Of a stretch of DNA of 53,315 bases, positions 1 to 53,315 are shown in pieces. Within the stretch, counting starts at the first letter, position 1. Each line of letters starts with the position of its first letter. A program made the position numbers and the translations under genes. The DNA comes from Planctomyces sp. SH-PL62 (GTDB taxonomy: Bacteria; Planctomycetota; Planctomycetia; Planctomycetales; Planctomycetaceae): positions 1 through 53,315 of the forward strand of contig CAMDDX010000008.1 in assembly GCA_945893075.1 (NCBI GenBank), written 5' to 3'. The notes under the pieces are model-generated. The model ran no database searches and was not told the origin of the DNA. It worked only from the letters and a program-made list of their open reading frames with translations.

Positions 1-57
1 ATCCAGAATCCGCCCGCCGACATCGGGCGACAACGTCGAGCTTCCATGCTCTCTCAT
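1..57 (-). CDS. Start of an unidentified gene leaving the left edge
   Basis: Only the first 19 codons are visible (begins MREHGSSTLSPDV), so the product cannot be named. The start is well supported: on the minus strand a perfect AAGGAGG ribosome binding site lies about 8 bases upstream of the ATG at 57, stronger than that of most genes in this window. The following spacer (58-100) holds a short inverted repeat, GTCACAGCCTC/GAGGCTGTGAC, that could act in regulation of this gene. The role is unknown. Confidence 0.5.
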   Translation of the reverse strand, partial: MREHGSSTLSPDVGGRILD

Positions 58-320
58 CGTCACAGCCTCCTTGATACTTGGTGATGGACCAATCACAAGT
101 TATCACGAGGCTGTGACTTTCAACTAACCGAACGGTATTGCGGTTACACAGCATGAACAGGGGCTAGCGCCGCGCGGCTAATTTTCGGAATGCGGATGAG
201 ATAGATAGACTCCCATTCGTCACGGAGGCACGCCTTGAGCGAAGCAAACGTCGTGGTCAAAGTATGCCACCGCATGTCTGGATGTCGAACTCGCCAACTC
301 AACGCTGCGGAAAACTAACG
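58..320. other. Spacer between divergent genes
   Basis: About 260 bases between the gene leaving the left edge and the DUF1579 gene. It holds an inverted repeat of roughly 11 bases around 59-117 and a half copy of the AGCCGCAGGGCGCTAGCCCC family at 156-180. Nothing else convincing was seen; both promoters should lie here. Confidence 0.4.
156..180. repeat. Half copy of the GGGGCTAGCGCC hairpin family
   Basis: The stretch containing GGGGCTAGCGCC followed by CGCGGCT matches one arm of the perfect inverted repeat at 18476-18534. The second arm is absent, so this is a solo or decayed half-element. Confidence 0.5.
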
Positions 321-800
321 ATGCACGGAGAACCTCAGAAAGAACATCAGTGGCTTCAAAGACTCGTCGGCGAATGGACCTTCGAGGGCGAATGCAGCAT
401 GGGACCGGATCAACCGCCGATGAAATCAACAGGCAGCGAAGTGGTCCGGTCGCTTGGAGGGCTGTGGACCATTGGTGAAGGACAGGGCGAGATGCCGGAG
501 GGCGGCACTTGCCAATCGATCATGAAGCTCGGCTATGACCCGCAAACGAAACGCTTCGTGGGGACGTTCATCGCGTCGGTGATGACTCGCCTGTGGGTTT
601 ACGACGGCTCACTGGACGCGGCCGAGAAGGTGCTCACGCTGGACACCGAGGGGCCGAAATTCACGGGCGAGGGACTGGCCAAGTACCAGGACATCATCGA
701 GTTCGTCAGCGACGATCACCGCACGCTCTCGTCGCAAATCCTCGGCGACGACGGCCAATGGCACCCCTTCATGAAGGCTCTCTACCGGCAGAAGAAGTAG
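321..800 (+). CDS. DUF1579 family protein
   Basis: A 159-residue soluble protein. The pattern 'HQWLQRLVGEWTFEGE' near the N-terminus, 'GLWTIGEGQGEM' around residues 48-59 and 'LGYDPQTKRFVGT' around 70-82 is typical of DUF1579, a lipocalin-like beta-barrel family of unknown function common in planctomycetes. I chose the ATG at 321 because the family normally begins a few residues before the HxWL motif; an in-frame start at 264 would add an unrelated leader. No signal peptide or membrane segment is visible. It stands alone, followed by a convergent small gene. The family call is solid, the biochemical role unknown. Confidence 0.8.
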   Translation: MHGEPQKEHQWLQRLVGEWTFEGECSMGPDQPPMKSTGSEVVRSLGGLWTIGEGQGEMPEGGTCQSIMKLGYDPQTKRFVGTFIASVMTRLWVYDGSLDAAEKVLTLDTEGPKFTGEGLAKYQDIIEFVSDDHRTLSSQILGDDGQWHPFMKALYRQKK

Positions 801-843
801 CTTGCCGGCTTGTGGAATGTGTCACAGCGTTCGACGGGAATGC

Positions 844-1155
844 TCATGCCGGTTGCGTCGCCGACTTTTGGATCAACTGGCGTTGCAGGTCCGCGATCTC
901 TTGTCGCACCACCGCATTCTCAGCCGAGAGGGTTTGGATGCGTTGCGTGACGCTTTGCAGTTGAGCCGTCGCCTGGACCACCTGAGCTTCTAGCTCGGCC
1001 AACTTCGGCGAGGCGACTGTCCGCGCGAGCACAGCACCCTCGTCCCGATCCAAACGAGCGTACCACCGCTCCAACTCGGCCTGTTCCTGGTTCGACAACG
1101 CCTCGCCACGAGTCAGCTTGTCGTGCAACACTCGGCCCTGTTCTTCGCTCGTCAT
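844..1155 (-). CDS. Small coiled-coil protein, hypothetical
   Basis: A 103-residue protein. The N-terminal half (EEQGRVLHDKLTRGEALSNQEQAELERWY) has a pattern often seen in planctomycete and cyanobacterial small proteins; the C-terminal half (about residues 50-98) is a heptad-rich coiled coil with QVVQATAQLQSVTQRIQ-like repeats. There is no signal peptide. It lies tail to tail with the DUF1579 gene. It may be a structural or partner protein, but nothing in the context defines a job. Confidence 0.6.
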   Translation of the reverse strand: MTSEEQGRVLHDKLTRGEALSNQEQAELERWYARLDRDEGAVLARTVASPKLAELEAQVVQATAQLQSVTQRIQTLSAENAVVRQEIADLQRQLIQKSATQPA

Positions 1156-1292
1156 GGTGATTCTCGCCGTCGTTATTCAGCAAATGATCCCAATGCAGTA
1201 CCGAGATCAAAAATTCTCGCTGGCCGAGATTCTATACCACCGCCATCGACCATCAGCACAGGTAAAAACACAAATGCCGCCCGCGCGTTTCG

Positions 1293-2180
1293 CTATTCTC
1301 CGAAACCATGCTTTTGGCGATGACGTGCCAGATACGTCGCCGTTTTCTCTGAGGGCTTCTTGAGTAGCGCTCGCGTATCGAGGCCGAAGATTTTTCGCTC
1401 CGATTCGGTCAACTTCGTCGCGACAAGCAAGCGGCCGGACGAGTCGAATGAAATCAGTCCGGTATCAAATAGCGCGTCAAGGCTCGCAATCAATGGAAGA
1501 CCGTTGTTCGGATCCAGTCGTTCTTCGTCCGTTGAATCGCGCCAAGGCAGAATGTGCGACGCTCTGATCGCTTCTCGTGTGCTCGAACCCGTTACAGCGC
1601 AACAGTGCTCCCATCGCTTCAAGACTTCGGTTCGAAACCACCCTTGGCCGATCCTAGTATCCACTAGGGTGGACTTTGTCGTAGTTTCGATATTTCGGTG
1701 GTCGATTTCGGCGAGGTCTTCGATCAGCGTGCGTTCTGCGGATTGATCCTCGGCAGGCGGAGATTCGATACTTACAGGCGATGGGGTACTGACTTTTGTG
1801 GCTGAAACTTCTTCGGTCGGCGGAGCTGCTTTCTGATTCGTACTGGGCTTGTGCGAGCTAAACGAAAGGAGTGGACCACCAACCGCCTCGTCGAAAGAAG
1901 CCTTTGCAGTGCGATAGCGACGGCAATTATCCTCGCCCTCTTTTCCATTTCCTCGTGGCCAACATTCCTTTTTGAACTTCTCGAACAAGCCATGCTGCCG
2001 AAACAATTCGATGAAATACCCGCGGCGAACATCAGTTTGACGATTCTTAAATTGACTCCAATTGTCCTTCTGACGCTCCACCATTTTGTCGATTTGCTCT
2101 GCCTCTTTCGTGAGTCCATGCAACTCTGCAAATTTATGTGCCTTAGGTGCCGGCAATGTCGGGCCACTGATCTGTGTCAT
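1293..2180 (-). CDS. HNH endonuclease (HNH_2-like)
   Basis: A 295-residue protein with a C-terminal HNH_2-type nuclease domain: 'WEHCCAVTGSSTREAIRASHILPWRD' (about residues 190-215), then 'LDPNNGLPLIASLDALFDTGLISF' (about 221-244). The AxHI-PW histidine and the N-GL-L----D--F-G- block are the catalytic and metal-binding core of this family. The N-terminal 100 residues are a separate, basic region with 'FKKECWPRGNGKE', followed by a Pro/Ser-rich linker (about 110-150). Such proteins often act as stand-alone restriction or mobile-element nucleases. It begins 36 bases beyond the displaced serS tail, so it may once have been the normal downstream neighbour of serS. Confidence 0.85.
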   Translation of the reverse strand: MTQISGPTLPAPKAHKFAELHGLTKEAEQIDKMVERQKDNWSQFKNRQTDVRRGYFIELFRQHGLFEKFKKECWPRGNGKEGEDNCRRYRTAKASFDEAVGGPLLSFSSHKPSTNQKAAPPTEEVSATKVSTPSPVSIESPPAEDQSAERTLIEDLAEIDHRNIETTTKSTLVDTRIGQGWFRTEVLKRWEHCCAVTGSSTREAIRASHILPWRDSTDEERLDPNNGLPLIASLDALFDTGLISFDSSGRLLVATKLTESERKIFGLDTRALLKKPSEKTATYLARHRQKHGFGE

Positions 2181-2216
2181 GGCGGTATCCTATTCAGAAT
2201 CAGAAACTGAGGGTTC

Positions 2217-2344
2217 TCACCCAATCCGCTCAATCCCCATCCACTTTCTCAGCACTTCCGGGATGACGATGCTGCCATCGGGTTGTTGGTGATTTTTGAG
2301 GAGGCGATCATGGCTCGCGTGATCGCGACAGCGGTGCGGTTGAG
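2217..2344 (-). pseudogene. Displaced, decayed copy of the serS 3' end
   Basis: This segment aligns with the last 41-42 codons of serS (3516-3644) at about 91% identity by eye: roughly 10 substitutions and one single-base gap over 125 columns, offset 1300 bases. It keeps the terminal codons ('WMGIERIG') and an in-frame stop (TGA at 2219-2217, where the intact gene uses TAA), but the one-base gap breaks the frame further up and homology stops abruptly at 2344. It is a gene tail without a gene body, in direct orientation relative to the intact copy. Confidence 0.85.
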
Positions 2345-2359
2345 TTCGCCATTCGGCTG

Positions 2360-2578
2360 TTACATGGGATCGCTGATGATCTGGTTGACGCCTTCGTGGT
2401 CAAAAATTGCAGGGACTCCGCCGGAGCCAGCGTACACGCCCACTCCGTCGCGGACGGCGATTGCATCAGAACGGTCAACCTCAACGCGATCACCATTGAT
2501 CAATGCGATCTCGAATGGGCGGAACGGAGTCCGTCGCTTCAACGAGAGCAGAGTTTTGTCAAAGGCTTCAGAGGACAA
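2360..2578 (-). CDS. Small hypothetical protein
   Basis: A 72-residue protein starting at a TTG with GGGAG eight bases upstream. The core 'RRTPFRPFEIALINGDRVEV' followed by 'HEGVNQI' matches a small uncharacterised family I associate with planctomycetes. It has no signal peptide or membrane segment. It lies between the two copies of the serS tail, together with the Rpn-like gene, and is transcribed in the same direction with 35 bases between them. Confidence 0.6.
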   Translation of the reverse strand: MSSEAFDKTLLSLKRRTPFRPFEIALINGDRVEVDRSDAIAVRDGVGVYAGSGGVPAIFDHEGVNQIISDPM

Positions 2579-2613
2579 TTCGATTCTCCCAGCTTTGAAG
2601 ATTGAATCAGTGG

Positions 2614-3480
2614 CTACCGCGTTTTTGTCACTCGGCTGGATTTCGTGCGCGGCTTAGCCTGCGATGCTTTCTTGGCCGGCGATCGAGCCAATCGCTGCTC
2701 CGCTTTGCGAACAATCGTGCGGAGCTGTTCCGTCGGCATTGCGGCGAGAAATTCGTCCGGTGATATCGCGGCGAGCAATTCGTCCGGCGATATTCCGGCG
2801 AGACGCTCTTTGGGACTTAACGAGTCGAGATGGGCTTTCGTGACGTCACGCCAAAAGTCTTGTTTGGTGTAAGGCATGGCAACTCCCTCTTCTTTGTAGT
2901 TCTCGTAAAGCAGTTTTAAGAGCGAACTGGCTTCGCTGTGTTGTTGCCGACGAAATCGCCCAGCAGCGTAATCTACTCGTTCGCGATCGGCGCTGAACAG
3001 ATTCCAAACGGCGTTGCGGTCGTCGGTCGGCATCTCATTGAGCACCAACAAGCGAATCGTGTCTGTGCCCCACGGAACGTCGTAGACACCAGGACCGATC
3101 GTTTGCCAAACAACTTGAGTCGCCAGCTTCTGGGGATACCGCGTACAAACGGCGAATAACCGAAACGACGCCTCTGGCAACAACCGGTCTAACGAGGGGC
3201 TCACTTGTTTGCGGTAATTGACCGAATGGGCCGCCAGTTCCTTGAGTGCCCAGCCATCAAGCGGCTCGCGCAGCGACTTGTACGTCACCAGATTGTGGTC
3301 GGCGAGCGGACCCAGCCCGTCCGGCAACTCGCGTGGTTGAGGCCCTTTCCCACGGCGAACGACCACAATGTCCAACAACTGTTGCTTAACCGACAGGTCC
3401 AACTCCAACACGACCTCCCAAGCCGTGCCGGCCAAGAGGTCAGTCAATGCGATGCCGAAGAGTCGGTGCCACGGAATCAT
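2614..3480 (-). CDS. Rpn/PD-(D/E)XK nuclease-like protein
   Basis: A 288-residue protein of a planctomycete family resembling the Rpn (YhgA-like) recombination-promoting nucleases. The N-terminal half carries the likely PD-(D/E)XK core: 'WEVVLELDLSVKQQLLDIVVV' elements (about residues 21-42) and 'NLVTYKS' (about 63-69). The C-terminal part has tandem 'ISPDE(L/F)LAA' repeats (around residues 230-250, coded by 27-base DNA repeats at 2741-2803), then a basic tail. The family is usually cytoplasmic and of unknown substrate; Rpn relatives have been linked to recombination. Here the gene is bracketed by direct copies of the serS tail, which makes a mobile history plausible. Assignment to Rpn is by pattern and not certain. 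Confidence 0.6.
   Translation of the reverse strand: MIPWHRLFGIALTDLLAGTAWEVVLELDLSVKQQLLDIVVVRRGKGPQPRELPDGLGPLADHNLVTYKSLREPLDGWALKELAAHSVNYRKQVSPSLDRLLPEASFRLFAVCTRYPQKLATQVVWQTIGPGVYDVPWGTDTIRLLVLNEMPTDDRNAVWNLFSADRERVDYAAGRFRRQQHSEASSLLKLLYENYKEEGVAMPYTKQDFWRDVTKAHLDSLSPKERLAGISPDELLAAISPDEFLAAMPTEQLRTIVRKAEQRLARSPAKKASQAKPRTKSSRVTKTR
2741..2803. repeat. 27-base tandem repeat inside the Rpn-like gene
   Basis: Two near-identical 27-base units (GCGGCGAGAAATTCGTCCGG and onward, 2741-2767 and 2768-2794) and a partial third encode the ISPDE(L/F)LAA repeats of the Rpn-like protein. The number of units is likely to vary between strains. Confidence 0.75.
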
Positions 3481-3515
3481 GCGCGAAGTCCGGTGAATGC
3501 TGCGAGAGTGGCCCG

Positions 3516-4793
3516 TTAGCCGATTCGCTCAATCCCCATCCACTTCCTCAGCACTTCCGGGATGACGATGCTGCCGTCGGGTTGTTGATGGTTTTCGAGC
3601 AGCGCGATCATGGCTCGCGTGATCGCGACGGCGGTGCCGTTGAGCGTGTGGACGAACTGCGTCCCCTTCTTGTCCGGTTGCTTGCAGCGGATGCCGAGCC
3701 GGCGAGATTGAAAATCGGTGCAGTTTGAGGCGGAGGTGATCTCGCCCCACTCGCCCGCTTCGCCGCGGCCGGGCATCCAGGCTTCGAGGTCGAATTTTCG
3801 GTACGCCGGCCCGCCCAGGTCGCCGCTGGCGATGTCGAGCACTCGGTACGGAATCCCCAAGCCTTGGAAAATGTCTTCCTCGATGCTCAGGATCAGTTCG
3901 TGGAACTTGTTGGACTCGGCGAGGTCCGGCGCGGTGAAGCCGAACATCTCGACCTTCGTGAATTGATGTACGCGGTAGATCCCCTTCGTCGCCTTGCCGT
4001 GAGCACCCGCTTCGGTGCGGAAGCAGTGCGAGATGCCGGCGTACTTCAGCGGCAACTTTTCGATGTCGAGGATGTGATCCTTCAACATGCCGCCGAGCGT
4101 GATCTCGGCCGTCGCGACGAGGCTCAGGTCGGTCCCCGTGATCGAATAAATCTGCGTCTCCGGCCCGCGCGGCATGTAGCCAGTCCCTTCGAGCACATCC
4201 ATGCGAGCGAGGTCCGGTGTCGTATGCAGAGTGAACCCGGCCGTGCGCAGTTTGTCGACGGCGTACTGAATCAACGCCAGTTCGAGCAGCACCGCTTCGT
4301 TCTTCAAGAAGTAGAAGCCGTGCCCGGTGACTCGCGCTCCTGCTTCGAGGTCGATGAGATCGTGCTTCTCGGCGAGTGCGACGTGATCGAGAGCCTTGAA
4401 GTCGAACTTTTTAATCTCTCCGACGATCCGCAGAACTTTGCTGTCCGCTTCCTGACCGACCGGAGCATCGGGATGCGTCATATTCGGGATGCCGACGAGT
4501 ACCTCGCGCAGTTGCGGTTCGACATCAGCGACTTGCTTCTCGTTGGCGGCGATGGCTTCTCGCAGCTCTTTACCGCGCGCGATCAGCTTTTGCTTTTCGT
4601 CGGCGTCTTTCGTCTTCGGAATCTGGGACGAGATTTCTTTTTGGTCGCGCCGCAGATTATCTCCCTCGACGATTAACTTGCTGCGCTGATCGCGAAGAGT
4701 GAGAAGTTGGCTAAGGTCCACGGCCACGCCACGATGGCGACAGTTTTGTTCGACGGCTTCGCGGTTCTCGCAGACGAATTGCAGGTCGAGCAT
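3516..4793 (-). CDS. serS: Seryl-tRNA synthetase
   Basis: Charges tRNA-Ser with serine in the cytoplasm. The 425-residue length is standard. The N-terminal ~105 residues form the helical tRNA-binding arm (coiled coil rich in K/E). The class II core shows motif 2 'FRTEAGAHGKATKGIYRVHQF' elements around residues 260-280 and motif 3 'LNGTAVAITRAMIALLEN' near the C-terminus. I chose the ATG at 4793 (MLDLQFV), the usual SerRS start; the longer frame upstream only translates the repeat at 4802-4878, whose end contributes the AAGGGGAAG ribosome-binding stretch. The upstream neighbour is the M24 peptidase, 86 bases away. A degenerate second copy of its last 41 codons lies at 2217-2344. Confidence 0.97.
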   Translation of the reverse strand: MLDLQFVCENREAVEQNCRHRGVAVDLSQLLTLRDQRSKLIVEGDNLRRDQKEISSQIPKTKDADEKQKLIARGKELREAIAANEKQVADVEPQLREVLVGIPNMTHPDAPVGQEADSKVLRIVGEIKKFDFKALDHVALAEKHDLIDLEAGARVTGHGFYFLKNEAVLLELALIQYAVDKLRTAGFTLHTTPDLARMDVLEGTGYMPRGPETQIYSITGTDLSLVATAEITLGGMLKDHILDIEKLPLKYAGISHCFRTEAGAHGKATKGIYRVHQFTKVEMFGFTAPDLAESNKFHELILSIEEDIFQGLGIPYRVLDIASGDLGGPAYRKFDLEAWMPGRGEAGEWGEITSASNCTDFQSRRLGIRCKQPDKKGTQFVHTLNGTAVAITRAMIALLENHQQPDGSIVIPEVLRKWMGIERIG

Positions 4794-4801
4794 GTCTTCC
4801 C

Positions 4802-4878
4802 CTTTGGAGTGCGGCGGGTCATCGCCGCTTTCTTTGTCTTCCGAAAATCCAAAGCGGTGCTGACACACCGCACTCCAA
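4802..4878. repeat. GGAG-headed double hairpin filling the pepP-like/serS spacer
   Basis: Arms TTTGGAGTGCGGCG... and ...CGCACTCCAA form an imperfect inverted repeat; each arm contains its own small palindrome (GCGGCG/CGCCGC). The element occupies practically the whole gap between the M24 peptidase stop (4880) and the serS start (4793). It belongs to the same family as 43899-44026. A REP-like GGAG head is present at both outer ends. Confidence 0.75.
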
Positions 4879-4879
4879 T

Positions 4880-6034
4880 TTAGTCCAAAGCGATGATGTG
4901 GTTGCTGAGTCGGCGGTAGCCGGTTTCGGTGATGAGATAATTGTGCTCAATGCGGACTCCGCCGACGCCCGCGACGTACAAGCCGGGTTCGAGCGTGACG
5001 ACATCGCCGGCTTCGAGGATGTCTTCGGATTCCGGGACGAGAATCGGTGCTTCCGGATGCGCGAGGCCGATGCCGTGGCCGGCGTGGTGTGTGAGCTTGT
5101 TGTAGCCCTGAGCCGCGAAGGACGAATTGACGTACTGAGCACTCGCGGCGTGGTAGACATCGGCGGCTCGTGCGCCGGCTTTGAAGACTTTTTCTCCGGC
5201 GGCCATCGCGGCTTGGCAGACGGCGAAGACTTCACGCTGTTGAGCCGACGGCGTGCCGATCGCGACGACGTTTGTGAAGTCGCTGCGATAGCCCTCCAAA
5301 CTCAGCGAGTAATCGAGAACGAACATCTCACCGTTTTCGAGAACGTGTTGAGTTGGCAAGCCTCCTGCTTTGGGAGCGGTGGCGCTGGAGACTCGGAAGT
5401 CACCGTAGACGACACCGACTCGGCCAGCGGCTTGGAGCGTCGCGGATTGGACGCCGCGATAGACGTCGAGTTCGGTCATCCCGGCTTTGATGTTCTCGCG
5501 AGCCCAAGCTTGCCCAGCATCGGTGGCTCGCATGCACTGCTCCATCAGCGCGATCTCGTCCGGATCTTTGTTCCGTCGCAATCTTCTCAGCAACGTGCCG
5601 AGTTCGACGGGGGCGAGTTCCACATTGCCGGCTCCGATGGCGTTGAGGGCTCCAACCGGGAGCCATTCCGCTTCGATGGCTCCCTTGCGGCCACGCAGTT
5701 TTCCGGCGACTTGCTGCACCGCCTTGAACAAGACGTGATCGCGGTTGGTGACCGAGTGCTGGTGGTCGTACCAAGTCTCAGCGATCTTCTCGACTTCGAG
5801 CGGATCACCGATACCTGACTTCAACGCAAAGTTATCTCCCAGCAGCGAGGCTTTGCCGTCTCGTTCGAGCAGCAGCAACGCCCGCTCGCCGCCGGAAAAG
5901 CTGAACGCCGGAATCCAAAAGTTCGCGAGGTATTTGACGTGCCGCGGATCGGCGATCAGCAACCATTCGACGTCGTTCGGTATGACGCTCCAGAGTCGGG
6001 CGCGACGAGAGAGACAGCCTTCTTTGGTGAGCAT
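4880..6034 (-). CDS. M24 family Xaa-Pro aminopeptidase
   Basis: Cleaves N-terminal residues preceding proline (aminopeptidase P/prolidase group), a cytoplasmic two-metal enzyme. The 384-residue protein has a creatinase-like N-terminal domain (about 1-150) and the pita-bread catalytic domain (about 155-384). Metal ligands are visible: D241 (FVLDYS), D252 (SDFTN), H320 (HHAGHGIG), E349 (LEPG) and E363 (RIEHN). The set is complete, so it should be active. It is followed by serS after 86 bases made up of a repeat element, so co-transcription is likely. Aminopeptidase P versus prolidase cannot be decided from motifs alone. Confidence 0.92.
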
Positions 6035-6081
6035 GAGCGACTCCTAAGTTGAATGACAAATGAGGTCACTTGTTTTTAACG

Positions 6082-6495
6082 CTATTCAATTTCTGCGACG
6101 ACCGTGTCGGGGTCTCTTGGGCGAAGTTCGCCGCTCACACAGTCGGCCACAAGATCCAACTCTTCCATCACGATGGCACCAATCAATGCTGTGGTGCGTT
6201 GTGGTTCGAGGACTGCCGAGAATGCTCCCGTTCGGTTGCCGAGCTTCAGCCAAACGTTGTGAACGGTCGCACGCGTTGCCGTTCGTTGGTCGGCATACTT
6301 GACCGTGATCGGATTCCCGTCGGGACAGCCCAATTCGCGAGCCACCGACTCTGGCAGGACCAGTTTGGCCGCCCCCGTGTCAACGACACCTTCGATCTGA
6401 ACGCGGCGGACTTTGTCGTCAGCAAGCTGTCCTTGCCCGGCGAGAATCAGGTCAACTTCATTTGCTAATTCCAAGGTGGCTTTGAATCGTCCCAT
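6082..6495 (-). CDS. Retropepsin-like aspartic protease domain protein
   Basis: A 137-residue single-domain protein. 'EGVVDTGAAKLVLPE' (about residues 36-50) is the catalytic D-T-G-A flap-loop signature of retropepsin-like aspartic proteases; 'LIGAIVMEELDLVAD' near residue 115 is the matching hydrophobic GxxxLxxL element. Such proteins must dimerise to form an active site. The start at 6495 (MGRFKATL) is preferred because the longer frame adds an unrelated leader. It sits between trxB and the M24 peptidase on the same strand (gaps about 50 bases). A second, different retropepsin-like gene is at 24973. The substrate is unknown. Confidence 0.75.
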   Translation of the reverse strand: MGRFKATLELANEVDLILAGQGQLADDKVRRVQIEGVVDTGAAKLVLPESVARELGCPDGNPITVKYADQRTATRATVHNVWLKLGNRTGAFSAVLEPQRTTALIGAIVMEELDLVADCVSGELRPRDPDTVVAEIE

Positions 6496-6544
6496 GATCG
6501 TTCTCCCGAAGGTCGTCGGCAGTTGCGCATTTGAACAACAACAA

Positions 6545-7606
6545 TTATTCAAGCCCCTTGGAGGCAAGCCAGCGTTCGGCGTCGAGGGCGGCTTGGCAGC
6601 CGCTGCCGGCGGCGGTGATGGCTTGGCGGTAGTAGTCGTCGGCGACGTCGCCGGCGGCGAAGACTCCGTCGATGGTCGTGTAGGTTCGTTGCGCCGTCGT
6701 CCAAACGATGTACTTCTTCTCGGTCAGCTTGAGCTGGCCGTTGAGGAAGTCGGTGTTCGGCGTGTGGCCGATTGCACAGAAGTAGCCAGAGCAATCAATT
6801 TGTTCGGACTTCGATTTGTCGAGCGTGCTTTGCAGCCGAACTCCGGTGACGCCGGCCTTCTCGTCGCCGAGGACTTCATCGACCACCGTGTTCCATTTCA
6901 CTTCGATCTTCGGGTTCTTGAGGACTCGTTCGGCCATGATCTTGCTGGCTCGAAACGTGTCGCGGCGATGCGTGATGTAAACCTTTGAAGCGAACTTCGA
7001 GAGGTAGCTGGACTCTTCCATTGCGCTGTCACCGCCGCCGACGACAACCAGCGGTTTGTTGCGGAAGCGCGGCAACGCGCCGTCGCAGACTGCGCACGCT
7101 GAGACGCCACGATTCTTGAAACGCTCTTCGCTGTCCAGGCCGAGATAATTGGCTCGCGCGCCGGTCGCGATGATGACGGATAACGCGCGGATCGTTTGCC
7201 CTTCGAGGGTCTTCAGCACGAACGGATGCTGGCTGAGGTCAACATCGACCACGTCGTCGGTGATGACTCGCGTGCCGAAGTTGGTCGCTTGCTGCCGCAT
7301 CAGTTCGACGAGGTCGGGGCCGTCGATGCCGTGCGAGGCGTCCGGGTTGAGCATCATCTTGCGGTTATCGCTGATCGCGGTTTTGAGGTATTCGTTGAGG
7401 TTGCCGACAGGGAAGCCAGGATAATTCTCGATCTCGCTGGTCAGTGCGAGTTGGCCCTTCGGCAACGTCCCTTTGATCCGGTTTTCCTCGGTCATCGCTC
7501 CTTCGATGCAGAGCGGTTTGAGATTGGCGCGAGCAGAGTAAATCGCGGCGGCCCAGCCGGCTGGGCCGGAGCCGATGATGACGACATGTTCGGGATGATC
7601 AGACAC
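6545..7606 (-). CDS. trxB: Thioredoxin reductase
   Basis: NADPH:thioredoxin oxidoreductase, a cytoplasmic flavoprotein. About 353 residues. The FAD-binding GxGxxG motif ([19 protein letters not shown]) lies at the N-terminus, the redox-active CAVC pair at about residues 171-174, the NADPH-binding GGGDSAMEE soon after and the second FAD motif [13 protein letters not shown] near the end. I prefer the GTG at 7606 ([12 protein letters not shown]), with CTGGAG upstream: the longer frame to 7741 merely translates hairpin repeats in the trxB/glgC spacer. The gene is divergent from glgC. Confidence 0.95.
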
Positions 7607-7627
7607 AGGGAAACTCCAGTTTGTTTC

Positions 7628-7702
7628 GTGGAGCACGATTTCATCGTGCTCGTGAGAGGCGTCGGATAATGAGGGACGGGCACGTTGAAAACGTGCCCCA
7701 CG
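7628..7702. repeat. Two hairpins in the trxB/glgC divergent spacer
   Basis: GAGCACGA-TTTCA-TCGTGCTC (7631-7651) and GGGCACGTT-GAAA-ACGTGCCC (7678-7699, followed by CAC) are two separate hairpins. The second resembles the GTGG-headed arms in the ExeA-like gene at 47342-47427. They lie in the 5' regions of both divergent genes, so they could affect transcripts, but they look like members of dispersed families rather than dedicated operators. Confidence 0.6.
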
Positions 7703-7827
7703 TTGGGGCGAACAATAGGCGAATGACGCGGCGGTCGGCAAATCACCGGCGAGTGAATTGCTCCCGCGAAAGAAGTCTTGATAATCCGTCCCCCGGACTC
7801 AGGCACCTTCACGGAAAGAGGCTTCGG

Positions 7828-9075
7828 ATGCGAGACGTCGTGACGCTGTTGCTTGCGGGCGGTAAGGGAGAGCGGTTGCAGCCGCTGACTCGTGATCGAG
7901 CGAAGCCGGCTGTGCCGTTCGGCGGTTGTTATCGCATCATTGATTTCACGCTCTCGAACTGCGTCAACAGTGGGCTGAGGCGGATTCTGGTGCTGACGCA
8001 ATACAAAGCGGCCAGCCTCGACCGGCACATCAATCTGGCCTGGCGATTCCTCTGCCGGGAACTCGACGAGTTCATCGACATCCTGCCGCCGCAGCAGCGC
8101 ATCGGCGAGGAGTGGTACACCGGCACCGCGAACGCCGTCTATCAAAACATCTACTCGATTGAGAAGGCGCGGTCGAAGCAGGTGCTGATCCTCTCCGGCG
8201 ATCACATCTACAAGATGGATTATTCGGAGATGCTCCGCGACCACATCGAATCGGGGGCGGACTTGACCATCGGCAGCCTGCCGGTCGAGTTGAAGGACGG
8301 GAATCAGTTCGGCGTCATGCAGATTGACGACACACGCCGCATCATCAACTTTCGCGAGAAGCCCGCCGATCCCGACCCGATCCCCGGCGATCCGGGACGC
8401 TGTCTGGCCTCGATGGGCATTTACGTTTTCAACACGAAGTTTCTGTTCGAGCAACTCTGCAACGACGCGACGAATACCAGCAGCGCCCACGACTTCGGCA
8501 AGAACATCATTCCGCAGGTCGTGCAGACTCATAACGTCCGAGCGTTTCCCTTCCGCGATCGGGATACGAATCAGGCCCAATACTGGCGAGACGTTGGCAC
8601 GCTCGAGGCACTCTATGAAGCCAATATGGATTTGGTGGCGGTCCAGCCTCCGTTCAATCTGTATGACATGTCTTGGCCGATCCGGACGTATCACCCTCCG
8701 TTGCCGCCGCCGAAGTTTGTGTTTGCGGATCTGCGTGAAGGCCACTCGCGTGCCGGCTTCGCGCTCGACAGTCTGGTGGGGCAGGGGGGCATCATCTCCG
8801 GCGGCCGGGTTGAGCGTTCGATCCTGTCGCCGAACGTGCGGGTCAACAGTTGGGCCGACGTGCGCGAGTCCATCCTGCTGAGCAACGTGACCATCGGCCG
8901 CCACGCCCGCATCCGTCGAGCGATCATCGACAAAGGTGTGCAAATCCCGGAAGGCATGGAAGTCGGCTTCGATCTGGAAGCTGACCGCCGGCGCGGATTC
9001 ACCGTGACCGATTCAGGACTCGTGGTCATCGCCAAGGCGGATGCTTCCACAGTGGTGGAGCGAGACCTGGATTGA
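7828..9075 (+). CDS. glgC: Glucose-1-phosphate adenylyltransferase
   Basis: Makes ADP-glucose from glucose-1-phosphate and ATP, the first committed step of glycogen synthesis. 415 residues. The nucleotidyltransferase motif 'LLAGGKGERLQPLTRDRAKP' starts at about residue 7, 'GTANAVYQNIYSI' at ~105 and the metal-site 'SGDHIYKMDY' at ~125; the C-terminal third (from ~290) is the left-handed beta-helix with hexapeptide-like repeats (SILSPNVRV, SILLSNVTIGRHARI). The ATG at 7828 has GGAAAGAGG upstream and matches the usual start; longer frames read through hairpins. It is monocistronic, divergent from trxB and followed by a GTAG-headed hairpin. glgB is far away at 49703. Confidence 0.96.
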   Translation: MRDVVTLLLAGGKGERLQPLTRDRAKPAVPFGGCYRIIDFTLSNCVNSGLRRILVLTQYKAASLDRHINLAWRFLCRELDEFIDILPPQQRIGEEWYTGTANAVYQNIYSIEKARSKQVLILSGDHIYKMDYSEMLRDHIESGADLTIGSLPVELKDGNQFGVMQIDDTRRIINFREKPADPDPIPGDPGRCLASMGIYVFNTKFLFEQLCNDATNTSSAHDFGKNIIPQVVQTHNVRAFPFRDRDTNQAQYWRDVGTLEALYEANMDLVAVQPPFNLYDMSWPIRTYHPPLPPPKFVFADLREGHSRAGFALDSLVGQGGIISGGRVERSILSPNVRVNSWADVRESILLSNVTIGRHARIRRAIIDKGVQIPEGMEVGFDLEADRRRGFTVTDSGLVVIAKADASTVVERDLD

Positions 9076-9082
9076 GCAACTC

Positions 9083-9146
9083 GTAGCACAGGCGGCTCGC
9101 CTGTGTTGGTTCTCCGAGGAAGTCACAGGCGAGCCGTCTGTGCTAC
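9083..9146. repeat. REPIN-like element, GTAG...CTAC
   Basis: GTAG head, hairpin arm CACAGGCGGCTCGCCTGTG, an 18-base spacer, inverted arm CACAGGCGAGCCGTCTGTG, then CTAC. It starts 8 bases after the glgC stop and may also serve as a transcription end. Same arm core as 45615-45666. Confidence 0.85.
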
Positions 9147-9160
9147 GGGCGAAAAGAAAA

Positions 9161-9216
9161 ATCCCGGAAGCAGCTGGTCCCAGGGGGGCGAAGGACTCTG
9201 GCTACTTCCGGGAGGC
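9161..9216. terminator. Possible hairpin downstream of glgC
   Basis: TCCCGGAAG near 9162 pairs with CTTCCGGGA near 9207, with an imperfect, looped middle. There is no clean T-run, so a rho-independent terminator is only a possibility; it may be one more dispersed hairpin. Confidence 0.3.
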
Positions 9217-9369
9217 GATTGCGAATTGTGTTTTCGTTTGTCTTCAACGTGTTGAATTTGATTCAGTGCGTTGAAGGCGGACGGACAATATGAGTTCTCA
9301 AAAAGTGGGTCAACACGAATTTCTCAGTTTCCAACAATCAATTTCAGAAGCTCATTCGAGAGGCAAAAA

Positions 9370-10368
9370 ATGCCGCTGCAACAGGACTCCGCTCAACGAT
9401 TTGGTGAGTTGTTGTGTGTGGAATCCGGCGAGGCTTGGATCCTTTCTGAATCGACCGCAAGCCTGAGCGAAACAGGTCGAACGGCCGCCCTCGCGGCGTT
9501 ACGACAACACGCGGATTCGGCGGTGGTGATCGTGGTACAGCGTGGCGAGTTGCTGGCGAATGTCTTTGCGGAAACGTGGGCGGCTTTGCCGCAGCGATTG
9601 GCTTCGTTGGCGATCTGTCCGCCGCTCGCGACTTGTTTGGTCGTCCGGCCCACGGATGCGCTGCGTCGTGCGGTGCAGGTGGCTGGCGACACGAATCATT
9701 CCGCGTTGTGGCGCTGTTTGGTGGAGTTCGCCAAGAGAGGCTCGCGCATCGAACTGCAAGTCGGGTCGGACGAACGGATGCTGGTGGTGTTGGACACCTC
9801 GCCGGCCGTCGCGAACGATGAGGGTTGGTTGCCGGAGTTACTGTCGTCTCCGCCGCGCCGCGAATTGGACTGGCTGTTTGCCGAGCTGCGTCTCGTTCGG
9901 CTGAGCGATTTGTGCGGCCACGCGATTTCCTCCGCAGACGCGACTGCGGTGCTCGCAGGTCTGTGGCTGTTGCATGGCGAAAGCGACGCCAGTCACCGGC
10001 AATCGCAGTCGATCGAGGACGAGGGGCGACATCGTTGCGGGAACTTTTGGCACGCGATCATGCACCGGCAGGAGCCGGACTATGGCAACTCGAAGTATTG
10101 GTTCCGCCGCGTCGGCCAGCCCGAATTCCATGCGGAGTTGGCTCGGCGAGCCGATGAGTTGATCGCAGCCGATGACTCGGATTCAGCGCGGCGTTGGCGA
10201 GTAAAACTTGGACTGCCTCGCGGCTGGGATTCGTTGGCGTTCGTCGATTGGTGCGAAGCCGCCGCTCGCGAGGCAGATATGCCGCAGACCGGATTGATCC
10301 GCCGCATTCAATTCATCGAGATGCACCTGCTGCTGCGAGCGTCCTACGCGGATGCGACGCGACCGTAG
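9370..10368 (+). CDS. Uncharacterised protein
   Basis: A 332-residue soluble protein without signal peptide. The most conserved-looking part is the C-terminal half, with 'GNFWHAIMHRQEPDYGNSKYW' elements around residues 240-265, a pattern I associate with an uncharacterised planctomycete family. Histidines and acidic residues there could form a site, but no fold is recognised. The ATG at 9370 follows GAGAGGC and gives a plausible start (MPLQQDS). The TAG stop at 10366-10368 is the TAG of a GTAG repeat head, and the last residues (TRP) are next to the element, so the original C-terminus may have been different. It is convergent with the sigma factor gene, only 42 bases apart. Confidence 0.75.
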   Translation: MPLQQDSAQRFGELLCVESGEAWILSESTASLSETGRTAALAALRQHADSAVVIVVQRGELLANVFAETWAALPQRLASLAICPPLATCLVVRPTDALRRAVQVAGDTNHSALWRCLVEFAKRGSRIELQVGSDERMLVVLDTSPAVANDEGWLPELLSSPPRRELDWLFAELRLVRLSDLCGHAISSADATAVLAGLWLLHGESDASHRQSQSIEDEGRHRCGNFWHAIMHRQEPDYGNSKYWFRRVGQPEFHAELARRADELIAADDSDSARRWRVKLGLPRGWDSLAFVDWCEAAAREADMPQTGLIRRIQFIEMHLLLRASYADATRP

Positions 10369-10414
10369 ACCGGACGCCTACGTCCGGTCGCTCGGACGTG
10401 GGCGTCCAAGCTAC
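10365..10414. repeat. REPIN-like element supplying both convergent stop codons
   Basis: GTAG head, hairpin ACCGGACGCCTACGTCCGGT, short spacer, shorter arm GGACGTGGGCGTCC, then CTAC. The forward gene stops on the TAG of the left head (10366-10368) and the reverse gene stops on the TAG read from the right CTAC (10413-10411). The element fills the entire intergenic gap. Confidence 0.85.
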
Positions 10415-11004
10415 AAATCTTCTTCGTTCTTCAGCAGCCGCTTCAGCTTCTCACGCAGTTCCGCGCGGCCGCGGTGGATGCGGCTGCGAACCGTGCCGAT
10501 CGGGCACTTCAGCAACTCGGCGATCTCTTCGTATTTCATCTCTTCCATCTCGGCCATGACCAGCGGGATGCGGAACTCTTCCGTCATTTGCGAGAGCGCT
10601 TCGCGGACGAGACGTTGCCGCTCGGCTTGTTCGAGCGGCTGTTCCGGACTCGTGTCGCCGCGCTGGTCGGTCGGTTCGAGGCCGATGCGTTCCTTCGCCG
10701 CTTCGATGGATGCTCCCAGCGAGCGGTTCTTGCGGCGAAAGTTGACCGCCGCGTTCATCGCGATGCGGAACAGCCAGGAATAGAACTGCGAGTCGCCGCG
10801 AAACGTCGCCAGCTTTTGAAACGCCAGTACGAACGCATCTTGAGCGACATCCTTCGCGTCTTCCGCCGAACCGAGCATGTGGGTCAGCGCGCCGAACAGT
10901 CGGTTCTGATACTTCGCCACCAATTCGCCAAACGCAGAGGTATCGCGTGCCAGAGCGGCGGCGATCAATTCCTGGTCACTACGTTCGGCCTGAGGTTCGT
11001 CCAA
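10411..11004 (-). CDS. ECF RNA polymerase sigma factor
   Basis: About 197 residues with sigma-70 region 2 ('DTSAFGELVAKYQNRLFGAL', then 'AEDAKDVAQDAFVLAFQKL' and 'SWLFRIAMNAAVNFRRK') and region 4 ('MTEEFRIPLVMAEMEEMKYEEIAELLKCPIGTVRSRIHRGR', split helices). It should direct RNA polymerase to its own promoter set. No ATG occurs at the expected place; a TTG at 11004 (LDEPQAERSDQEL) is my best guess, but the frame stays open upstream through an AT-rich repeat (11029-11050) into the lgt region, so the start is uncertain. lgt lies about 100 bases upstream on the same strand. The stop codon comes from the repeat at 10365-10414. No anti-sigma gene is adjacent. Confidence 0.88.
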   Translation of the reverse strand: MDEPQAERSDQELIAAALARDTSAFGELVAKYQNRLFGALTHMLGSAEDAKDVAQDAFVLAFQKLATFRGDSQFYSWLFRIAMNAAVNFRRKNRSLGASIEAAKERIGLEPTDQRGDTSPEQPLEQAERQRLVREALSQMTEEFRIPLVMAEMEEMKYEEIAELLKCPIGTVRSRIHRGRAELREKLKRLLKNEEDL

Positions 11005-11102
11005 GATGAGCGCTGCGTCCTGCTGGCGAATTTTGAGATTTGAGATTTCGACAGGAGCAGGATGTCGTTTCGACGGTCGCTGTTCAACCCGGCGCGACCC
11101 CT

Positions 11103-12140
11103 TCACGTGGTGCTGGTCGAGCGTTTCAGCAGCGGTGCTCGCAGAGTCGCCAGGGCGATCCCGCCCGCCAGCATCGTCAGGCTGATCCATTGCGCGCTGG
11201 TGAGAAGCGATCCGAACATCCCCATCTCGTCCCCGCGAAGACGCTCGATGAAGAACCGAGTGATTGGATACGTCAACAGAGCCAATGTGATGACCGATCC
11301 GTCGCGTGCTCGGATCGGGTAGTACGCCAGCGTCAGCCAGCACAGCAGCACGCCGTCGATGACGCTGTAAAGCTGAGTCGGATGAATCGGCAGGCTGACC
11401 TTCGCGTCGGCTGGCAAGAAGCCGCGGTCCATCTGGGACTTGAACACCATGCTGACTTCGGGGAACTCGACCGCCCAGGGGAGGTCGCACCGGTCGCCGA
11501 AACAGCAGCCGTACAAGAAGCAGCCGAACCGGCCAAACGCCATGCCCAGAAAGACCGAGGGGACGATTAGGTCTCCCAGCTTCCACGCATCGAGTTTCCG
11601 CGAGCGGCAGAACCACCAGAACACGACCGCGTTCGCGATCAGTCCGCCGAAAAAGACCAAACCGCCGTCGGGCAGCCAGATGGCGGCGGTCAGATAAGCC
11701 TGTGCGGTCTGACATTGAGCGAAGACTCGGTCGCCGTGCTGAATCAAATAGTACAGCCGTGCTCCGCCGACCCCGCCGACCAGGAACAAGAACGTCAAAT
11801 CCCAAATCGTCTCCAGCGGAAACCCCGCACGAGTCGCCCGGTGGCTGGCGAGCATCGTGGCAAACACGAAGCCCAGGCACATCATCATTCCGTAGCCGAA
11901 CACCGGAATCGAACTGCTCACTCTCGGAGCCAACACGATCGCCAGGCCAACCGCGCCGTAAGTCACCAAGTCGCCAACTGCGGGAGGTCCGCTGTTACTG
12001 CGTCGTGTCCGGAACCAGACGAACAAGCCGACAGCCAGCCACACGCCCAAGAGCAGTCCGAAACCAAACACCGGCACCTGACCGAGCGGCCCCAAGTCGA
12101 GCGATCCATCCAGCGGGATGCGGAACAAAATCGGCCGCAT
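11103..12140 (-). CDS. lgt: Prolipoprotein diacylglyceryl transferase
   Basis: Transfers diacylglycerol from phosphatidylglycerol to the cysteine of prolipoproteins, the first step of lipoprotein maturation in the inner membrane. 345 residues with about seven membrane segments. Family signatures present: 'LVGGVGGARLYYLI' (the essential arginine region), 'PDGGLVFFGGLI', the Lgt motif as 'GRFGCFLYGCCFG', then 'HPTQLYS' and the late 'RFFIERLRGDE'. In the classical motif GRxGNFxNG the asparagines are conserved; here both are replaced. The start at 12140 is followed by a short hydrophilic stretch and the first membrane helix. Between it and panC (same strand, upstream) sits a 66-bp repeat. Confidence 0.93.
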   Translation of the reverse strand: MRPILFRIPLDGSLDLGPLGQVPVFGFGLLLGVWLAVGLFVWFRTRRSNSGPPAVGDLVTYGAVGLAIVLAPRVSSSIPVFGYGMMMCLGFVFATMLASHRATRAGFPLETIWDLTFLFLVGGVGGARLYYLIQHGDRVFAQCQTAQAYLTAAIWLPDGGLVFFGGLIANAVVFWWFCRSRKLDAWKLGDLIVPSVFLGMAFGRFGCFLYGCCFGDRCDLPWAVEFPEVSMVFKSQMDRGFLPADAKVSLPIHPTQLYSVIDGVLLCWLTLAYYPIRARDGSVITLALLTYPITRFFIERLRGDEMGMFGSLLTSAQWISLTMLAGGIALATLRAPLLKRSTSTT

Positions 12141-12150
12141 GACATTTCCT

Positions 12151-12216
12151 GTAGCCGCGTTTCGCCAGAACGCGGGTGATCCGCGTGAGACCCGCGTTCT
12201 GGCGAAACGCGGCTAC
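12151..12216. repeat. REPIN-like element, GTAG...CTAC, at the panC stop
   Basis: 66 bp: GTAG, an arm with stem CCGCGTT/AACGCGG, a 16-base spacer, the inverted arm, then CTAC. The panC stop codon TAG (12215-12213) is read from the terminal CTAC. Same arm family as 14660-14724 and 47739-47803. Confidence 0.9.
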
Positions 12217-13061
12217 GAAAAGGGAATCAACAGGTTGTCGATCAGCCGTGTCGGCCCGACGCGAGCCGCGACCAGCGCGACCATACGCGGTTGCGGAACG
12301 GTCAACTCGGCCAACGAATCGGGATCGGCAATCGTCGCGTAATCGACGGCGATGCCCGGAGTCTGTTCCATTTCCGCTCGCATGGCCAGACGAATTGCGT
12401 CGAGGTTTTGCTCGCCCGATTTCACTTTGTCGCGAGCCAAACTCAACGCTCGATACAACGACAATCCGGAGGCCCGCTCGGTTGGACTGAGGTAAGCGTT
12501 GCGGCTGCTCAAAGCCAAACCGTCGGGATCGCGCACTGTCGGGCAGGTGACGATTTCGGTCGGGATGTCGAGGTCGCGGCACATATGGCGGATGATCGCC
12601 TGCTGCTGAAAATCCTTCTGACCGAAGTACGCCTTGTCCGGCTGCGTGAGGTTCAGAAGTTTGGTCACAATGGTCGTCACGCCGCGGAAGTGCCACGGCC
12701 GCACGGCACCCTCGAAGCTGGCCGTCAGACCTTCGACATGGACGAAGGTCGCGAATTCCGGCGGGTACATCGCAGCGGTGTCGGGTCGAAACAGCAGATC
12801 GACTCCCGCCGCGCGACACTTGTCGCGATCCGCCTCAAACGGCCGAGGATACTTTTGGAGATCTTCCCGCGGTCCGAACTGCGTCGGATTGACGAACAGC
12901 GTGGCGATGACGAAATCGCATTCTTGGCGAGCCGCGTCCATCAAACTGGTATGCCCCGCGTGCAATGCCCCCATCGTCGGCACGCAGCCAATCCGTTGGC
13001 CATTATGTCTGGCGGTCGCCACGCTGCGGCGAAGCTCGGCAAAATCGGCGGTGATCAACAT
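12213..13061 (-). CDS. panC: Pantothenate synthetase
   Basis: Joins pantoate and beta-alanine with ATP to make pantothenate (vitamin B5, coenzyme A route). 282 residues, normal for the family. ATP-binding 'PTMGALHAGHTSLM' (about residues 27-40, HxGH), 'FVNPTQFGPREDLQKYPR' (about 58-75), 'YFGQKDFQQ' (about 146-154, with K and Q for pantoate/ATP), and 'LALSSRNAYLS' (about 185-195) are all intact. The ATG at 13061 (MLITADF) is chosen over a longer frame without family similarity. The amber stop comes from a repeat head. No panB or panD is visible in the window. Confidence 0.96.
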   Translation of the reverse strand: MLITADFAELRRSVATARHNGQRIGCVPTMGALHAGHTSLMDAARQECDFVIATLFVNPTQFGPREDLQKYPRPFEADRDKCRAAGVDLLFRPDTAAMYPPEFATFVHVEGLTASFEGAVRPWHFRGVTTIVTKLLNLTQPDKAYFGQKDFQQQAIIRHMCRDLDIPTEIVTCPTVRDPDGLALSSRNAYLSPTERASGLSLYRALSLARDKVKSGEQNLDAIRLAMRAEMEQTPGIAVDYATIADPDSLAELTVPQPRMVALVAARVGPTRLIDNLLIPFS

Positions 13062-13224
13062 CGAACGCGGCAAAGAATTGGCGGACACGCAGTGGGACTC
13101 CCCAAGATGGAACACCTGACCCCGGCTCACCCGGCTCGCGGATTCTATTGACGTTGCAAACTGCCGAAAGGCCCGCGACGCTGGTGTTCGACATCGGGGC
13201 GTTTACATCGAGGAGTTTCACCGA

Positions 13225-14646
13225 ATGACAAGCCACGCAACTCAAGCTGACGCTGCGTGCGGAAAGAGCCGCTGGCAGGCTTGGCGAATCCTGATTCTGC
13301 TCTTGGCCGGAGCGGGGCTTCTCGCGTCCCCGGATTTTGTGTTGGCTCAAACGGCTTCCAAATCAAAGAGCAAGAAGTCCGATGCCCCTCAGCCGGCTGG
13401 GCCGCGAGACTACAGTTCGGCGAATTTTCTGGTGCATACCGATCTGCCCGAAGCCGAAGCCAACGATCTGCTCAAGCGGTTGGAGACCATGCTGACGTTG
13501 ATCTCGAAGTATTGGGGACGACCGAACAAGCAAACCATCGAGATGTTCGTGGTCCGCGATCTGGCAGTCTGGCCGCCGAATTCCTTGGACCCGGTCGGAC
13601 GAGAGATGATCCAGCAGAAGGCGGGGATCACCATGAGTACCGGCACGGTCAATCGCCAGACGGGAAAACTGTTGGCCGCGAAGGCTCGCGTTTATGCCAT
13701 CGCCGATCGAGGCGTGCCGCAGCACGAAGCGGTCCATGCCTACTGTCATCAAATGTTTGGCCATGCCGGGCCAACGTGGTATGCGGAAGGCATGGCCGAG
13801 ATGGGGCATTGCTGGCGCGACGGCGAATCGCGCGTGCATTGCCTGCCCATCGTCGTGAAATACCTGCGCGGCTCCGAGCCGAAGCCGCTGTTAGCGATCG
13901 TGAATAGCCGCGATCAAACCGGCGACTCGTGGCAGAACTACACATGGCGTTGGGCGCTCTGTCATCTGCTGGCGAACAATCCGAATTACTACGACCGCTT
14001 CCGCCCCTTGGGACTGGGCATCTTGGCCGATCAACCCGACGCGACGTTCGAGCGAGTTTACGGCTCAATGTCGAAGGAGATCGCCTTTGAGTATTTGTTT
14101 TTTCTCCAGCACTTCGATCTCGGCTACGAAGTCACGCTGACTGCCTGGGATTGGAAGACCAAATTCCGACATGCGATGCCGAAGGCACCCATCGTCTGCA
14201 CGGTTGAAGCGAATCGAGGCTGGCAGGCATCGCGGGTGATCGTCAGGAAAGGGGAGGAGTTTGAAGTCTCCGCCGAAGGGAGTTGGACTCTGTCCGCCGA
14301 TAGCCCGGAGTTGTCTCCGTTCGGCGTGGAGTTGCCGAATCAGAAGCCGCCCGAAAAGCCAGCGCCCGCCAAGAAGACCGTAACCTCAAAGCGGAATCTC
14401 AAAACGGAAGCGCTCGAAGAATTGCCGAGCATCATCCGTGATGAGTCTCCGTTCAAATCAGGCCAGTTGGTCGGCGTGCTCTTCAACGACTACGAGTTGA
14501 GTGAACCGTTCGCGATCCCGGCCGACGGATCGTTCGTCGCTCCGGGCGAGGGACAACTTTTCCTGCGCTGCGAAGACGCTTGGAATCGACTGGCGGACAA
14601 CAAGGGCAAGGTCAGTTTGAAGTTCAAATTGAAGACGGACAATTAG
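13225..14646 (+). CDS. Secreted zincin with C-terminal PA-IL/LecA-like domain
   Basis: A 473-residue exported protein: a signal peptide at about 20-41 (hydrophobic stretch LILLLAGAGLLA, cut after VLAQ), a central gluzincin-type domain with 'HEAVHAYCHQM' (residues ~170-180, zinc ligands of HExxH) and a downstream 'WYAEGMAEMGH' supplying the third ligand glutamate, and a C-terminal region (about 325-473) with 'GSWTLSADSPE' and 'GEGQLFLRCEDAWNRLADN', which resembles the calcium-dependent galactose-binding PA-IL/LecA fold. A Lys/Pro-rich insertion (about 375-400) interrupts the lectin-like part. It could be a surface or extracellular peptidase that binds a glycan; the lectin call is by pattern. 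Confidence 0.75.
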   Translation: MTSHATQADAACGKSRWQAWRILILLLAGAGLLASPDFVLAQTASKSKSKKSDAPQPAGPRDYSSANFLVHTDLPEAEANDLLKRLETMLTLISKYWGRPNKQTIEMFVVRDLAVWPPNSLDPVGREMIQQKAGITMSTGTVNRQTGKLLAAKARVYAIADRGVPQHEAVHAYCHQMFGHAGPTWYAEGMAEMGHCWRDGESRVHCLPIVVKYLRGSEPKPLLAIVNSRDQTGDSWQNYTWRWALCHLLANNPNYYDRFRPLGLGILADQPDATFERVYGSMSKEIAFEYLFFLQHFDLGYEVTLTAWDWKTKFRHAMPKAPIVCTVEANRGWQASRVIVRKGEEFEVSAEGSWTLSADSPELSPFGVELPNQKPPEKPAPAKKTVTSKRNLKTEALEELPSIIRDESPFKSGQLVGVLFNDYELSEPFAIPADGSFVAPGEGQLFLRCEDAWNRLADNKGKVSLKFKLKTDN

Positions 14647-14659
14647 CGCGTCACCCCTC

Positions 14660-14724
14660 GTAGCCGCGTTTCGCCAGAACGCGGGCTTGGGTCTCATCCC
14701 CGCGTTCTGGCGAAACGCGGCTAC
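14660..14724. repeat. REPIN-like element, GTAG...CTAC
   Basis: 65 bp, same arm family as 12151-12216, lying between the metalloprotease stop (14646) and the polyprenyl synthase start (14738). Longer translations of the downstream gene begin inside it and are not real. Confidence 0.9.
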
Positions 14725-14737
14725 GAAAGATTGCCGA

Positions 14738-15826
14738 ATGTCTGACTCCGCAGGATCGTTGCAAGCGTCTTGGTCCGCCTGGAAGACGCAGGTCGAAGCA
14801 GCGTTGGCGAAGTGTCTCTCTGAGGAAAGTGGACTCGGCGGCGAATGTCCACCACGGCTGCGCGAGTCGATGTCGTACAGCCTGCTCGCCGGTGGCAAGC
14901 GTCTCCGGCCGGTGCTGGTGCTCATGGCGTGCGAGGCTTGCGGTGGTGATTCCGAGGCCGCGCTGCCGGCGGCGTGTGCGATCGAGATGATTCACACGTA
15001 CTCGCTGATTCACGACGACCTGCCGTCGATGGACGACGACGACTATCGGCGCGGACGCCTGACCAATCACAAAGTCTTCGGTGAAGCGCTGGCGATCCTG
15101 GCCGGCGATGCTCTGCTGACGCTGGCCTTCGAGGTGGTCGCTCGCGACGTGCGACCCTCTTCGGTGGCAGCCGCTTGCTGCGCGGACCTCGCCTTCGCGG
15201 CCGGAGCGTGCGGCATGGTCGGCGGACAAGTCGCGGATCTCGAAGCCGAATCCCTGGAGTGCGGTGTGACCCAGATGCTGGGTGCCCCAACACCGCCCTC
15301 CATTCAATCAGCCACACGCTCCGTTGATGTCGCCAGCGCCGTTTTTGGCGAGAACTCATCGGGGCCGTCGTCAGTCGTCACGACAGCGCGAGCCGCCAAC
15401 GAATACCAACCCCCGCAATCAAATGGAGGGCTGCGTCGAGCCGCAGCACTCCAGGATTTGGAAGCCATCCATCGCCGCAAGACGGGCCGGCTCATTCGTT
15501 CGGCACTGACGCTCGGCGGACGAATTGCTCAGGCCGATGTCGCGAAGCTCGGCACGCTGGACCATTACGGCACCTGCATCGGTCTGGCGTTTCAGATTGC
15601 CGACGATGTGCTCGACGTGACCGGAACGCAGGACAAGTTGGGCAAAGGGGTCGGCAAGGACGCGAGCCTCGGCAAGCTGACGTATCCGGGCCTGATCGGC
15701 TTGGACCGCAGCCGCCAGATGGCTCAAGAGTTGATCGACGAAGCATGCCTCGCGATCGCACCGTGGGGCGAGTGTGGCCAACGCTTGGAAGCGATGGCTC
15801 GATTCGTTCTCGAACGAGACCATTGA
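14738..15826 (+). CDS. Polyprenyl (farnesyl/geranylgeranyl) diphosphate synthase with in-frame repeat insertion
   Basis: Condenses isopentenyl diphosphate with allylic diphosphates (FPP/GGPP type), cytoplasmic. 362 residues, about 67 more than usual. The first aspartate-rich motif 'HDDLPSMDDDD' is at ~92-102, GGKRLRP at ~52-58, and the second motif 'QIADDVLD' at ~286-293; HRRKTG at ~245-250. Residues 173-239 do not resemble the family: they are encoded exactly by a 201-bp dispersed repeat (15254-15454) with inverted ends. The reading frame continues cleanly on both sides ('ADLEAES' | 'DLEAIHRRKTG'). All catalytic motifs are retained, so the enzyme may tolerate the extra loop. FPP versus GGPP specificity cannot be told from this. 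Confidence 0.92.
   Translation: MSDSAGSLQASWSAWKTQVEAALAKCLSEESGLGGECPPRLRESMSYSLLAGGKRLRPVLVLMACEACGGDSEAALPAACAIEMIHTYSLIHDDLPSMDDDDYRRGRLTNHKVFGEALAILAGDALLTLAFEVVARDVRPSSVAAACCADLAFAAGACGMVGGQVADLEAESLECGVTQMLGAPTPPSIQSATRSVDVASAVFGENSSGPSSVVTTARAANEYQPPQSNGGLRRAAALQDLEAIHRRKTGRLIRSALTLGGRIAQADVAKLGTLDHYGTCIGLAFQIADDVLDVTGTQDKLGKGVGKDASLGKLTYPGLIGLDRSRQMAQELIDEACLAIAPWGECGQRLEAMARFVLERDH
15254..15454. repeat. 201-bp GGAG-headed palindromic element inside the polyprenyl synthase
   Basis: Starts CTGGAGTGCGG and ends GCACTCCAG; inner arms GCCCTCCATTCAATC and CAATCAAATGGAGGGC pair. The length is 67 codons and the ends coincide with codon boundaries. Related copies lie in spacers at 33109-33290 and 37918-38078. 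The left arm carries a further small hairpin (GACCCAGATGCTGGGT) where other copies have a short loop, as if a second repeat had landed in it. Confidence 0.88.
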
Positions 15827-15836
15827 CGATCAACCT

Positions 15837-15936
15837 GGGGTCGGGTGTTCGGTTTTTCGGAATTGGCGGGAAGAGAGGTTGGATTGCAAATGACGCGTAC
15901 CTCCCGCCAATTTCGAAAAACCGAACACCCGACCCC
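15837..15936. repeat. 100-bp inverted repeat, 35-base arms
   Basis: Arms beginning GGGGTCGGGTGTTCGG and ending CCGAACACCCGACCCC match at 34 of 35 positions by eye, with a 30-base centre. It begins ten bases after the polyprenyl synthase stop and ends where the DUF4062 remnant begins, so it marks the break in that gene. Confidence 0.85.
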
Positions 15937-15938
15937 GC

Positions 15939-16160
15939 ACGATTCGCGTCTTCATCGCCTCGCCGGGTGATTTGGCGGTGGAGCGGGCGGTGTTCCAGCA
16001 GGTGCGGGAGGAACTCAACGCTGGCTTCGGCGACGGGCTGGACATCAAGTTCGAGCCGCTTGGCTGGGAGGACACGTTGGCCTCGACGGGGCGGCGGTCG
16101 CAGGCGGTGATCAATCGGGAGATTGATGACCGCTGTGACGAGTTCATTCTGGCGTGTACC
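15939..16160 (+). pseudogene. N-terminal fragment of a DUF4062 protein
   Basis: The frame reads TIRVFIASPGDLAVER, then REELNAGFGDG, PLGWEDTLASTGRRSQ and INREIDDRCDEF, which is the DUF4062 domain usually found at the N-terminus of large NACHT/TPR or similar signalling ATPases. There is no start codon: the fragment begins directly at the edge of the palindromic element at 15837-15936, and after about 75 codons it runs in frame into transposase sequence. It is a broken gene, not a functional domain. Confidence 0.75.
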
Positions 16161-16802
16161 GGCGGTGGGGGCAGGCGGCTCCGGACGCTCAGCCGTACTC
16201 GTCGTACACGGAAGCAGAGTTTTACCGCGCGGGTTCGCACGATCTTGAAGGAGGAGGGCCTCAAAGTTGGACCGGATAAGACTTCCGATTGCTGGGACAA
16301 CTTCATCAAACGTCATACGGAGACATTGTGGGCCGTGGACTTTTTCTCGATCAAAACGGTGACGGCCACCGGCCTACGGGACATGTATCTGATGGCGTTT
16401 CTGTGCTTGAGCAGTCGCGAAGTGATCGTGTCGTCGTCCACCGAGCATCCGAATTCCGCGTGGGTCGTGGAGCAGACGAAGGAGTTCCTCGATCAAACCA
16501 TGACTCGTGAGCAGAAGCCGGCGATCGTGATGCACGACCGGGACACCAAAATCACCAAGGAATTCACGGCGACGCTGAAAGCGAAGGGAGTCCGCACCAA
16601 CGTATTGCCGGTGGCCTCGCCGAACCTCGATGGACGTGTCGAGCGATTCATTCAGACGATCAAGTACGAGTGCCTTTTCAAGTTCATTCTTTTCGGCAAA
16701 CGGCACTTGGATCACGTCGTTGCTGAGTTCGTGGACTACTACAACGGCAAGCGTGCTCACATGGAGCGCGATCATTTACCACCAATCCGCAAGGCTCCCT
16801 GA
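16161..16802 (+). pseudogene. Truncated DDE integrase-core transposase
   Basis: The frame continuing from the DUF4062 remnant encodes an rve-type catalytic core: 'LWAVDFFSIKTV' (first D), 'VMHDRDTKITKEF' (second D), 'NLDGRVERFIQTIKYECL' (E), then 'YYNGKRAHMERDHLPP'. The N-terminal DNA-binding part is missing and the C-terminus stops short ('RKAP'), with another frame continuing a little beyond. No terminal repeats were found. This is a dead insertion-sequence remnant fused to a dead DUF4062 gene. Confidence 0.8.
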
Positions 16803-16913
16803 GGTGGTAGCACGGCCTGCTTTACTCACGATTCGATCGGTCCTAGGATCGCCGCGAACATGCGGGTGACACAGCCCAATGATTTGCGAACTCTTTTCGG
16901 AAGGAACAATCTC

Positions 16914-17498
16914 ATGCGTCGAGTTTTTTCAGTTTGGGTCATGACTCTCGTCATCGGAACGGTCGTCTGCGCGGGGAGCCAATCAGGCTCAGCGGCGGAC
17001 GAATATGCCTACGATCTGGTCCATTCCTCGGTCAGTTTTAAGGCGCGACATCTCGACATCAGTTGGATTCACGGCCGGTTCAATGAGGTTGAAGGAAAGT
17101 TTTCGCTCGATCGGGAGAACCCCGCCAAGTCGACGTTCCTGCTCACCATCAAAGCCGACAGCGTCGATACGGCCAACAAGGCCCGCGACGAACACCTCCG
17201 GCAACCCGACTACTTCGATACGAAGCAGTTCCCCACCATCGAATTCAAAAGCACGAGCACCAAAGTCATTGAGGGCGGATACGAAGTGACCGGCGACTTC
17301 ACGATGCACGGCAAGACCAAGAAGATCGTCTTGGTCCTGAAGGGGGGCAAAGAACACACCTTCAAAGACGTGAAGCGCGTTGCCTTCTCCACCGAACTTT
17401 CGCTCAAGCGCAGCGACTACGGTTTCGACAAGAACGCCATCGGACCGATCGGTGACGAGGCGTTGATCATCATCGATTGCGAAGGCATGCGAAAATAG
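16914..17498 (+). CDS. YceI family periplasmic protein
   Basis: A 194-residue exported protein with a signal peptide (VWVMTLVIGTVVCAG, cleavage near SAADEYAYD). The YceI lipocalin-like barrel follows: 'HSSVSFKARHLDISWIHGRF' split motif around residues 35-55, 'FLLTIKADSVDT', 'HLRQPDYFDTKQFPTIEFKS' region around 100-118, and 'TMHGKTKKIVL'. Family members bind polyisoprenoids; interestingly a polyprenyl synthase lies 1.1 kb upstream, though a broken transposase separates them. The ATG at 16914 has GGAAGGAAC upstream. The next gene begins 3 bases after its stop, so they are probably co-transcribed. Confidence 0.9.
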   Translation: MRRVFSVWVMTLVIGTVVCAGSQSGSAADEYAYDLVHSSVSFKARHLDISWIHGRFNEVEGKFSLDRENPAKSTFLLTIKADSVDTANKARDEHLRQPDYFDTKQFPTIEFKSTSTKVIEGGYEVTGDFTMHGKTKKIVLVLKGGKEHTFKDVKRVAFSTELSLKRSDYGFDKNAIGPIGDEALIIIDCEGMRK

Positions 17499-17501
17499 CT
17501 G

Positions 17502-18491
17502 ATGCCTGAGCCACTGCTTTATCTGAAAGCGATGGGAGCCGCCGCCATCGTCAGCGCGATCATCGTGCTGACGATGGTAGCCACGCTCGCCAAGAGCGTG
17601 GAGATTCGCGGGAAAACCCACGCTCTTGGCGAGCGTGGCTACATGACGTGGCTGAATTTCTCCTGCGTCTTGGGGATTGGACTCGGGCTTGTGGTCGGCT
17701 ACCGCATGGTGTCGTTGCGATTGGCCTGGCCTCCCGTGAACGGTCTCGATCGGTTCTTAACGATCACCGTTCCATTGGCCCTCGGCATCGAACTGATCGC
17801 GGGATTCCAGAACGTCCCGCGTTGGGTCGCGTGGCTATTGCGGATGAGCCTGGCTGCAACGATCCCAAGAATCTTGTTGCACGGTTCCGTTTACTTGAGC
17901 GATGCTCCTGAAGGCTGGACTCCGTGGCAGACCGGCATGGCGCTGGTGGTGTGTGGAGCCTTGTTGGCTGGTGTGTGGAGTCTGCTTTCCTGGTTGTCCC
18001 AGCGTTCCCCAGGTTCCTCGATTCCATTGGCACTCTGTCTGCCGATCCTGTGTGCCGGTCTGACCGTGATGATGGCCGGTTACATCAAGGGAGGACTCGC
18101 GGCTTTCCCGTTGGTGGCGACGCTCGTGGCAACAACCATCGGGGCCAGACTGATGTCGAAACGCTCTTTCGCACTGGCCAACTTTCGCGCGCCGGCGATC
18201 GTTGGAGTCGGAGTGGTGGGTTTGTTCGGCCTGTTGTTCGTCGGTCATTTTTTCGGCCGACTCTCGACCGGCTATGCGCTGGCCATACTGCTCTCGCCAC
18301 TCTTGTGCTGGGTGACCGAGATGCCGCAACTGCGGCACCGGAAGCCGTGGCTTGTGGGATCGGTGCGGTTGGTGCTGATCGCGATCCCGCTGCTGGTGGT
18401 GCTGGCTGCGGCGAAGCGTGATTTTGACCGGGACATGGCCCCGCTGCTGGGAAAGATCGCGGCAGCTTCCCGATCAGCCGCAGGGCGCTAG
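17502..18491 (+). CDS. Multi-spanning membrane protein with in-frame repeat insertion
   Basis: A 329-residue integral membrane protein with about eight or nine hydrophobic helices and no recognised family. The first helix (about 11-25) is followed directly by 22 residues (V26-Y47) encoded by a complete 66-bp repeat, then the next helix (about 51-70) follows. The insertion is in frame and falls in the loop between the first two helices, where it adds a charged, polar segment. The stop codon TAG (18489-18491) lies inside a second repeat (18476-18534), which also encodes the last residues (SAAGR). Both ends of this gene's product have thus been reshaped by repeats. It follows YceI closely and may be its partner. 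Confidence 0.75.
   Translation: MPEPLLYLKAMGAAAIVSAIIVLTMVATLAKSVEIRGKTHALGERGYMTWLNFSCVLGIGLGLVVGYRMVSLRLAWPPVNGLDRFLTITVPLALGIELIAGFQNVPRWVAWLLRMSLAATIPRILLHGSVYLSDAPEGWTPWQTGMALVVCGALLAGVWSLLSWLSQRSPGSSIPLALCLPILCAGLTVMMAGYIKGGLAAFPLVATLVATTIGARLMSKRSFALANFRAPAIVGVGVVGLFGLLFVGHFFGRLSTGYALAILLSPLLCWVTEMPQLRHRKPWLVGSVRLVLIAIPLLVVLAAAKRDFDRDMAPLLGKIAAASRSAAGR
17577..17642. repeat. 66-bp REPIN-like element inside a coding region
   Basis: GTAG, arm with stem CCACGCTC/GAGCGTGG, 16-base spacer, inverted arm, CTAC. It spans codons 26-47 of the membrane protein exactly in phase (first codon GTA, last codon TAC). Confidence 0.9.
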
Positions 18492-18534
18492 CCCCGGTTT
18501 GTGTCATCTGAACCGGGGCTAGCGCCCTGCGGCT
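18476..18534. repeat. 59-bp perfect inverted repeat at a gene end
   Basis: Two perfect 22-base arms (AGCCGCAGGGCGCTAGCCCC plus GG and its complement) around a 15-base centre. Contains the TAG stop of the membrane protein. No GTAG head, so a separate family from the REPIN-like elements. A half copy occurs at 156-180. It could also act as a transcription terminator between this gene and the convergent DUF1501 gene. Confidence 0.85.
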
Positions 18535-18579
18535 CATAGCAGCCTGTCTCACTTCGCGAAGATATTGCGACCTTGCTCC

Positions 18580-19923
18580 TTAGAGCAGCTCCTTGATGGA
18601 TTCGCGTTCTTCCACCAATGCGATCGGACGGCCGCTGTGGTCCGGGAGGGTCGCTGCGGGATCGATGCCGAAGACCTCTCGGTACAGAGTGGCCAGCAGG
18701 TTTTGCGGAATGTAAGAACCACCGAGCGGCTGCTCCGCACGGGACGTCGTCGCGCCAATGACCTGGCCCATCTTGAACCCGCCGCCGGTGACAAGGGCGA
18801 AGCTGGCCTGCGGCCAGTGATCGCGCCCGGCATTGCCGTTGATCTTCGGTGTCCGACCGTACTCACCCCAGACCACGACCGTCACATCCTGATCCATGCC
18901 GCGCTCGTGCAAATCGGTCACCAATGCATGAAGGCCCTTGTCGAACTCAGGGAGCATCTGCCGCAGCGAACCAAAGTTATTCGCGTGCGTGTCCCAATAG
19001 CCGGGGGCCAGCACAGTGACCACCGAGACTCCCGCTTCGACGAGCCGCCGGGCTTGCAGAAATCGCGAGTGAGTGCCGTACTGTTTCCGAACCTTCTCCG
19101 GTTCCTGGCTGACGTCGAAGGCGTCTCGGGCGCGCGACGAACTGATGATGTCGAGAGCCTGATTTGTGAATGAGTCCATCCCGGCAAAAGTGCCCTGAGT
19201 CCGTTCAACGGCACGGTTGATGTTGTCGAAGGCACCCAGCAACGTCTTGCGCTGGGTCAAACGGTCGAACGTCATCTGATCGGCCAAACTCAAGTTGGCA
19301 ACCAAGCCCGGCGAGCCGGGATCGAATGGCTGATGGGCCAAACCCAAATAGGACGGTTCGAGTGCCAATGACCTCCGGCCGCCGTGGGGCATCTGTTCCA
19401 TGCCCAACGTGACGTACGGAGGGAGGCTCGTGCCGTTGCTCGGAAGGAGCTTGCTGACCACCGACCCGAAGACCGGCCGAAGACCGGGCTTCAAACTGAA
19501 CGGGCCACCTTCTGGACCCCAAGGGTAACCGCACAACAACTCTTCCGGCACATGGGTGTCAGTGGCGAGAGCTCGCAGGTTGCGGATGATGGTCAACTTG
19601 TCGGCAATCTTCGCCTGCAATGGCATCAGCTCGCAAATCTCCATGCCGGAGACGTTGGTCTGGATCGGCTTGAACTCGCCTCGGTACTCCGCCGGGGCCA
19701 GCGGCTTCATGTCATACATGTCCATGTGCGGAGGAGCTCCGCACAAATAGATCATGATGAGTGACTTGTGAGAGGACTTCGCCTGCTGCGCCCCCTGTGC
19801 CTTGAGCCTTAGTAAATCGGCCAGGGTTAAGCCGCCAAGACCCAGGGTTCCCACTTGCAGAAAATCGCGGCGCGAGAGGCTGTCGCACAGCGGCTTCTGT
19901 TTCTTTCCCCAAATGGTGAGCAT
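18580..19923 (-). CDS. DUF1501 family protein with twin-arginine leader
   Basis: A 447-residue protein of the DUF1501 family, highly expanded in planctomycetes and usually paired with DUF1549/DUF1553 cytochrome proteins. A twin-arginine signal (SRRDFLQVG, about residues 16-24, followed by a hydrophobic stretch) predicts folded export. Family motifs: 'LIMIYLCGAPPHMDMYD' (about 55-70), 'GYWDTHANNFG' (~305), 'VVVWGEYGRTPKIN' (~345) and 'GRDHWPQASFALVTGGGF'. It resembles alkaline-phosphatase/sulfatase-like folds, but the activity is unproven. The start at 19923 is the first Met giving a correct TAT leader. The PSD1-type protein is 6.6 kb away on the other strand, not in an operon. Confidence 0.92.
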   Translation of the reverse strand: MLTIWGKKQKPLCDSLSRRDFLQVGTLGLGGLTLADLLRLKAQGAQQAKSSHKSLIMIYLCGAPPHMDMYDMKPLAPAEYRGEFKPIQTNVSGMEICELMPLQAKIADKLTIIRNLRALATDTHVPEELLCGYPWGPEGGPFSLKPGLRPVFGSVVSKLLPSNGTSLPPYVTLGMEQMPHGGRRSLALEPSYLGLAHQPFDPGSPGLVANLSLADQMTFDRLTQRKTLLGAFDNINRAVERTQGTFAGMDSFTNQALDIISSSRARDAFDVSQEPEKVRKQYGTHSRFLQARRLVEAGVSVVTVLAPGYWDTHANNFGSLRQMLPEFDKGLHALVTDLHERGMDQDVTVVVWGEYGRTPKINGNAGRDHWPQASFALVTGGGFKMGQVIGATTSRAEQPLGGSYIPQNLLATLYREVFGIDPAATLPDHSGRPIALVEERESIKELL

Positions 19924-20052
19924 GAACTGATCCTCGAGCATCGTGCAGAGGGAAGGCGGGACCACTGACTGATCAACGTGCGAAGTTGGGCTCCCGCCAA
20001 GTGGGCTGACGCGGTTCAGCTTAGCGGGAGGCGGCTGCCACGCAATTCCGAA

Positions 20053-20076
20053 AGATTCAGCAGCGCTGCTGAATCT
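20053..20076. promoter_or_regulatory. Perfect 24-base palindrome in a divergent spacer
   Basis: AGATTCAGCAGC/GCTGCTGAATCT lies midway between the divergent DUF1501 and M28 peptidase genes. A perfect palindrome in this position could be an operator, but in this hairpin-rich genome it could equally be another dispersed palindrome. A second weaker repeat (CTCCCGCC.../...GCGGGAG) is at about 19990-20028. Confidence 0.4.
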
Positions 20077-20177
20077 CTCAAGCAGCCGGTTTCTAGCAGC
20101 CCGACCAATGGGCCGTTAAGAGAGCGTTCATGCGTGCTACCCACTCACCGTCTTGAACTCTCGATGAGGAAATACCT

Positions 20178-21788
20178 GTGGCGTACAGATTACTTCTGCT
20201 GCTCGTTGCCTTGCCCTTCATTCCCGCATCTTTGGCGGGTGAGATTTCCGCAGACCGGATCAGGTCCGCAGTCGCTCATCTGGCGAGCGACAGGCTGGAA
20301 GGTCGCGAACCGGGAACCAACGGCGAGGTGCTCACGACGGAATACCTCGCGGACGAGTTCGAGAAGGCGGACTTGAAGCCGATCGGCGAGCGCGACTCGT
20401 ACTTCCAACCGGTGCCGCTCGTGCGTGTCATCACGAGCTCGAAGTCGACGCTCCAAGCAGTGAAGGCCGGGACCACGCTCGACATCCCTTGCGAAGAGGG
20501 CTTCGCGGGCGTGAGTCAGACGCAAGCGGGTTCCGAGGAGTTCGACGCCGAGGCCATCTTCGTCGGACACGGCATCACCGCGCCGGAATTCGGATGGGAC
20601 GATTATCTAGGTGTCGACGTGACGGGCAAGATTGTCGTCCTCTTCACGAACGAGCCTCCCTCAAGCGATCCCAGATTCTTCGGAGGGACGGCACTGACGT
20701 ATTACGGGCGCTGGACGTACAAGTTTGAGGAAGCTGCCCGGCGCGGAGCAAAGGCTTGCTTCATCATTCATACGAATGAGACGGCCGGTTATCCGTATTC
20801 CGTCGTGCGGCGAATGGAAAGCGCGCAGCTCAAGCGGGAACCCAATCAACCCGTGCTGGCTTTCGCAGGCTGGCTCTCTCGCACAGCGGGTGAAAAACTG
20901 CTGGGGCTGTCGGGCCGCACCGTGGAAGACGCCTTGCGCGAGGCGGACACCAAGGGGTTCAAGCCCTCTTCCCTCGGTGTGAACTTGAAAGGCAACCTCC
21001 CGACCCGCATCGAGAACTTCGTCAGTCACAACGTCGTCGGCCTGGTGGAAGGGATCGATGCGACGCTGAAGTCCGAGGCGATCATCTTCACCGCGCACTG
21101 GGATCATCTCGGCATCGGCAAGCCGGTCCTCGGCGATGCGATCTACAACGGCGCGGCGGACAACGCCACCGGCTGCGGCCTCCTGCTGGAGCTCGCCCGC
21201 GCGTGGTCGAGTCAGTCGCCCAAGCCCAAACGATCCGCGGTTTTCCTGGCCGTCACTGCGGAAGAGAAAGGGCTGCTCGGTTCGAAGTACTACACCCGGA
21301 ATCCGCTCATCCCTCTGAGCAAGACAGCGCTCAATCTGAACGTCGATATGATCCTGCCGCTGGGCGTACCGGCCTCGGTCGTCGTGACCGGTGCCGACCG
21401 AACGTCGATCTGGCCGACGGTCAAAGCGGCGGCAGAGAGGAACCACCTTGAGATCGAAGTGGACCAAAGGGCACATCTGGGAATCTTCTACCGATCAGAC
21501 CATTTCTCGATGGCGCAGTCGGGCGTCCCCGCGTTTTCCGTCGCGGCGGGAATGAAGATCACCGGCAAGCCAAATGACTTCGCCACCAAGGCTCACAAGG
21601 ATTTCAACGACAAGGCGTACCACTCGCCGCAGGATGAATTTCAGCCGGACTGGGATTTTTCGGGCTTCGTTGTGTTGGCTGAGTTCATGCTGGAAGTGGC
21701 CCGCAACGTTGCCGATACCGACCAATTGCCGACATGGAACGTCGGGGACGAGTTCCGTCCTGCGCGCGACAAGCAAGAAGCCAAGTAG
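20178..21788 (+). CDS. Secreted M28 family aminopeptidase
   Basis: A 536-residue exported zinc peptidase. A signal peptide covers about 1-20 (LLLLLVALPFIPASLA). A PA-domain-like insert (about 120-240) precedes the co-catalytic zinc core: H (TAHWDHLG), D (NGAADNATG), the catalytic EE pair (TAEEKG), D (LNVDM) and the final H (YHSPQDE). All ligands are present. The start is GTG at 20178 with GAGGA nine bases upstream; the nearby ATG at 20163 is out of frame. It probably releases amino acids from peptides in the periplasm or outside. It lies divergent from the DUF1501 gene and 34 bases ahead of a GmrSD-like gene, probably by chance. Confidence 0.92.
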   Translation: MAYRLLLLLVALPFIPASLAGEISADRIRSAVAHLASDRLEGREPGTNGEVLTTEYLADEFEKADLKPIGERDSYFQPVPLVRVITSSKSTLQAVKAGTTLDIPCEEGFAGVSQTQAGSEEFDAEAIFVGHGITAPEFGWDDYLGVDVTGKIVVLFTNEPPSSDPRFFGGTALTYYGRWTYKFEEAARRGAKACFIIHTNETAGYPYSVVRRMESAQLKREPNQPVLAFAGWLSRTAGEKLLGLSGRTVEDALREADTKGFKPSSLGVNLKGNLPTRIENFVSHNVVGLVEGIDATLKSEAIIFTAHWDHLGIGKPVLGDAIYNGAADNATGCGLLLELARAWSSQSPKPKRSAVFLAVTAEEKGLLGSKYYTRNPLIPLSKTALNLNVDMILPLGVPASVVVTGADRTSIWPTVKAAAERNHLEIEVDQRAHLGIFYRSDHFSMAQSGVPAFSVAAGMKITGKPNDFATKAHKDFNDKAYHSPQDEFQPDWDFSGFVVLAEFMLEVARNVADTDQLPTWNVGDEFRPARDKQEAK

Positions 21789-21822
21789 ATCACAACGTAA
21801 AAGTCTTAAGAGAGGACCGCAA

Positions 21823-23703
21823 ATGTTTGATACAACGAAAGAGGATTTGAAGGACATTCTGCGCAATGTTGATTCTGGAAAACTGCAACTTCCTGATTTT
21901 CAGCGCGATTACGTCTGGGGAGACGAGGACGTTCAAAGCTTGATTGCGTCAATTGCGAAAGGCTTTCCGGTTGGAGCCCTCCTCACGTTGGAATCTGGTG
22001 GGGAAGTGGCCTTCAAACCACGCGTGCTGGCAGGAGTCGAGAAGACGAATTCGAGACCGGACGAACTGCTCCTCGACGGTCAACAACGCATGACATCGCT
22101 TTTTCAAGCCATGTACTGCAAGCGTCCGATTCGCACGACCACCCAGAAAAAAGTAGAAGTCGAACGCTATTACTATCTCGACATCAACAAGGCTGCATCG
22201 GACACAGCGAACATTGAAGAGGCAATCGTTGGAGTGCCAGCCGATCGAATTGTCCGCACTAATTTTGGCCGCGATATTCAGCGAGACCTCTCCAAGCCTG
22301 AGTTCGAGTTCGAGCAAGACCTGTTTCCACTCAATCAGGTCTTCGATCACACGGACTGGTACTTCAGTTGGCGCGGGCATTGGAAAACCCGCAAGCCAGA
22401 TCGCTTCGACCTTGAGTCCAAGTTCTTCAAGGGCATCGTCGAGAACATCCAGCGTTACAAGATGCCGATCATTCGGCTCGACAAGAAGAATACCCGCGAA
22501 GCGATCTGTCTCGTCTTTGAAAAAGTCAACGTCGGCGGAAAGAAGCTTGACGCATTTGAACTGGTCACGGCCATCTACGCAGCGTCCAATTTTGACCTGC
22601 GCGAGGATTGGAAGGGTCCGGTTGCGAAACCCGCCCTTGGTCGCAGCGGTCGGATGTTTGACAAGAACAACCCTCGTCGGGTCTTGAAAGACATCGAGAG
22701 CACAGACTTTCTTCAGGCTTGCACGCTGCTCCACACGCGTCAGACACGAGCCGAAAAGGCCGCCGCAGGCGTCAAGGATGCGGACCTACCGCAGATCAGT
22801 TGCAAGCGAGATTCACTGCTCAGTCTACCGTTGGCTGCATACCGAACTCATGCAGACATGGTTGAGGCAGGTTTCATCGAAGCGGCAGGTTTTCTGAACG
22901 AACTCAAGATTATCCTGGCCAAAGACGTGCCCTACCCGCCGCAAATTACGGCACTCGCGTCAACTCTTTCGATCCTCGGTGATGTTGGTCAGACCGCAGC
23001 AGCGCGAGACAAGCTGGCATTGTGGTTCTGGTCCGTCTCGCTTGGGGAACAGTACGGCTCAAGTACGGAATCAAAGCTTGCCCGCGATGTTCCCGAGCTC
23101 GTCAATTGGATTGCAGGAAATGGCCCAAAGCCCCGATCGGTTGAAGAAGCCATCTTTCAGCAGGACCGACTCAGGTCGTTGCGCACACGACTCTCCGCAG
23201 CGTACAAGGCGGTCCACGCACTTCTGATGCGTCATGGGTGCCAGGACTTCATCAGCGGCAAGGGTTTCGAGTTAATGACGTTCTACAACGACAAGGTGGA
23301 TGTGCATCACATCTTCCCTCAAGCGTGGAGCAAGAAGGCCGGAATCAGCCCAAGGATATTTGACTCGATCGTCAATAAGACACCGCTCTCCAAGAAGTCG
23401 AACATCCTGATCAGTGGCGACGCCCCTTCAATCTATTTGAAGCGTATCGAGGCTAAGCACGGTCTTTCCTCAAATCGTCTCGACGAGATTCTGCGCACGC
23501 ACTTGATTGAGCCAGAGTTTCTCCGAAACGACGACTTTCAGGGATTTTTCGACGCTCGCCTCAAGGCGCTTTCCACAATGATCTCTGGCGCACTCGGTAA
23601 GGCGGTCGTCGAAAGTCATGGTTCCAACGAAGAAGAGCATGAAGTTGAAGACGAAATCGAAATTGTCACTGACGACGCTGATGACGACGCTGTCTCTGTC
23701 TAA
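21823..23703 (+). CDS. GmrSD-like DUF262/DUF1524 protein (modification-dependent restriction type)
   Basis: A 626-residue protein. The N-terminal DUF262 domain has the ParB-like 'LPDFQRDYVWGDEDVQSLI' (about 23-41) and 'LLLDGQQRMTSLF' (about 83-95); the C-terminal DUF1524 domain has the His-Me-type nuclease core 'DVHHIFPQAW' (about 492-501) and 'KTPLSKKSNILI'. Together they form a single-chain GmrSD-type enzyme; the known member cleaves phage DNA carrying glucosylated hydroxymethylcytosine and uses NTP hydrolysis by DUF262. Here the target is unknown. ATG at 21823 follows AGAGGACC. An acidic tail (about 600-626) follows. A PIN toxin pair lies just downstream, so this is a small defence patch. 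Confidence 0.88.
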   Translation: MFDTTKEDLKDILRNVDSGKLQLPDFQRDYVWGDEDVQSLIASIAKGFPVGALLTLESGGEVAFKPRVLAGVEKTNSRPDELLLDGQQRMTSLFQAMYCKRPIRTTTQKKVEVERYYYLDINKAASDTANIEEAIVGVPADRIVRTNFGRDIQRDLSKPEFEFEQDLFPLNQVFDHTDWYFSWRGHWKTRKPDRFDLESKFFKGIVENIQRYKMPIIRLDKKNTREAICLVFEKVNVGGKKLDAFELVTAIYAASNFDLREDWKGPVAKPALGRSGRMFDKNNPRRVLKDIESTDFLQACTLLHTRQTRAEKAAAGVKDADLPQISCKRDSLLSLPLAAYRTHADMVEAGFIEAAGFLNELKIILAKDVPYPPQITALASTLSILGDVGQTAAARDKLALWFWSVSLGEQYGSSTESKLARDVPELVNWIAGNGPKPRSVEEAIFQQDRLRSLRTRLSAAYKAVHALLMRHGCQDFISGKGFELMTFYNDKVDVHHIFPQAWSKKAGISPRIFDSIVNKTPLSKKSNILISGDAPSIYLKRIEAKHGLSSNRLDEILRTHLIEPEFLRNDDFQGFFDARLKALSTMISGALGKAVVESHGSNEEEHEVEDEIEIVTDDADDDAVSV

Positions 23704-23841
23704 GGGAGCCTCGATGATTCAAACAATCTTTCGACGAGCGGCTTCTTGGCGTATGCTGGACTCATCTTTTGCCCCTGATATGGCATCGCGTGAAATGACA
23801 TGGCCGAGTGCGACCAATGCTGAGAACTGAGGGAAACTGCA

Positions 23842-24090
23842 ATGGCACAAGACTCGATCTCATTGCCCAAAACGACGTTTACAGGACTCGAACTCCATGA
23901 CGGGGACGTCGTGTCGGGCCGGACACACGATGATCTCGTGGAGCTTCGGGTGGTTCGCCGCGCTGCCGAACCACGTCGTGCGATGACGGGCGAGCGGTTT
24001 GTCGCGAAGTGGCGCGGCCAGTTTCCGAATGCCGCGGCGGGAAGCGATCCGCGGCTTGAGTCGCTGTTGAAAAAACATTTGCGGTCGTGA
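23842..24090 (+). CDS. Small antitoxin-like protein upstream of PIN gene
   Basis: An 82-residue protein with 'SISLPKTTFTGLELHDGDVVSGRTHDD' pattern, split here as a beta-rich N-terminal half, and a basic C-terminal half (RRAMTGERFVAKWRGQF). It begins after GAGGGAAACTGCA and ends 10 bases before a PIN-domain gene. This arrangement is typical of VapB-type antitoxins, whose N-terminus binds DNA and C-terminus masks the toxin. The fold is not certain, so the antitoxin role rests mainly on position and size. Confidence 0.6.
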   Translation: MAQDSISLPKTTFTGLELHDGDVVSGRTHDDLVELRVVRRAAEPRRAMTGERFVAKWRGQFPNAAAGSDPRLESLLKKHLRS

Positions 24091-24100
24091 AGCGATATCC

Positions 24101-24568
24101 ATGCGAGTTCTGATTGACGCCAATGTGTTGCTGGATGTCGCGCTCGCTCGGCCGGGGTTGCACGAGGCCAGCGAAGCGGCGTTGAGTCAATGCGGCCGCG
24201 ACGAGAACCAAGCTTTCATCGCCTGGCACACGCTGTCAAACGTGTTCTACATCCTGCGGAGTCAGGCGGATCACGACCGGGCTATGGAGTTCCTGAAAGA
24301 CCTGTTGGAGTGGGTTCAAGTCGTGAGCGTGGAACATGCCGATGCCGTGCGGGCGTTCGGTTACGGAATGCGAGATTTTGAAGACGCACTTCAGGTGAGT
24401 GCCGCCGAAGCTGGCTTGGCGGATGTGATTCTGACCCGGAACTCCGCTGATTTCCGTGACAGTCCAATACCGGCTCGCACGCCAGAAGAGTTTCTCGCGG
24501 ACTTCGCCAGGAAAGAAGTTGCCGACGACCGGAAGTTGGAACACGACGAACCCGCCAACGATTCGTGA
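24101..24568 (+). CDS. PIN-domain toxin (VapC-like, PIN_3)
   Basis: A 155-residue PIN ribonuclease domain. The first catalytic aspartate is in 'MRVLIDANVLLDV' (D6), 'WHTLSNVFYILR' occupies the place of the second acidic residue (PIN_3-type 'SLTNIYYILRK'), 'DFEDALQ' (~90) gives the third, and 'ILTRNSADF' (~110) the fourth. The C-terminus 'ARTPEEFLADF' is also typical. PIN toxins cut RNA, often tRNA or rRNA, when the antitoxin is lost. It follows the small partner gene by 10 bases, so they form one operon. Confidence 0.85.
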   Translation: MRVLIDANVLLDVALARPGLHEASEAALSQCGRDENQAFIAWHTLSNVFYILRSQADHDRAMEFLKDLLEWVQVVSVEHADAVRAFGYGMRDFEDALQVSAAEAGLADVILTRNSADFRDSPIPARTPEEFLADFARKEVADDRKLEHDEPANDS

Positions 24569-24769
24569 TCGTTCTGGGAAAGGTGCATATCGGTCGACAT
24601 CACGGAGGAACTCACCACGGGTGAGACAAAGGTGGCCGGAACCGAAACAGCGTTAATCGCACAGAAACAGTTCCGAACACGCTTCGGTTTTCGCGTTTGA
24701 AGTTGTTCGCATATCGAGCGGCAATACACTTCAGCCACGTTCCGAATCCCATTCTGCGAGAGGCGACTC
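24569..24769. other. Spacer without recognised features
   Basis: About 200 bases between the PIN toxin and the DUF5678-like gene. No open frame, hairpin family or strong promoter stands out, apart from a likely promoter region before 24770. Confidence 0.4.
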
Positions 24770-24976
24770 ATGCGATCTCAAACAAAGCCGTCACCGAGAG
24801 TCCCTAAGAAATACGGCGGGCTCTGGATTGCCTGGAATCATGCTCGGACGAAGATCATTGCGAGCGGGATCACGCTGCCGGAAACGATCGCCGCCGCTGA
24901 AGCGGCTGGCGAAGTGCAGGCGTACTTCACGAAAGCTCCGCACGCCACGTCTCGATTTGTCGGTGTCACGCGATGA
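24770..24976 (+). CDS. Small DUF5678-like protein
   Basis: A 68-residue protein with 'VPKKYGGLWIAWNHARTKII' core (about 11-30), 'GITLPETIAAAEAAGE' helix and C-terminal 'FVGVTR'. This W-W/KII pattern matches the DUF5678 family, small proteins of unknown function. GAGAGG precedes the ATG. Its TGA overlaps the ATG of the next gene (ATGA, 24973-24976), showing translational coupling with a retropepsin-like protein. Confidence 0.65.
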   Translation: MRSQTKPSPRVPKKYGGLWIAWNHARTKIIASGITLPETIAAAEAAGEVQAYFTKAPHATSRFVGVTR

Positions 24977-25437
24977 GATTTGCCTACGAAAGTTACGACA
25001 TCCCCAAGTCACCGTTGGACGGTTCCACGGAAATCTATCGGCCGGAAATTCCCATCCGCCTGCTTGGTGCGCGAGGCGAATTCTTTTCGCTGGCTTTGGT
25101 GGATACCGGCGCGGACAGCGTGGTGATCGGAGCGACGATTGCCGAACGAATTGGAGTCAAACTCAATCCGAAGAAACGGTGGCTCCTGCATGGCTTCTCT
25201 GGTGAGCCCGTCGAGGCGGCGTTGGGGCACGTCGAAATTGAACTCGCCAGCCGTACCGAGTCGATCTGTTGGAGCCTGCCGGTTGCAGTTGTCACCTATC
25301 CCGAACTCACCAGCGAAGAAATCGTGGTGCTGGGCCAGACGAGATTCCTGGAGTACTTCAACGTTCGGCTCTTCGGCAACGAACACGTTGTGGACTTGAA
25401 GCCCAATGCGAGCTTTCCCAAGAAGCGTGGTCGTTGA
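24973..25437 (+). CDS. Retropepsin-like aspartic protease domain protein, coupled to a DUF5678-like gene
   Basis: A 154-residue protein. 'ALVDTGADSVVIG' (about 41-53) is the catalytic D-T-G-A signature, followed by a beta-rich stretch ('LLHGFSGEPVEAALGHVEIEL') and 'IVVLGQTRFLEYFNVRLFG' (about 117-135) as the second hydrophobic element. One aspartate means an active enzyme would be a homodimer. Start and stop overlap the preceding DUF5678-like gene by four bases, a tight pairing like that of toxin-antitoxin genes. The target is unknown. Confidence 0.75.
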   Translation: MRFAYESYDIPKSPLDGSTEIYRPEIPIRLLGARGEFFSLALVDTGADSVVIGATIAERIGVKLNPKKRWLLHGFSGEPVEAALGHVEIELASRTESICWSLPVAVVTYPELTSEEIVVLGQTRFLEYFNVRLFGNEHVVDLKPNASFPKKRGR

Positions 25438-25537
25438 ATTCGGGCACACTTCAGGAACGCTGTTCTTATTCGTCCAATCCAATCAAAGAGATGTGGCCGC
25501 TGTGTCCCCTTTTCCTTCCTATTAAGAACTCAGAACG

Positions 25538-26431
25538 ATGGACCGCCGAATTCTCGGACGCACGGGGCTGGCTGTCACACAACTCGGTTATGGCAGCATG
25601 GGGTTGCGTGGGCCGCGGACTTGGGGTGTCCGTGTGGTGAGCGACCACGATGCCGAGCGGTTTCTCAATGCCGTGCTGGATGCGGGCATCAATTTCATTG
25701 ACACGTCGCCCGATTATGGGGCCAGCGAAGAACGGATCGGTCGCTTCATCGGGTCGCGCCGCAGTGAGTTTTATCTCGCCACCAAATGCGGGTGTGTTTA
25801 CACGCAACGGGAGGACCATCTGGAACTCGATCACGTCTGGAAGCCCGATGTCATTCGGCGAAATCTGGAAACGAGCCTCCAGCGTCTGCGCACGGACTCT
25901 GTGGATCTTCTGCAATTCCACGGGGGTGATGCCGAAACGCTGCAACGCGAAGGACTGATTGATGTGATGACCAGTCTTCGGGATCAGGGCTTGGTCCGGT
26001 TCATCGGCGTCTCCAGTTCTCTGCCGAGTCTCTCGGCCTTGATCGACCTGGGTGTGTTCGACACGTTTCAGATTCCGTATTCCTGTCTGGCACCGCAGCA
26101 TCACGACCTCATCTGTCGAGCCGCCGAGTCAGGTGCTGGCATCATTCTGCGAGGCGGGATCGCTCAAGGTGGCCCGGATGCGGAAATTCAGCGACCGGCG
26201 CTCGAGGAAATCTGGGACAAAGCCCAGCTCGACGAACTGCGTCCAGACGACATGACTCGCGCGGAACTCATCCTGCGGTACACGCTCTCGCATCTGCACT
26301 GCCAGACGACGATCATCGGCACCTGCAACCTCGCTCATCTGGCCGAGAACATGGCGGCGGCCCGCCGTGGGCCATTGCCACCGGAACTTGTTTCGAAAAT
26401 CACCGCACGAGTTGCCAAGAGTTTTGGCTAA
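25538..26431 (+). CDS. Aldo/keto reductase
   Basis: NAD(P)H-dependent oxidoreductase with TIM-barrel fold, cytoplasmic. 297 residues. The catalytic tetrad can be placed: D and Y in 'INFIDTSPDYGASEERIG' (about 48-65), K in 'LATKCG' (~84) and H in 'LLQFHGG' (~129). Cofactor-binding regions 'FIGVSSS' and 'TTIIGTCNLAHL' (about 263-274) are also present. It starts with the usual 'RRILGRTGLAVTQLGYGSMGL' pattern split across residues 3-23. The substrate cannot be inferred. It is a single gene. Confidence 0.93.
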   Translation: MDRRILGRTGLAVTQLGYGSMGLRGPRTWGVRVVSDHDAERFLNAVLDAGINFIDTSPDYGASEERIGRFIGSRRSEFYLATKCGCVYTQREDHLELDHVWKPDVIRRNLETSLQRLRTDSVDLLQFHGGDAETLQREGLIDVMTSLRDQGLVRFIGVSSSLPSLSALIDLGVFDTFQIPYSCLAPQHHDLICRAAESGAGIILRGGIAQGGPDAEIQRPALEEIWDKAQLDELRPDDMTRAELILRYTLSHLHCQTTIIGTCNLAHLAENMAAARRGPLPPELVSKITARVAKSFG

Positions 26432-26526
26432 ATTCACTCGCTGGTGCGTCGTGCTCGTTTTGGAAAAACAGTTCGCGAGCCTGAACAACCTGCAGCGGAG
26501 CGTTCGTGACCGGCTGCTGCGGATGA

Positions 26527-26613
26527 GCGGGTGAGCGAATTTCAGAATTTGCCGAAGGAGGCTTGGAAAGTGGAAGAGTCGATGACCGCAAGTTCTGAAA
26601 TTCGCACACCCGC
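26527..26613. repeat. Inverted repeat overlapping the PSD1 start codon
   Basis: Arms GCGGGTGAGCGAATTTCAG... (26527-26552) and the reverse ...CTGAAATTCGCACACCCGC (26588-26613) match at about 24 of 26 positions. Codons 3-11 of the PSD1 protein lie in the right arm. It resembles the element at 15837-15936 in outer arm sequence. Confidence 0.75.
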
Positions 26614-29413
26614 CCCGAAATGCTTTTGGCTTATCGCGGTCACGCTCATTTCTCTGAGTGGCGCACCAGGCACACTTGCTGCTGACGGCCCGGTTGATTT
26701 CGCGAAGCACATCCAGCCGTTGCTGGCCAAGAAGTGTGTTTCGTGTCATGGGCCGGAGAAACAGAAGGCGGGGTTGCGGCTGGATCGGAAGGGGGCGGTC
26801 CTCAAAGGGGGCGATGACTTGGGGCCTGCGATCGTGCCGGGGAAGAGTCGCGAGAGTCCGCTGTTTCGCGTCGTGGCCGGGTTGGAAGAAGGACTCGAAA
26901 TGCCGGCAGAAGGAGAGAAGCTGACGGCGGCGGAGATTGAGTTGCTCAAGCGCTGGATCGACGGCGGGGCGGAATGGCCGGACGACGGAAGCGAAAAGGA
27001 AGACGTCACGAAGTCGCATTGGGCGTTTCGGCCGCTGGTGAGGCCGATGCTTCCGAAGTCTCAAATCACAAATCTCAAATCTCATAATTCAATCGACGTT
27101 TTCATCGCCACGCGGTTGGAACGCGACGGCCTCACACCATCTCCAGAAGCCGACCGCACAACGCTGATTCGGCGACTCAAGTTTGATTTACTCGGATTGC
27201 CGCCGTCGCCGGAGGAGGTCGAGGAGTTCGTGGCCGATACTGAGCCGGATGCCTACGAGAGACTTGTTGATCGCTACCTCGCGTCGCCGCACTTGGGCGA
27301 GCGGTGGGCGCGGCATTGGCTCGACGTGGTGCGGTTCGCGGAGAGTCATGGCTTTGAGATGAATCAGCCTCGGCCGAATGCGTGGCCGTATCGCGACTAT
27401 GTCATCCGCAGTTTCAACGAGGACAAGCCCTACGACCAATTCGTCTTCGAGCAACTCGCCGGCGACACGATTGGCGCGGATGAGGCGACCGGTTTCCTGG
27501 TCGGTGGCTCATGGGATCAAGTCAAAAGTCCCGACCTCGGCCTGACTTTGCAGCAGCGCGCCGACGAACTGCACGATATGGTCAGCACCACCGGCAGCGT
27601 ATTCCTTGGCCTGACGGTCGGGTGTGCTCGGTGCCACAACCACAAGTTCGATCCGATTTCGCAGCTCGATTACTACGGCATGAAGGCGTGCTTCGCCGGA
27701 GTGCAACACGGCGACCGACCGTTGCGCGCGGCCGAAGCGAACCGCAGTCAGCCTGGAAAGGCTGACCTACAAACTATTCGCGAACAACTTGCCGCGATTG
27801 AAGCCGAAATCCTGCGGCTCGACCCACTGGCGAACCGGAACGGAGCGATCTTCGTTGAACGTTTCGCACCGACGAAAGCCCGCTTCGTGCGGATGACGAT
27901 CCACGCGACGAACTCGGCCGAGCCGTGCATCGACGAGTTGGAAATCTTCACGATCGGAGCGAAGCCGGAAAACGTCGCCCTCGCCTCGCGCGGCACGAAG
28001 GTCAAGGCATCGAGTAGCCTGCCGGGGTTCGCGATTCACAAACTGGATCACGTCAACGATGGCCGCTATGGCAATAGTTTCAGTTGGATCTCCAACGAGC
28101 CGGGCCGCGGCTGGGTGGAACTGGAGTTGCCGCAGGACTTCGAGATCGACCGCATCGTCTGGAGCCGCGACCGAGATCCGGCTCAGTACAAAGACCGCAC
28201 CGCGACGAAATACGTCTTTGAAGTGTCACTCGACCGCGCGACTTGGCAGATCGTCGCTGGTTCGGCGGATCGTGTGCCGATGACCAACAAGACGAATGAG
28301 TCGAACGAGACTCGCAAGGTCACTGTGCTGTCGCCGGAGAACAAAGCCCGCGTCGAGCAACTCACCGCCCAGCGCACGGTATTGCAAAAGACGCTGACTG
28401 AATTGAGTGCCGTGCCGATGGCCTACTCTGGCAAGCTGATGCCGCCCGAAGAAACGTTCCGACTGCATCGTGGCGACCCGCTGCAAAAGCGCGAGTTGGT
28501 TGCCCCGGCTGGCTTGGCGTCGTTTGGTTCAGCTTGGCAGTTGGATTCCACTGCGGCTGAAGCTTCGCGCCGCGTGCAACTCGCGAAGTGGATCAACGAT
28601 CCTGCGAACCCGCTGACCGCGCGAGTCATTGTCAATCGCCTCTGGCATTACCACTTTGGCACGGGACTCGTCGAAACCCCCAGCGACTTCGGCCTCAACG
28701 GCGGCAAGCCGACGCATCCGGAGTTGCTCGATTGGTTAGCCAGTGAGATTTTCCATCTGAAATCTTCGGAGACTTCACTCAAGCGTCTTCACCGACTGAT
28801 CGTCCTCTCCGCGACGTATCGGCAAGCCAGCACTCCGCGCGACGACGGCCTGGCCGTTGATGCGGGTTCGCGGCTGTTGTGGCGGTTCCCGCCGAAACGA
28901 TTGGAGGCGGAAGTGCTTCGCGATGCGATTCTCGCGACGAGCGGGCAACTCGATCGTCGCATGAACGGGACGGGATTCGATCTCTTCGAGGCAAACGCGA
29001 ACTACGTCCGCGTATTCAACTCGAAGCAGCAGTTTGTTCCGGAGACGGACTTCCGACGCATGGTTTACGCACACAAGCATCGGATGCAACTCGACGACAC
29101 GTTCGGCACGTTTGATTGCCCGGACGGCGGACAAGTCGCTCCGAAGCGGAACTCATCGAACACTCCTTTGCAGGCGCTGAATCTGCTCAACAGTCGCTTC
29201 TTGGTTCAGCAAGCCGACCTGTTCGCGGCGCGAATTCGCGCGACGTCTGCTGCCGAGCCGAATTCGCAGGTGTCGGCGGCCATTCAATTGGCCTTCGGCC
29301 GCTCGCCGACCCCGGACGAAACTGCAGCCGCCGCCGCGTTACTGCGAGAACACGGGTTGCCAGCTCTCTGCCGCGCGTTGTTGAACGCCAACGAATTCTT
29401 GTTCGTGCGGTAA
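26582..29413 (+). CDS. PSD1-type protein: cytochrome c, DUF1549 and DUF1553
   Basis: A 943-residue exported protein typical of planctomycetes. A leader with hydrophobic stretch (FWLIAVTLISLSG) is followed by a c-type cytochrome motif 'CVSCHG' (about residue 55), DUF1549 (about 170-380, with 'WARHWLDVVRFAESHG' and 'GCARCHNHKFDP', a second CxxCH heme motif), a discoidin-like region (about 425-560) and DUF1553 (about 650-930, 'RVIVNRLWHYHFGTGLV' and 'SSNTPLQALNLLNS'). It is thought to act in extracellular polymer breakdown with DUF1501 partners. ATG at 26582 (GGAAGAG upstream) is preferred over 26531; both lie in a palindromic repeat. Two short repeat-like insertions (27059-27086, 27747-27770) are in frame. 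Confidence 0.92.
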   Translation: MTASSEIRTPAPKCFWLIAVTLISLSGAPGTLAADGPVDFAKHIQPLLAKKCVSCHGPEKQKAGLRLDRKGAVLKGGDDLGPAIVPGKSRESPLFRVVAGLEEGLEMPAEGEKLTAAEIELLKRWIDGGAEWPDDGSEKEDVTKSHWAFRPLVRPMLPKSQITNLKSHNSIDVFIATRLERDGLTPSPEADRTTLIRRLKFDLLGLPPSPEEVEEFVADTEPDAYERLVDRYLASPHLGERWARHWLDVVRFAESHGFEMNQPRPNAWPYRDYVIRSFNEDKPYDQFVFEQLAGDTIGADEATGFLVGGSWDQVKSPDLGLTLQQRADELHDMVSTTGSVFLGLTVGCARCHNHKFDPISQLDYYGMKACFAGVQHGDRPLRAAEANRSQPGKADLQTIREQLAAIEAEILRLDPLANRNGAIFVERFAPTKARFVRMTIHATNSAEPCIDELEIFTIGAKPENVALASRGTKVKASSSLPGFAIHKLDHVNDGRYGNSFSWISNEPGRGWVELELPQDFEIDRIVWSRDRDPAQYKDRTATKYVFEVSLDRATWQIVAGSADRVPMTNKTNESNETRKVTVLSPENKARVEQLTAQRTVLQKTLTELSAVPMAYSGKLMPPEETFRLHRGDPLQKRELVAPAGLASFGSAWQLDSTAAEASRRVQLAKWINDPANPLTARVIVNRLWHYHFGTGLVETPSDFGLNGGKPTHPELLDWLASEIFHLKSSETSLKRLHRLIVLSATYRQASTPRDDGLAVDAGSRLLWRFPPKRLEAEVLRDAILATSGQLDRRMNGTGFDLFEANANYVRVFNSKQQFVPETDFRRMVYAHKHRMQLDDTFGTFDCPDGGQVAPKRNSSNTPLQALNLLNSRFLVQQADLFAARIRATSAAEPNSQVSAAIQLAFGRSPTPDETAAAAALLREHGLPALCRALLNANEFLFVR
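27059..27086. repeat. AT-rich TCTCAAATC repeat inside the PSD1 gene
   Basis: Three TCTCAAATC-like units in tandem encode about nine residues (SQITNLKSH) between the DUF1549 lead-in and 'IDVFIATRLE'. The same motif on the other strand is at 11029-11050, next to the sigma factor start. Its low-complexity character contrasts with the GC-rich gene. Confidence 0.55.
27747..27770 (-). repeat. Single REP-like hairpin inside the PSD1 gene
   Basis: On the minus strand: GTAG followed by GTCAGCC-TTTCCA-GGCTGAC. It is 24 bp (8 codons), read in frame in the PSD1 gene as part of 'NRSQPGKADLQ'. It is a solo unit, without the inverted partner. Confidence 0.7.
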
Positions 29414-29670
29414 TGGTGAGCCTCGACTCCGATGCGACGGATCTCAGTCAAGGCTGACTGAACGCCGTCAACGAAAGGGTTCCGGGGATAAGTCAATGAG
29501 AATGTCTTTCGAAGTGCAATGAACACCTCATCGGCAGCAGGACAATTAAGCTGTTCCATCAAGCTTTTCTGAGGTTCAGAGTCTGGGACATAGACGCGAT
29601 CTTCGCCAATGTGGGCGACGGTGTCGGCAAAAAGAATTGAGAATCTCTTAGTCTTTCTTTTTCGTCCCAT
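29284..29670 (-). CDS. Doubtful small ORF overlapping the PSD1 3' end
   Basis: A 128-codon frame (MGRKRKTKRFSILF...) whose last 43 codons overlap the PSD1 coding end in antisense. The part outside the overlap (about residues 1-85) has normal composition and could be a small gene or a remnant in which the original stop was lost. There is no clear ribosome binding site and no recognised family. Otherwise the 300-base gap between PSD1 and the LarA-like gene holds nothing recognisable. Confidence 0.3.
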   Translation of the reverse strand: MGRKRKTKRFSILFADTVAHIGEDRVYVPDSEPQKSLMEQLNCPAADEVFIALRKTFSLTYPRNPFVDGVQSALTEIRRIGVEAHHYRTNKNSLAFNNARQRAGNPCSRSNAAAAAVSSGVGERPKAN

Positions 29671-29711
29671 TGCCACACTCCAGTCCGTTCGTATCGAGAG
29701 CCGGAGCCAGT

Positions 29712-30974
29712 TTATTTGAGGCGATACAGGTACTCGCCCGCCTTGCGGACCAGCAGCACGCCTTCGGATTCTCGATTCGCGAAGGATTCGACATCAATCG
29801 TGGCGGGGTCGCGGTAGCCGAGGTTGATTTGCTCGCAGACGGCGGCGGGGATTTGTGAGGCGAGGGTGACTCGGACTCGTGGTTGCTCGAGGCCGTTGTC
29901 GAACGTGCCGGTGCCGCGGACGTGGGTGCTGTGGGCGAGGACTCCCCACGGGTAGTCTTTGAAGCGGTCCCATTGCTTCGTGAAGTAGTCGCGCACGTGA
30001 TAGCCGATCTCGGCGATCAGCTTGCCGTGTGTCACCGAGATCTCGTGCAGGTGCGGGGCGAAGATGATCAGTTCGCCGCCGTCGGCCACGACCGGCTCGA
30101 GCTTGTACATGCACTTGCCGGCGACCCACAGCTCGTCGTACATCGGCGGAGCACAGCTCAGTACCGTGTGGAATGAGCGGTCCATCCATTTGATGTGGAC
30201 TTGGCTCGACAGGTCGGCGGCGGACTCCCACGCGGACTCCGGAGTACCGTAGAACAAGCCGTGCAAGTTGCCGTCGCTGGCGACGATGAACGTGATCGCT
30301 CGGCGAGTGTTCGGAATCAACGTGGCGGCGCGATCGACGACGGCTCGGACGGGCGTCCCCTTCACGCCGATGATGCCGACGTTCGTGATGATCGCTCCCA
30401 GCCAGTGAAAGAAGTTGAGCAACTCCGGGCCGGAGATGCCGGGGAAGTAATACTTGTTGCCGCCGCTGAACCCGACCACCTCATGCGGAAACACCGGGCC
30501 GAGCACCAGCAGCGTGTCGTAATCGGCGATCCGCGAATTGATCGTCACCGGTACGTCGAGCGACATGCGGCCTTCGGTGATTGCTTCGGTATCGGCTTTT
30601 GTGAGCGAGCCGATCGTCGTCAGTCGTGCGGGGTTGTTCCATTCGTGGTTGAAGAGGCGGACGTTGGCGTACTTGCCTCTGGCCTCGCTTGCGCTTCGGG
30701 TTAGTGGGCCGGGGGCTCGATCGGAGTCGCTCATGCCGAGCATTTTGGCGATCGCTGCCTCGGGCATCGGCGGATGGGTGCCGAGTGCAACCAGCACGTC
30801 AACTTGCTTCGCGGCCGAGCCGATTTGGTCATGCAAGGCGCTGAACAGCAGCGGTAGCGGCGCGGTGCGAGTCGAATCGGGCACGATGACCAGCACTCGC
30901 TGGCCAGCAAAGACATTGGAAGGGACTTCGCGAGCGAACCACTCGCGGACTTCGGCATCGGTCAAGATCTTCAT
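29712..30974 (-). CDS. LarA-like (DUF2088) protein
   Basis: A 420-residue protein of the nickel-pincer lactate racemase (LarA/DUF2088) superfamily. The N-terminal domain has 'VLVIVPDSTRTAPLPLL' (about 27-43) and 'LVALGTHPPMPEAAI' (about 61-75, the GTH-P motif that binds substrate and cofactor); the middle has 'FPHEVVGFSGGNKYYFPGISG' split elements (about 170-190) with the conserved GGxK region. The pincer cofactor lysine is probably that K. LarA itself racemises lactate; relatives act on other 2-hydroxyacids, and no larBCE genes are visible here. About 12 residues (87-98, PGPLTRSASEAR) look foreign: they are coded by a fragment of the CACTAACCCGA repeat. Start at 30974 (MKILTDAEV). Confidence 0.82.
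   Translation of the reverse strand: MKILTDAEVREWFAREVPSNVFAGQRVLVIVPDSTRTAPLPLLFSALHDQIGSAAKQVDVLVALGTHPPMPEAAIAKMLGMSDSDRAPGPLTRSASEARGKYANVRLFNHEWNNPARLTTIGSLTKADTEAITEGRMSLDVPVTINSRIADYDTLLVLGPVFPHEVVGFSGGNKYYFPGISGPELLNFFHWLGAIITNVGIIGVKGTPVRAVVDRAATLIPNTRRAITFIVASDGNLHGLFYGTPESAWESAADLSSQVHIKWMDRSFHTVLSCAPPMYDELWVAGKCMYKLEPVVADGGELIIFAPHLHEISVTHGKLIAEIGYHVRDYFTKQWDRFKDYPWGVLAHSTHVRGTGTFDNGLEQPRVRVTLASQIPAAVCEQINLGYRDPATIDVESFANRESEGVLLVRKAGEYLYRLK
30678..30716. repeat. Fragment of the CACTAACCCGA repeat inside the LarA-like gene
   Basis: CCTCGCTTGCGCTTCGGGTT followed by AGTG matches, with about one mismatch, one arm of the element at 45307-45409. It is read in frame, adding about 12-13 residues between 'MSDSDR' and 'GKYANVRLFNHEW'. 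Confidence 0.75.
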
Positions 30975-31072
30975 GAGTCTTCCATCTCTGATGACTGGAG
31001 CTGTATTCGGCCGGAGTGAACTTCGTTTGTTCGGTCTTTGCAAGCGAGGTCGAGTGGCTCATGATGCTCGCC

Positions 31073-31315
31073 ATGCCAACCGTCCTGCGACAGAATGGTT
31101 TTGCGGTAATGATCCCCGTGGGAGATCATCCGCCGCCTCATGTGCATGTCGTCAAAGGAGATCATGTCTTGATTGTCAATCTTGGTGACGGCGATCACGA
31201 GCCATCGATTCGCGACAATGAAGGGATGAACGCATCCGAAAAATCCAAGGCATTTCGGATCGTCTTAGATCATCGTGACAGATTGTTGGCTCAATGGAGG
31301 AAGTTTCATGGCTAA
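31073..31315 (+). CDS. DUF4160 family protein
   Basis: An 80-residue protein: 'MPTVLRQNGFAVMIPVGDHPPPHVHVV' (family hallmark, with PPPHVHV) and a C-terminal helix 'FRIVLDHRDRLLAQWRKFHG'. I chose the ATG at 31073 because the family almost always starts MPT; ATGs at 31061 and 31064 are alternatives. It overlaps the following DUF2442 gene by eight bases. DUF4160/DUF2442 pairs recur in many genomes and have been suggested as toxin-antitoxin-like modules; function is unproven. Confidence 0.8.
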   Translation: MPTVLRQNGFAVMIPVGDHPPPHVHVVKGDHVLIVNLGDGDHEPSIRDNEGMNASEKSKAFRIVLDHRDRLLAQWRKFHG

Positions 31316-31841
31316 GTCAGACCGGGTCGTTCGGATGGGCAAGTTTACGTACACAAGGTCTGAACTTGATCAGATGTTTGAGGAGGCTGATCGTCGTGGT
31401 CGTGAGCGATTAGAACGTGAACCGCTTGCCGTCAAAGTGGAGTACGACACGGCCTCGCGTCAGATCGCCATCACTCTTAACAACGGATCGCGCTACTCAT
31501 TTCCGGCCGACATTGCTCAAGGATTGGCGACGGCCACCGACAAGCAGAGAGCCAAGGTCAACATACTCGGCATGGGAACGTTGCTTGAGTGGCCGAAGAT
31601 CGACATGCACTTCACCACCCTGGGGTTGCTTGAGGGCCGATTTGGAACACGCAGATGGATGGACGAATTGCGGCGGAATGGAAAACTCCCGCCTCCGCCG
31701 TCGGCGAAAGTCGTTAAGTCGAAACGGAAGCCGGCGGCGAAACGAACAGTCCCTGCGGTTCGTAAAATGCCCGCGTCTAAAAAGTCGGCCGTGAAATCGG
31801 TTCGACCGAGTGCATCGCGCGTTGCTGCTGCTGGCCATTAG
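31308..31841 (+). CDS. DUF2442 family protein with basic tail
   Basis: A 177-residue protein. The DUF2442 domain covers about residues 40-110: 'AVKVEYDTASRQIAITLNNG' (split), 'YSFPADIAQGL' and 'LLEWPKIDMHFTTLGLLEG'. After residue 120 comes a lysine/arginine/proline/alanine-rich tail (KSKRKPAAKRTVPAVRK...) that is likely to bind nucleic acid. The start codon (ATG 31308) lies within the end of the DUF4160 gene, so the two are translationally coupled. It may act as the partner or antitoxin of DUF4160. Confidence 0.8.
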   Translation: MAKSDRVVRMGKFTYTRSELDQMFEEADRRGRERLEREPLAVKVEYDTASRQIAITLNNGSRYSFPADIAQGLATATDKQRAKVNILGMGTLLEWPKIDMHFTTLGLLEGRFGTRRWMDELRRNGKLPPPPSAKVVKSKRKPAAKRTVPAVRKMPASKKSAVKSVRPSASRVAAAGH

Positions 31842-31865
31842 GCCGAACTGATCAAGGAAGACATC

Positions 31866-33107
31866 ATGCCGATGGAACGTGAATCAAGCTCGCCTTCGGA
31901 AGAAGTTGAACTCGCCGGGCACATCATCGACAGTTTGCTGCTGCCGAAGGTGCTCGACGAAATTATGTCACAAGGGGGACGGTTCGAGATTCTCAACATC
32001 TCGGTCGGGCAGCGGCGGCAAGATCCCAGCGCGGCGCGGTTGCTGGTCAGTGCGGACTCGACCGAACATCTCGACAAGATTGTGCGGGACATTGGACGAC
32101 ACGGTGCCGTCAGGATTCATCAACAAGATGCGGAACTCGTGCCCGCCGACATGGACGGAGCGTTTCCCGAAGGCTTCTTCTGCTCGACCAACCAGGAGAC
32201 GCAGGTGCGCATTGGCGGTGTGTGGCATCGCGTCGAACGGCCGGAGATGGACTGCGGGCTGGTGGTGTCGTCCGACAAGAAGGTTGCCACGCTTCCGATG
32301 GCCGACGCCCGCAAGGGCGACCTAATCGTCGTCGGGCATCACGGCACGCGCGTGCTGCCGCAGGAGCGTGATCGAGACAAGCTCGGCGTGTTTGGCTTCA
32401 TGCAGAGCACCGTCGGCAGCGAGAAGCCCAAGAACTTTACCGTCCGCGAGATCGCTGCCGAGATGCGTCGTGCAAAACAAGGGGACGGTAAAATTCTTGT
32501 CGTCGCCGGTCCGGCTGTCGTGCATACCGGCAGCCGAGAACATCTCAGCCGCCTGATTCGCGAGGGTTACGTGCATGTGCTCTTCGCCGGCAATGCGTTG
32601 GCGACTCACGACATCGAGCAATCGTTCTTCGGCACCAGTCTTGGCATCTCGATGGAGAGCGGCGGCGGAACGGCTGAAGGGCACGAGCATCACCTGCGTT
32701 CGATCAATCGCATCCGCCGGCTCGGCAGTATTCGCAACGCGGTCGAGCAAGGGACGCTGACCAGTGGCATCATGTTCGAGTGCGTGCAGCACAACGTCCC
32801 GTTCGTCCTCGCCGGCAGCATCCGCGACGACGGCCCGCTCCCCGACGTCATCACTGACGCGCTGGCCGCTCAAGCGGCGATGCGTGAATTGATTCATTCG
32901 CAAGGCGTGACGTTCTGCTTGATGATCGCCACGACGCTGCACTCAATCGCCGTCGGCAATCTGCTGCCGGCATCGGTGAAGACCGTCTGCGTAGATATCA
33001 ACCCGGCCACGGTCACGAAGCTCGCCGATCGCGGCACGTTTCAGTCGATTGGCCTCGTGACGGACGTTGAGCCGTTCTTGCGCGTGCTGGTCGAGGAAGT
33101 GACATAA
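31866..33107 (+). CDS. LOR/SDH-domain protein, archaeal-type ornithine cyclodeaminase-like
   Basis: A 413-residue protein of the TIGR00300 LOR/SDH family. The N-terminal ~115 residues match the LOR/SDH conserved region ('GHIIDSLLLPKVLDEI', 'FEILNISVGQRRQDPS'); the C-terminal region binds NAD ('ILVVAGPAVVHTGSREHL', 'YVHVLFAGNALATHDIE', 'VCVDINPATVTKL'). An archaeal member has been reported to convert ornithine to proline plus ammonia; in cyanobacteria the domain forms part of an arginine-catabolic enzyme. So ornithine cyclodeaminase is the likely activity, by homology only. It stands 24 bases after the DUF2442 gene and is followed by a palindromic element. Confidence 0.82.
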   Translation: MPMERESSSPSEEVELAGHIIDSLLLPKVLDEIMSQGGRFEILNISVGQRRQDPSAARLLVSADSTEHLDKIVRDIGRHGAVRIHQQDAELVPADMDGAFPEGFFCSTNQETQVRIGGVWHRVERPEMDCGLVVSSDKKVATLPMADARKGDLIVVGHHGTRVLPQERDRDKLGVFGFMQSTVGSEKPKNFTVREIAAEMRRAKQGDGKILVVAGPAVVHTGSREHLSRLIREGYVHVLFAGNALATHDIEQSFFGTSLGISMESGGGTAEGHEHHLRSINRIRRLGSIRNAVEQGTLTSGIMFECVQHNVPFVLAGSIRDDGPLPDVITDALAAQAAMRELIHSQGVTFCLMIATTLHSIAVGNLLPASVKTVCVDINPATVTKLADRGTFQSIGLVTDVEPFLRVLVEEVT

Positions 33108-33108
33108 C

Positions 33109-33290
33109 CTGGAGTGCGGTGGCTCGACACCGCCCTCCATTCGATTGCGGGAATTTGCGTGAGCAGTCATCGACCTTCATCGTGCTGCGGTAATTTCGAC
33201 CAGCGTCTTCTCACGACGACGGTTTTTCGTCAGTCGATGCCTTTATCCCGCAAATGATGGAGGGCGGTGTCGAGCCGCCGCACTCCAAGG
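33109..33290. repeat. 182-bp GGAG-headed palindromic element
   Basis: Begins CTGGAGTGCGGTGGCTCGAC 2 bases after a stop codon and ends CGAGCCGCCGCACTCCAAGG immediately before the next start codon (33291). Inner arms GCCCTCCATTCGATTGCGGG and ...CCCGCAAATGATGGAGGGC also pair. Its terminal AAGG lies next to the start, too close for a normal Shine-Dalgarno unless the ATG at 33297 is used. Related to 15254-15454 and 37918-38078. Confidence 0.88.
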
Positions 33291-33974
33291 ATGCCCATGA
33301 ACTACTTCGCTCACTCCATTCGATTCCTCGACCGACCGTACTTTGTCGTCGGGACGAACGTGCCGGATTGGTTGTCGGTCGTCGATCGGCAAGTGCGGAT
33401 GCGGAGCAAGCTGGTCGAGCCGTTCATGCTCAATGATGGCTCGATTCAATCGGAGGTCGCGGCTGGTGTGTGGCAGCATCTGGACGACGACCGCTGGTTT
33501 CATCAGACGCGCGCGTTCACGGAACTCAGCGCCGATCTGGCCGTCAAGTTCCGCGATGCTCTCGCCCCCGATGAGAGTTTGCGAGCGGGATTCCTCGGCC
33601 ACATCGTCACCGAATTGCTGATCGACGCCGAACTCATCGAACGGCATCCGGGGCAGATCGAGCGGTATTACGACGTGCTCCGCTCGATCGAACCGCTGGC
33701 CGTGCAACAGGCCATCAACGCGATGGCCAAGCAGCCGACGGAGCAGATCGTGCCACTGATCCCGCGATTCATCGACGAACGCTTTCTGCCGGACTACCTG
33801 GCCGACGACCGTTTGTTGCGTCGCTTGAACCAAGTGATGAAGCGGGTCAAACTGCCGCCTCTTCCGGCCGAGGCGGAATCTGTTTTGCGTCTCGCCCGCC
33901 CGCTCATCCGTGACCGGCTGAGCGATCTGCTGCCGGAAGAGCACTTTCAATTCCCATCCGTACCGCGACCGTGA
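33291..33974 (+). CDS. Uncharacterised protein, possibly acyl-carrier-protein phosphodiesterase-like
   Basis: A 227-residue soluble protein. The start 'MNYFAHSIRFLDRPYFVVGTNVPDWLS' (from residue 3, split) and 'HQTRAFTEL' around residue 78, plus 'GFLGHIVTELLIDAELI', recall helical ACP phosphodiesterase (AcpH/DUF479) or HD-like proteins with conserved N-YFAH, D and H residues; the match is only by pattern. The ATG at 33297 may be the real start, since AAGG from the repeat end is then at a good distance. The stop TGA and the last residues (SVPRP) are coded by the repeat at 33957-34030, so the C-terminus has been altered. Confidence 0.6.
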   Translation: MPMNYFAHSIRFLDRPYFVVGTNVPDWLSVVDRQVRMRSKLVEPFMLNDGSIQSEVAAGVWQHLDDDRWFHQTRAFTELSADLAVKFRDALAPDESLRAGFLGHIVTELLIDAELIERHPGQIERYYDVLRSIEPLAVQQAINAMAKQPTEQIVPLIPRFIDERFLPDYLADDRLLRRLNQVMKRVKLPPLPAEAESVLRLARPLIRDRLSDLLPEEHFQFPSVPRP

Positions 33975-34030
33975 GGGAGCGGCCAGCCCCAACGACTACC
34001 GAGCCCGCTCCCTCACGGTCGCGGTACGGA
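33957..34030. repeat. 74-bp perfect inverted repeat providing a stop codon
   Basis: Arms TCCGTACCGCGACCGTGAGG(GAGCGG) and its exact complement, 26 bases each, around a 22-base centre. The TGA at 33972-33974 ends the upstream gene. No GTAG/GGAG head, so a distinct family. Confidence 0.88.
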
Positions 34031-34066
34031 GTCTGTTCTGAATCACTCATCCAAGGAGCCATCACC

Positions 34067-34909
34067 ATGAAATACGGAATGAACATGCTGCTGTGGGCGA
34101 CCGACGTGAACGAGTCGCATTACGGACTTCTCGATTCGCTGAAGAAGATCGGCTACGACGGTGTCGAGCTCCCGATCTTCGACATGAACACGGCCAACTT
34201 CGCGAAGCTCGGCAAGAAGCTGACCGACACGGGCCTGCAACGGACGGCCGTCACGATTTGTACCGATACCGAGAACCCGATCTCTCCCGATGCGGCGATT
34301 CGGCAGGCGGGACTCGACCGGCTCAAGAAGGCGATTGACTGCTGCCAGGCCGTGGGAGCCACGCACCTGTGCGGACCGATTCACTCCGCGATCGGTGTCT
34401 TCTCAGGCAATTGCCCGACGACCGATGAATGGAACTGGGGCAAAGAGACTCTGACCAAAGCCGCCGACTACGCCAAGCAAGCGAACGTCACGCTGGTCGT
34501 CGAATACCTCAATCGCTTCGAGTGCTACTTCCTGACCTGCGCGGCCGACGTCGGCCGCTTCTGCCGCGAGATCAATCACTCGCACTGCAAGACGATGTAC
34601 GACACTTTCCACGCCAACATCGAAGAGAAGTCGATCACCGGCGCGATCAAGAGCTACGCCGACCAGTTCGTCCACGTCCACATCTCCGAGAACGACCGCT
34701 CCACCCCCGGCGAAGGGGGCGTCAATTGGGACGAAACCTTCGCGGCACTGAAAGAAGTGAAGTACGACGGCTGGTTCGTGGTCGAAGCCTTTGGGCTGTC
34801 GCTCCCGGCCCTCGCCGCCGCGACCAAAATCTGGCGGAGAATGTTCACCGACGAACTCACCCTCGCCACCAACGCGCTGAAGTTCATGAAGACGCGATGG
34901 CAAGGGTGA
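34067..34909 (+). CDS. D-tagatose/D-psicose 3-epimerase-like sugar isomerase
   Basis: A 280-residue TIM-barrel enzyme of the xylose-isomerase-like family. The four metal ligands of ketose 3-epimerases can be placed: E in 'VVEYLNRFECY' (about 145-155), D in 'MYDTFHANIEE' (~180), H in 'FVHVHISENDR' (~205) and E in 'WFVVEAFG' (~240). The 'GMNMLLWA' start and 'GYDGVELPIFD' are also typical. It would interconvert ketohexoses at C3. AAGGAG precedes the ATG at 34067. It follows a hairpin element; the next gene encodes a secreted metalloprotein. Confidence 0.88.
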   Translation: MKYGMNMLLWATDVNESHYGLLDSLKKIGYDGVELPIFDMNTANFAKLGKKLTDTGLQRTAVTICTDTENPISPDAAIRQAGLDRLKKAIDCCQAVGATHLCGPIHSAIGVFSGNCPTTDEWNWGKETLTKAADYAKQANVTLVVEYLNRFECYFLTCAADVGRFCREINHSHCKTMYDTFHANIEEKSITGAIKSYADQFVHVHISENDRSTPGEGGVNWDETFAALKEVKYDGWFVVEAFGLSLPALAAATKIWRRMFTDELTLATNALKFMKTRWQG

Positions 34910-34960
34910 TGAATTTGCCGTCTCTCATGTTGCGCGATCTAAGCTTGGAGTCACGGTCAC

Positions 34961-35869
34961 ATGCCCATTCGCTGCTTGTTGGTGATGGCGTGTCTCTTGG
35001 CCGTGTCGAGCCGACTCGAAGCCGCTGACAAAGAGGCTGGAATCAAAGATCGGTTCGAAGTCGTCGAGACCAAGCTGACTCCGATTGCGAAGACGCTCGA
35101 CAAGCCGGGGCCGCATGATTGGTTGGCAAATCATCGCGAGGCGGGGCAGACGTTCGCTCAATACGTGCAAGCGAAACCTGTGCTGAAGAGCGAGCGGCTG
35201 AAGACGATGCACCTCTGCCTGATCGGGGACTTCACGCCCGACCAAGATCGGGTGCTGAAACTGACGATGGAGTATCTCGGCCTCGTCTATACGGTGCCGG
35301 TGAAGGTTCATCGGCGGCTGAGTCTCGACAAGATTCCCGATGAGGCGAGACGCACGCATCCGACCTGGGGCGACAAGCAGATTCTCTCGACTTATGTGCT
35401 CGACCGCGTGCTGGCTCTGGAACGTCCTGAGGATGCGCTGGCCTATCTGGCTTTCACCGCCAGCGATCTGTGGCCGGGCGAGAAATGGAACTTCGTCTTT
35501 GGGCAAGCGAATCTCCGGGAGCGGCTCGGTGTCTGGTCGATCTATCGCAACGGCGACCCGTCGAAAGATGCAGACGCCTTCCGGCTCTGCCTGAGACGCA
35601 CATTGGCGACCGCCGCTCACGAGACCGGCCACATCCTCACCATCCAGCATTGCACGGCGTTTCAATGCGGCATGAATGGCTCGAACAACCGCGTCGAAAG
35701 CGACTCGCAGCCGCTGCACTTCTGCCCGGTCTGCCTGCACAAGGTCTGCTGGAACCTGCGCGTCGAACCGGTCGAGTATCTGACCTCGTTGGAAAAGTTC
35801 TGCCGCCGTGAGATGCTCAATGATGAAGCCGATTGGTATCGCGACGCGGTCGAACTGCTTCAGAAATAA
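34961..35869 (+). CDS. Exported archaemetzincin-like metalloprotease
   Basis: A 302-residue protein with a signal peptide (about 1-21, LLVMACLLAVSSRLEAA). It has the archaemetzincin zinc motif 'HETGHILTIQHC' (H220, E221, H224, H230) followed by four cysteines in the expected places (C231, C236, C255, C258; 'FCPVCLHKVCW'), which bind a structural zinc in peptidase family M54. Most archaemetzincins are cytoplasmic and about 180-200 residues; this one has about 80 extra N-terminal residues and an export signal. It should cleave peptides outside the cytoplasm. The gene is probably co-transcribed with the epimerase (51-base gap). Confidence 0.85.
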   Translation: MPIRCLLVMACLLAVSSRLEAADKEAGIKDRFEVVETKLTPIAKTLDKPGPHDWLANHREAGQTFAQYVQAKPVLKSERLKTMHLCLIGDFTPDQDRVLKLTMEYLGLVYTVPVKVHRRLSLDKIPDEARRTHPTWGDKQILSTYVLDRVLALERPEDALAYLAFTASDLWPGEKWNFVFGQANLRERLGVWSIYRNGDPSKDADAFRLCLRRTLATAAHETGHILTIQHCTAFQCGMNGSNNRVESDSQPLHFCPVCLHKVCWNLRVEPVEYLTSLEKFCRREMLNDEADWYRDAVELLQK

Positions 35870-36228
35870 TTCTCGAACGACGTCATCGCGTTCGACCAAC
35901 GGTTGCAGCCCGTGACCGCTTTGGCTGTACTGCTGCGACTTTCGATTAGGGTGTCATCGGCATCCTGGATTTCAGCCCCAAGGGGGCGTGACTCGAAAGC
36001 CCAGGGCATCGCCCTGGGTGAGTCATTCGCGATATCTTCCCAAGCCCTGAAGGAGCGCAACTTGAACTGAGTTCACGCGAGTTGCGCCCCGTTGGGGCTT
36101 AACGACCGTTGTTGTCACACCAACCCAGGGCGTTGCCCTGGGCTATCGAGTCAGTCCCCGTTGGGGCCAAGTCCGGTAGGACGGTTACACCCTTTTGATT
36201 CCCGCCTCTAGCCAGGAACGAATTTCCC
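35870..36228. repeat. Spacer filled with CCCAGGGC and GCCCCGTTGGGGC hairpins
   Basis: The 359-base gap has no gene. It holds short hairpins: CCCAGGGCATCGCCCTGGG (36000-36018), GCCCCGTTGGGGC (36086-36098), CCCAGGGCGTTGCCCTGGG (36124-36142) and another CCCCGTTGGGGCC (36156-36168). They recur in alternating order, as a compound dispersed repeat. AGGAA at 36213 serves the downstream transporter. Confidence 0.65.
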
Positions 36229-37914
36229 ATGCACGGTCTCGAAGCATTTAAGAGCGATCCGAACGCCGAGGCCGGCCTGGGGCCGTGGTACAAGGAACTC
36301 AATCGCTATCACTGGTTCGTGTTGTTCGTGTCGGTGTTGGGCTGGCTGTTCGACACGATGGACCAGCAGTTGTTCAACCTCGCGCGAGGCCCGGCCATCG
36401 CGGAATTGCACGGGCCGCAAGAGGCTCAGTGGTACGGCGGCTTGGCGACGACGATCTTCATGCTCGGCTGGGCCACGGGCGGGATCATCTTCGGCATCAT
36501 GGGAGACCGCCTCGGCCGAGCCAAAACAATGGTCATCACGATCCTGTTGTACTCGCTCTTCACCGGGCTGAGCGCCGCGTCGGTCGGGTACTGGGATTTC
36601 GTGTTCTATCGGTTCCTGACGGGACTCGGAGTCGGCGGTGAATTCGCGGTCGGCGTGGCGTTGGTGGCGGAGGTCATGCCGGATCGGGCACGGCCTCATG
36701 CGTTGGGTTGGCTGCAAGCCTGCTCGGCGATTGGCAACATCTCGGCCGCGTTTGTCAGCATGGGACTGGCACCGCTGGAAGCAGCGGGGGCGCTCGGCGA
36801 ATGGAAGCCGTGGCGATACATGTTCCTGGTTGGAGCCTTGCCGGCACTGTTGGCGTTGTTTGTTCGCCGCCGCCTGCAAGAGCCGGAAAAATGGAAAGCC
36901 CTTCGCGCGGACAAGACACAAAAGCTCGGTTCGATTCCCGAGTTGCTGGGTGTCCCATTTCTCCGCCGTCGCGCGATCGTCGGTTTGATCTTGGCCACTT
37001 CGGGAGTCGTAGGCTTGTGGGGCATCGGCTTCTTTAGCTTTGAGCTGGTGCGGACGGTCTTCCGGCAGACGTTCGAAAGCGAAGCGCGCGCGAAGGGCGA
37101 GGACAAAGTCGATCAAGATTTCATTCGCGCGGTCCTGCAAGATGCCAAGCTGATGGAGACTGCCACCGAGAAGCTCAGTTCGCCCAATGCGATGGTGACT
37201 CCCGAAGCGAAGGCTCTGTACGGAGCCGTGCTCAAGCTGAGCAAAGCCAAGAAACCCGTGTCGTTGGAGTCGGCGTTGAAGCTGCTCGATGACGACCCCA
37301 AGCGGCCTCAGTCGGCAGCCGACCGAGCGAGCCGAGAACAGTTCGTCGGCGAGCCGTTGTCTGACATCCCTGAGTCGGTGCCGCACTTGGACGACATCGC
37401 GAAACGCAACAAAGCGATGGAAGGCCGGCTGACGTGGTGGGCCGGCGTGAACGGCTTGCTGTTCAACATCGGCGCGTTCTTCGGAATCTACAGCTTCGCC
37501 AAGATCACGCATCGCATCGGCCGCAAGCCGGCGTTCGCGATTACGTTCGTGCTAGCGCTGTTGGCGACGGCGTTCGCGTTCTCATCGCTGAAGGAATTTT
37601 CGCACGTCTATTGGATGGTGCCGCTGATGGGCTTTTGCCAGATCGCGCTGTTCGGCGGCTACGCGATTTATTTCCCAGAGTTGTTCCCAACTCGGCTACG
37701 CAGCACGGGCGTGTCGTTCTGCTACAACGTCGGCCGCTATCTGGCCGCCCCCGGCCCGCTGCTGTTGGGCTATCTGGCCGACATGGTCTACGGCCACCAC
37801 GGCGATGTCTTGGCCATGCGCTACGCCGGCGTGACGATGTGCTCGTTCTTCGTGCTGGGGATGGTGGCGCTGCCGTTCGCCCCAGAGACCAAGGGCCAGC
37901 CGCTGCCGGAGTGA
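36229..37914 (+). CDS. MFS transporter, sugar/aromatic-acid type, with large central loop
   Basis: A 561-residue inner-membrane transporter of the major facilitator superfamily. Twelve helices can be placed in two sets (about 26-205 and 240-260 plus 400-555). The loop-2 signature 'GDRLGRAKTM' (about 96-105) and the matching 'THRIGRKPAFA' (~425) are present, and 'RFLTGLGVGGEFAVGVALVAEVMP' elements (about 125-148) are typical of sialate/carboxylate and aromatic-acid symporters. Between helices 7 and 8 is a roughly 130-residue charged segment (about 275-400) unlike the usual 20-30 residues. Substrate unknown. It is followed at once by a palindromic element. Confidence 0.88.
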   Translation: MHGLEAFKSDPNAEAGLGPWYKELNRYHWFVLFVSVLGWLFDTMDQQLFNLARGPAIAELHGPQEAQWYGGLATTIFMLGWATGGIIFGIMGDRLGRAKTMVITILLYSLFTGLSAASVGYWDFVFYRFLTGLGVGGEFAVGVALVAEVMPDRARPHALGWLQACSAIGNISAAFVSMGLAPLEAAGALGEWKPWRYMFLVGALPALLALFVRRRLQEPEKWKALRADKTQKLGSIPELLGVPFLRRRAIVGLILATSGVVGLWGIGFFSFELVRTVFRQTFESEARAKGEDKVDQDFIRAVLQDAKLMETATEKLSSPNAMVTPEAKALYGAVLKLSKAKKPVSLESALKLLDDDPKRPQSAADRASREQFVGEPLSDIPESVPHLDDIAKRNKAMEGRLTWWAGVNGLLFNIGAFFGIYSFAKITHRIGRKPAFAITFVLALLATAFAFSSLKEFSHVYWMVPLMGFCQIALFGGYAIYFPELFPTRLRSTGVSFCYNVGRYLAAPGPLLLGYLADMVYGHHGDVLAMRYAGVTMCSFFVLGMVALPFAPETKGQPLPE

Positions 37915-37917
37915 GCC

Positions 37918-38078
37918 CTGGAGTGCTGCGGCTCGACGCAGCCCTCCATCCAATTGGAATAGCGGCGTCCGTAATCCCAAAAACCACGCTGACAATCGGC
38001 GGGTTGAAGGGCGTTTTCCTACGATCAACGTCGTCATTTCAACTGAATGGAGGGCTCCGTCAAGCCGGAGCACTCCAG
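37918..38078. repeat. 161-bp GGAG-headed palindromic element
   Basis: CTGGAGTGCTGCGGCTCGAC at the left and GCCGGAGCACTCCAG at the right, with inner arms GCCCTCCAT and ATGGAGGGC. It starts 3 bases after the MFS stop and ends 16 bases before the sigma-STN stop, filling the convergent gap. Same family as 15254-15454 and 33109-33290, but the centre differs completely. Confidence 0.88.
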
Positions 38079-38094
38079 GGATCGCTGCTGTCGT

Positions 38095-39702
38095 TTACTT
38101 GACGCCGCGCCGCTGGGCATGTTCTTTCGCGTGCCGTTCGAGCTGATTCAGCAAGGACACGATCTTGCGGTGCGTCCGCTGGTTTTGGTTGATCACGACG
38201 AAGTCCGGTCCCAGGGTCAGGGTTCCTGGCCCACCCTTTTCGGTCCAGGCTTCCGGCTTCGTCACGGACATGATGATCGACGACAGCGTCTTCGGCTCGA
38301 TGTTTGGAATCCGAGAGAGATCGTAGACGAGCGCTTCCGTGGTCGCCGCGGCCTTCTTGACCGTCGAAATCATCAGCACTTCATTGGTGAGGACGTAATC
38401 CAGCGATAGCGAGGCCAGCACGATATTGAGCGAGCTTTCCAAAGTGAGACCGGTCAGTGTTCGAGTAACCGGAGCATCTTCTGCAATTCCATCTTCATGC
38501 AACGCTTCCCTGTCGATCACAATCGGGATGTTGTGATAGTCGGACAGAAAGCTCATGACATCGGTCAACGGCGTATCGGTGAAGGCGAATTCGCTTTGCT
38601 TTTTCAATTCAGCCTCGATTCGCTCGACGGATTTGCTGCGTTCTTGGAAATCCCACGAGCGCCCTTCGTCGCCGGGGACTTGAGCCTTGGGTGCAGCCGC
38701 AGGTTGTCCCGTCGCAGCCTCTTCGGAAGTCTCGAAATTCGCCGCGGCGAGGAGATTCGATTCCGGCGATAAAACATTCGGCAAGTCTGCCGACAGCGTG
38801 CGAGCCGGACTCGCGATCGTGTTGAGTGTCGGCGGAAACACGCGAGTTGGTTGGTTCGATCCCAGCAACCAATTCGTGCCACCCACGAGCAGTCCCAACA
38901 CGCAGACTGCCGCCGCAAGACTCGCGACCGTTTTTGACAGGAATGACATGGCAACCAATTCCTTTCCAGAGAGACTCAGCGCCGCCACCGACACCGCACC
39001 GGCCGTCTTGCCGGAGGCATACGCCAGTCCGGCTTGAACCGTCGTCTGCGTGAGCGCCGCCAACGCAGCGGCATGAGCGGCTTGCTCCATCCAATTCAAC
39101 ACGAGCCACACCGCGCCCAACGTGACGCCTCGCCGAGCCAACCGCATCCGCAGTTGATGCCGGCCGCGCTTGAGTAGCCCGTCGACGGCTCCCTCAGTCA
39201 GTCCCATTTCGGAGGCGACATCCTTCTGCGATTTGCCAGTGAGGTAATGCAGGACTAGCGGCTGACGATACTTGTTCGGCAGCGAGTGCAGTTCCTCATC
39301 CACCGTCTGCCGGACGAACATCTGGGCGATCTCAGCGAAGTCGTCGTTTGCGATCGGATCATTCGTGAGCGATTCGATCTCGCGCCGCCGATCAGCCTGC
39401 CGTCCCACTCGGATGGCCAGCCGATACGCCACGCCGTAGAGCCAACTCGCGAGCGATGGTCGTCGCCGAATTCGCGCCGCGTCACGCACCAAGACCAAGA
39501 AGGTCGCCTGAAAGACGTCTTCGACGTCGTGCGTGTCCGACAGCACGCGCCGGCAAACACTCCATACCAATCGGCGATACCGCTGGACCAATTCGGTGAA
39601 CGCGGCCTCGTCCCGATGGTTGACGAACAACGTCAGCAATTCGGTGTCGGTCAGGCCGTTCACTTCCAACAGCATTTCAGGTTGTGGAGTTCGCTCATTC
39701 AT
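38095..39702 (-). CDS. ECF sigma factor fused to membrane anchor and STN-like domain
   Basis: A 535-residue fusion. Residues 1-190 are an ECF sigma factor: region 2 ('DEAAFTELVQRYRRLVWSVC', 'DVEDVFQATFLVLVRDAARI', 'SWLYGVAYRLAI') and region 4 ('LPNKYRQPLVLHYLTGKSQKDVASEMGLTEGAVDGLLKRGR', split). A transmembrane helix follows at about 255-280. The rest lies presumably outside the cytoplasm and includes an STN/secretin-short-like domain (about 365-430, 'LTDVMSFLSDYHNIPIVIDREAL' and 'LTLESSLNIVLASLSLDYVL'), like N-terminal signalling domains of secretins and TonB receptors. This could be a one-piece membrane sensor and sigma factor. It is typical of planctomycete ECF groups with C-terminal extensions. 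Confidence 0.9.
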   Translation of the reverse strand: MNERTPQPEMLLEVNGLTDTELLTLFVNHRDEAAFTELVQRYRRLVWSVCRRVLSDTHDVEDVFQATFLVLVRDAARIRRRPSLASWLYGVAYRLAIRVGRQADRRREIESLTNDPIANDDFAEIAQMFVRQTVDEELHSLPNKYRQPLVLHYLTGKSQKDVASEMGLTEGAVDGLLKRGRHQLRMRLARRGVTLGAVWLVLNWMEQAAHAAALAALTQTTVQAGLAYASGKTAGAVSVAALSLSGKELVAMSFLSKTVASLAAAVCVLGLLVGGTNWLLGSNQPTRVFPPTLNTIASPARTLSADLPNVLSPESNLLAAANFETSEEAATGQPAAAPKAQVPGDEGRSWDFQERSKSVERIEAELKKQSEFAFTDTPLTDVMSFLSDYHNIPIVIDREALHEDGIAEDAPVTRTLTGLTLESSLNIVLASLSLDYVLTNEVLMISTVKKAAATTEALVYDLSRIPNIEPKTLSSIIMSVTKPEAWTEKGGPGTLTLGPDFVVINQNQRTHRKIVSLLNQLERHAKEHAQRRGVK

Positions 39703-39806
39703 GACGTCACCAATTTAGTGACTCGACGAGCCGAAGTCGGGCGCGGAATTTTGAAAAAAGGACGCTCGGTGCCGCTGGCGTCAAAATGAGGCGGGTTCCA
39801 ATGAAA

Positions 39807-39840
39807 ACGGGTGGCTCACGCCGAAACGTGAACCACCCGT
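39807..39840 (-). terminator. Rho-independent terminator of the RTX gene
   Basis: On the minus strand ACGGGTGGTTCACG-TTTCGG-CGTGAGCCACCCGT followed by TTTTC. A 13-14 base stem with one mismatch and a T-run, 31 bases beyond the RTX stop codon. Confidence 0.75.
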
Positions 39841-39871
39841 GTTGAGTCTTTCGCAGCCAGCGATTGAAGGC

Positions 39872-41194
39872 TTACACGTCGATGTCATTCAGACCTTGGT
39901 CGTCGTCGATGACGTCATCCGTGCCCTCGCCGCCGCTGCTCACGTCCGCTCCGGCTCCGCCGTTGACGTTGTCGTCACCCGTGCCGCCGGACAACGTGTC
40001 GTCGCCATCGCCTCCCTGAATCTGGTCGTTGCCTTCGTCGCCGTCGATGACGTCGTTGTCGGCTCCGCCTTGCAGGAGATCGACCCCGTCATTGCCATGC
40101 AGATGATCGGCACCGCTGTCTCCACGTAGGTTGTCGTCACCGATTCCGCCAGCGAGGATGTCATTCCCATCGCCGCCTGAGATGGTGTCATTGCCGTCGC
40201 CGCCGTTTTCTGTGTCGTTGCCGGCCGACCCGCTCAAGCTGTCGTTGCCCAGTCCGCCGAGCATGGTGTCGTTGCCGTCGCCGCCTTTCACCAGATCGTT
40301 ACCGCCACCGCCATCCAGATTGTCGTCTCCGCCTAATCCGATGAGCGTGTCGTCATCGCCGCCGCCGTTGAGCGTGTCGTTGCCGGAACCGCCGTTGACG
40401 AGATCGGCACCCGCGTCGCCGGTGATGTTGTCGTTGCCGCCACCGCCGTCGATCGCATCGTTGCCGGCTCCGCCGACGATTTGATCGTTGCCCGAATTCC
40501 CATTGAGGCTGTCGTTGCCGTCTCCGCCGAGCACCTTGTCGCGGCCATCGCCGCCGTTGAGGACATCGTTTCCAGAACCGCCAATGAGTTTGTCATTGCC
40601 GAGTTCGCCATTGAGCTTGTCGCTGCCGCCGCCGCCGTCGCAGGTGTCGTCGCCATCGCCTCCCGAAATCAAATCGTTACCAACTTGTCCGAGCAGCAGG
40701 TCGTTTCCAAGACCGCCGCTCACCGAATCTCGGCCGGCACCGGCATTGACCGTGTCGTTGCCAGCACCGCCATTGATCACGTCGTTGAAGTCACTGCCCA
40801 CGATCGAATCGGTGCCCGCTCCACCGTTGATGGTCACCGAAGTCAGCGTCGTGAACGCTGTCGCTGTCACGCCGGAGAGGTTGATCGGGTTGTCCCCGGC
40901 TCCCCCTGCCACGTCGAGCGAACGTACGTCGGCCGCGTTGACTCCCGTGCTGGAACCGTTGACGGTCACTTGTCCGGCATCGGCCCCGACGGTGATGGCG
41001 TCGTCGGCGTCGCTCGTCACGGTGAGCAATCCGCTGGTGGCGTTGAAGACCGAGGCAACGCTCAACAGCATTCGCGTTTCGCACGCTTCAATCCGTGGCA
41101 TCCCGCGTTGACGATCAGTGTTCGGCCCGCCGCGACGATTCTTCGTTCCACCCAACGCTCCATGCAGACCTTGCAGCCACGAGACCAGGGACAT
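39872..41194 (-). CDS. RTX calcium-binding repeat protein
   Basis: A 440-residue protein made mainly of about 30 glycine/aspartate nonapeptides (GGxGxDxLx; e.g. GGDGNDTLSGG), from about residue 110 to 430, forming calcium-bound parallel beta rolls. The N-terminus has 'RIEACETRMLLSVAS' (about 36-50), the planctomycete leader motif that marks exported cell-surface proteins, after a short basic stretch. It lacks catalytic domains, so it is likely a surface or adhesion protein. GAGGAG precedes the start at 41194. A terminator follows. Low-complexity repeats make open frames on the opposite strand, which are not genes. Confidence 0.9.
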   Translation of the reverse strand: MSLVSWLQGLHGALGGTKNRRGGPNTDRQRGMPRIEACETRMLLSVASVFNATSGLLTVTSDADDAITVGADAGQVTVNGSSTGVNAADVRSLDVAGGAGDNPINLSGVTATAFTTLTSVTINGGAGTDSIVGSDFNDVINGGAGNDTVNAGAGRDSVSGGLGNDLLLGQVGNDLISGGDGDDTCDGGGGSDKLNGELGNDKLIGGSGNDVLNGGDGRDKVLGGDGNDSLNGNSGNDQIVGGAGNDAIDGGGGNDNITGDAGADLVNGGSGNDTLNGGGDDDTLIGLGGDDNLDGGGGNDLVKGGDGNDTMLGGLGNDSLSGSAGNDTENGGDGNDTISGGDGNDILAGGIGDDNLRGDSGADHLHGNDGVDLLQGGADNDVIDGDEGNDQIQGGDGDDTLSGGTGDDNVNGGAGADVSSGGEGTDDVIDDDQGLNDIDV

Positions 41195-41504
41195 GCTCTT
41201 CTCCTCGTTCAGACGGACTGGAAAAACGGCGCAGCTCGACCGCCATCGACCGAGGCACAAGAAACGTGGAGCGTTGTGGAAGGCCAACGGCATCAACGAA
41301 CTCGCATCGCTTCACCACGGCTTATCGGCCCAGGTCGCCGAACGGATTGAACCGATTTGGTGGGATTTACCGGTCGTGCGGAGAATTGCCGTTGCGAAGA
41401 CGAGGCAGAGTGTGCCGGCCGGAATGCTCAAGCCGCAGGCAGATTTCGCAAACTGAAGCGACCGATTTCGCTCCGAAGGCCCGGCCGAATCAACGAGATA
41501 CACA

Positions 41505-43895
41505 TCATCCAGCCCGTTGTTCCGGGTACTTGATGCGAGTGTGGAAAATGCTGATCAGGGACTTGGTCAGCGATTCTTGGATGAGGTTGATTTCGCTGAG
41601 CGTGAGTGTGCTTTCCTCGAATTGGCCGTCGAGGAGTTTGTCCATGGTGATGGCTCGGACGAGGCTTTCGATGCGTTTGGGGGTCGGTTCGCTGAGCGTG
41701 CGGCTGGCGCTTTCGATGGCGTCGGCGAGCATCATCACGCCGGACTCACGCGACTGCGGCTTCGGGCCGGGGTAGCGGAAGCTGGACTCTTCGACTTCGA
41801 TCCGGTCCGGGTGGTCTTCGGCGGCTTTCGAGGCGGCGTGATAGAAGTATTGGACGAGCGTCGTGCCGTGATGCTGCTCGATGAAGTCGATGATCGGGCG
41901 CGGCAGGCTGTGTTGCTCGGCGAGGTCCACGCCGTCTTTGACGTGGCCGATGATGATCAGCGTGCTCATCGCAGGGTTCAGACGCTCGTGCTTGCTGGAG
42001 GAGCCTTCCAGCATGTTCTCGATGAAGTAGCCGGGCTTGAGCATCTTGCCGATGTCGTGGAAGTAGGCTCCGACGCGGACCAGCAGGCCGTTCGCACCGA
42101 TCCGCTCGGCGGCAGACTCGGCCAGGGTGGCGACGGTGATCGAGTGGTTGTACGTGCCGGGTGCTCGGCGGACGAGTTCTTGCAGCAGCGGGTGCGAGAC
42201 GTGGCTGAGTTCCAGCAGGCTGATGTCGGTGACGATGCCGAACGTTGCTTCGATGAACGGCAGGCTGCCGGCGACGATGTAGCCAGAGGCCAGACACCAA
42301 CCGGCTCCGCGCAAGGCGTGCAACAGGAGAGTTTGATCGTGCCACAGCAGGTCCAGCGACTGCGTCTTGATCACGGCCGTGCCGTAAGTGACAAGAAAGA
42401 ACACGACTCCGCACCAGAAGCCGATCTTGATGAGCGACGAGCGCGAGGAAACTCGGCTGAGCGGCACGATGGCGGTCGCGGCGACGCTCATCAGCACGAC
42501 GAACTCGCCGGTGTCGGCGACCGATGAGAGCGTCAGCAACAGGCTGAGCGTGAACGCAGTCAGCGCGGCGAGGTCTTGGTTGTAGGCGATGGCCAGGATC
42601 ATGACCGTGACCATCAGCGGGATGATCTCGGCTCGCCACGGATCGAAGCTCAGGATGCGACCGAGGAACGCCGCCAGCACGATCGCTCCGAGATACACCG
42701 CCAAGCCACTGAGCCGCTCGACCAAGCGCGGTTCATTGAGGACGAGGTAATAGCCGTTGAGCACCGTCAGCACGAAGATCAGCACGAACACCGCCGCGAC
42801 ACGCACAATTCGGTCGCGCAGCGAGACGTCCCGTTCGACTTGATCGTATTCGTCGCGGAGCACGTCGAGCGCGGTCTCGTCAATCTTCTGGCCGGGGGGG
42901 ACGAGCACGTCTCCTTGGTTGTAAGGATCGGTGACGTTGGCCACTTTGTCGCGTGCTTCGCGCCGCGCCACTTGAGTCTGTGACGGGTCGTAACGCAGCG
43001 AGACGAGAGTCGAATGATTCGCGGTCAACCAACGCTCGAACGACGATTTGATCGCGGTCAGATTCGGGAGTTGCGTCCAACTCTTGCCGAGCCGGCCTTC
43101 GTCCCGCAGTAACTCGGCCAGCAAGACCTCCGCCGGAGAGACCGCGTCCTTGAACGCCGCTTCGCGAGCCGGCAGGTCGTCGGTCAGTTTCAGAATCGCC
43201 AGCGAGTGGTCAGAACGGATTTTGTTGCGGCTTAACTCAAATGGATCGACGATGCCGTAGCGTTGCAGCGGTTCCAGAAACTTCTCGGCTTCGTTGACAA
43301 GCTGCGCGATTCGATCGGACATGTCTTCCGGGCGTGCGAGGAATTCCTCGGTCGCCATTGGATCGTGTGGGCGGCCGGTGAAGAGGGCCGTTCGCAGTTT
43401 GCGGAATTCTTGCTCGCGCATTTCCGGCGGCATGTCGTCCATCGGCTTGTCGGTTTCGGTCCACAAGCCGAATGCCGAGCGAGTGCTCGAACGCACGGAT
43501 TCGAGGGCTTCGGCTTTGGCGATTTCTTCGAGATCCGACTTGAACGACTCCAACAGACGCCCGGAGGTTTTCGGTTCCAGGCGGAAGACGAACGGAACTT
43601 GGTCATCGGCCAGAGCCTTGGCGCGATCGGTCTCAAAGCGATTGATTCGTTTGAACGGCACCTGAGCCAGAATGCCATGCGGTTGATGATCGCCCAGCCG
43701 ATATATGAACGGCGACCGCCACGCCTCGACCGCGACGATCAACACCACCATCGCGAGCAGGCAGACAAAAAACCGCAACAGAACATTGCGATCGGTCAGT
43801 GCATCGCCGATGTGCCGCAGCAACGAATCGTCGCGCAGCGTCGAGACTCGCGCGGTGCGTTTACGTCGGAAGGAAAATGGACCGAAGAGGATCAT
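41505..43895 (-). CDS. 7TM-HD phosphodiesterase (PgpH-like)
   Basis: A 796-residue membrane protein. One helix near the N-terminus (about 42-60) is followed by a large periplasmic region (about 65-375, 7TMR-HDED type), then seven helices (about 380-570) and a cytoplasmic HD domain (about 580-780) with 'GTYNHSITVATLAE', 'VGAYFHDIGKM' (metal HD pair), 'GHVKDGVDLAEQHSLP' and 'IEQHHGTTLV'. PgpH of this family degrades cyclic di-AMP. I chose the ATG at 43895 (MILFGPFSF) because longer frames only read the repeat upstream. phoH is just upstream on the same strand, the common arrangement phoH-pgpH-ybeY; here ybeY lies 8 kb away. Confidence 0.92.
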   Translation of the reverse strand: MILFGPFSFRRKRTARVSTLRDDSLLRHIGDALTDRNVLLRFFVCLLAMVVLIVAVEAWRSPFIYRLGDHQPHGILAQVPFKRINRFETDRAKALADDQVPFVFRLEPKTSGRLLESFKSDLEEIAKAEALESVRSSTRSAFGLWTETDKPMDDMPPEMREQEFRKLRTALFTGRPHDPMATEEFLARPEDMSDRIAQLVNEAEKFLEPLQRYGIVDPFELSRNKIRSDHSLAILKLTDDLPAREAAFKDAVSPAEVLLAELLRDEGRLGKSWTQLPNLTAIKSSFERWLTANHSTLVSLRYDPSQTQVARREARDKVANVTDPYNQGDVLVPPGQKIDETALDVLRDEYDQVERDVSLRDRIVRVAAVFVLIFVLTVLNGYYLVLNEPRLVERLSGLAVYLGAIVLAAFLGRILSFDPWRAEIIPLMVTVMILAIAYNQDLAALTAFTLSLLLTLSSVADTGEFVVLMSVAATAIVPLSRVSSRSSLIKIGFWCGVVFFLVTYGTAVIKTQSLDLLWHDQTLLLHALRGAGWCLASGYIVAGSLPFIEATFGIVTDISLLELSHVSHPLLQELVRRAPGTYNHSITVATLAESAAERIGANGLLVRVGAYFHDIGKMLKPGYFIENMLEGSSSKHERLNPAMSTLIIIGHVKDGVDLAEQHSLPRPIIDFIEQHHGTTLVQYFYHAASKAAEDHPDRIEVEESSFRYPGPKPQSRESGVMMLADAIESASRTLSEPTPKRIESLVRAITMDKLLDGQFEESTLTLSEINLIQESLTKSLISIFHTRIKYPEQRAG

Positions 43896-43898
43896 GGT

Positions 43899-44026
43899 CT
43901 TTGGAGTGCGGCGAGCCATCGCCGCTTTGGAGCAGTCGCAGAGCGACTTTTGTTGTTTTGCAAGGACAGTTCAAAAAAAGGGCTACGCCCGAAGGGAAAG
44001 CGGCGATGACTCGCCGCACTCCAAAG
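43899..44026. repeat. GGAG-headed double hairpin filling the phoH/pgpH spacer
   Basis: CTTTGGAGTGCGGCGAGCCA at one end and GACTCGCCGCACTCCAAAG at the other, with inner AAGCGGCGA/TCGCCGCTT. It spans all but a few bases of the gap between the phoH stop (44030) and the HD protein start (43895). Same family as 4802-4878. Confidence 0.85.
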
Positions 44027-44029
44027 AAA

Positions 44030-45169
44030 TTACTTATTCCGCCGCTTCGCGACTGGCTGTTGTTCGCCGTCGTAGGCTTTGACGATCTCGCCGACGAGCC
44101 GATGCCGCACGATGTCTTGCGTGGTCAGTTGCACGCACGACACGCCGGGCAGATGTCCGAGCCGGCCGAAGGCGTCGATCAAGCCGCTCGGCACTTGCGG
44201 CGGCAGATCGATCTGCGTGACGTCGCCGGTGACGACGATCTTCGAGTCGTAACCCATGCGCGTCAGAAACATTTTCATTTGAGTGACCGTCGTGTTCTGC
44301 CCCTCGTCGAGGATCATGAACGTACTGTTGAGCGTTCGGCCGCGCATGTACGCCAGCGGCACGATCTCGATCACGTCCCCTTCGAGGTATCGTTTGACCT
44401 GGTCGTAGCTGAGGATGTCGTTGAGCGCATCCAGCAATGGTCGCAGATACGGATTGAGTTTCGCGTGCATGTCGCCCGGCAGAAAGCCGAGCCGCTCACC
44501 CGCTTCGACCGCCGGCCGGACGAGCACGATTTTGCGAACCTGATCCTGACGCAGCGCATTCACCGCCATCGCGACGGCGAGGTACGTCTTGCCCGATCCT
44601 GCCGGGCCGATGGAGAGGGTCAAGTCGTTTTGGCGAATCGCTTCGACGTACTCGAACTGCCCGGCCGTGCGCGGGTGAATTCTGCGGGCTCGGTCGAAGA
44701 CGTTGATGCCCCCGTCGGCCGGCTCGCCTTTCGAGCCGTTGCCGTTGGGTTTCACCCGCGGCCCGCCACGAACGATGACGGCGTCATCGGGGTCCGGCGG
44801 CGGGGTCGGGAGACCCGCGCCGAGCGCGGAACCCGCGCCAAGCGTGAGCGTGGGCGTCGGAGGGAATGGAGCGAACGTCTGTTGCGGAGAGACCTCGGCG
44901 CTTTTGCCGGGGCGGAGGTGAGCGTCGATCACACGGATGACTTCGCCGTCGCGCAGCAGGCCGTGCTTTTCGATGAGAGTTCGCAGCTCGGCGAAGATGT
45001 CCCGGCCGCGTGCGACTTGGGCGTCCGTGCCGAAGAGGTGGAGTTCATCGCCCCGAATCACGACCTCGATCCCGACAGACTCGCGAACTTTGCGGAGGTG
45101 TCGGTCACGTTCTCCAAACAGGGTGCGGATGAGGTCTTGATTCTCGAAATTGATCGTTGCTTCTGACAT
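44030..45169 (-). CDS. phoH: PhoH-like ATPase
   Basis: A 379-residue cytoplasmic P-loop ATPase linked to RNA metabolism. The N-terminal ~90 residues form the KH-like PhoH N-domain ('ELHLFGTDAQVARGRDIFAEL'-type helix, split); the ATPase has 'FEYVEAIRQNDLTLSIGPAGSGKTYLA' (Walker A GPAGSGKT at ~180), 'RPAVEAGERLGFLPGD', 'FMILDEGQNTT' (Walker B) and 'VVTGDVTQIDLP'. The protein is about 50 residues longer than usual: a Pro/Gly-rich linker (about 95-145) between the two domains contains a stretch coded by repeat-like DNA (44801-44862). ATG at 45169. Upstream of the HD protein, probably one operon. Confidence 0.94.
   Translation of the reverse strand: MSEATINFENQDLIRTLFGERDRHLRKVRESVGIEVVIRGDELHLFGTDAQVARGRDIFAELRTLIEKHGLLRDGEVIRVIDAHLRPGKSAEVSPQQTFAPFPPTPTLTLGAGSALGAGLPTPPPDPDDAVIVRGGPRVKPNGNGSKGEPADGGINVFDRARRIHPRTAGQFEYVEAIRQNDLTLSIGPAGSGKTYLAVAMAVNALRQDQVRKIVLVRPAVEAGERLGFLPGDMHAKLNPYLRPLLDALNDILSYDQVKRYLEGDVIEIVPLAYMRGRTLNSTFMILDEGQNTTVTQMKMFLTRMGYDSKIVVTGDVTQIDLPPQVPSGLIDAFGRLGHLPGVSCVQLTTQDIVRHRLVGEIVKAYDGEQQPVAKRRNK
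44801..44862. repeat. Possible repeat fragment inside phoH
   Basis: CGGGAGACCCGCGCCGAGCG and GGAACCCGCGCCAAGCGTGA style repetition, encoding 'LTLGAGSALGAGLPTPP'. It is unlike the rest of phoH in composition and lies in the linker. No second copy occurs in this window, so this is only suspected. Confidence 0.35.
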
Positions 45170-45306
45170 GCCTGGGTTTACCACGGGCCGTCTGTGTCCT
45201 CGCGACACCCGCGAGCGTTAGAGGATTCTAGGTCGCGAATGAAGTAAGCGAAAGCGGGTTGTCACGGTCGAGACTCGTCATACGCGAGATGCTCAACGCT
45301 CCGTTC

Positions 45307-45409
45307 GCACACTAACCCGACGCGAGAGCGAGGGTGAACGCTTCAAATCGTTCTGAATTCGTAGTCCTGTGAAGCGTGCTCCCTCGCTTGCGCGTCGGGT
45401 TAGTGTGTG
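45307..45409. repeat. 103-bp CACTAACCCGA inverted repeat
   Basis: Arms CACACTAACCCGACGCG...GCGAGGG and CCCTCGCTTGCGCGTCGGGT(TAGTGTG) pair with few mismatches around a 50-base centre that itself carries GAACGCTTCA/TGAAGCGT. One arm of this family is embedded in the LarA-like gene at 30678-30716. Confidence 0.85.
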
Positions 45410-45614
45410 AAGACGACGATGGAATCGGGTGCGATCCGCACAACCGGAAAACTCGCCGTCGTTTGCCAATCGCTGAGAACGCGAACTCCCCACGCAGACC
45501 AAGGTTTGAGCACGAGACTCACCGCACGCTCGGCACGACCGGAGAAGCCCTCAAGCACGGCACAACCGGAGTTCGATCAAGAGCCTGCCGCACAGATTGC
45601 GCTCTCGTTCCGTG

Positions 45615-45666
45615 GTGACAGGCGGCTCGCCTGTCGCGGGAATGGCAGGCGAGCCGCCTGCCCTAC
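45615..45666. repeat. REPIN-like element before the ExeA-like gene
   Basis: Left arm GACAGGCGGCTCGCCTGTC with a decayed head (GTGA), spacer, right arm GCAGGCGAGCCGCCTGCC followed by CTAC. It ends 14 bases before the ATG, just ahead of the ribosome binding site (TAGGGA). Confidence 0.8.
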
Positions 45667-45680
45667 GATAGGGACATGTC

Positions 45681-47732
45681 ATGTACGAAGAATTCTTTGG
45701 ACTGCAACGCCGGCCGTTCTCGGCGACTCCGGATGCCAATTGCTTTGTACCGCTGGAGGCCCATCAGGGAGTCCTCGATGCGCTGGCGGTCTCGTGTGAA
45801 CGAGGGCAGGGGATCGGCGTACTGACGGGAGAGGCTGGGCTCGGCAAGTCGCTGGTCGGGTTGCGATTGGCGTTTGAACTGCAACCGACGTTCGCGACCG
45901 TGTTCCTGGGACACTCGGCCTATGCGACTCGGCGAGCGTTATTGCAGGCGATCCTCTACGAATTGAACCGGCCGTTTGACCGTAAGGCTGAGCAAGAATT
46001 GCGGCTCGAACTGGCCTCCGCGCTGAAGTCGCTTCGTTCAGAGAAGCAGGGCTTCGTGCTCATTGTCGATGAAGCCCATCGGCTGAGTTTGCCGTTGCTC
46101 GACGAACTTCGCTTGCTGACGCTGTTGGCCGAGGGGGGCGAGCCACTCGCCAGGGTCGTGCTCATCGGCGACCGCGATCTCGAAGAACGATTGGCCAATC
46201 CAGAACTCGCCGCGTTCAATCAGCGAGTTTGCTGCCAAGTCGATCTCGCCCCGCTGACTCAGGTCGAGTCGCTGGAATATCTGAGCGCGCACTTGGAGTT
46301 CGCTGGCGGCGAAGCGGAGGAGATTTTTACCGAGGAAGCGTTGGCGTTCCTGGCCAAGGCGGCCGATGGTGTGCCGCGCTGTTTGAATCATCTGGCCGAC
46401 CACGCGCTGCTGCTCGCATACGTCACCGAGCGTCGTCCGGTCTCGGCCGAGATCGTGCGTGAGGCACTCAATGACTTGAAGCAACTTCCACTGCACTGGA
46501 ACGATCCCATCAGCGGCGGCGAGATCTATCGTGGCTTGTCGCAGCGGCCCGCGATGGAAGACTCAGCCGTCGATCTGTGGCCGCAGCAGGAACAGGCCGT
46601 CGAAGAGGAGACTCACGAGACAAACTCGTGGAATGAGTCTGCGTTCGGCGGATCGAGCGCGGCGATTGAAATCGGTGGTGAGCTCGACGAATCAACGGCC
46701 GAGCCACAAGAACAGGAAGCGGTCGCGGCCCAACAACTCACGTGCCTCAAAGAGAATTGGCAAACGATCACTCGGCAGTCGTCGGTCGACGAACTCTTGG
46801 CGAACGTCACCGAACTGACTCAGGCGATCGAGGACGGACAAGACCCGCCGACGCTGGGCCAAGTGTTCGACGCGCGGGAGTATGAATTCGGTCGTCCGTC
46901 GCCGCGTTCGTTCGCGGTCGAGGAATTCGCGGCCGAGGAGAACGACTCCGATTTCGAGAGCGAGTCCCACGACGATCGTTGGACTCCACAAGCCGACGAC
47001 GACAGCGACGAGCCGGTTTGGAATCTGCCCGAACGATCGTGGTCGGTGGATGACGACCGGCAGGTCGAGTTTGAAGAGGAGCCGGTGATCGACCGCTACG
47101 TCCGCATCGCGAGCGGTGAAGGCGTCGTCTGGAATCATCACGTCCCGCATGCTCGCACGGCCGCGAAACGGACCGCGACGGCGGTGAAGACGACGCGACT
47201 CGTGATGGCGGCGGCCGGCGTTGACGACGAGTCTGATGGGACAAATCAGACGCATGAGTCGTATGAGTCCCATCCGCAGGAAACTGATTCCGGCTTCGGT
47301 GATTCAGGGATCGTCGAGAGCTATTCGCGGAAGCCGCGAGACGTGGGGCAGGTTTCCAACCTGCCCGTCCAGAAATCTGAGCAAGCTGCCTCGGACGATC
47401 ACGGGCAGGTTGAAAACCTGCCCCACGAGAAGCGCGACTGGCATCTGCCGACCGAGTTGTTGAAAGCGACGCTCGCGGACGACGGGATCGAGGAGCAGAT
47501 CGGCGCGGATGTGCTCGATATGTACCTCGACGTGCAGCAGTCGCTGCTCGACCATCGCGTGGCTTCCGGTCGACCGAAAGCGGATTCGTTGCCGCCAATC
47601 GTTGACGAGTTCCCCTCGGAGACGAACGCAGAATGCGATGAGCATCTGGAATCGCAGCCAGTCACTAAGCCCGACGCGATTCAACGTGCCTACGGGCGGT
47701 TGTTCAGCGAACTGCGACGCAAAAAGAGATAG
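45681..47732 (+). CDS. ExeA/GspA-like AAA ATPase with long acidic tail
   Basis: A 683-residue protein. The N-terminal 270 residues are an ExeA-type AAA ATPase: 'YEEFFGLQRRPFSATPDANCF' start pattern, Walker A 'TGEAGLGKSL' (about 49-58), Walker B 'FVLIVDEAHRL' (about 124-134), sensor 'VVLIGDRDLEERL'. The rest (about 290-683) is acidic, low in structure, and ends with 'AIQRAYGRLFSELRRKKR'. In other bacteria ExeA helps assemble secretins through peptidoglycan; related ATPases also accompany transposition. There is no transmembrane segment. Residues about 555-582 are coded by a dispersed palindromic repeat read in frame (47342-47427). Confidence 0.85.
   Translation: MYEEFFGLQRRPFSATPDANCFVPLEAHQGVLDALAVSCERGQGIGVLTGEAGLGKSLVGLRLAFELQPTFATVFLGHSAYATRRALLQAILYELNRPFDRKAEQELRLELASALKSLRSEKQGFVLIVDEAHRLSLPLLDELRLLTLLAEGGEPLARVVLIGDRDLEERLANPELAAFNQRVCCQVDLAPLTQVESLEYLSAHLEFAGGEAEEIFTEEALAFLAKAADGVPRCLNHLADHALLLAYVTERRPVSAEIVREALNDLKQLPLHWNDPISGGEIYRGLSQRPAMEDSAVDLWPQQEQAVEEETHETNSWNESAFGGSSAAIEIGGELDESTAEPQEQEAVAAQQLTCLKENWQTITRQSSVDELLANVTELTQAIEDGQDPPTLGQVFDAREYEFGRPSPRSFAVEEFAAEENDSDFESESHDDRWTPQADDDSDEPVWNLPERSWSVDDDRQVEFEEEPVIDRYVRIASGEGVVWNHHVPHARTAAKRTATAVKTTRLVMAAAGVDDESDGTNQTHESYESHPQETDSGFGDSGIVESYSRKPRDVGQVSNLPVQKSEQAASDDHGQVENLPHEKRDWHLPTELLKATLADDGIEEQIGADVLDMYLDVQQSLLDHRVASGRPKADSLPPIVDEFPSETNAECDEHLESQPVTKPDAIQRAYGRLFSELRRKKR
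47342..47427. repeat. 86-bp inverted repeat inside the ExeA-like gene
   Basis: Arms CGTGGGGCAGGTTTCCAACC(TGCCCGT) and (ACGGGCA)GGTTGAAAACCTGCCCCACG flank a 32-base centre. Each arm is itself a hairpin (GGCAGGTT/AACCTGCC). It adds about 28 residues including 'GQVSNLPV' and 'GQVENLPH' in the disordered tail. A relative (GGGCACGTTGAAAACGTGCC) lies at 7678-7701. Confidence 0.85.
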
Positions 47733-47738
47733 CTCGTT

Positions 47739-47803
47739 GTAGCCGCGTTCGCCAGAACGCGGGGATCGAAGACGCTCCCCCGCGTTCTGGCGAACGCGGC
47801 TAC
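47739..47803. repeat. REPIN-like element, GTAG...CTAC, at the DUF1570-like stop
   Basis: 65 bp, same arm family as 12151-12216 and 14660-14724. The reverse-strand gene ends on the TAG read from the terminal CTAC (47802-47800). It fills the convergent gap after the ExeA-like gene. Confidence 0.9.
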
Positions 47804-48837
47804 TTGGCGACGTCGGCCGCAATGGTTTCTGGCGGTGGTTCAAACGGCTTCATCGAAAGCGTGTGGCCGTCTTTGCGGACCGTGCGTTGGCGCTGCGTCT
47901 TGTGATACTTGACGACCCAACGGTGGAAGTCCGCGTCGAATTCCGTGGCATTCTCACGAGCCACAATCTCGCGCAGCGTTTGCCAACCGGACGGGTCAGT
48001 CTCGGCTCGCGAGCGGAGCTTGCGGTAGAACGGTTCCAGCAGTTGCTGATCCTGCAAGAACAAGCAGACGTACCGAGCGTGGGCGTAGTCGATCGCCTCG
48101 TTGTTCGCGCGGACGGATTTGCCTTGTATGAGGTCGCCTGTGGGACGCAGATGGTTTTCGTGCATGGCTCGCAGGACGTGATGCACGCGCCAGTTGTCCG
48201 TGCCGGTCAGGCGATGATTCGAGTCCGTGAACTCGCTTTGCTCGAAGACCGACGCGAGGCCCTCGTCGAACCATTCGGGCATGTTCGGGAAATCGAAGTG
48301 GGCGAGCGCGTGCGTCAATTCGTGGGCCAGCGTGCCGGCTCCGGTGGAAACGTTGACGACCAAGCGACGATGGTCTCGCAAGTAGTAGCCGTAATACGAC
48401 TGTGCCGGCCGGTGATCGACTCGGCGAGCGTACTCACGGAAGCCAATCTCTTTGGCAAACGCGACAATCGTGATCGGCTCCGTTGGCCGAGCATCGAAGA
48501 AGCCGACGTTGAGCGCCCGCTCGGTCGGTTGCACGACGTTTTGGTACAAGCGTTCGAGCGCATCCTCCGGCATGTCGCCGGCGATCACGTACGGCGGACG
48601 AATCAGCACCGCGTTGCCGCGATCAATCTGGGTGACGATTTCCTGGGCGATGTTCTCGCACGCCTGCCGCAATCGCGAATCGGCATCATTTTTCAGCGGT
48701 GAGACGACATCGACGGAAATCTGTCTCGGCGGTGGCGTCGGCCGAGAATCCTTGGCCGTGCTCAGCGTCAGCAAGAAGCAGGCGCTCATCAGCACGATGG
48801 GGCCGGCAATCAGAATGATCTTGCGATGCGAATCCAC
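47800..48837 (-). CDS. DUF1570-like membrane-anchored zincin
   Basis: A 345-residue protein with one N-terminal hydrophobic helix (about 7-25, IILIAGPIVLMSACFLLTL), which is a signal anchor or an uncleaved leader. The zincin domain has 'LAHELTHALAHFDFPNMPEWFDEGLASVFE' (split: HELTH at about 168-172, third ligand E in DEGLAS at ~187), typical of peptidase MA/DUF1570 gluzincins in planctomycetes. The C-terminal region (about 255-345) is helical. All zinc ligands are present. Its amber stop comes from the repeat at 47739-47803. The S23 cassette lies 33 bases upstream of its start. Confidence 0.82.
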   Translation of the reverse strand: MDSHRKIILIAGPIVLMSACFLLTLSTAKDSRPTPPPRQISVDVVSPLKNDADSRLRQACENIAQEIVTQIDRGNAVLIRPPYVIAGDMPEDALERLYQNVVQPTERALNVGFFDARPTEPITIVAFAKEIGFREYARRVDHRPAQSYYGYYLRDHRRLVVNVSTGAGTLAHELTHALAHFDFPNMPEWFDEGLASVFEQSEFTDSNHRLTGTDNWRVHHVLRAMHENHLRPTGDLIQGKSVRANNEAIDYAHARYVCLFLQDQQLLEPFYRKLRSRAETDPSGWQTLREIVARENATEFDADFHRWVVKYHKTQRQRTVRKDGHTLSMKPFEPPPETIAADVAK

Positions 48838-48870
48838 GGGACATACTCACGACAGAGGGGGGAAGCTCGG

Positions 48871-49350
48871 GAATGGAAAATGAGAAATGAGAAATGGAGA
48901 ATGCAAAATGTGGGGGCAGGTCAACGCGAGCGTGAGGCTTTGGCGGTGATTACGGACTGACCAATGATCTTGCTGAGTTGCTCGCACTCGTCGAGCAGTG
49001 GAGCGACTCGTGGGGGTGGAAGAAGCTCCGCCTTCCCAATCAGCTTGAGCCAGACTCCGCTTTCCCGAAGCTCTTTCAGGACAATGCCGAGTTTGTGGAT
49101 GAAGTCATTCTTACTTTCAGCAGCACAGGCTTCCGCGTAATTGGCAGCCGGTGACGTCCCCGACCGTACCAGTTGTCCCGCGATGTGTCGGCCAAGGCGG
49201 GTTTCCGGAAGAGCATCGACGACGCGGCCAATTCGGGCCGCGAAGTCGATAGTGCGTTCCTCGATGTCCTCGCCCTTCCGTTTGCGAGTCGTTGCGGCCG
49301 CTTTCGGACCCATTTTGCATTCTCCATTTCTCGTTTTTCATTTTTCATTT
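48871..49350. mobile_element. S23 four-helix-bundle cassette with 40-bp inverted repeats
   Basis: Left arm 48871-48910 (ends GGAGAATGCAAAATG) and right arm 49311-49350 are inverted copies matching at 36 of 40 positions. Between them is a single S23-type gene. The right arm contains the gene's ribosome binding site (GGAG) and its ATG. The build is that of intervening sequences in 23S rRNA genes (stem-forming ends around an S23 gene), but it is located between two protein genes. Target-site duplications could not be identified with confidence. Confidence 0.7.
48921..49313 (-). CDS. S23-type four-helix bundle protein
   Basis: A 130-residue helical protein. 'FAARIGRVVDALPETRLGRHIAGQLVRSGTSPAANYAEA' (split, about 24-62) and 'SKNDFIHKLGIVLKELRES' (about 67-85) are the signature of the four-helix-bundle family named after proteins encoded in intervening sequences of 23S rRNA genes. 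Members form pentamers; their role is unknown. The first 15 residues are basic. The start codon and RBS lie in the right inverted repeat of the cassette. Confidence 0.88.
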   Translation of the reverse strand: MGPKAAATTRKRKGEDIEERTIDFAARIGRVVDALPETRLGRHIAGQLVRSGTSPAANYAEACAAESKNDFIHKLGIVLKELRESGVWLKLIGKAELLPPPRVAPLLDECEQLSKIIGQSVITAKASRSR

Positions 49351-49702
49351 CACCGCTCCCAAGTCTAAACCGCAGCCGCGAAGACATGACCTTTTCTTGA
49401 GTCGCTTTGATCAACTGCCTAGAGTGTCGCCGCTGTGATTGCTCAAGTCCGTGCGAGTGGCAAAGTTTTCCACGCGGGAAAGGCGTGGAAATCCACAAGA
49501 CAGCGCGGCGGCTCGACCGAACTTGAGCTGATTTTGAGTATCCAAATTCGCCGCCGCGCTCGCGGGGTGATTGAATGCGTCCGGCGGATAGAAACGATTT
49601 CAAGAGTCTCGCCGGGCGTGTCGAAGAATCAGATTCGCCCGTACTCTTAGAAACGACGGGCGTGCGCTTTCTGGCTGAGCCGGAGGCAAAAGGACAATTT
49701 TC
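49351..49702. other. Spacer upstream of glgB
   Basis: About 350 bases with no credible gene. A GC-rich inverted repeat (AGCGCGGCGGC near 49502 and GCCGCCGCGCT near 49551) and a shorter one (TTTTCCACGC/GCGTGGAAA, about 49465-49495) are visible and could be a leader or promoter region for glgB. Confidence 0.4.
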
Positions 49703-51676
<1,974 letters not shown>

Positions 51677-51687
51677 AAACTCAACAC

Positions 51688-52266
51688 ATGCCCGCCAATT
51701 CGAAATCCGGTTCACCGCGTTCCAAGAAACCTCAACCGCGCGGACCAGAGATACTTTCCGATTGGGCCGGCCGTTACATCGTCGAGATCGACGATTCGCA
51801 GAAAACGCTTTCTGTTGATCATCGCCGCCTCTGCGATGTCGTGCGGTCAGTGCTGGCGGCCGAGCGATGCGCTTCTGCCTCGATTGGCCTCGCGATCGTG
51901 GATAACGAAACGATACACGATCTCAACATCCGCTACTTGCAGCACGACTTTCCGACCGATGTGCTCAGCTTCCTGCTGGAAAGCGAACTCGACGAGGCCT
52001 CGCTGCCGATCCCGAAAGACTCTCCGCGCGGCTGCGGCACACGGCTGGAGGGAGAGATCATCGTCAGTGCCGAGATGGCCAAGCAATTCGCGGCGAAATA
52101 CCGCTGGAAGCCGCTCGATGAGCTGACGCTGTACGTGGTGCATGGCTTGCTGCACCTGTGCGGCTATGACGATCGCTCATCGAAAGAGCTGGCCGTGATG
52201 CAGCAGCGCGAAACCGAAGTGCTTGCGGAATGGAACCTCACGCCGCACTATGCCGAGCCTGCTTAG
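51688..52266 (+). CDS. ybeY: Endoribonuclease YbeY
   Basis: Metal-dependent RNase for 16S rRNA 3'-end maturation and ribosome quality control. 192 residues, with about 30 extra basic residues at the N-terminus (NSKSGSPRSKKPQPR). The core is seen as 'NIRYLQHDFPTDVLSF' (about 80-95, the RxLN-xx-TDVLSF motif), 'EGEIIVSAEMA' and the zinc site 'HGLLHLCGYDD' (H152, H156, D162). The third ligand is normally histidine (GYDH); here it is aspartate. It begins 12 bases after glgB. In many bacteria ybeY neighbours phoH and pgpH, which here lie 6-10 kb to the left. Confidence 0.93.
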   Translation: MPANSKSGSPRSKKPQPRGPEILSDWAGRYIVEIDDSQKTLSVDHRRLCDVVRSVLAAERCASASIGLAIVDNETIHDLNIRYLQHDFPTDVLSFLLESELDEASLPIPKDSPRGCGTRLEGEIIVSAEMAKQFAAKYRWKPLDELTLYVVHGLLHLCGYDDRSSKELAVMQQRETEVLAEWNLTPHYAEPA

Positions 52267-52331
52267 CCATTGGCCACCGGCTGGCGGTGGAAGTCATGCG
52301 CCGATCCAGAGCTTGCAGTTCGGAGTTCACC

Positions 52332-53315
52332 ATGTCCGACGAATCTTGCCTTCATTCCGATCGCCCTTTCCAACGGCAAACAGCACCGGGAGCCGCTCCC
52401 GGCACTCTCATTTCGCCGCCGTGTGCTGCGCCGACTCAGATTTCGGTCATCTGTTACTCACCCACCGAGTTTCATGAAGAGCCGTTGACCGACATCAGCA
52501 AGCTGGGAGGTTTGCTGAGCCATTGGCCGATGACCTGGGTCAATGTCACCGGCCTGGCCGATGCGCGGCAGTTGGAAACGCTGGCCGATCTCTTTGGGAT
52601 TCACCCGCTGGCGATGGAAGACGTCGTCCATGTGCATCAACGTCCGAAGGTCGAGGACTACCGCGAGTATCTGTTTCTCGTCACACGCATGATCGAAGAG
52701 GCCAATCCGCTGCGAACCGATCAAATCTCCCTCTTCATTGGCAAAACCTTTCTGCTGACGATTCAGGAACGTCCCGGCGACTGCCTCAATCCGCTGCGTG
52801 ACCGGATTCGAAAACAGGCCGGCCGAGTCCGCCATGCGGGTCCGGATTATCTGGCCTACGCGATTCTCGATGCGACCCTCGACGCGTACTTTCCGCTGGT
52901 CGAGCAGTACGGCGACCACATGGAAGAGGTGGACGAGGCCATTGAGGCATCTCCTTCGCCCCAGGTCGTGTCCGAAATCCATCGCCTACGGACCAACTTG
53001 CTGCAAGTCCGCAAGATCATGTGGGCGCAGCGGGACGCCTTAAACGAACTGATTCGCGACGACTGCCCGCTGGTCAGCCCGGAAACGCGAGTGTACCTGC
53101 GAGACTGCGTGGACCACACCGCTCAGATTCTGGATGTCGTGGAAACCTACCGGGAGATGTGTGCCGACCTCCGCGATTACTACCTCTCGAAGACCAACTA
53201 CCGCATGAACCAGGTCATCAAGGTGCTGACCATACTTTCGACGATCTTCCTGCCGCTGGGTTTCATCACGGGCCTGTATGGCATGAACTTCAAGAACGAA
53301 AATAACCAGTCACCG
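52332..53315 (+). CDS. corA: CorA-type magnesium/cobalt transporter, 3' end cut by window edge
   Basis: The visible 328 residues cover nearly the whole protein. The N-terminal cytoplasmic domain has 'MTWVNVTGLADARQLETLADLFGIHPLAMEDVVHVHQRPKVEDY' (split, about 67-110), the long stalk helix follows, and the first membrane helix leads to the 'YGMNF' selectivity motif (about 316-320), after 'LSTIFLPLGFITGL'. The second helix and C-terminus are outside the window. The ATG at 52332 is the most upstream good start; the first ~45 residues are poorly conserved and a later start is possible. It imports Mg2+. Confidence 0.93.
   Translation, partial: MSDESCLHSDRPFQRQTAPGAAPGTLISPPCAAPTQISVICYSPTEFHEEPLTDISKLGGLLSHWPMTWVNVTGLADARQLETLADLFGIHPLAMEDVVHVHQRPKVEDYREYLFLVTRMIEEANPLRTDQISLFIGKTFLLTIQERPGDCLNPLRDRIRKQAGRVRHAGPDYLAYAILDATLDAYFPLVEQYGDHMEEVDEAIEASPSPQVVSEIHRLRTNLLQVRKIMWAQRDALNELIRDDCPLVSPETRVYLRDCVDHTAQILDVVETYREMCADLRDYYLSKTNYRMNQVIKVLTILSTIFLPLGFITGLYGMNFKNENNQSP

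Follow-up and report, generated by a model that had tools for sequence, protein, structure and literature searches.

A BIME-like palindromic element read in frame in a prenyl diphosphate synthase gene of a planctomycete

The principle of in-frame insertion of REPs or other palindromic repeats into genes is already published, for Rickettsia, Opitutus and others (PMC3733652, PMC10969869). The palindromic elements of Rickettsia (RPEs) are repeats of about 150 bp that fall into several families and lie in frame in unrelated genes as well as between genes (PMC10969869, PMC3733652). GTAG/CGTC REPs are intragenic in Opitutus (Opitutus terrae), Thauera, Rickettsia, Xanthomonas and others; their in-frame copies encode 20-82 residues, and in two Xanthomonas species different REPs lie at nearly the same place in recB (PMC3733652). 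RAYT genes are flanked by REPs (PMC6006769), REPs are known in Planctomycetes (PMC3733652, PMC6006769), and class 3 TnpA-Y1, from Planctomycetes and Acidobacteria, comprises Y1 genes whose flanking hairpins are of a non-GTAG type and recur across the genome (PMC6006769). We found no in-frame palindromic insert in a planctomycete protein in the open-access literature; the intragenic-REP supplement of PMC3733652 (Additional file 3) could list one.

Here we describe such an insert in a 53,315-nucleotide stretch of DNA, the whole of which we call the window, from a freshwater planctomycete MAG (G000; 7.57 Mb, 484 contigs, 92.9 percent complete). Positions 15254-15454 of the window hold one copy of a repeat that we name F1, read in frame as residues 173-239 of the ORF 14738-15826. 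With a probability that we put at roughly 0.82, this is a non-autonomous element of the REP-pair (BIME) type that sits in frame in a helix-connecting loop, its translation giving a surface loop that is flexible and unconstrained.

Anatomy of the F1 family

The earlier note on this DNA had described a 201-bp palindromic repeat, 67 codons long and set on a codon boundary. The boundary is exact, as base 15254 opens codon 173 and base 15454 closes codon 239, but the conserved ends of the family (CC..GG) lie about 2 bases further out on each side, so that 201 bp is a choice of boundary. Similarly, the ends are palindromic, but the element is not one long palindrome: two inverted hairpin units enclose a core of about 120 nt. 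The left unit (15255-15302, plus strand) is a long variant with an inner ACCCAGATGCTGGGT palindrome, which occurs at one end in 13 of the 81 full F1 copies, this one included, whilst the right unit (15424-15453) reads TGGAGTGC-TGCG-GCTCGA-CGCA-GCCCTCCA on the minus strand. The core between them (15303-15423, plus strand) is stop-free in the frame of the gene and specific to this copy, and element positions 63-147 are covered by none among the own-genome matches listed. The description of the plus-strand feature as a REP-pair or BIME-like element draws on the repeat matches, the frame and the folding of the RNA (z -3.96 against dinucleotide shuffles); against mononucleotide shuffles z is -2.3, i.e. 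the insert is moderately structured by folding energy alone. The shared ends reported for copies near 33109 and 37918 were recovered at 33110-33287, directly 3' of the stop of gene 31866-33107, and at 37919-38077, directly 3' of the stop of gene 36229-37914, both listed without a strand.

In the whole of G000, the end pattern TGGAGTGCN{8,38}GCCCTCC occurs 148 + 143 times on the two strands, giving 291 exact ends, and the reversed pattern, used as a control, has 0 + 0 matches in the same 7.57 Mb. The pattern is present in 10 of the 12 genomes of the genus; outside G000 no strand has more than 21 hits, and G002 and G011, both of which have a short ispA loop, have none. Copies were extracted from about 346 kb of G000 stretches around listed matches, where 90 intervals yielded 81 full copies, nine having been dropped for having an inner unit as an end. 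The distance from TGGAG to CTCCA is most commonly 161-163 nt (43/81 full copies), and it is divisible by three in 34 of the 81, near the third expected. Some units are nested or in tandem (L073 701-1019 and 9871-10163, L092 117-1256, L097 2511-3074), and the three L092 copies have a common flank, so that the unit was duplicated together with its surroundings.

The end hairpin has the form TGGAG-t-GC-NNNN-GCTYGA-NNNN-GC-c-CTCCA. Both ends take this 30-nt form in 68 of 81 copies, and there the four variable positions of the stem make standard local pairs in 539 of 544 cells, whereas pairing across the two ends of the same copies reaches 429 of 544, no better than shuffles (mean 438, maximum 458). 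The stem positions thus covary locally and not across the ends, so that each end is an independent hairpin unit; a single long end-to-end hairpin is rejected. The foot is mostly preceded by ACCC, and TGGAG opens the stem itself. As the GT[AG]G tetranucleotide does not occur 0-2 nt 5' of the hairpin foot in F1, we do not file the family in the GTAG superfamily, although it works like a BIME.

Could a DDE transposase instead move F1, as an IS-derived MITE bounded by terminal inverted repeats? Inverted ends of about 50 bp, a size of 160-200 bp and the conserved CC/GG termini all fit such an element. However, direct repeats of 3-8 nt, as left by target-site duplication, were not above shuffles in 80 of the 81 copies (one flank being too short), and a copy can have ends that do not match, each forming its own hairpin. 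Moreover, the ends are near-identical among 45 standard-length copies while their cores are far more diverged, and of the 163 ends contained in the window and 54 G000 stretches, 158 have an inverted partner no more than 300 bp away, with neither a long transposase-bearing copy nor any autonomous relative combining F1 ends and a transposase among those 163. We therefore regard a MITE as unlikely, if still deserving of attention.

The window holds further palindromes around the F1 copies. A GTAG-headed one lies just 5' of the start codon of the synthase gene (14658-14726) and an F5-type one ten bases 3' of its stop (15837-15936), while 33957-34030 belongs to F4, the family found inserted in the G003 ispA, and 45304-45411 is, as judged by eye, like the F3 family inserted in the G004 ispA. 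GTAGCC stands at the foot of four palindromes, at 12151-12216, 14658-14726, 17577-17642 and 47739-47803, which fit canonical GTAG REPs. The one at 17577-17642, a perfect hairpin of 25 nt with a GTAG head, is read in frame close to the N-terminus of a protein that has no Pfam match (gene 17502-18491); the actual start codon of that gene may be further downstream. Another in-frame palindrome, at 47342-47427 (GQVSNLP..GQVENLPH), lies inside an AAA-ATPase gene (45681-47732; PF13401), and its family also fills loop D of the helicase Lhr in several species.

The host gene and the reading of the insert

The host (14738-15826, plus strand) encodes an IspA or farnesyl-type short-chain prenyl diphosphate synthase of 362 aa. 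Its PF00348 match (E 1.5e-53) is split into two stretches, it scores 345 bits against the NCBIfam model FPPsyn NF045485 (cut-off 275), and its top Foldseek matches are CrtE and FPP synthases. The Asp-rich motifs DDLPSMDDDD (93-102) and DD289-290/D293, invariant in a structure alignment of 43 synthases (P0001 and 42 of 80 loci), are kept here; the catalytic motifs are thus intact on both sides of the insert, as had been read from the sequence. The AlphaFold2 model has a mean pLDDT of 83.8, with values over 90 for most of the enzyme and under 50 for residues 179-182 and 187-221, which lie in the loop joining helices 160-180 and 231-263; most of residues 173-239 are accordingly predicted to form a disordered loop between two helices.

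The insert residues are absent from all 29 other orthologues read. The earlier note had set 362 residues against some 295 without the element, and only the first figure stands: over the same match, G002 and G011 (L107, L111) have 305 codons, which makes for a net gain of 57 residues and not 67. With a loop of 19 residues in these two species versus 76 in G000, about ten native loop residues must be gone or replaced. An assembly error is unlikely, since window positions 11806-15847 are colinear with the sister genome G003 (L104) except at the insert. A known structured RNA was also rejected, as the window has no match to any Rfam family at the gathering threshold.

Taken with its insert, the gene looks functional, on the strength of its intact motifs, purifying selection on its core and the lack of a close second homologue. 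Core dN/dS is 0.04-0.09 against eight congeners (224 core codons), a value that integrates the whole branch to each relative and would let a very recent loss of function escape. In its own genome, the next prenyl-synthase match covers residues 39-137 only (E 8e-9). These observations bear on the suggestion that the insertion killed the enzyme and that the open frame of a recent pseudogene survives by chance. The insertion is indeed young, being absent from every other genus genome read, and an intact second copy could be missing from a MAG that is 92.9 percent complete. Yet 67 extra codons are open without a frameshift, the invariant catalytic residues are kept, and congeners keep the gene with other in-frame inserts at the same loop. 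Together with the dN/dS values and the paralogue search, this leads us to reject a pseudogene or a redundant paralogue, and we would be surprised to see either return.

It could also be imagined that the hairpin is bypassed by the ribosome or removed from the mRNA in the manner of an intron, and that the enzyme is made without the insert. A yeast mitochondrion and gene 60 of phage T4 provide known cases of bypassed hairpin insertions, and the strong RNA fold at the insert site would suit such a mechanism. Still, a skipped insert need be neither stop-free nor a multiple of three, whereas the ispA inserts stay in one open frame wherever both halves of an orthologue lie on one contig, and the inserts in the Lhr and kinase loops described below do likewise. 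This openness is not a general property of the repeat: although 66 of the 81 full F1 copies have one or more of the six frames open, typical copies contain stops, the open fraction per frame being 0.11-0.41 as against 0.12 for mononucleotide shuffles. Considering in addition the window's lack of an Rfam family, we think bypass or removal very improbable. F1 might conceivably have evolved to be readable in all frames, but base composition alone may explain the open fractions.

The same loop in sister species, and other genes

Ten ispA orthologues were read in the genus, that of G007 being partial and split over two contigs; G006 and G010 gave no ispA match of this kind. The corresponding loop holds a hairpin of about 140 bp in G009, a CTAACCCG..CGGGTTAG hairpin of the F3 family in G004, with a decayed relative in G005, and a CCGTACCGCGACC hairpin of the F4 family in G003, with a remnant in G007. 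It is short in G002 and G011, and longer but devoid of a significant fold in G001 and G008; a significant palindrome is absent from the loops of G005, G008 and G001 (z -1.0, 0.4 and -0.3, respectively). The inserts of G000, G009, G004 and G003 are mutually dissimilar, save for 21 nt that G003 and G004 share at the native end of the loop. Those of G009, G004 and G003 each match many places in all 12 genus genomes and so represent repeat families, although the match numbers are not copy numbers, since both strands of a palindrome are counted and mostly 40 candidates per genome were scored. The ispA and lhr tree places G000 in a group with G003, G010 and G007, although some of its support is modest; at least four separate gains of an insert at the ispA loop are needed.

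Not every long loop can be traced in this way. To take those of G001 and G008 as decayed F1 copies is unsupported, as they have no F1 match and no significant fold, and resemble each other only. The short loop of G011 may be a remnant of the G003 family, to which it is 82-84 percent identical over 37-38 nt, but that stretch is partly the shared native loop end. The G008 gene (L109 3001-3936) has one stop codon in its draft genome. In two other planctomycete lineages, L018 and L030, the same ispA site has repeat-like sequence in loops 59 and 39 residues long. Loop length does vary across the class, with 26-59 residues outside the genus (L018, L021, L022, L025, L030), as would be expected of a fast-evolving linker whose likeness to repeats came from gene conversion or chance, but this least credible of the alternatives is excluded for G000, where the insert has both complete F1 units in the correct spacing and orientation, and for G003, G004 and G009, the inserts of which are copies of genome-wide repeats.

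The synthase is not the only host. Elsewhere in G000, F1 is read in frame in the gene of an Lhr-type helicase and in the genes of two Ser/Thr kinases that are paralogues, and these copies coexist with others outside genes; an in-gene position was established for 4 of the 81 full copies, which amount to three events given the paralogy of the kinases. The F5 family is likewise in frame in the G000 Lhr gene. Genus alignments show inserts that differ between species at five Lhr loops and one kinase loop. Loop D of Lhr is mostly filled by one family (GQV..NLP) and the remaining loops by several, and loop C has a full F1 pair in G000 but one unit alone in G009 and G010, a pattern suggestive of decay by deletion. 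Of the ispA, lhr and kinase loop sequences surveyed, 30/64 fold with z of -5.0 or below (mononucleotide shuffles); the G000 sample in this survey was picked for containing F1, and its F1 counts are thus biased upward.

The kinase paralogues allow the insert to be compared with its surroundings. The two copies (L081 2303-2428 and 6038-6163) differ at 5 of 132 nt (dN 0.041, dS 0.032); for the flanks, dS is 0.33 and 0.18 and dN 0.005 and 0.025. At the level of sequence, this fits an insert that would be without protein-level constraint. The low total divergence also points to conversion between copies: synonymous sites in the flanks have diverged more than the insert, as if the latter had been converted or conserved at the DNA level.

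A candidate transposase and the comparison with known systems

Which enzyme could move F1? A survey of all 91 Y1_Tnp (PF01797) loci in the 12 genus genomes found hairpins with at most 4 mismatches from F1 at three only, L245, L266 and L048. At L245 (G001), an F1 pair and a further F1 unit lie directly upstream of the Y1 gene, and on that side only; the gene itself is interrupted by a TGA. At L048 (G000) and L266 (G001), complete pairs of F6 (TGGACTGCGGCAGCCTGCTGCCGCTTTCC), a family related to F1 but different from it, stand on both sides of the Y1 gene. Among the 91 loci, the pieces of the L245 gene match only L266 (59 and 43 percent) and L048 (57 and 49 percent) by tblastn, so that all three hairpin-bearing loci point to one RAYT subfamily that accompanies the F1-type hairpin. 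F1 itself was found beside none of the 8 Y1 genes of G000, and the link between F1 and this subfamily is an indirect one. At another of the G000 loci, L046, an F5 palindrome lies before the Y1 ORF (1417-2586), inside it in frame, and at its end (1327-1431, 1848-1950 and 2499-2604).

We posit that a RAYT-class Y1/HUH transposase moves these REP pairs as single-stranded DNA, as suggested by the lack of target-site duplication in conjunction with hairpins beside genes of one RAYT subfamily. Mobilisation of single-stranded DNA is expected to leave no such duplication. Insertions would land in many places, and selection would retain the copies that are open in the right frame and lie in loops tolerating extra residues; the helix-connecting loop of IspA may be one such tolerant site, and would for this reason have been filled repeatedly. 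Inserts would then decay by deletion, and could be replaced by the next element. The peptide encoded by the insert is probably made, and SVDVASAVFGENSSGPSSVVTTAR and AANEYQPPQSNGGLR are the tryptic peptides internal to it. More tentatively, certain surface loops might act as recurrent docking sites that unrelated RAYT-type families enter, and where they decay and are replaced in turn, perhaps with a preference for old hairpin remnants; we consider this possible rather than probable. If true, a proteome would gain and lose loop segments at a steady rate driven by selfish DNA.

Regardless of how the elements travel, the observation of in-frame selfish DNA in Rickettsia is here extended to another phylum, with a comparison set made up of one enzyme loop in one genus, at least four unrelated families and insert-free neighbours as controls. 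It thereby becomes testable whether such segments are tolerated junk or have been recruited, and which enzyme moves them. For annotators, there is a warning that additional segments of planctomycete proteins may stem from repeats; the inserts also provide natural insertion sites that the enzymes tolerate.

Compared with the systems described so far, F1 resembles MITEs in being short, non-autonomous and present in many copies with inverted ends, but it differs in having no target-site duplication, and no parent IS is found in the sampled stretches. With class 3 TnpA-Y1 it may share the setting of planctomycete Y1 genes with atypical flanking hairpins; that class, however, has a CnGA foot (PMC6006769). 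The likeness to the RPEs drawn in the earlier note, namely a palindromic insertion in frame in genes with further copies between them, is borne out by the multi-copy family, the intergenic copies, the open frame, the intact motifs and the dN/dS of the core, and further by the predicted unstructured loop and by colinearity with G003 except at the insert. It is a likeness of description, in another phylum, and in contrast to the RPEs, unrelated families here occupy the same enzyme loop of sister species, with a candidate transposase class in sight. With the REPs and BIMEs, F1 has in common hairpin units, here of 30 nt, a high copy number, inverted pairs and intragenic in-frame copies. Its head, TGGAG, lies inside the stem and is not an unpaired GTAG or CGTC, the unit is larger (67 codons), and several unrelated families recur at the same loops across the genus. 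The novelty lies in the planctomycete clade, in the scale, and in unrelated families having used the same loops again and again.
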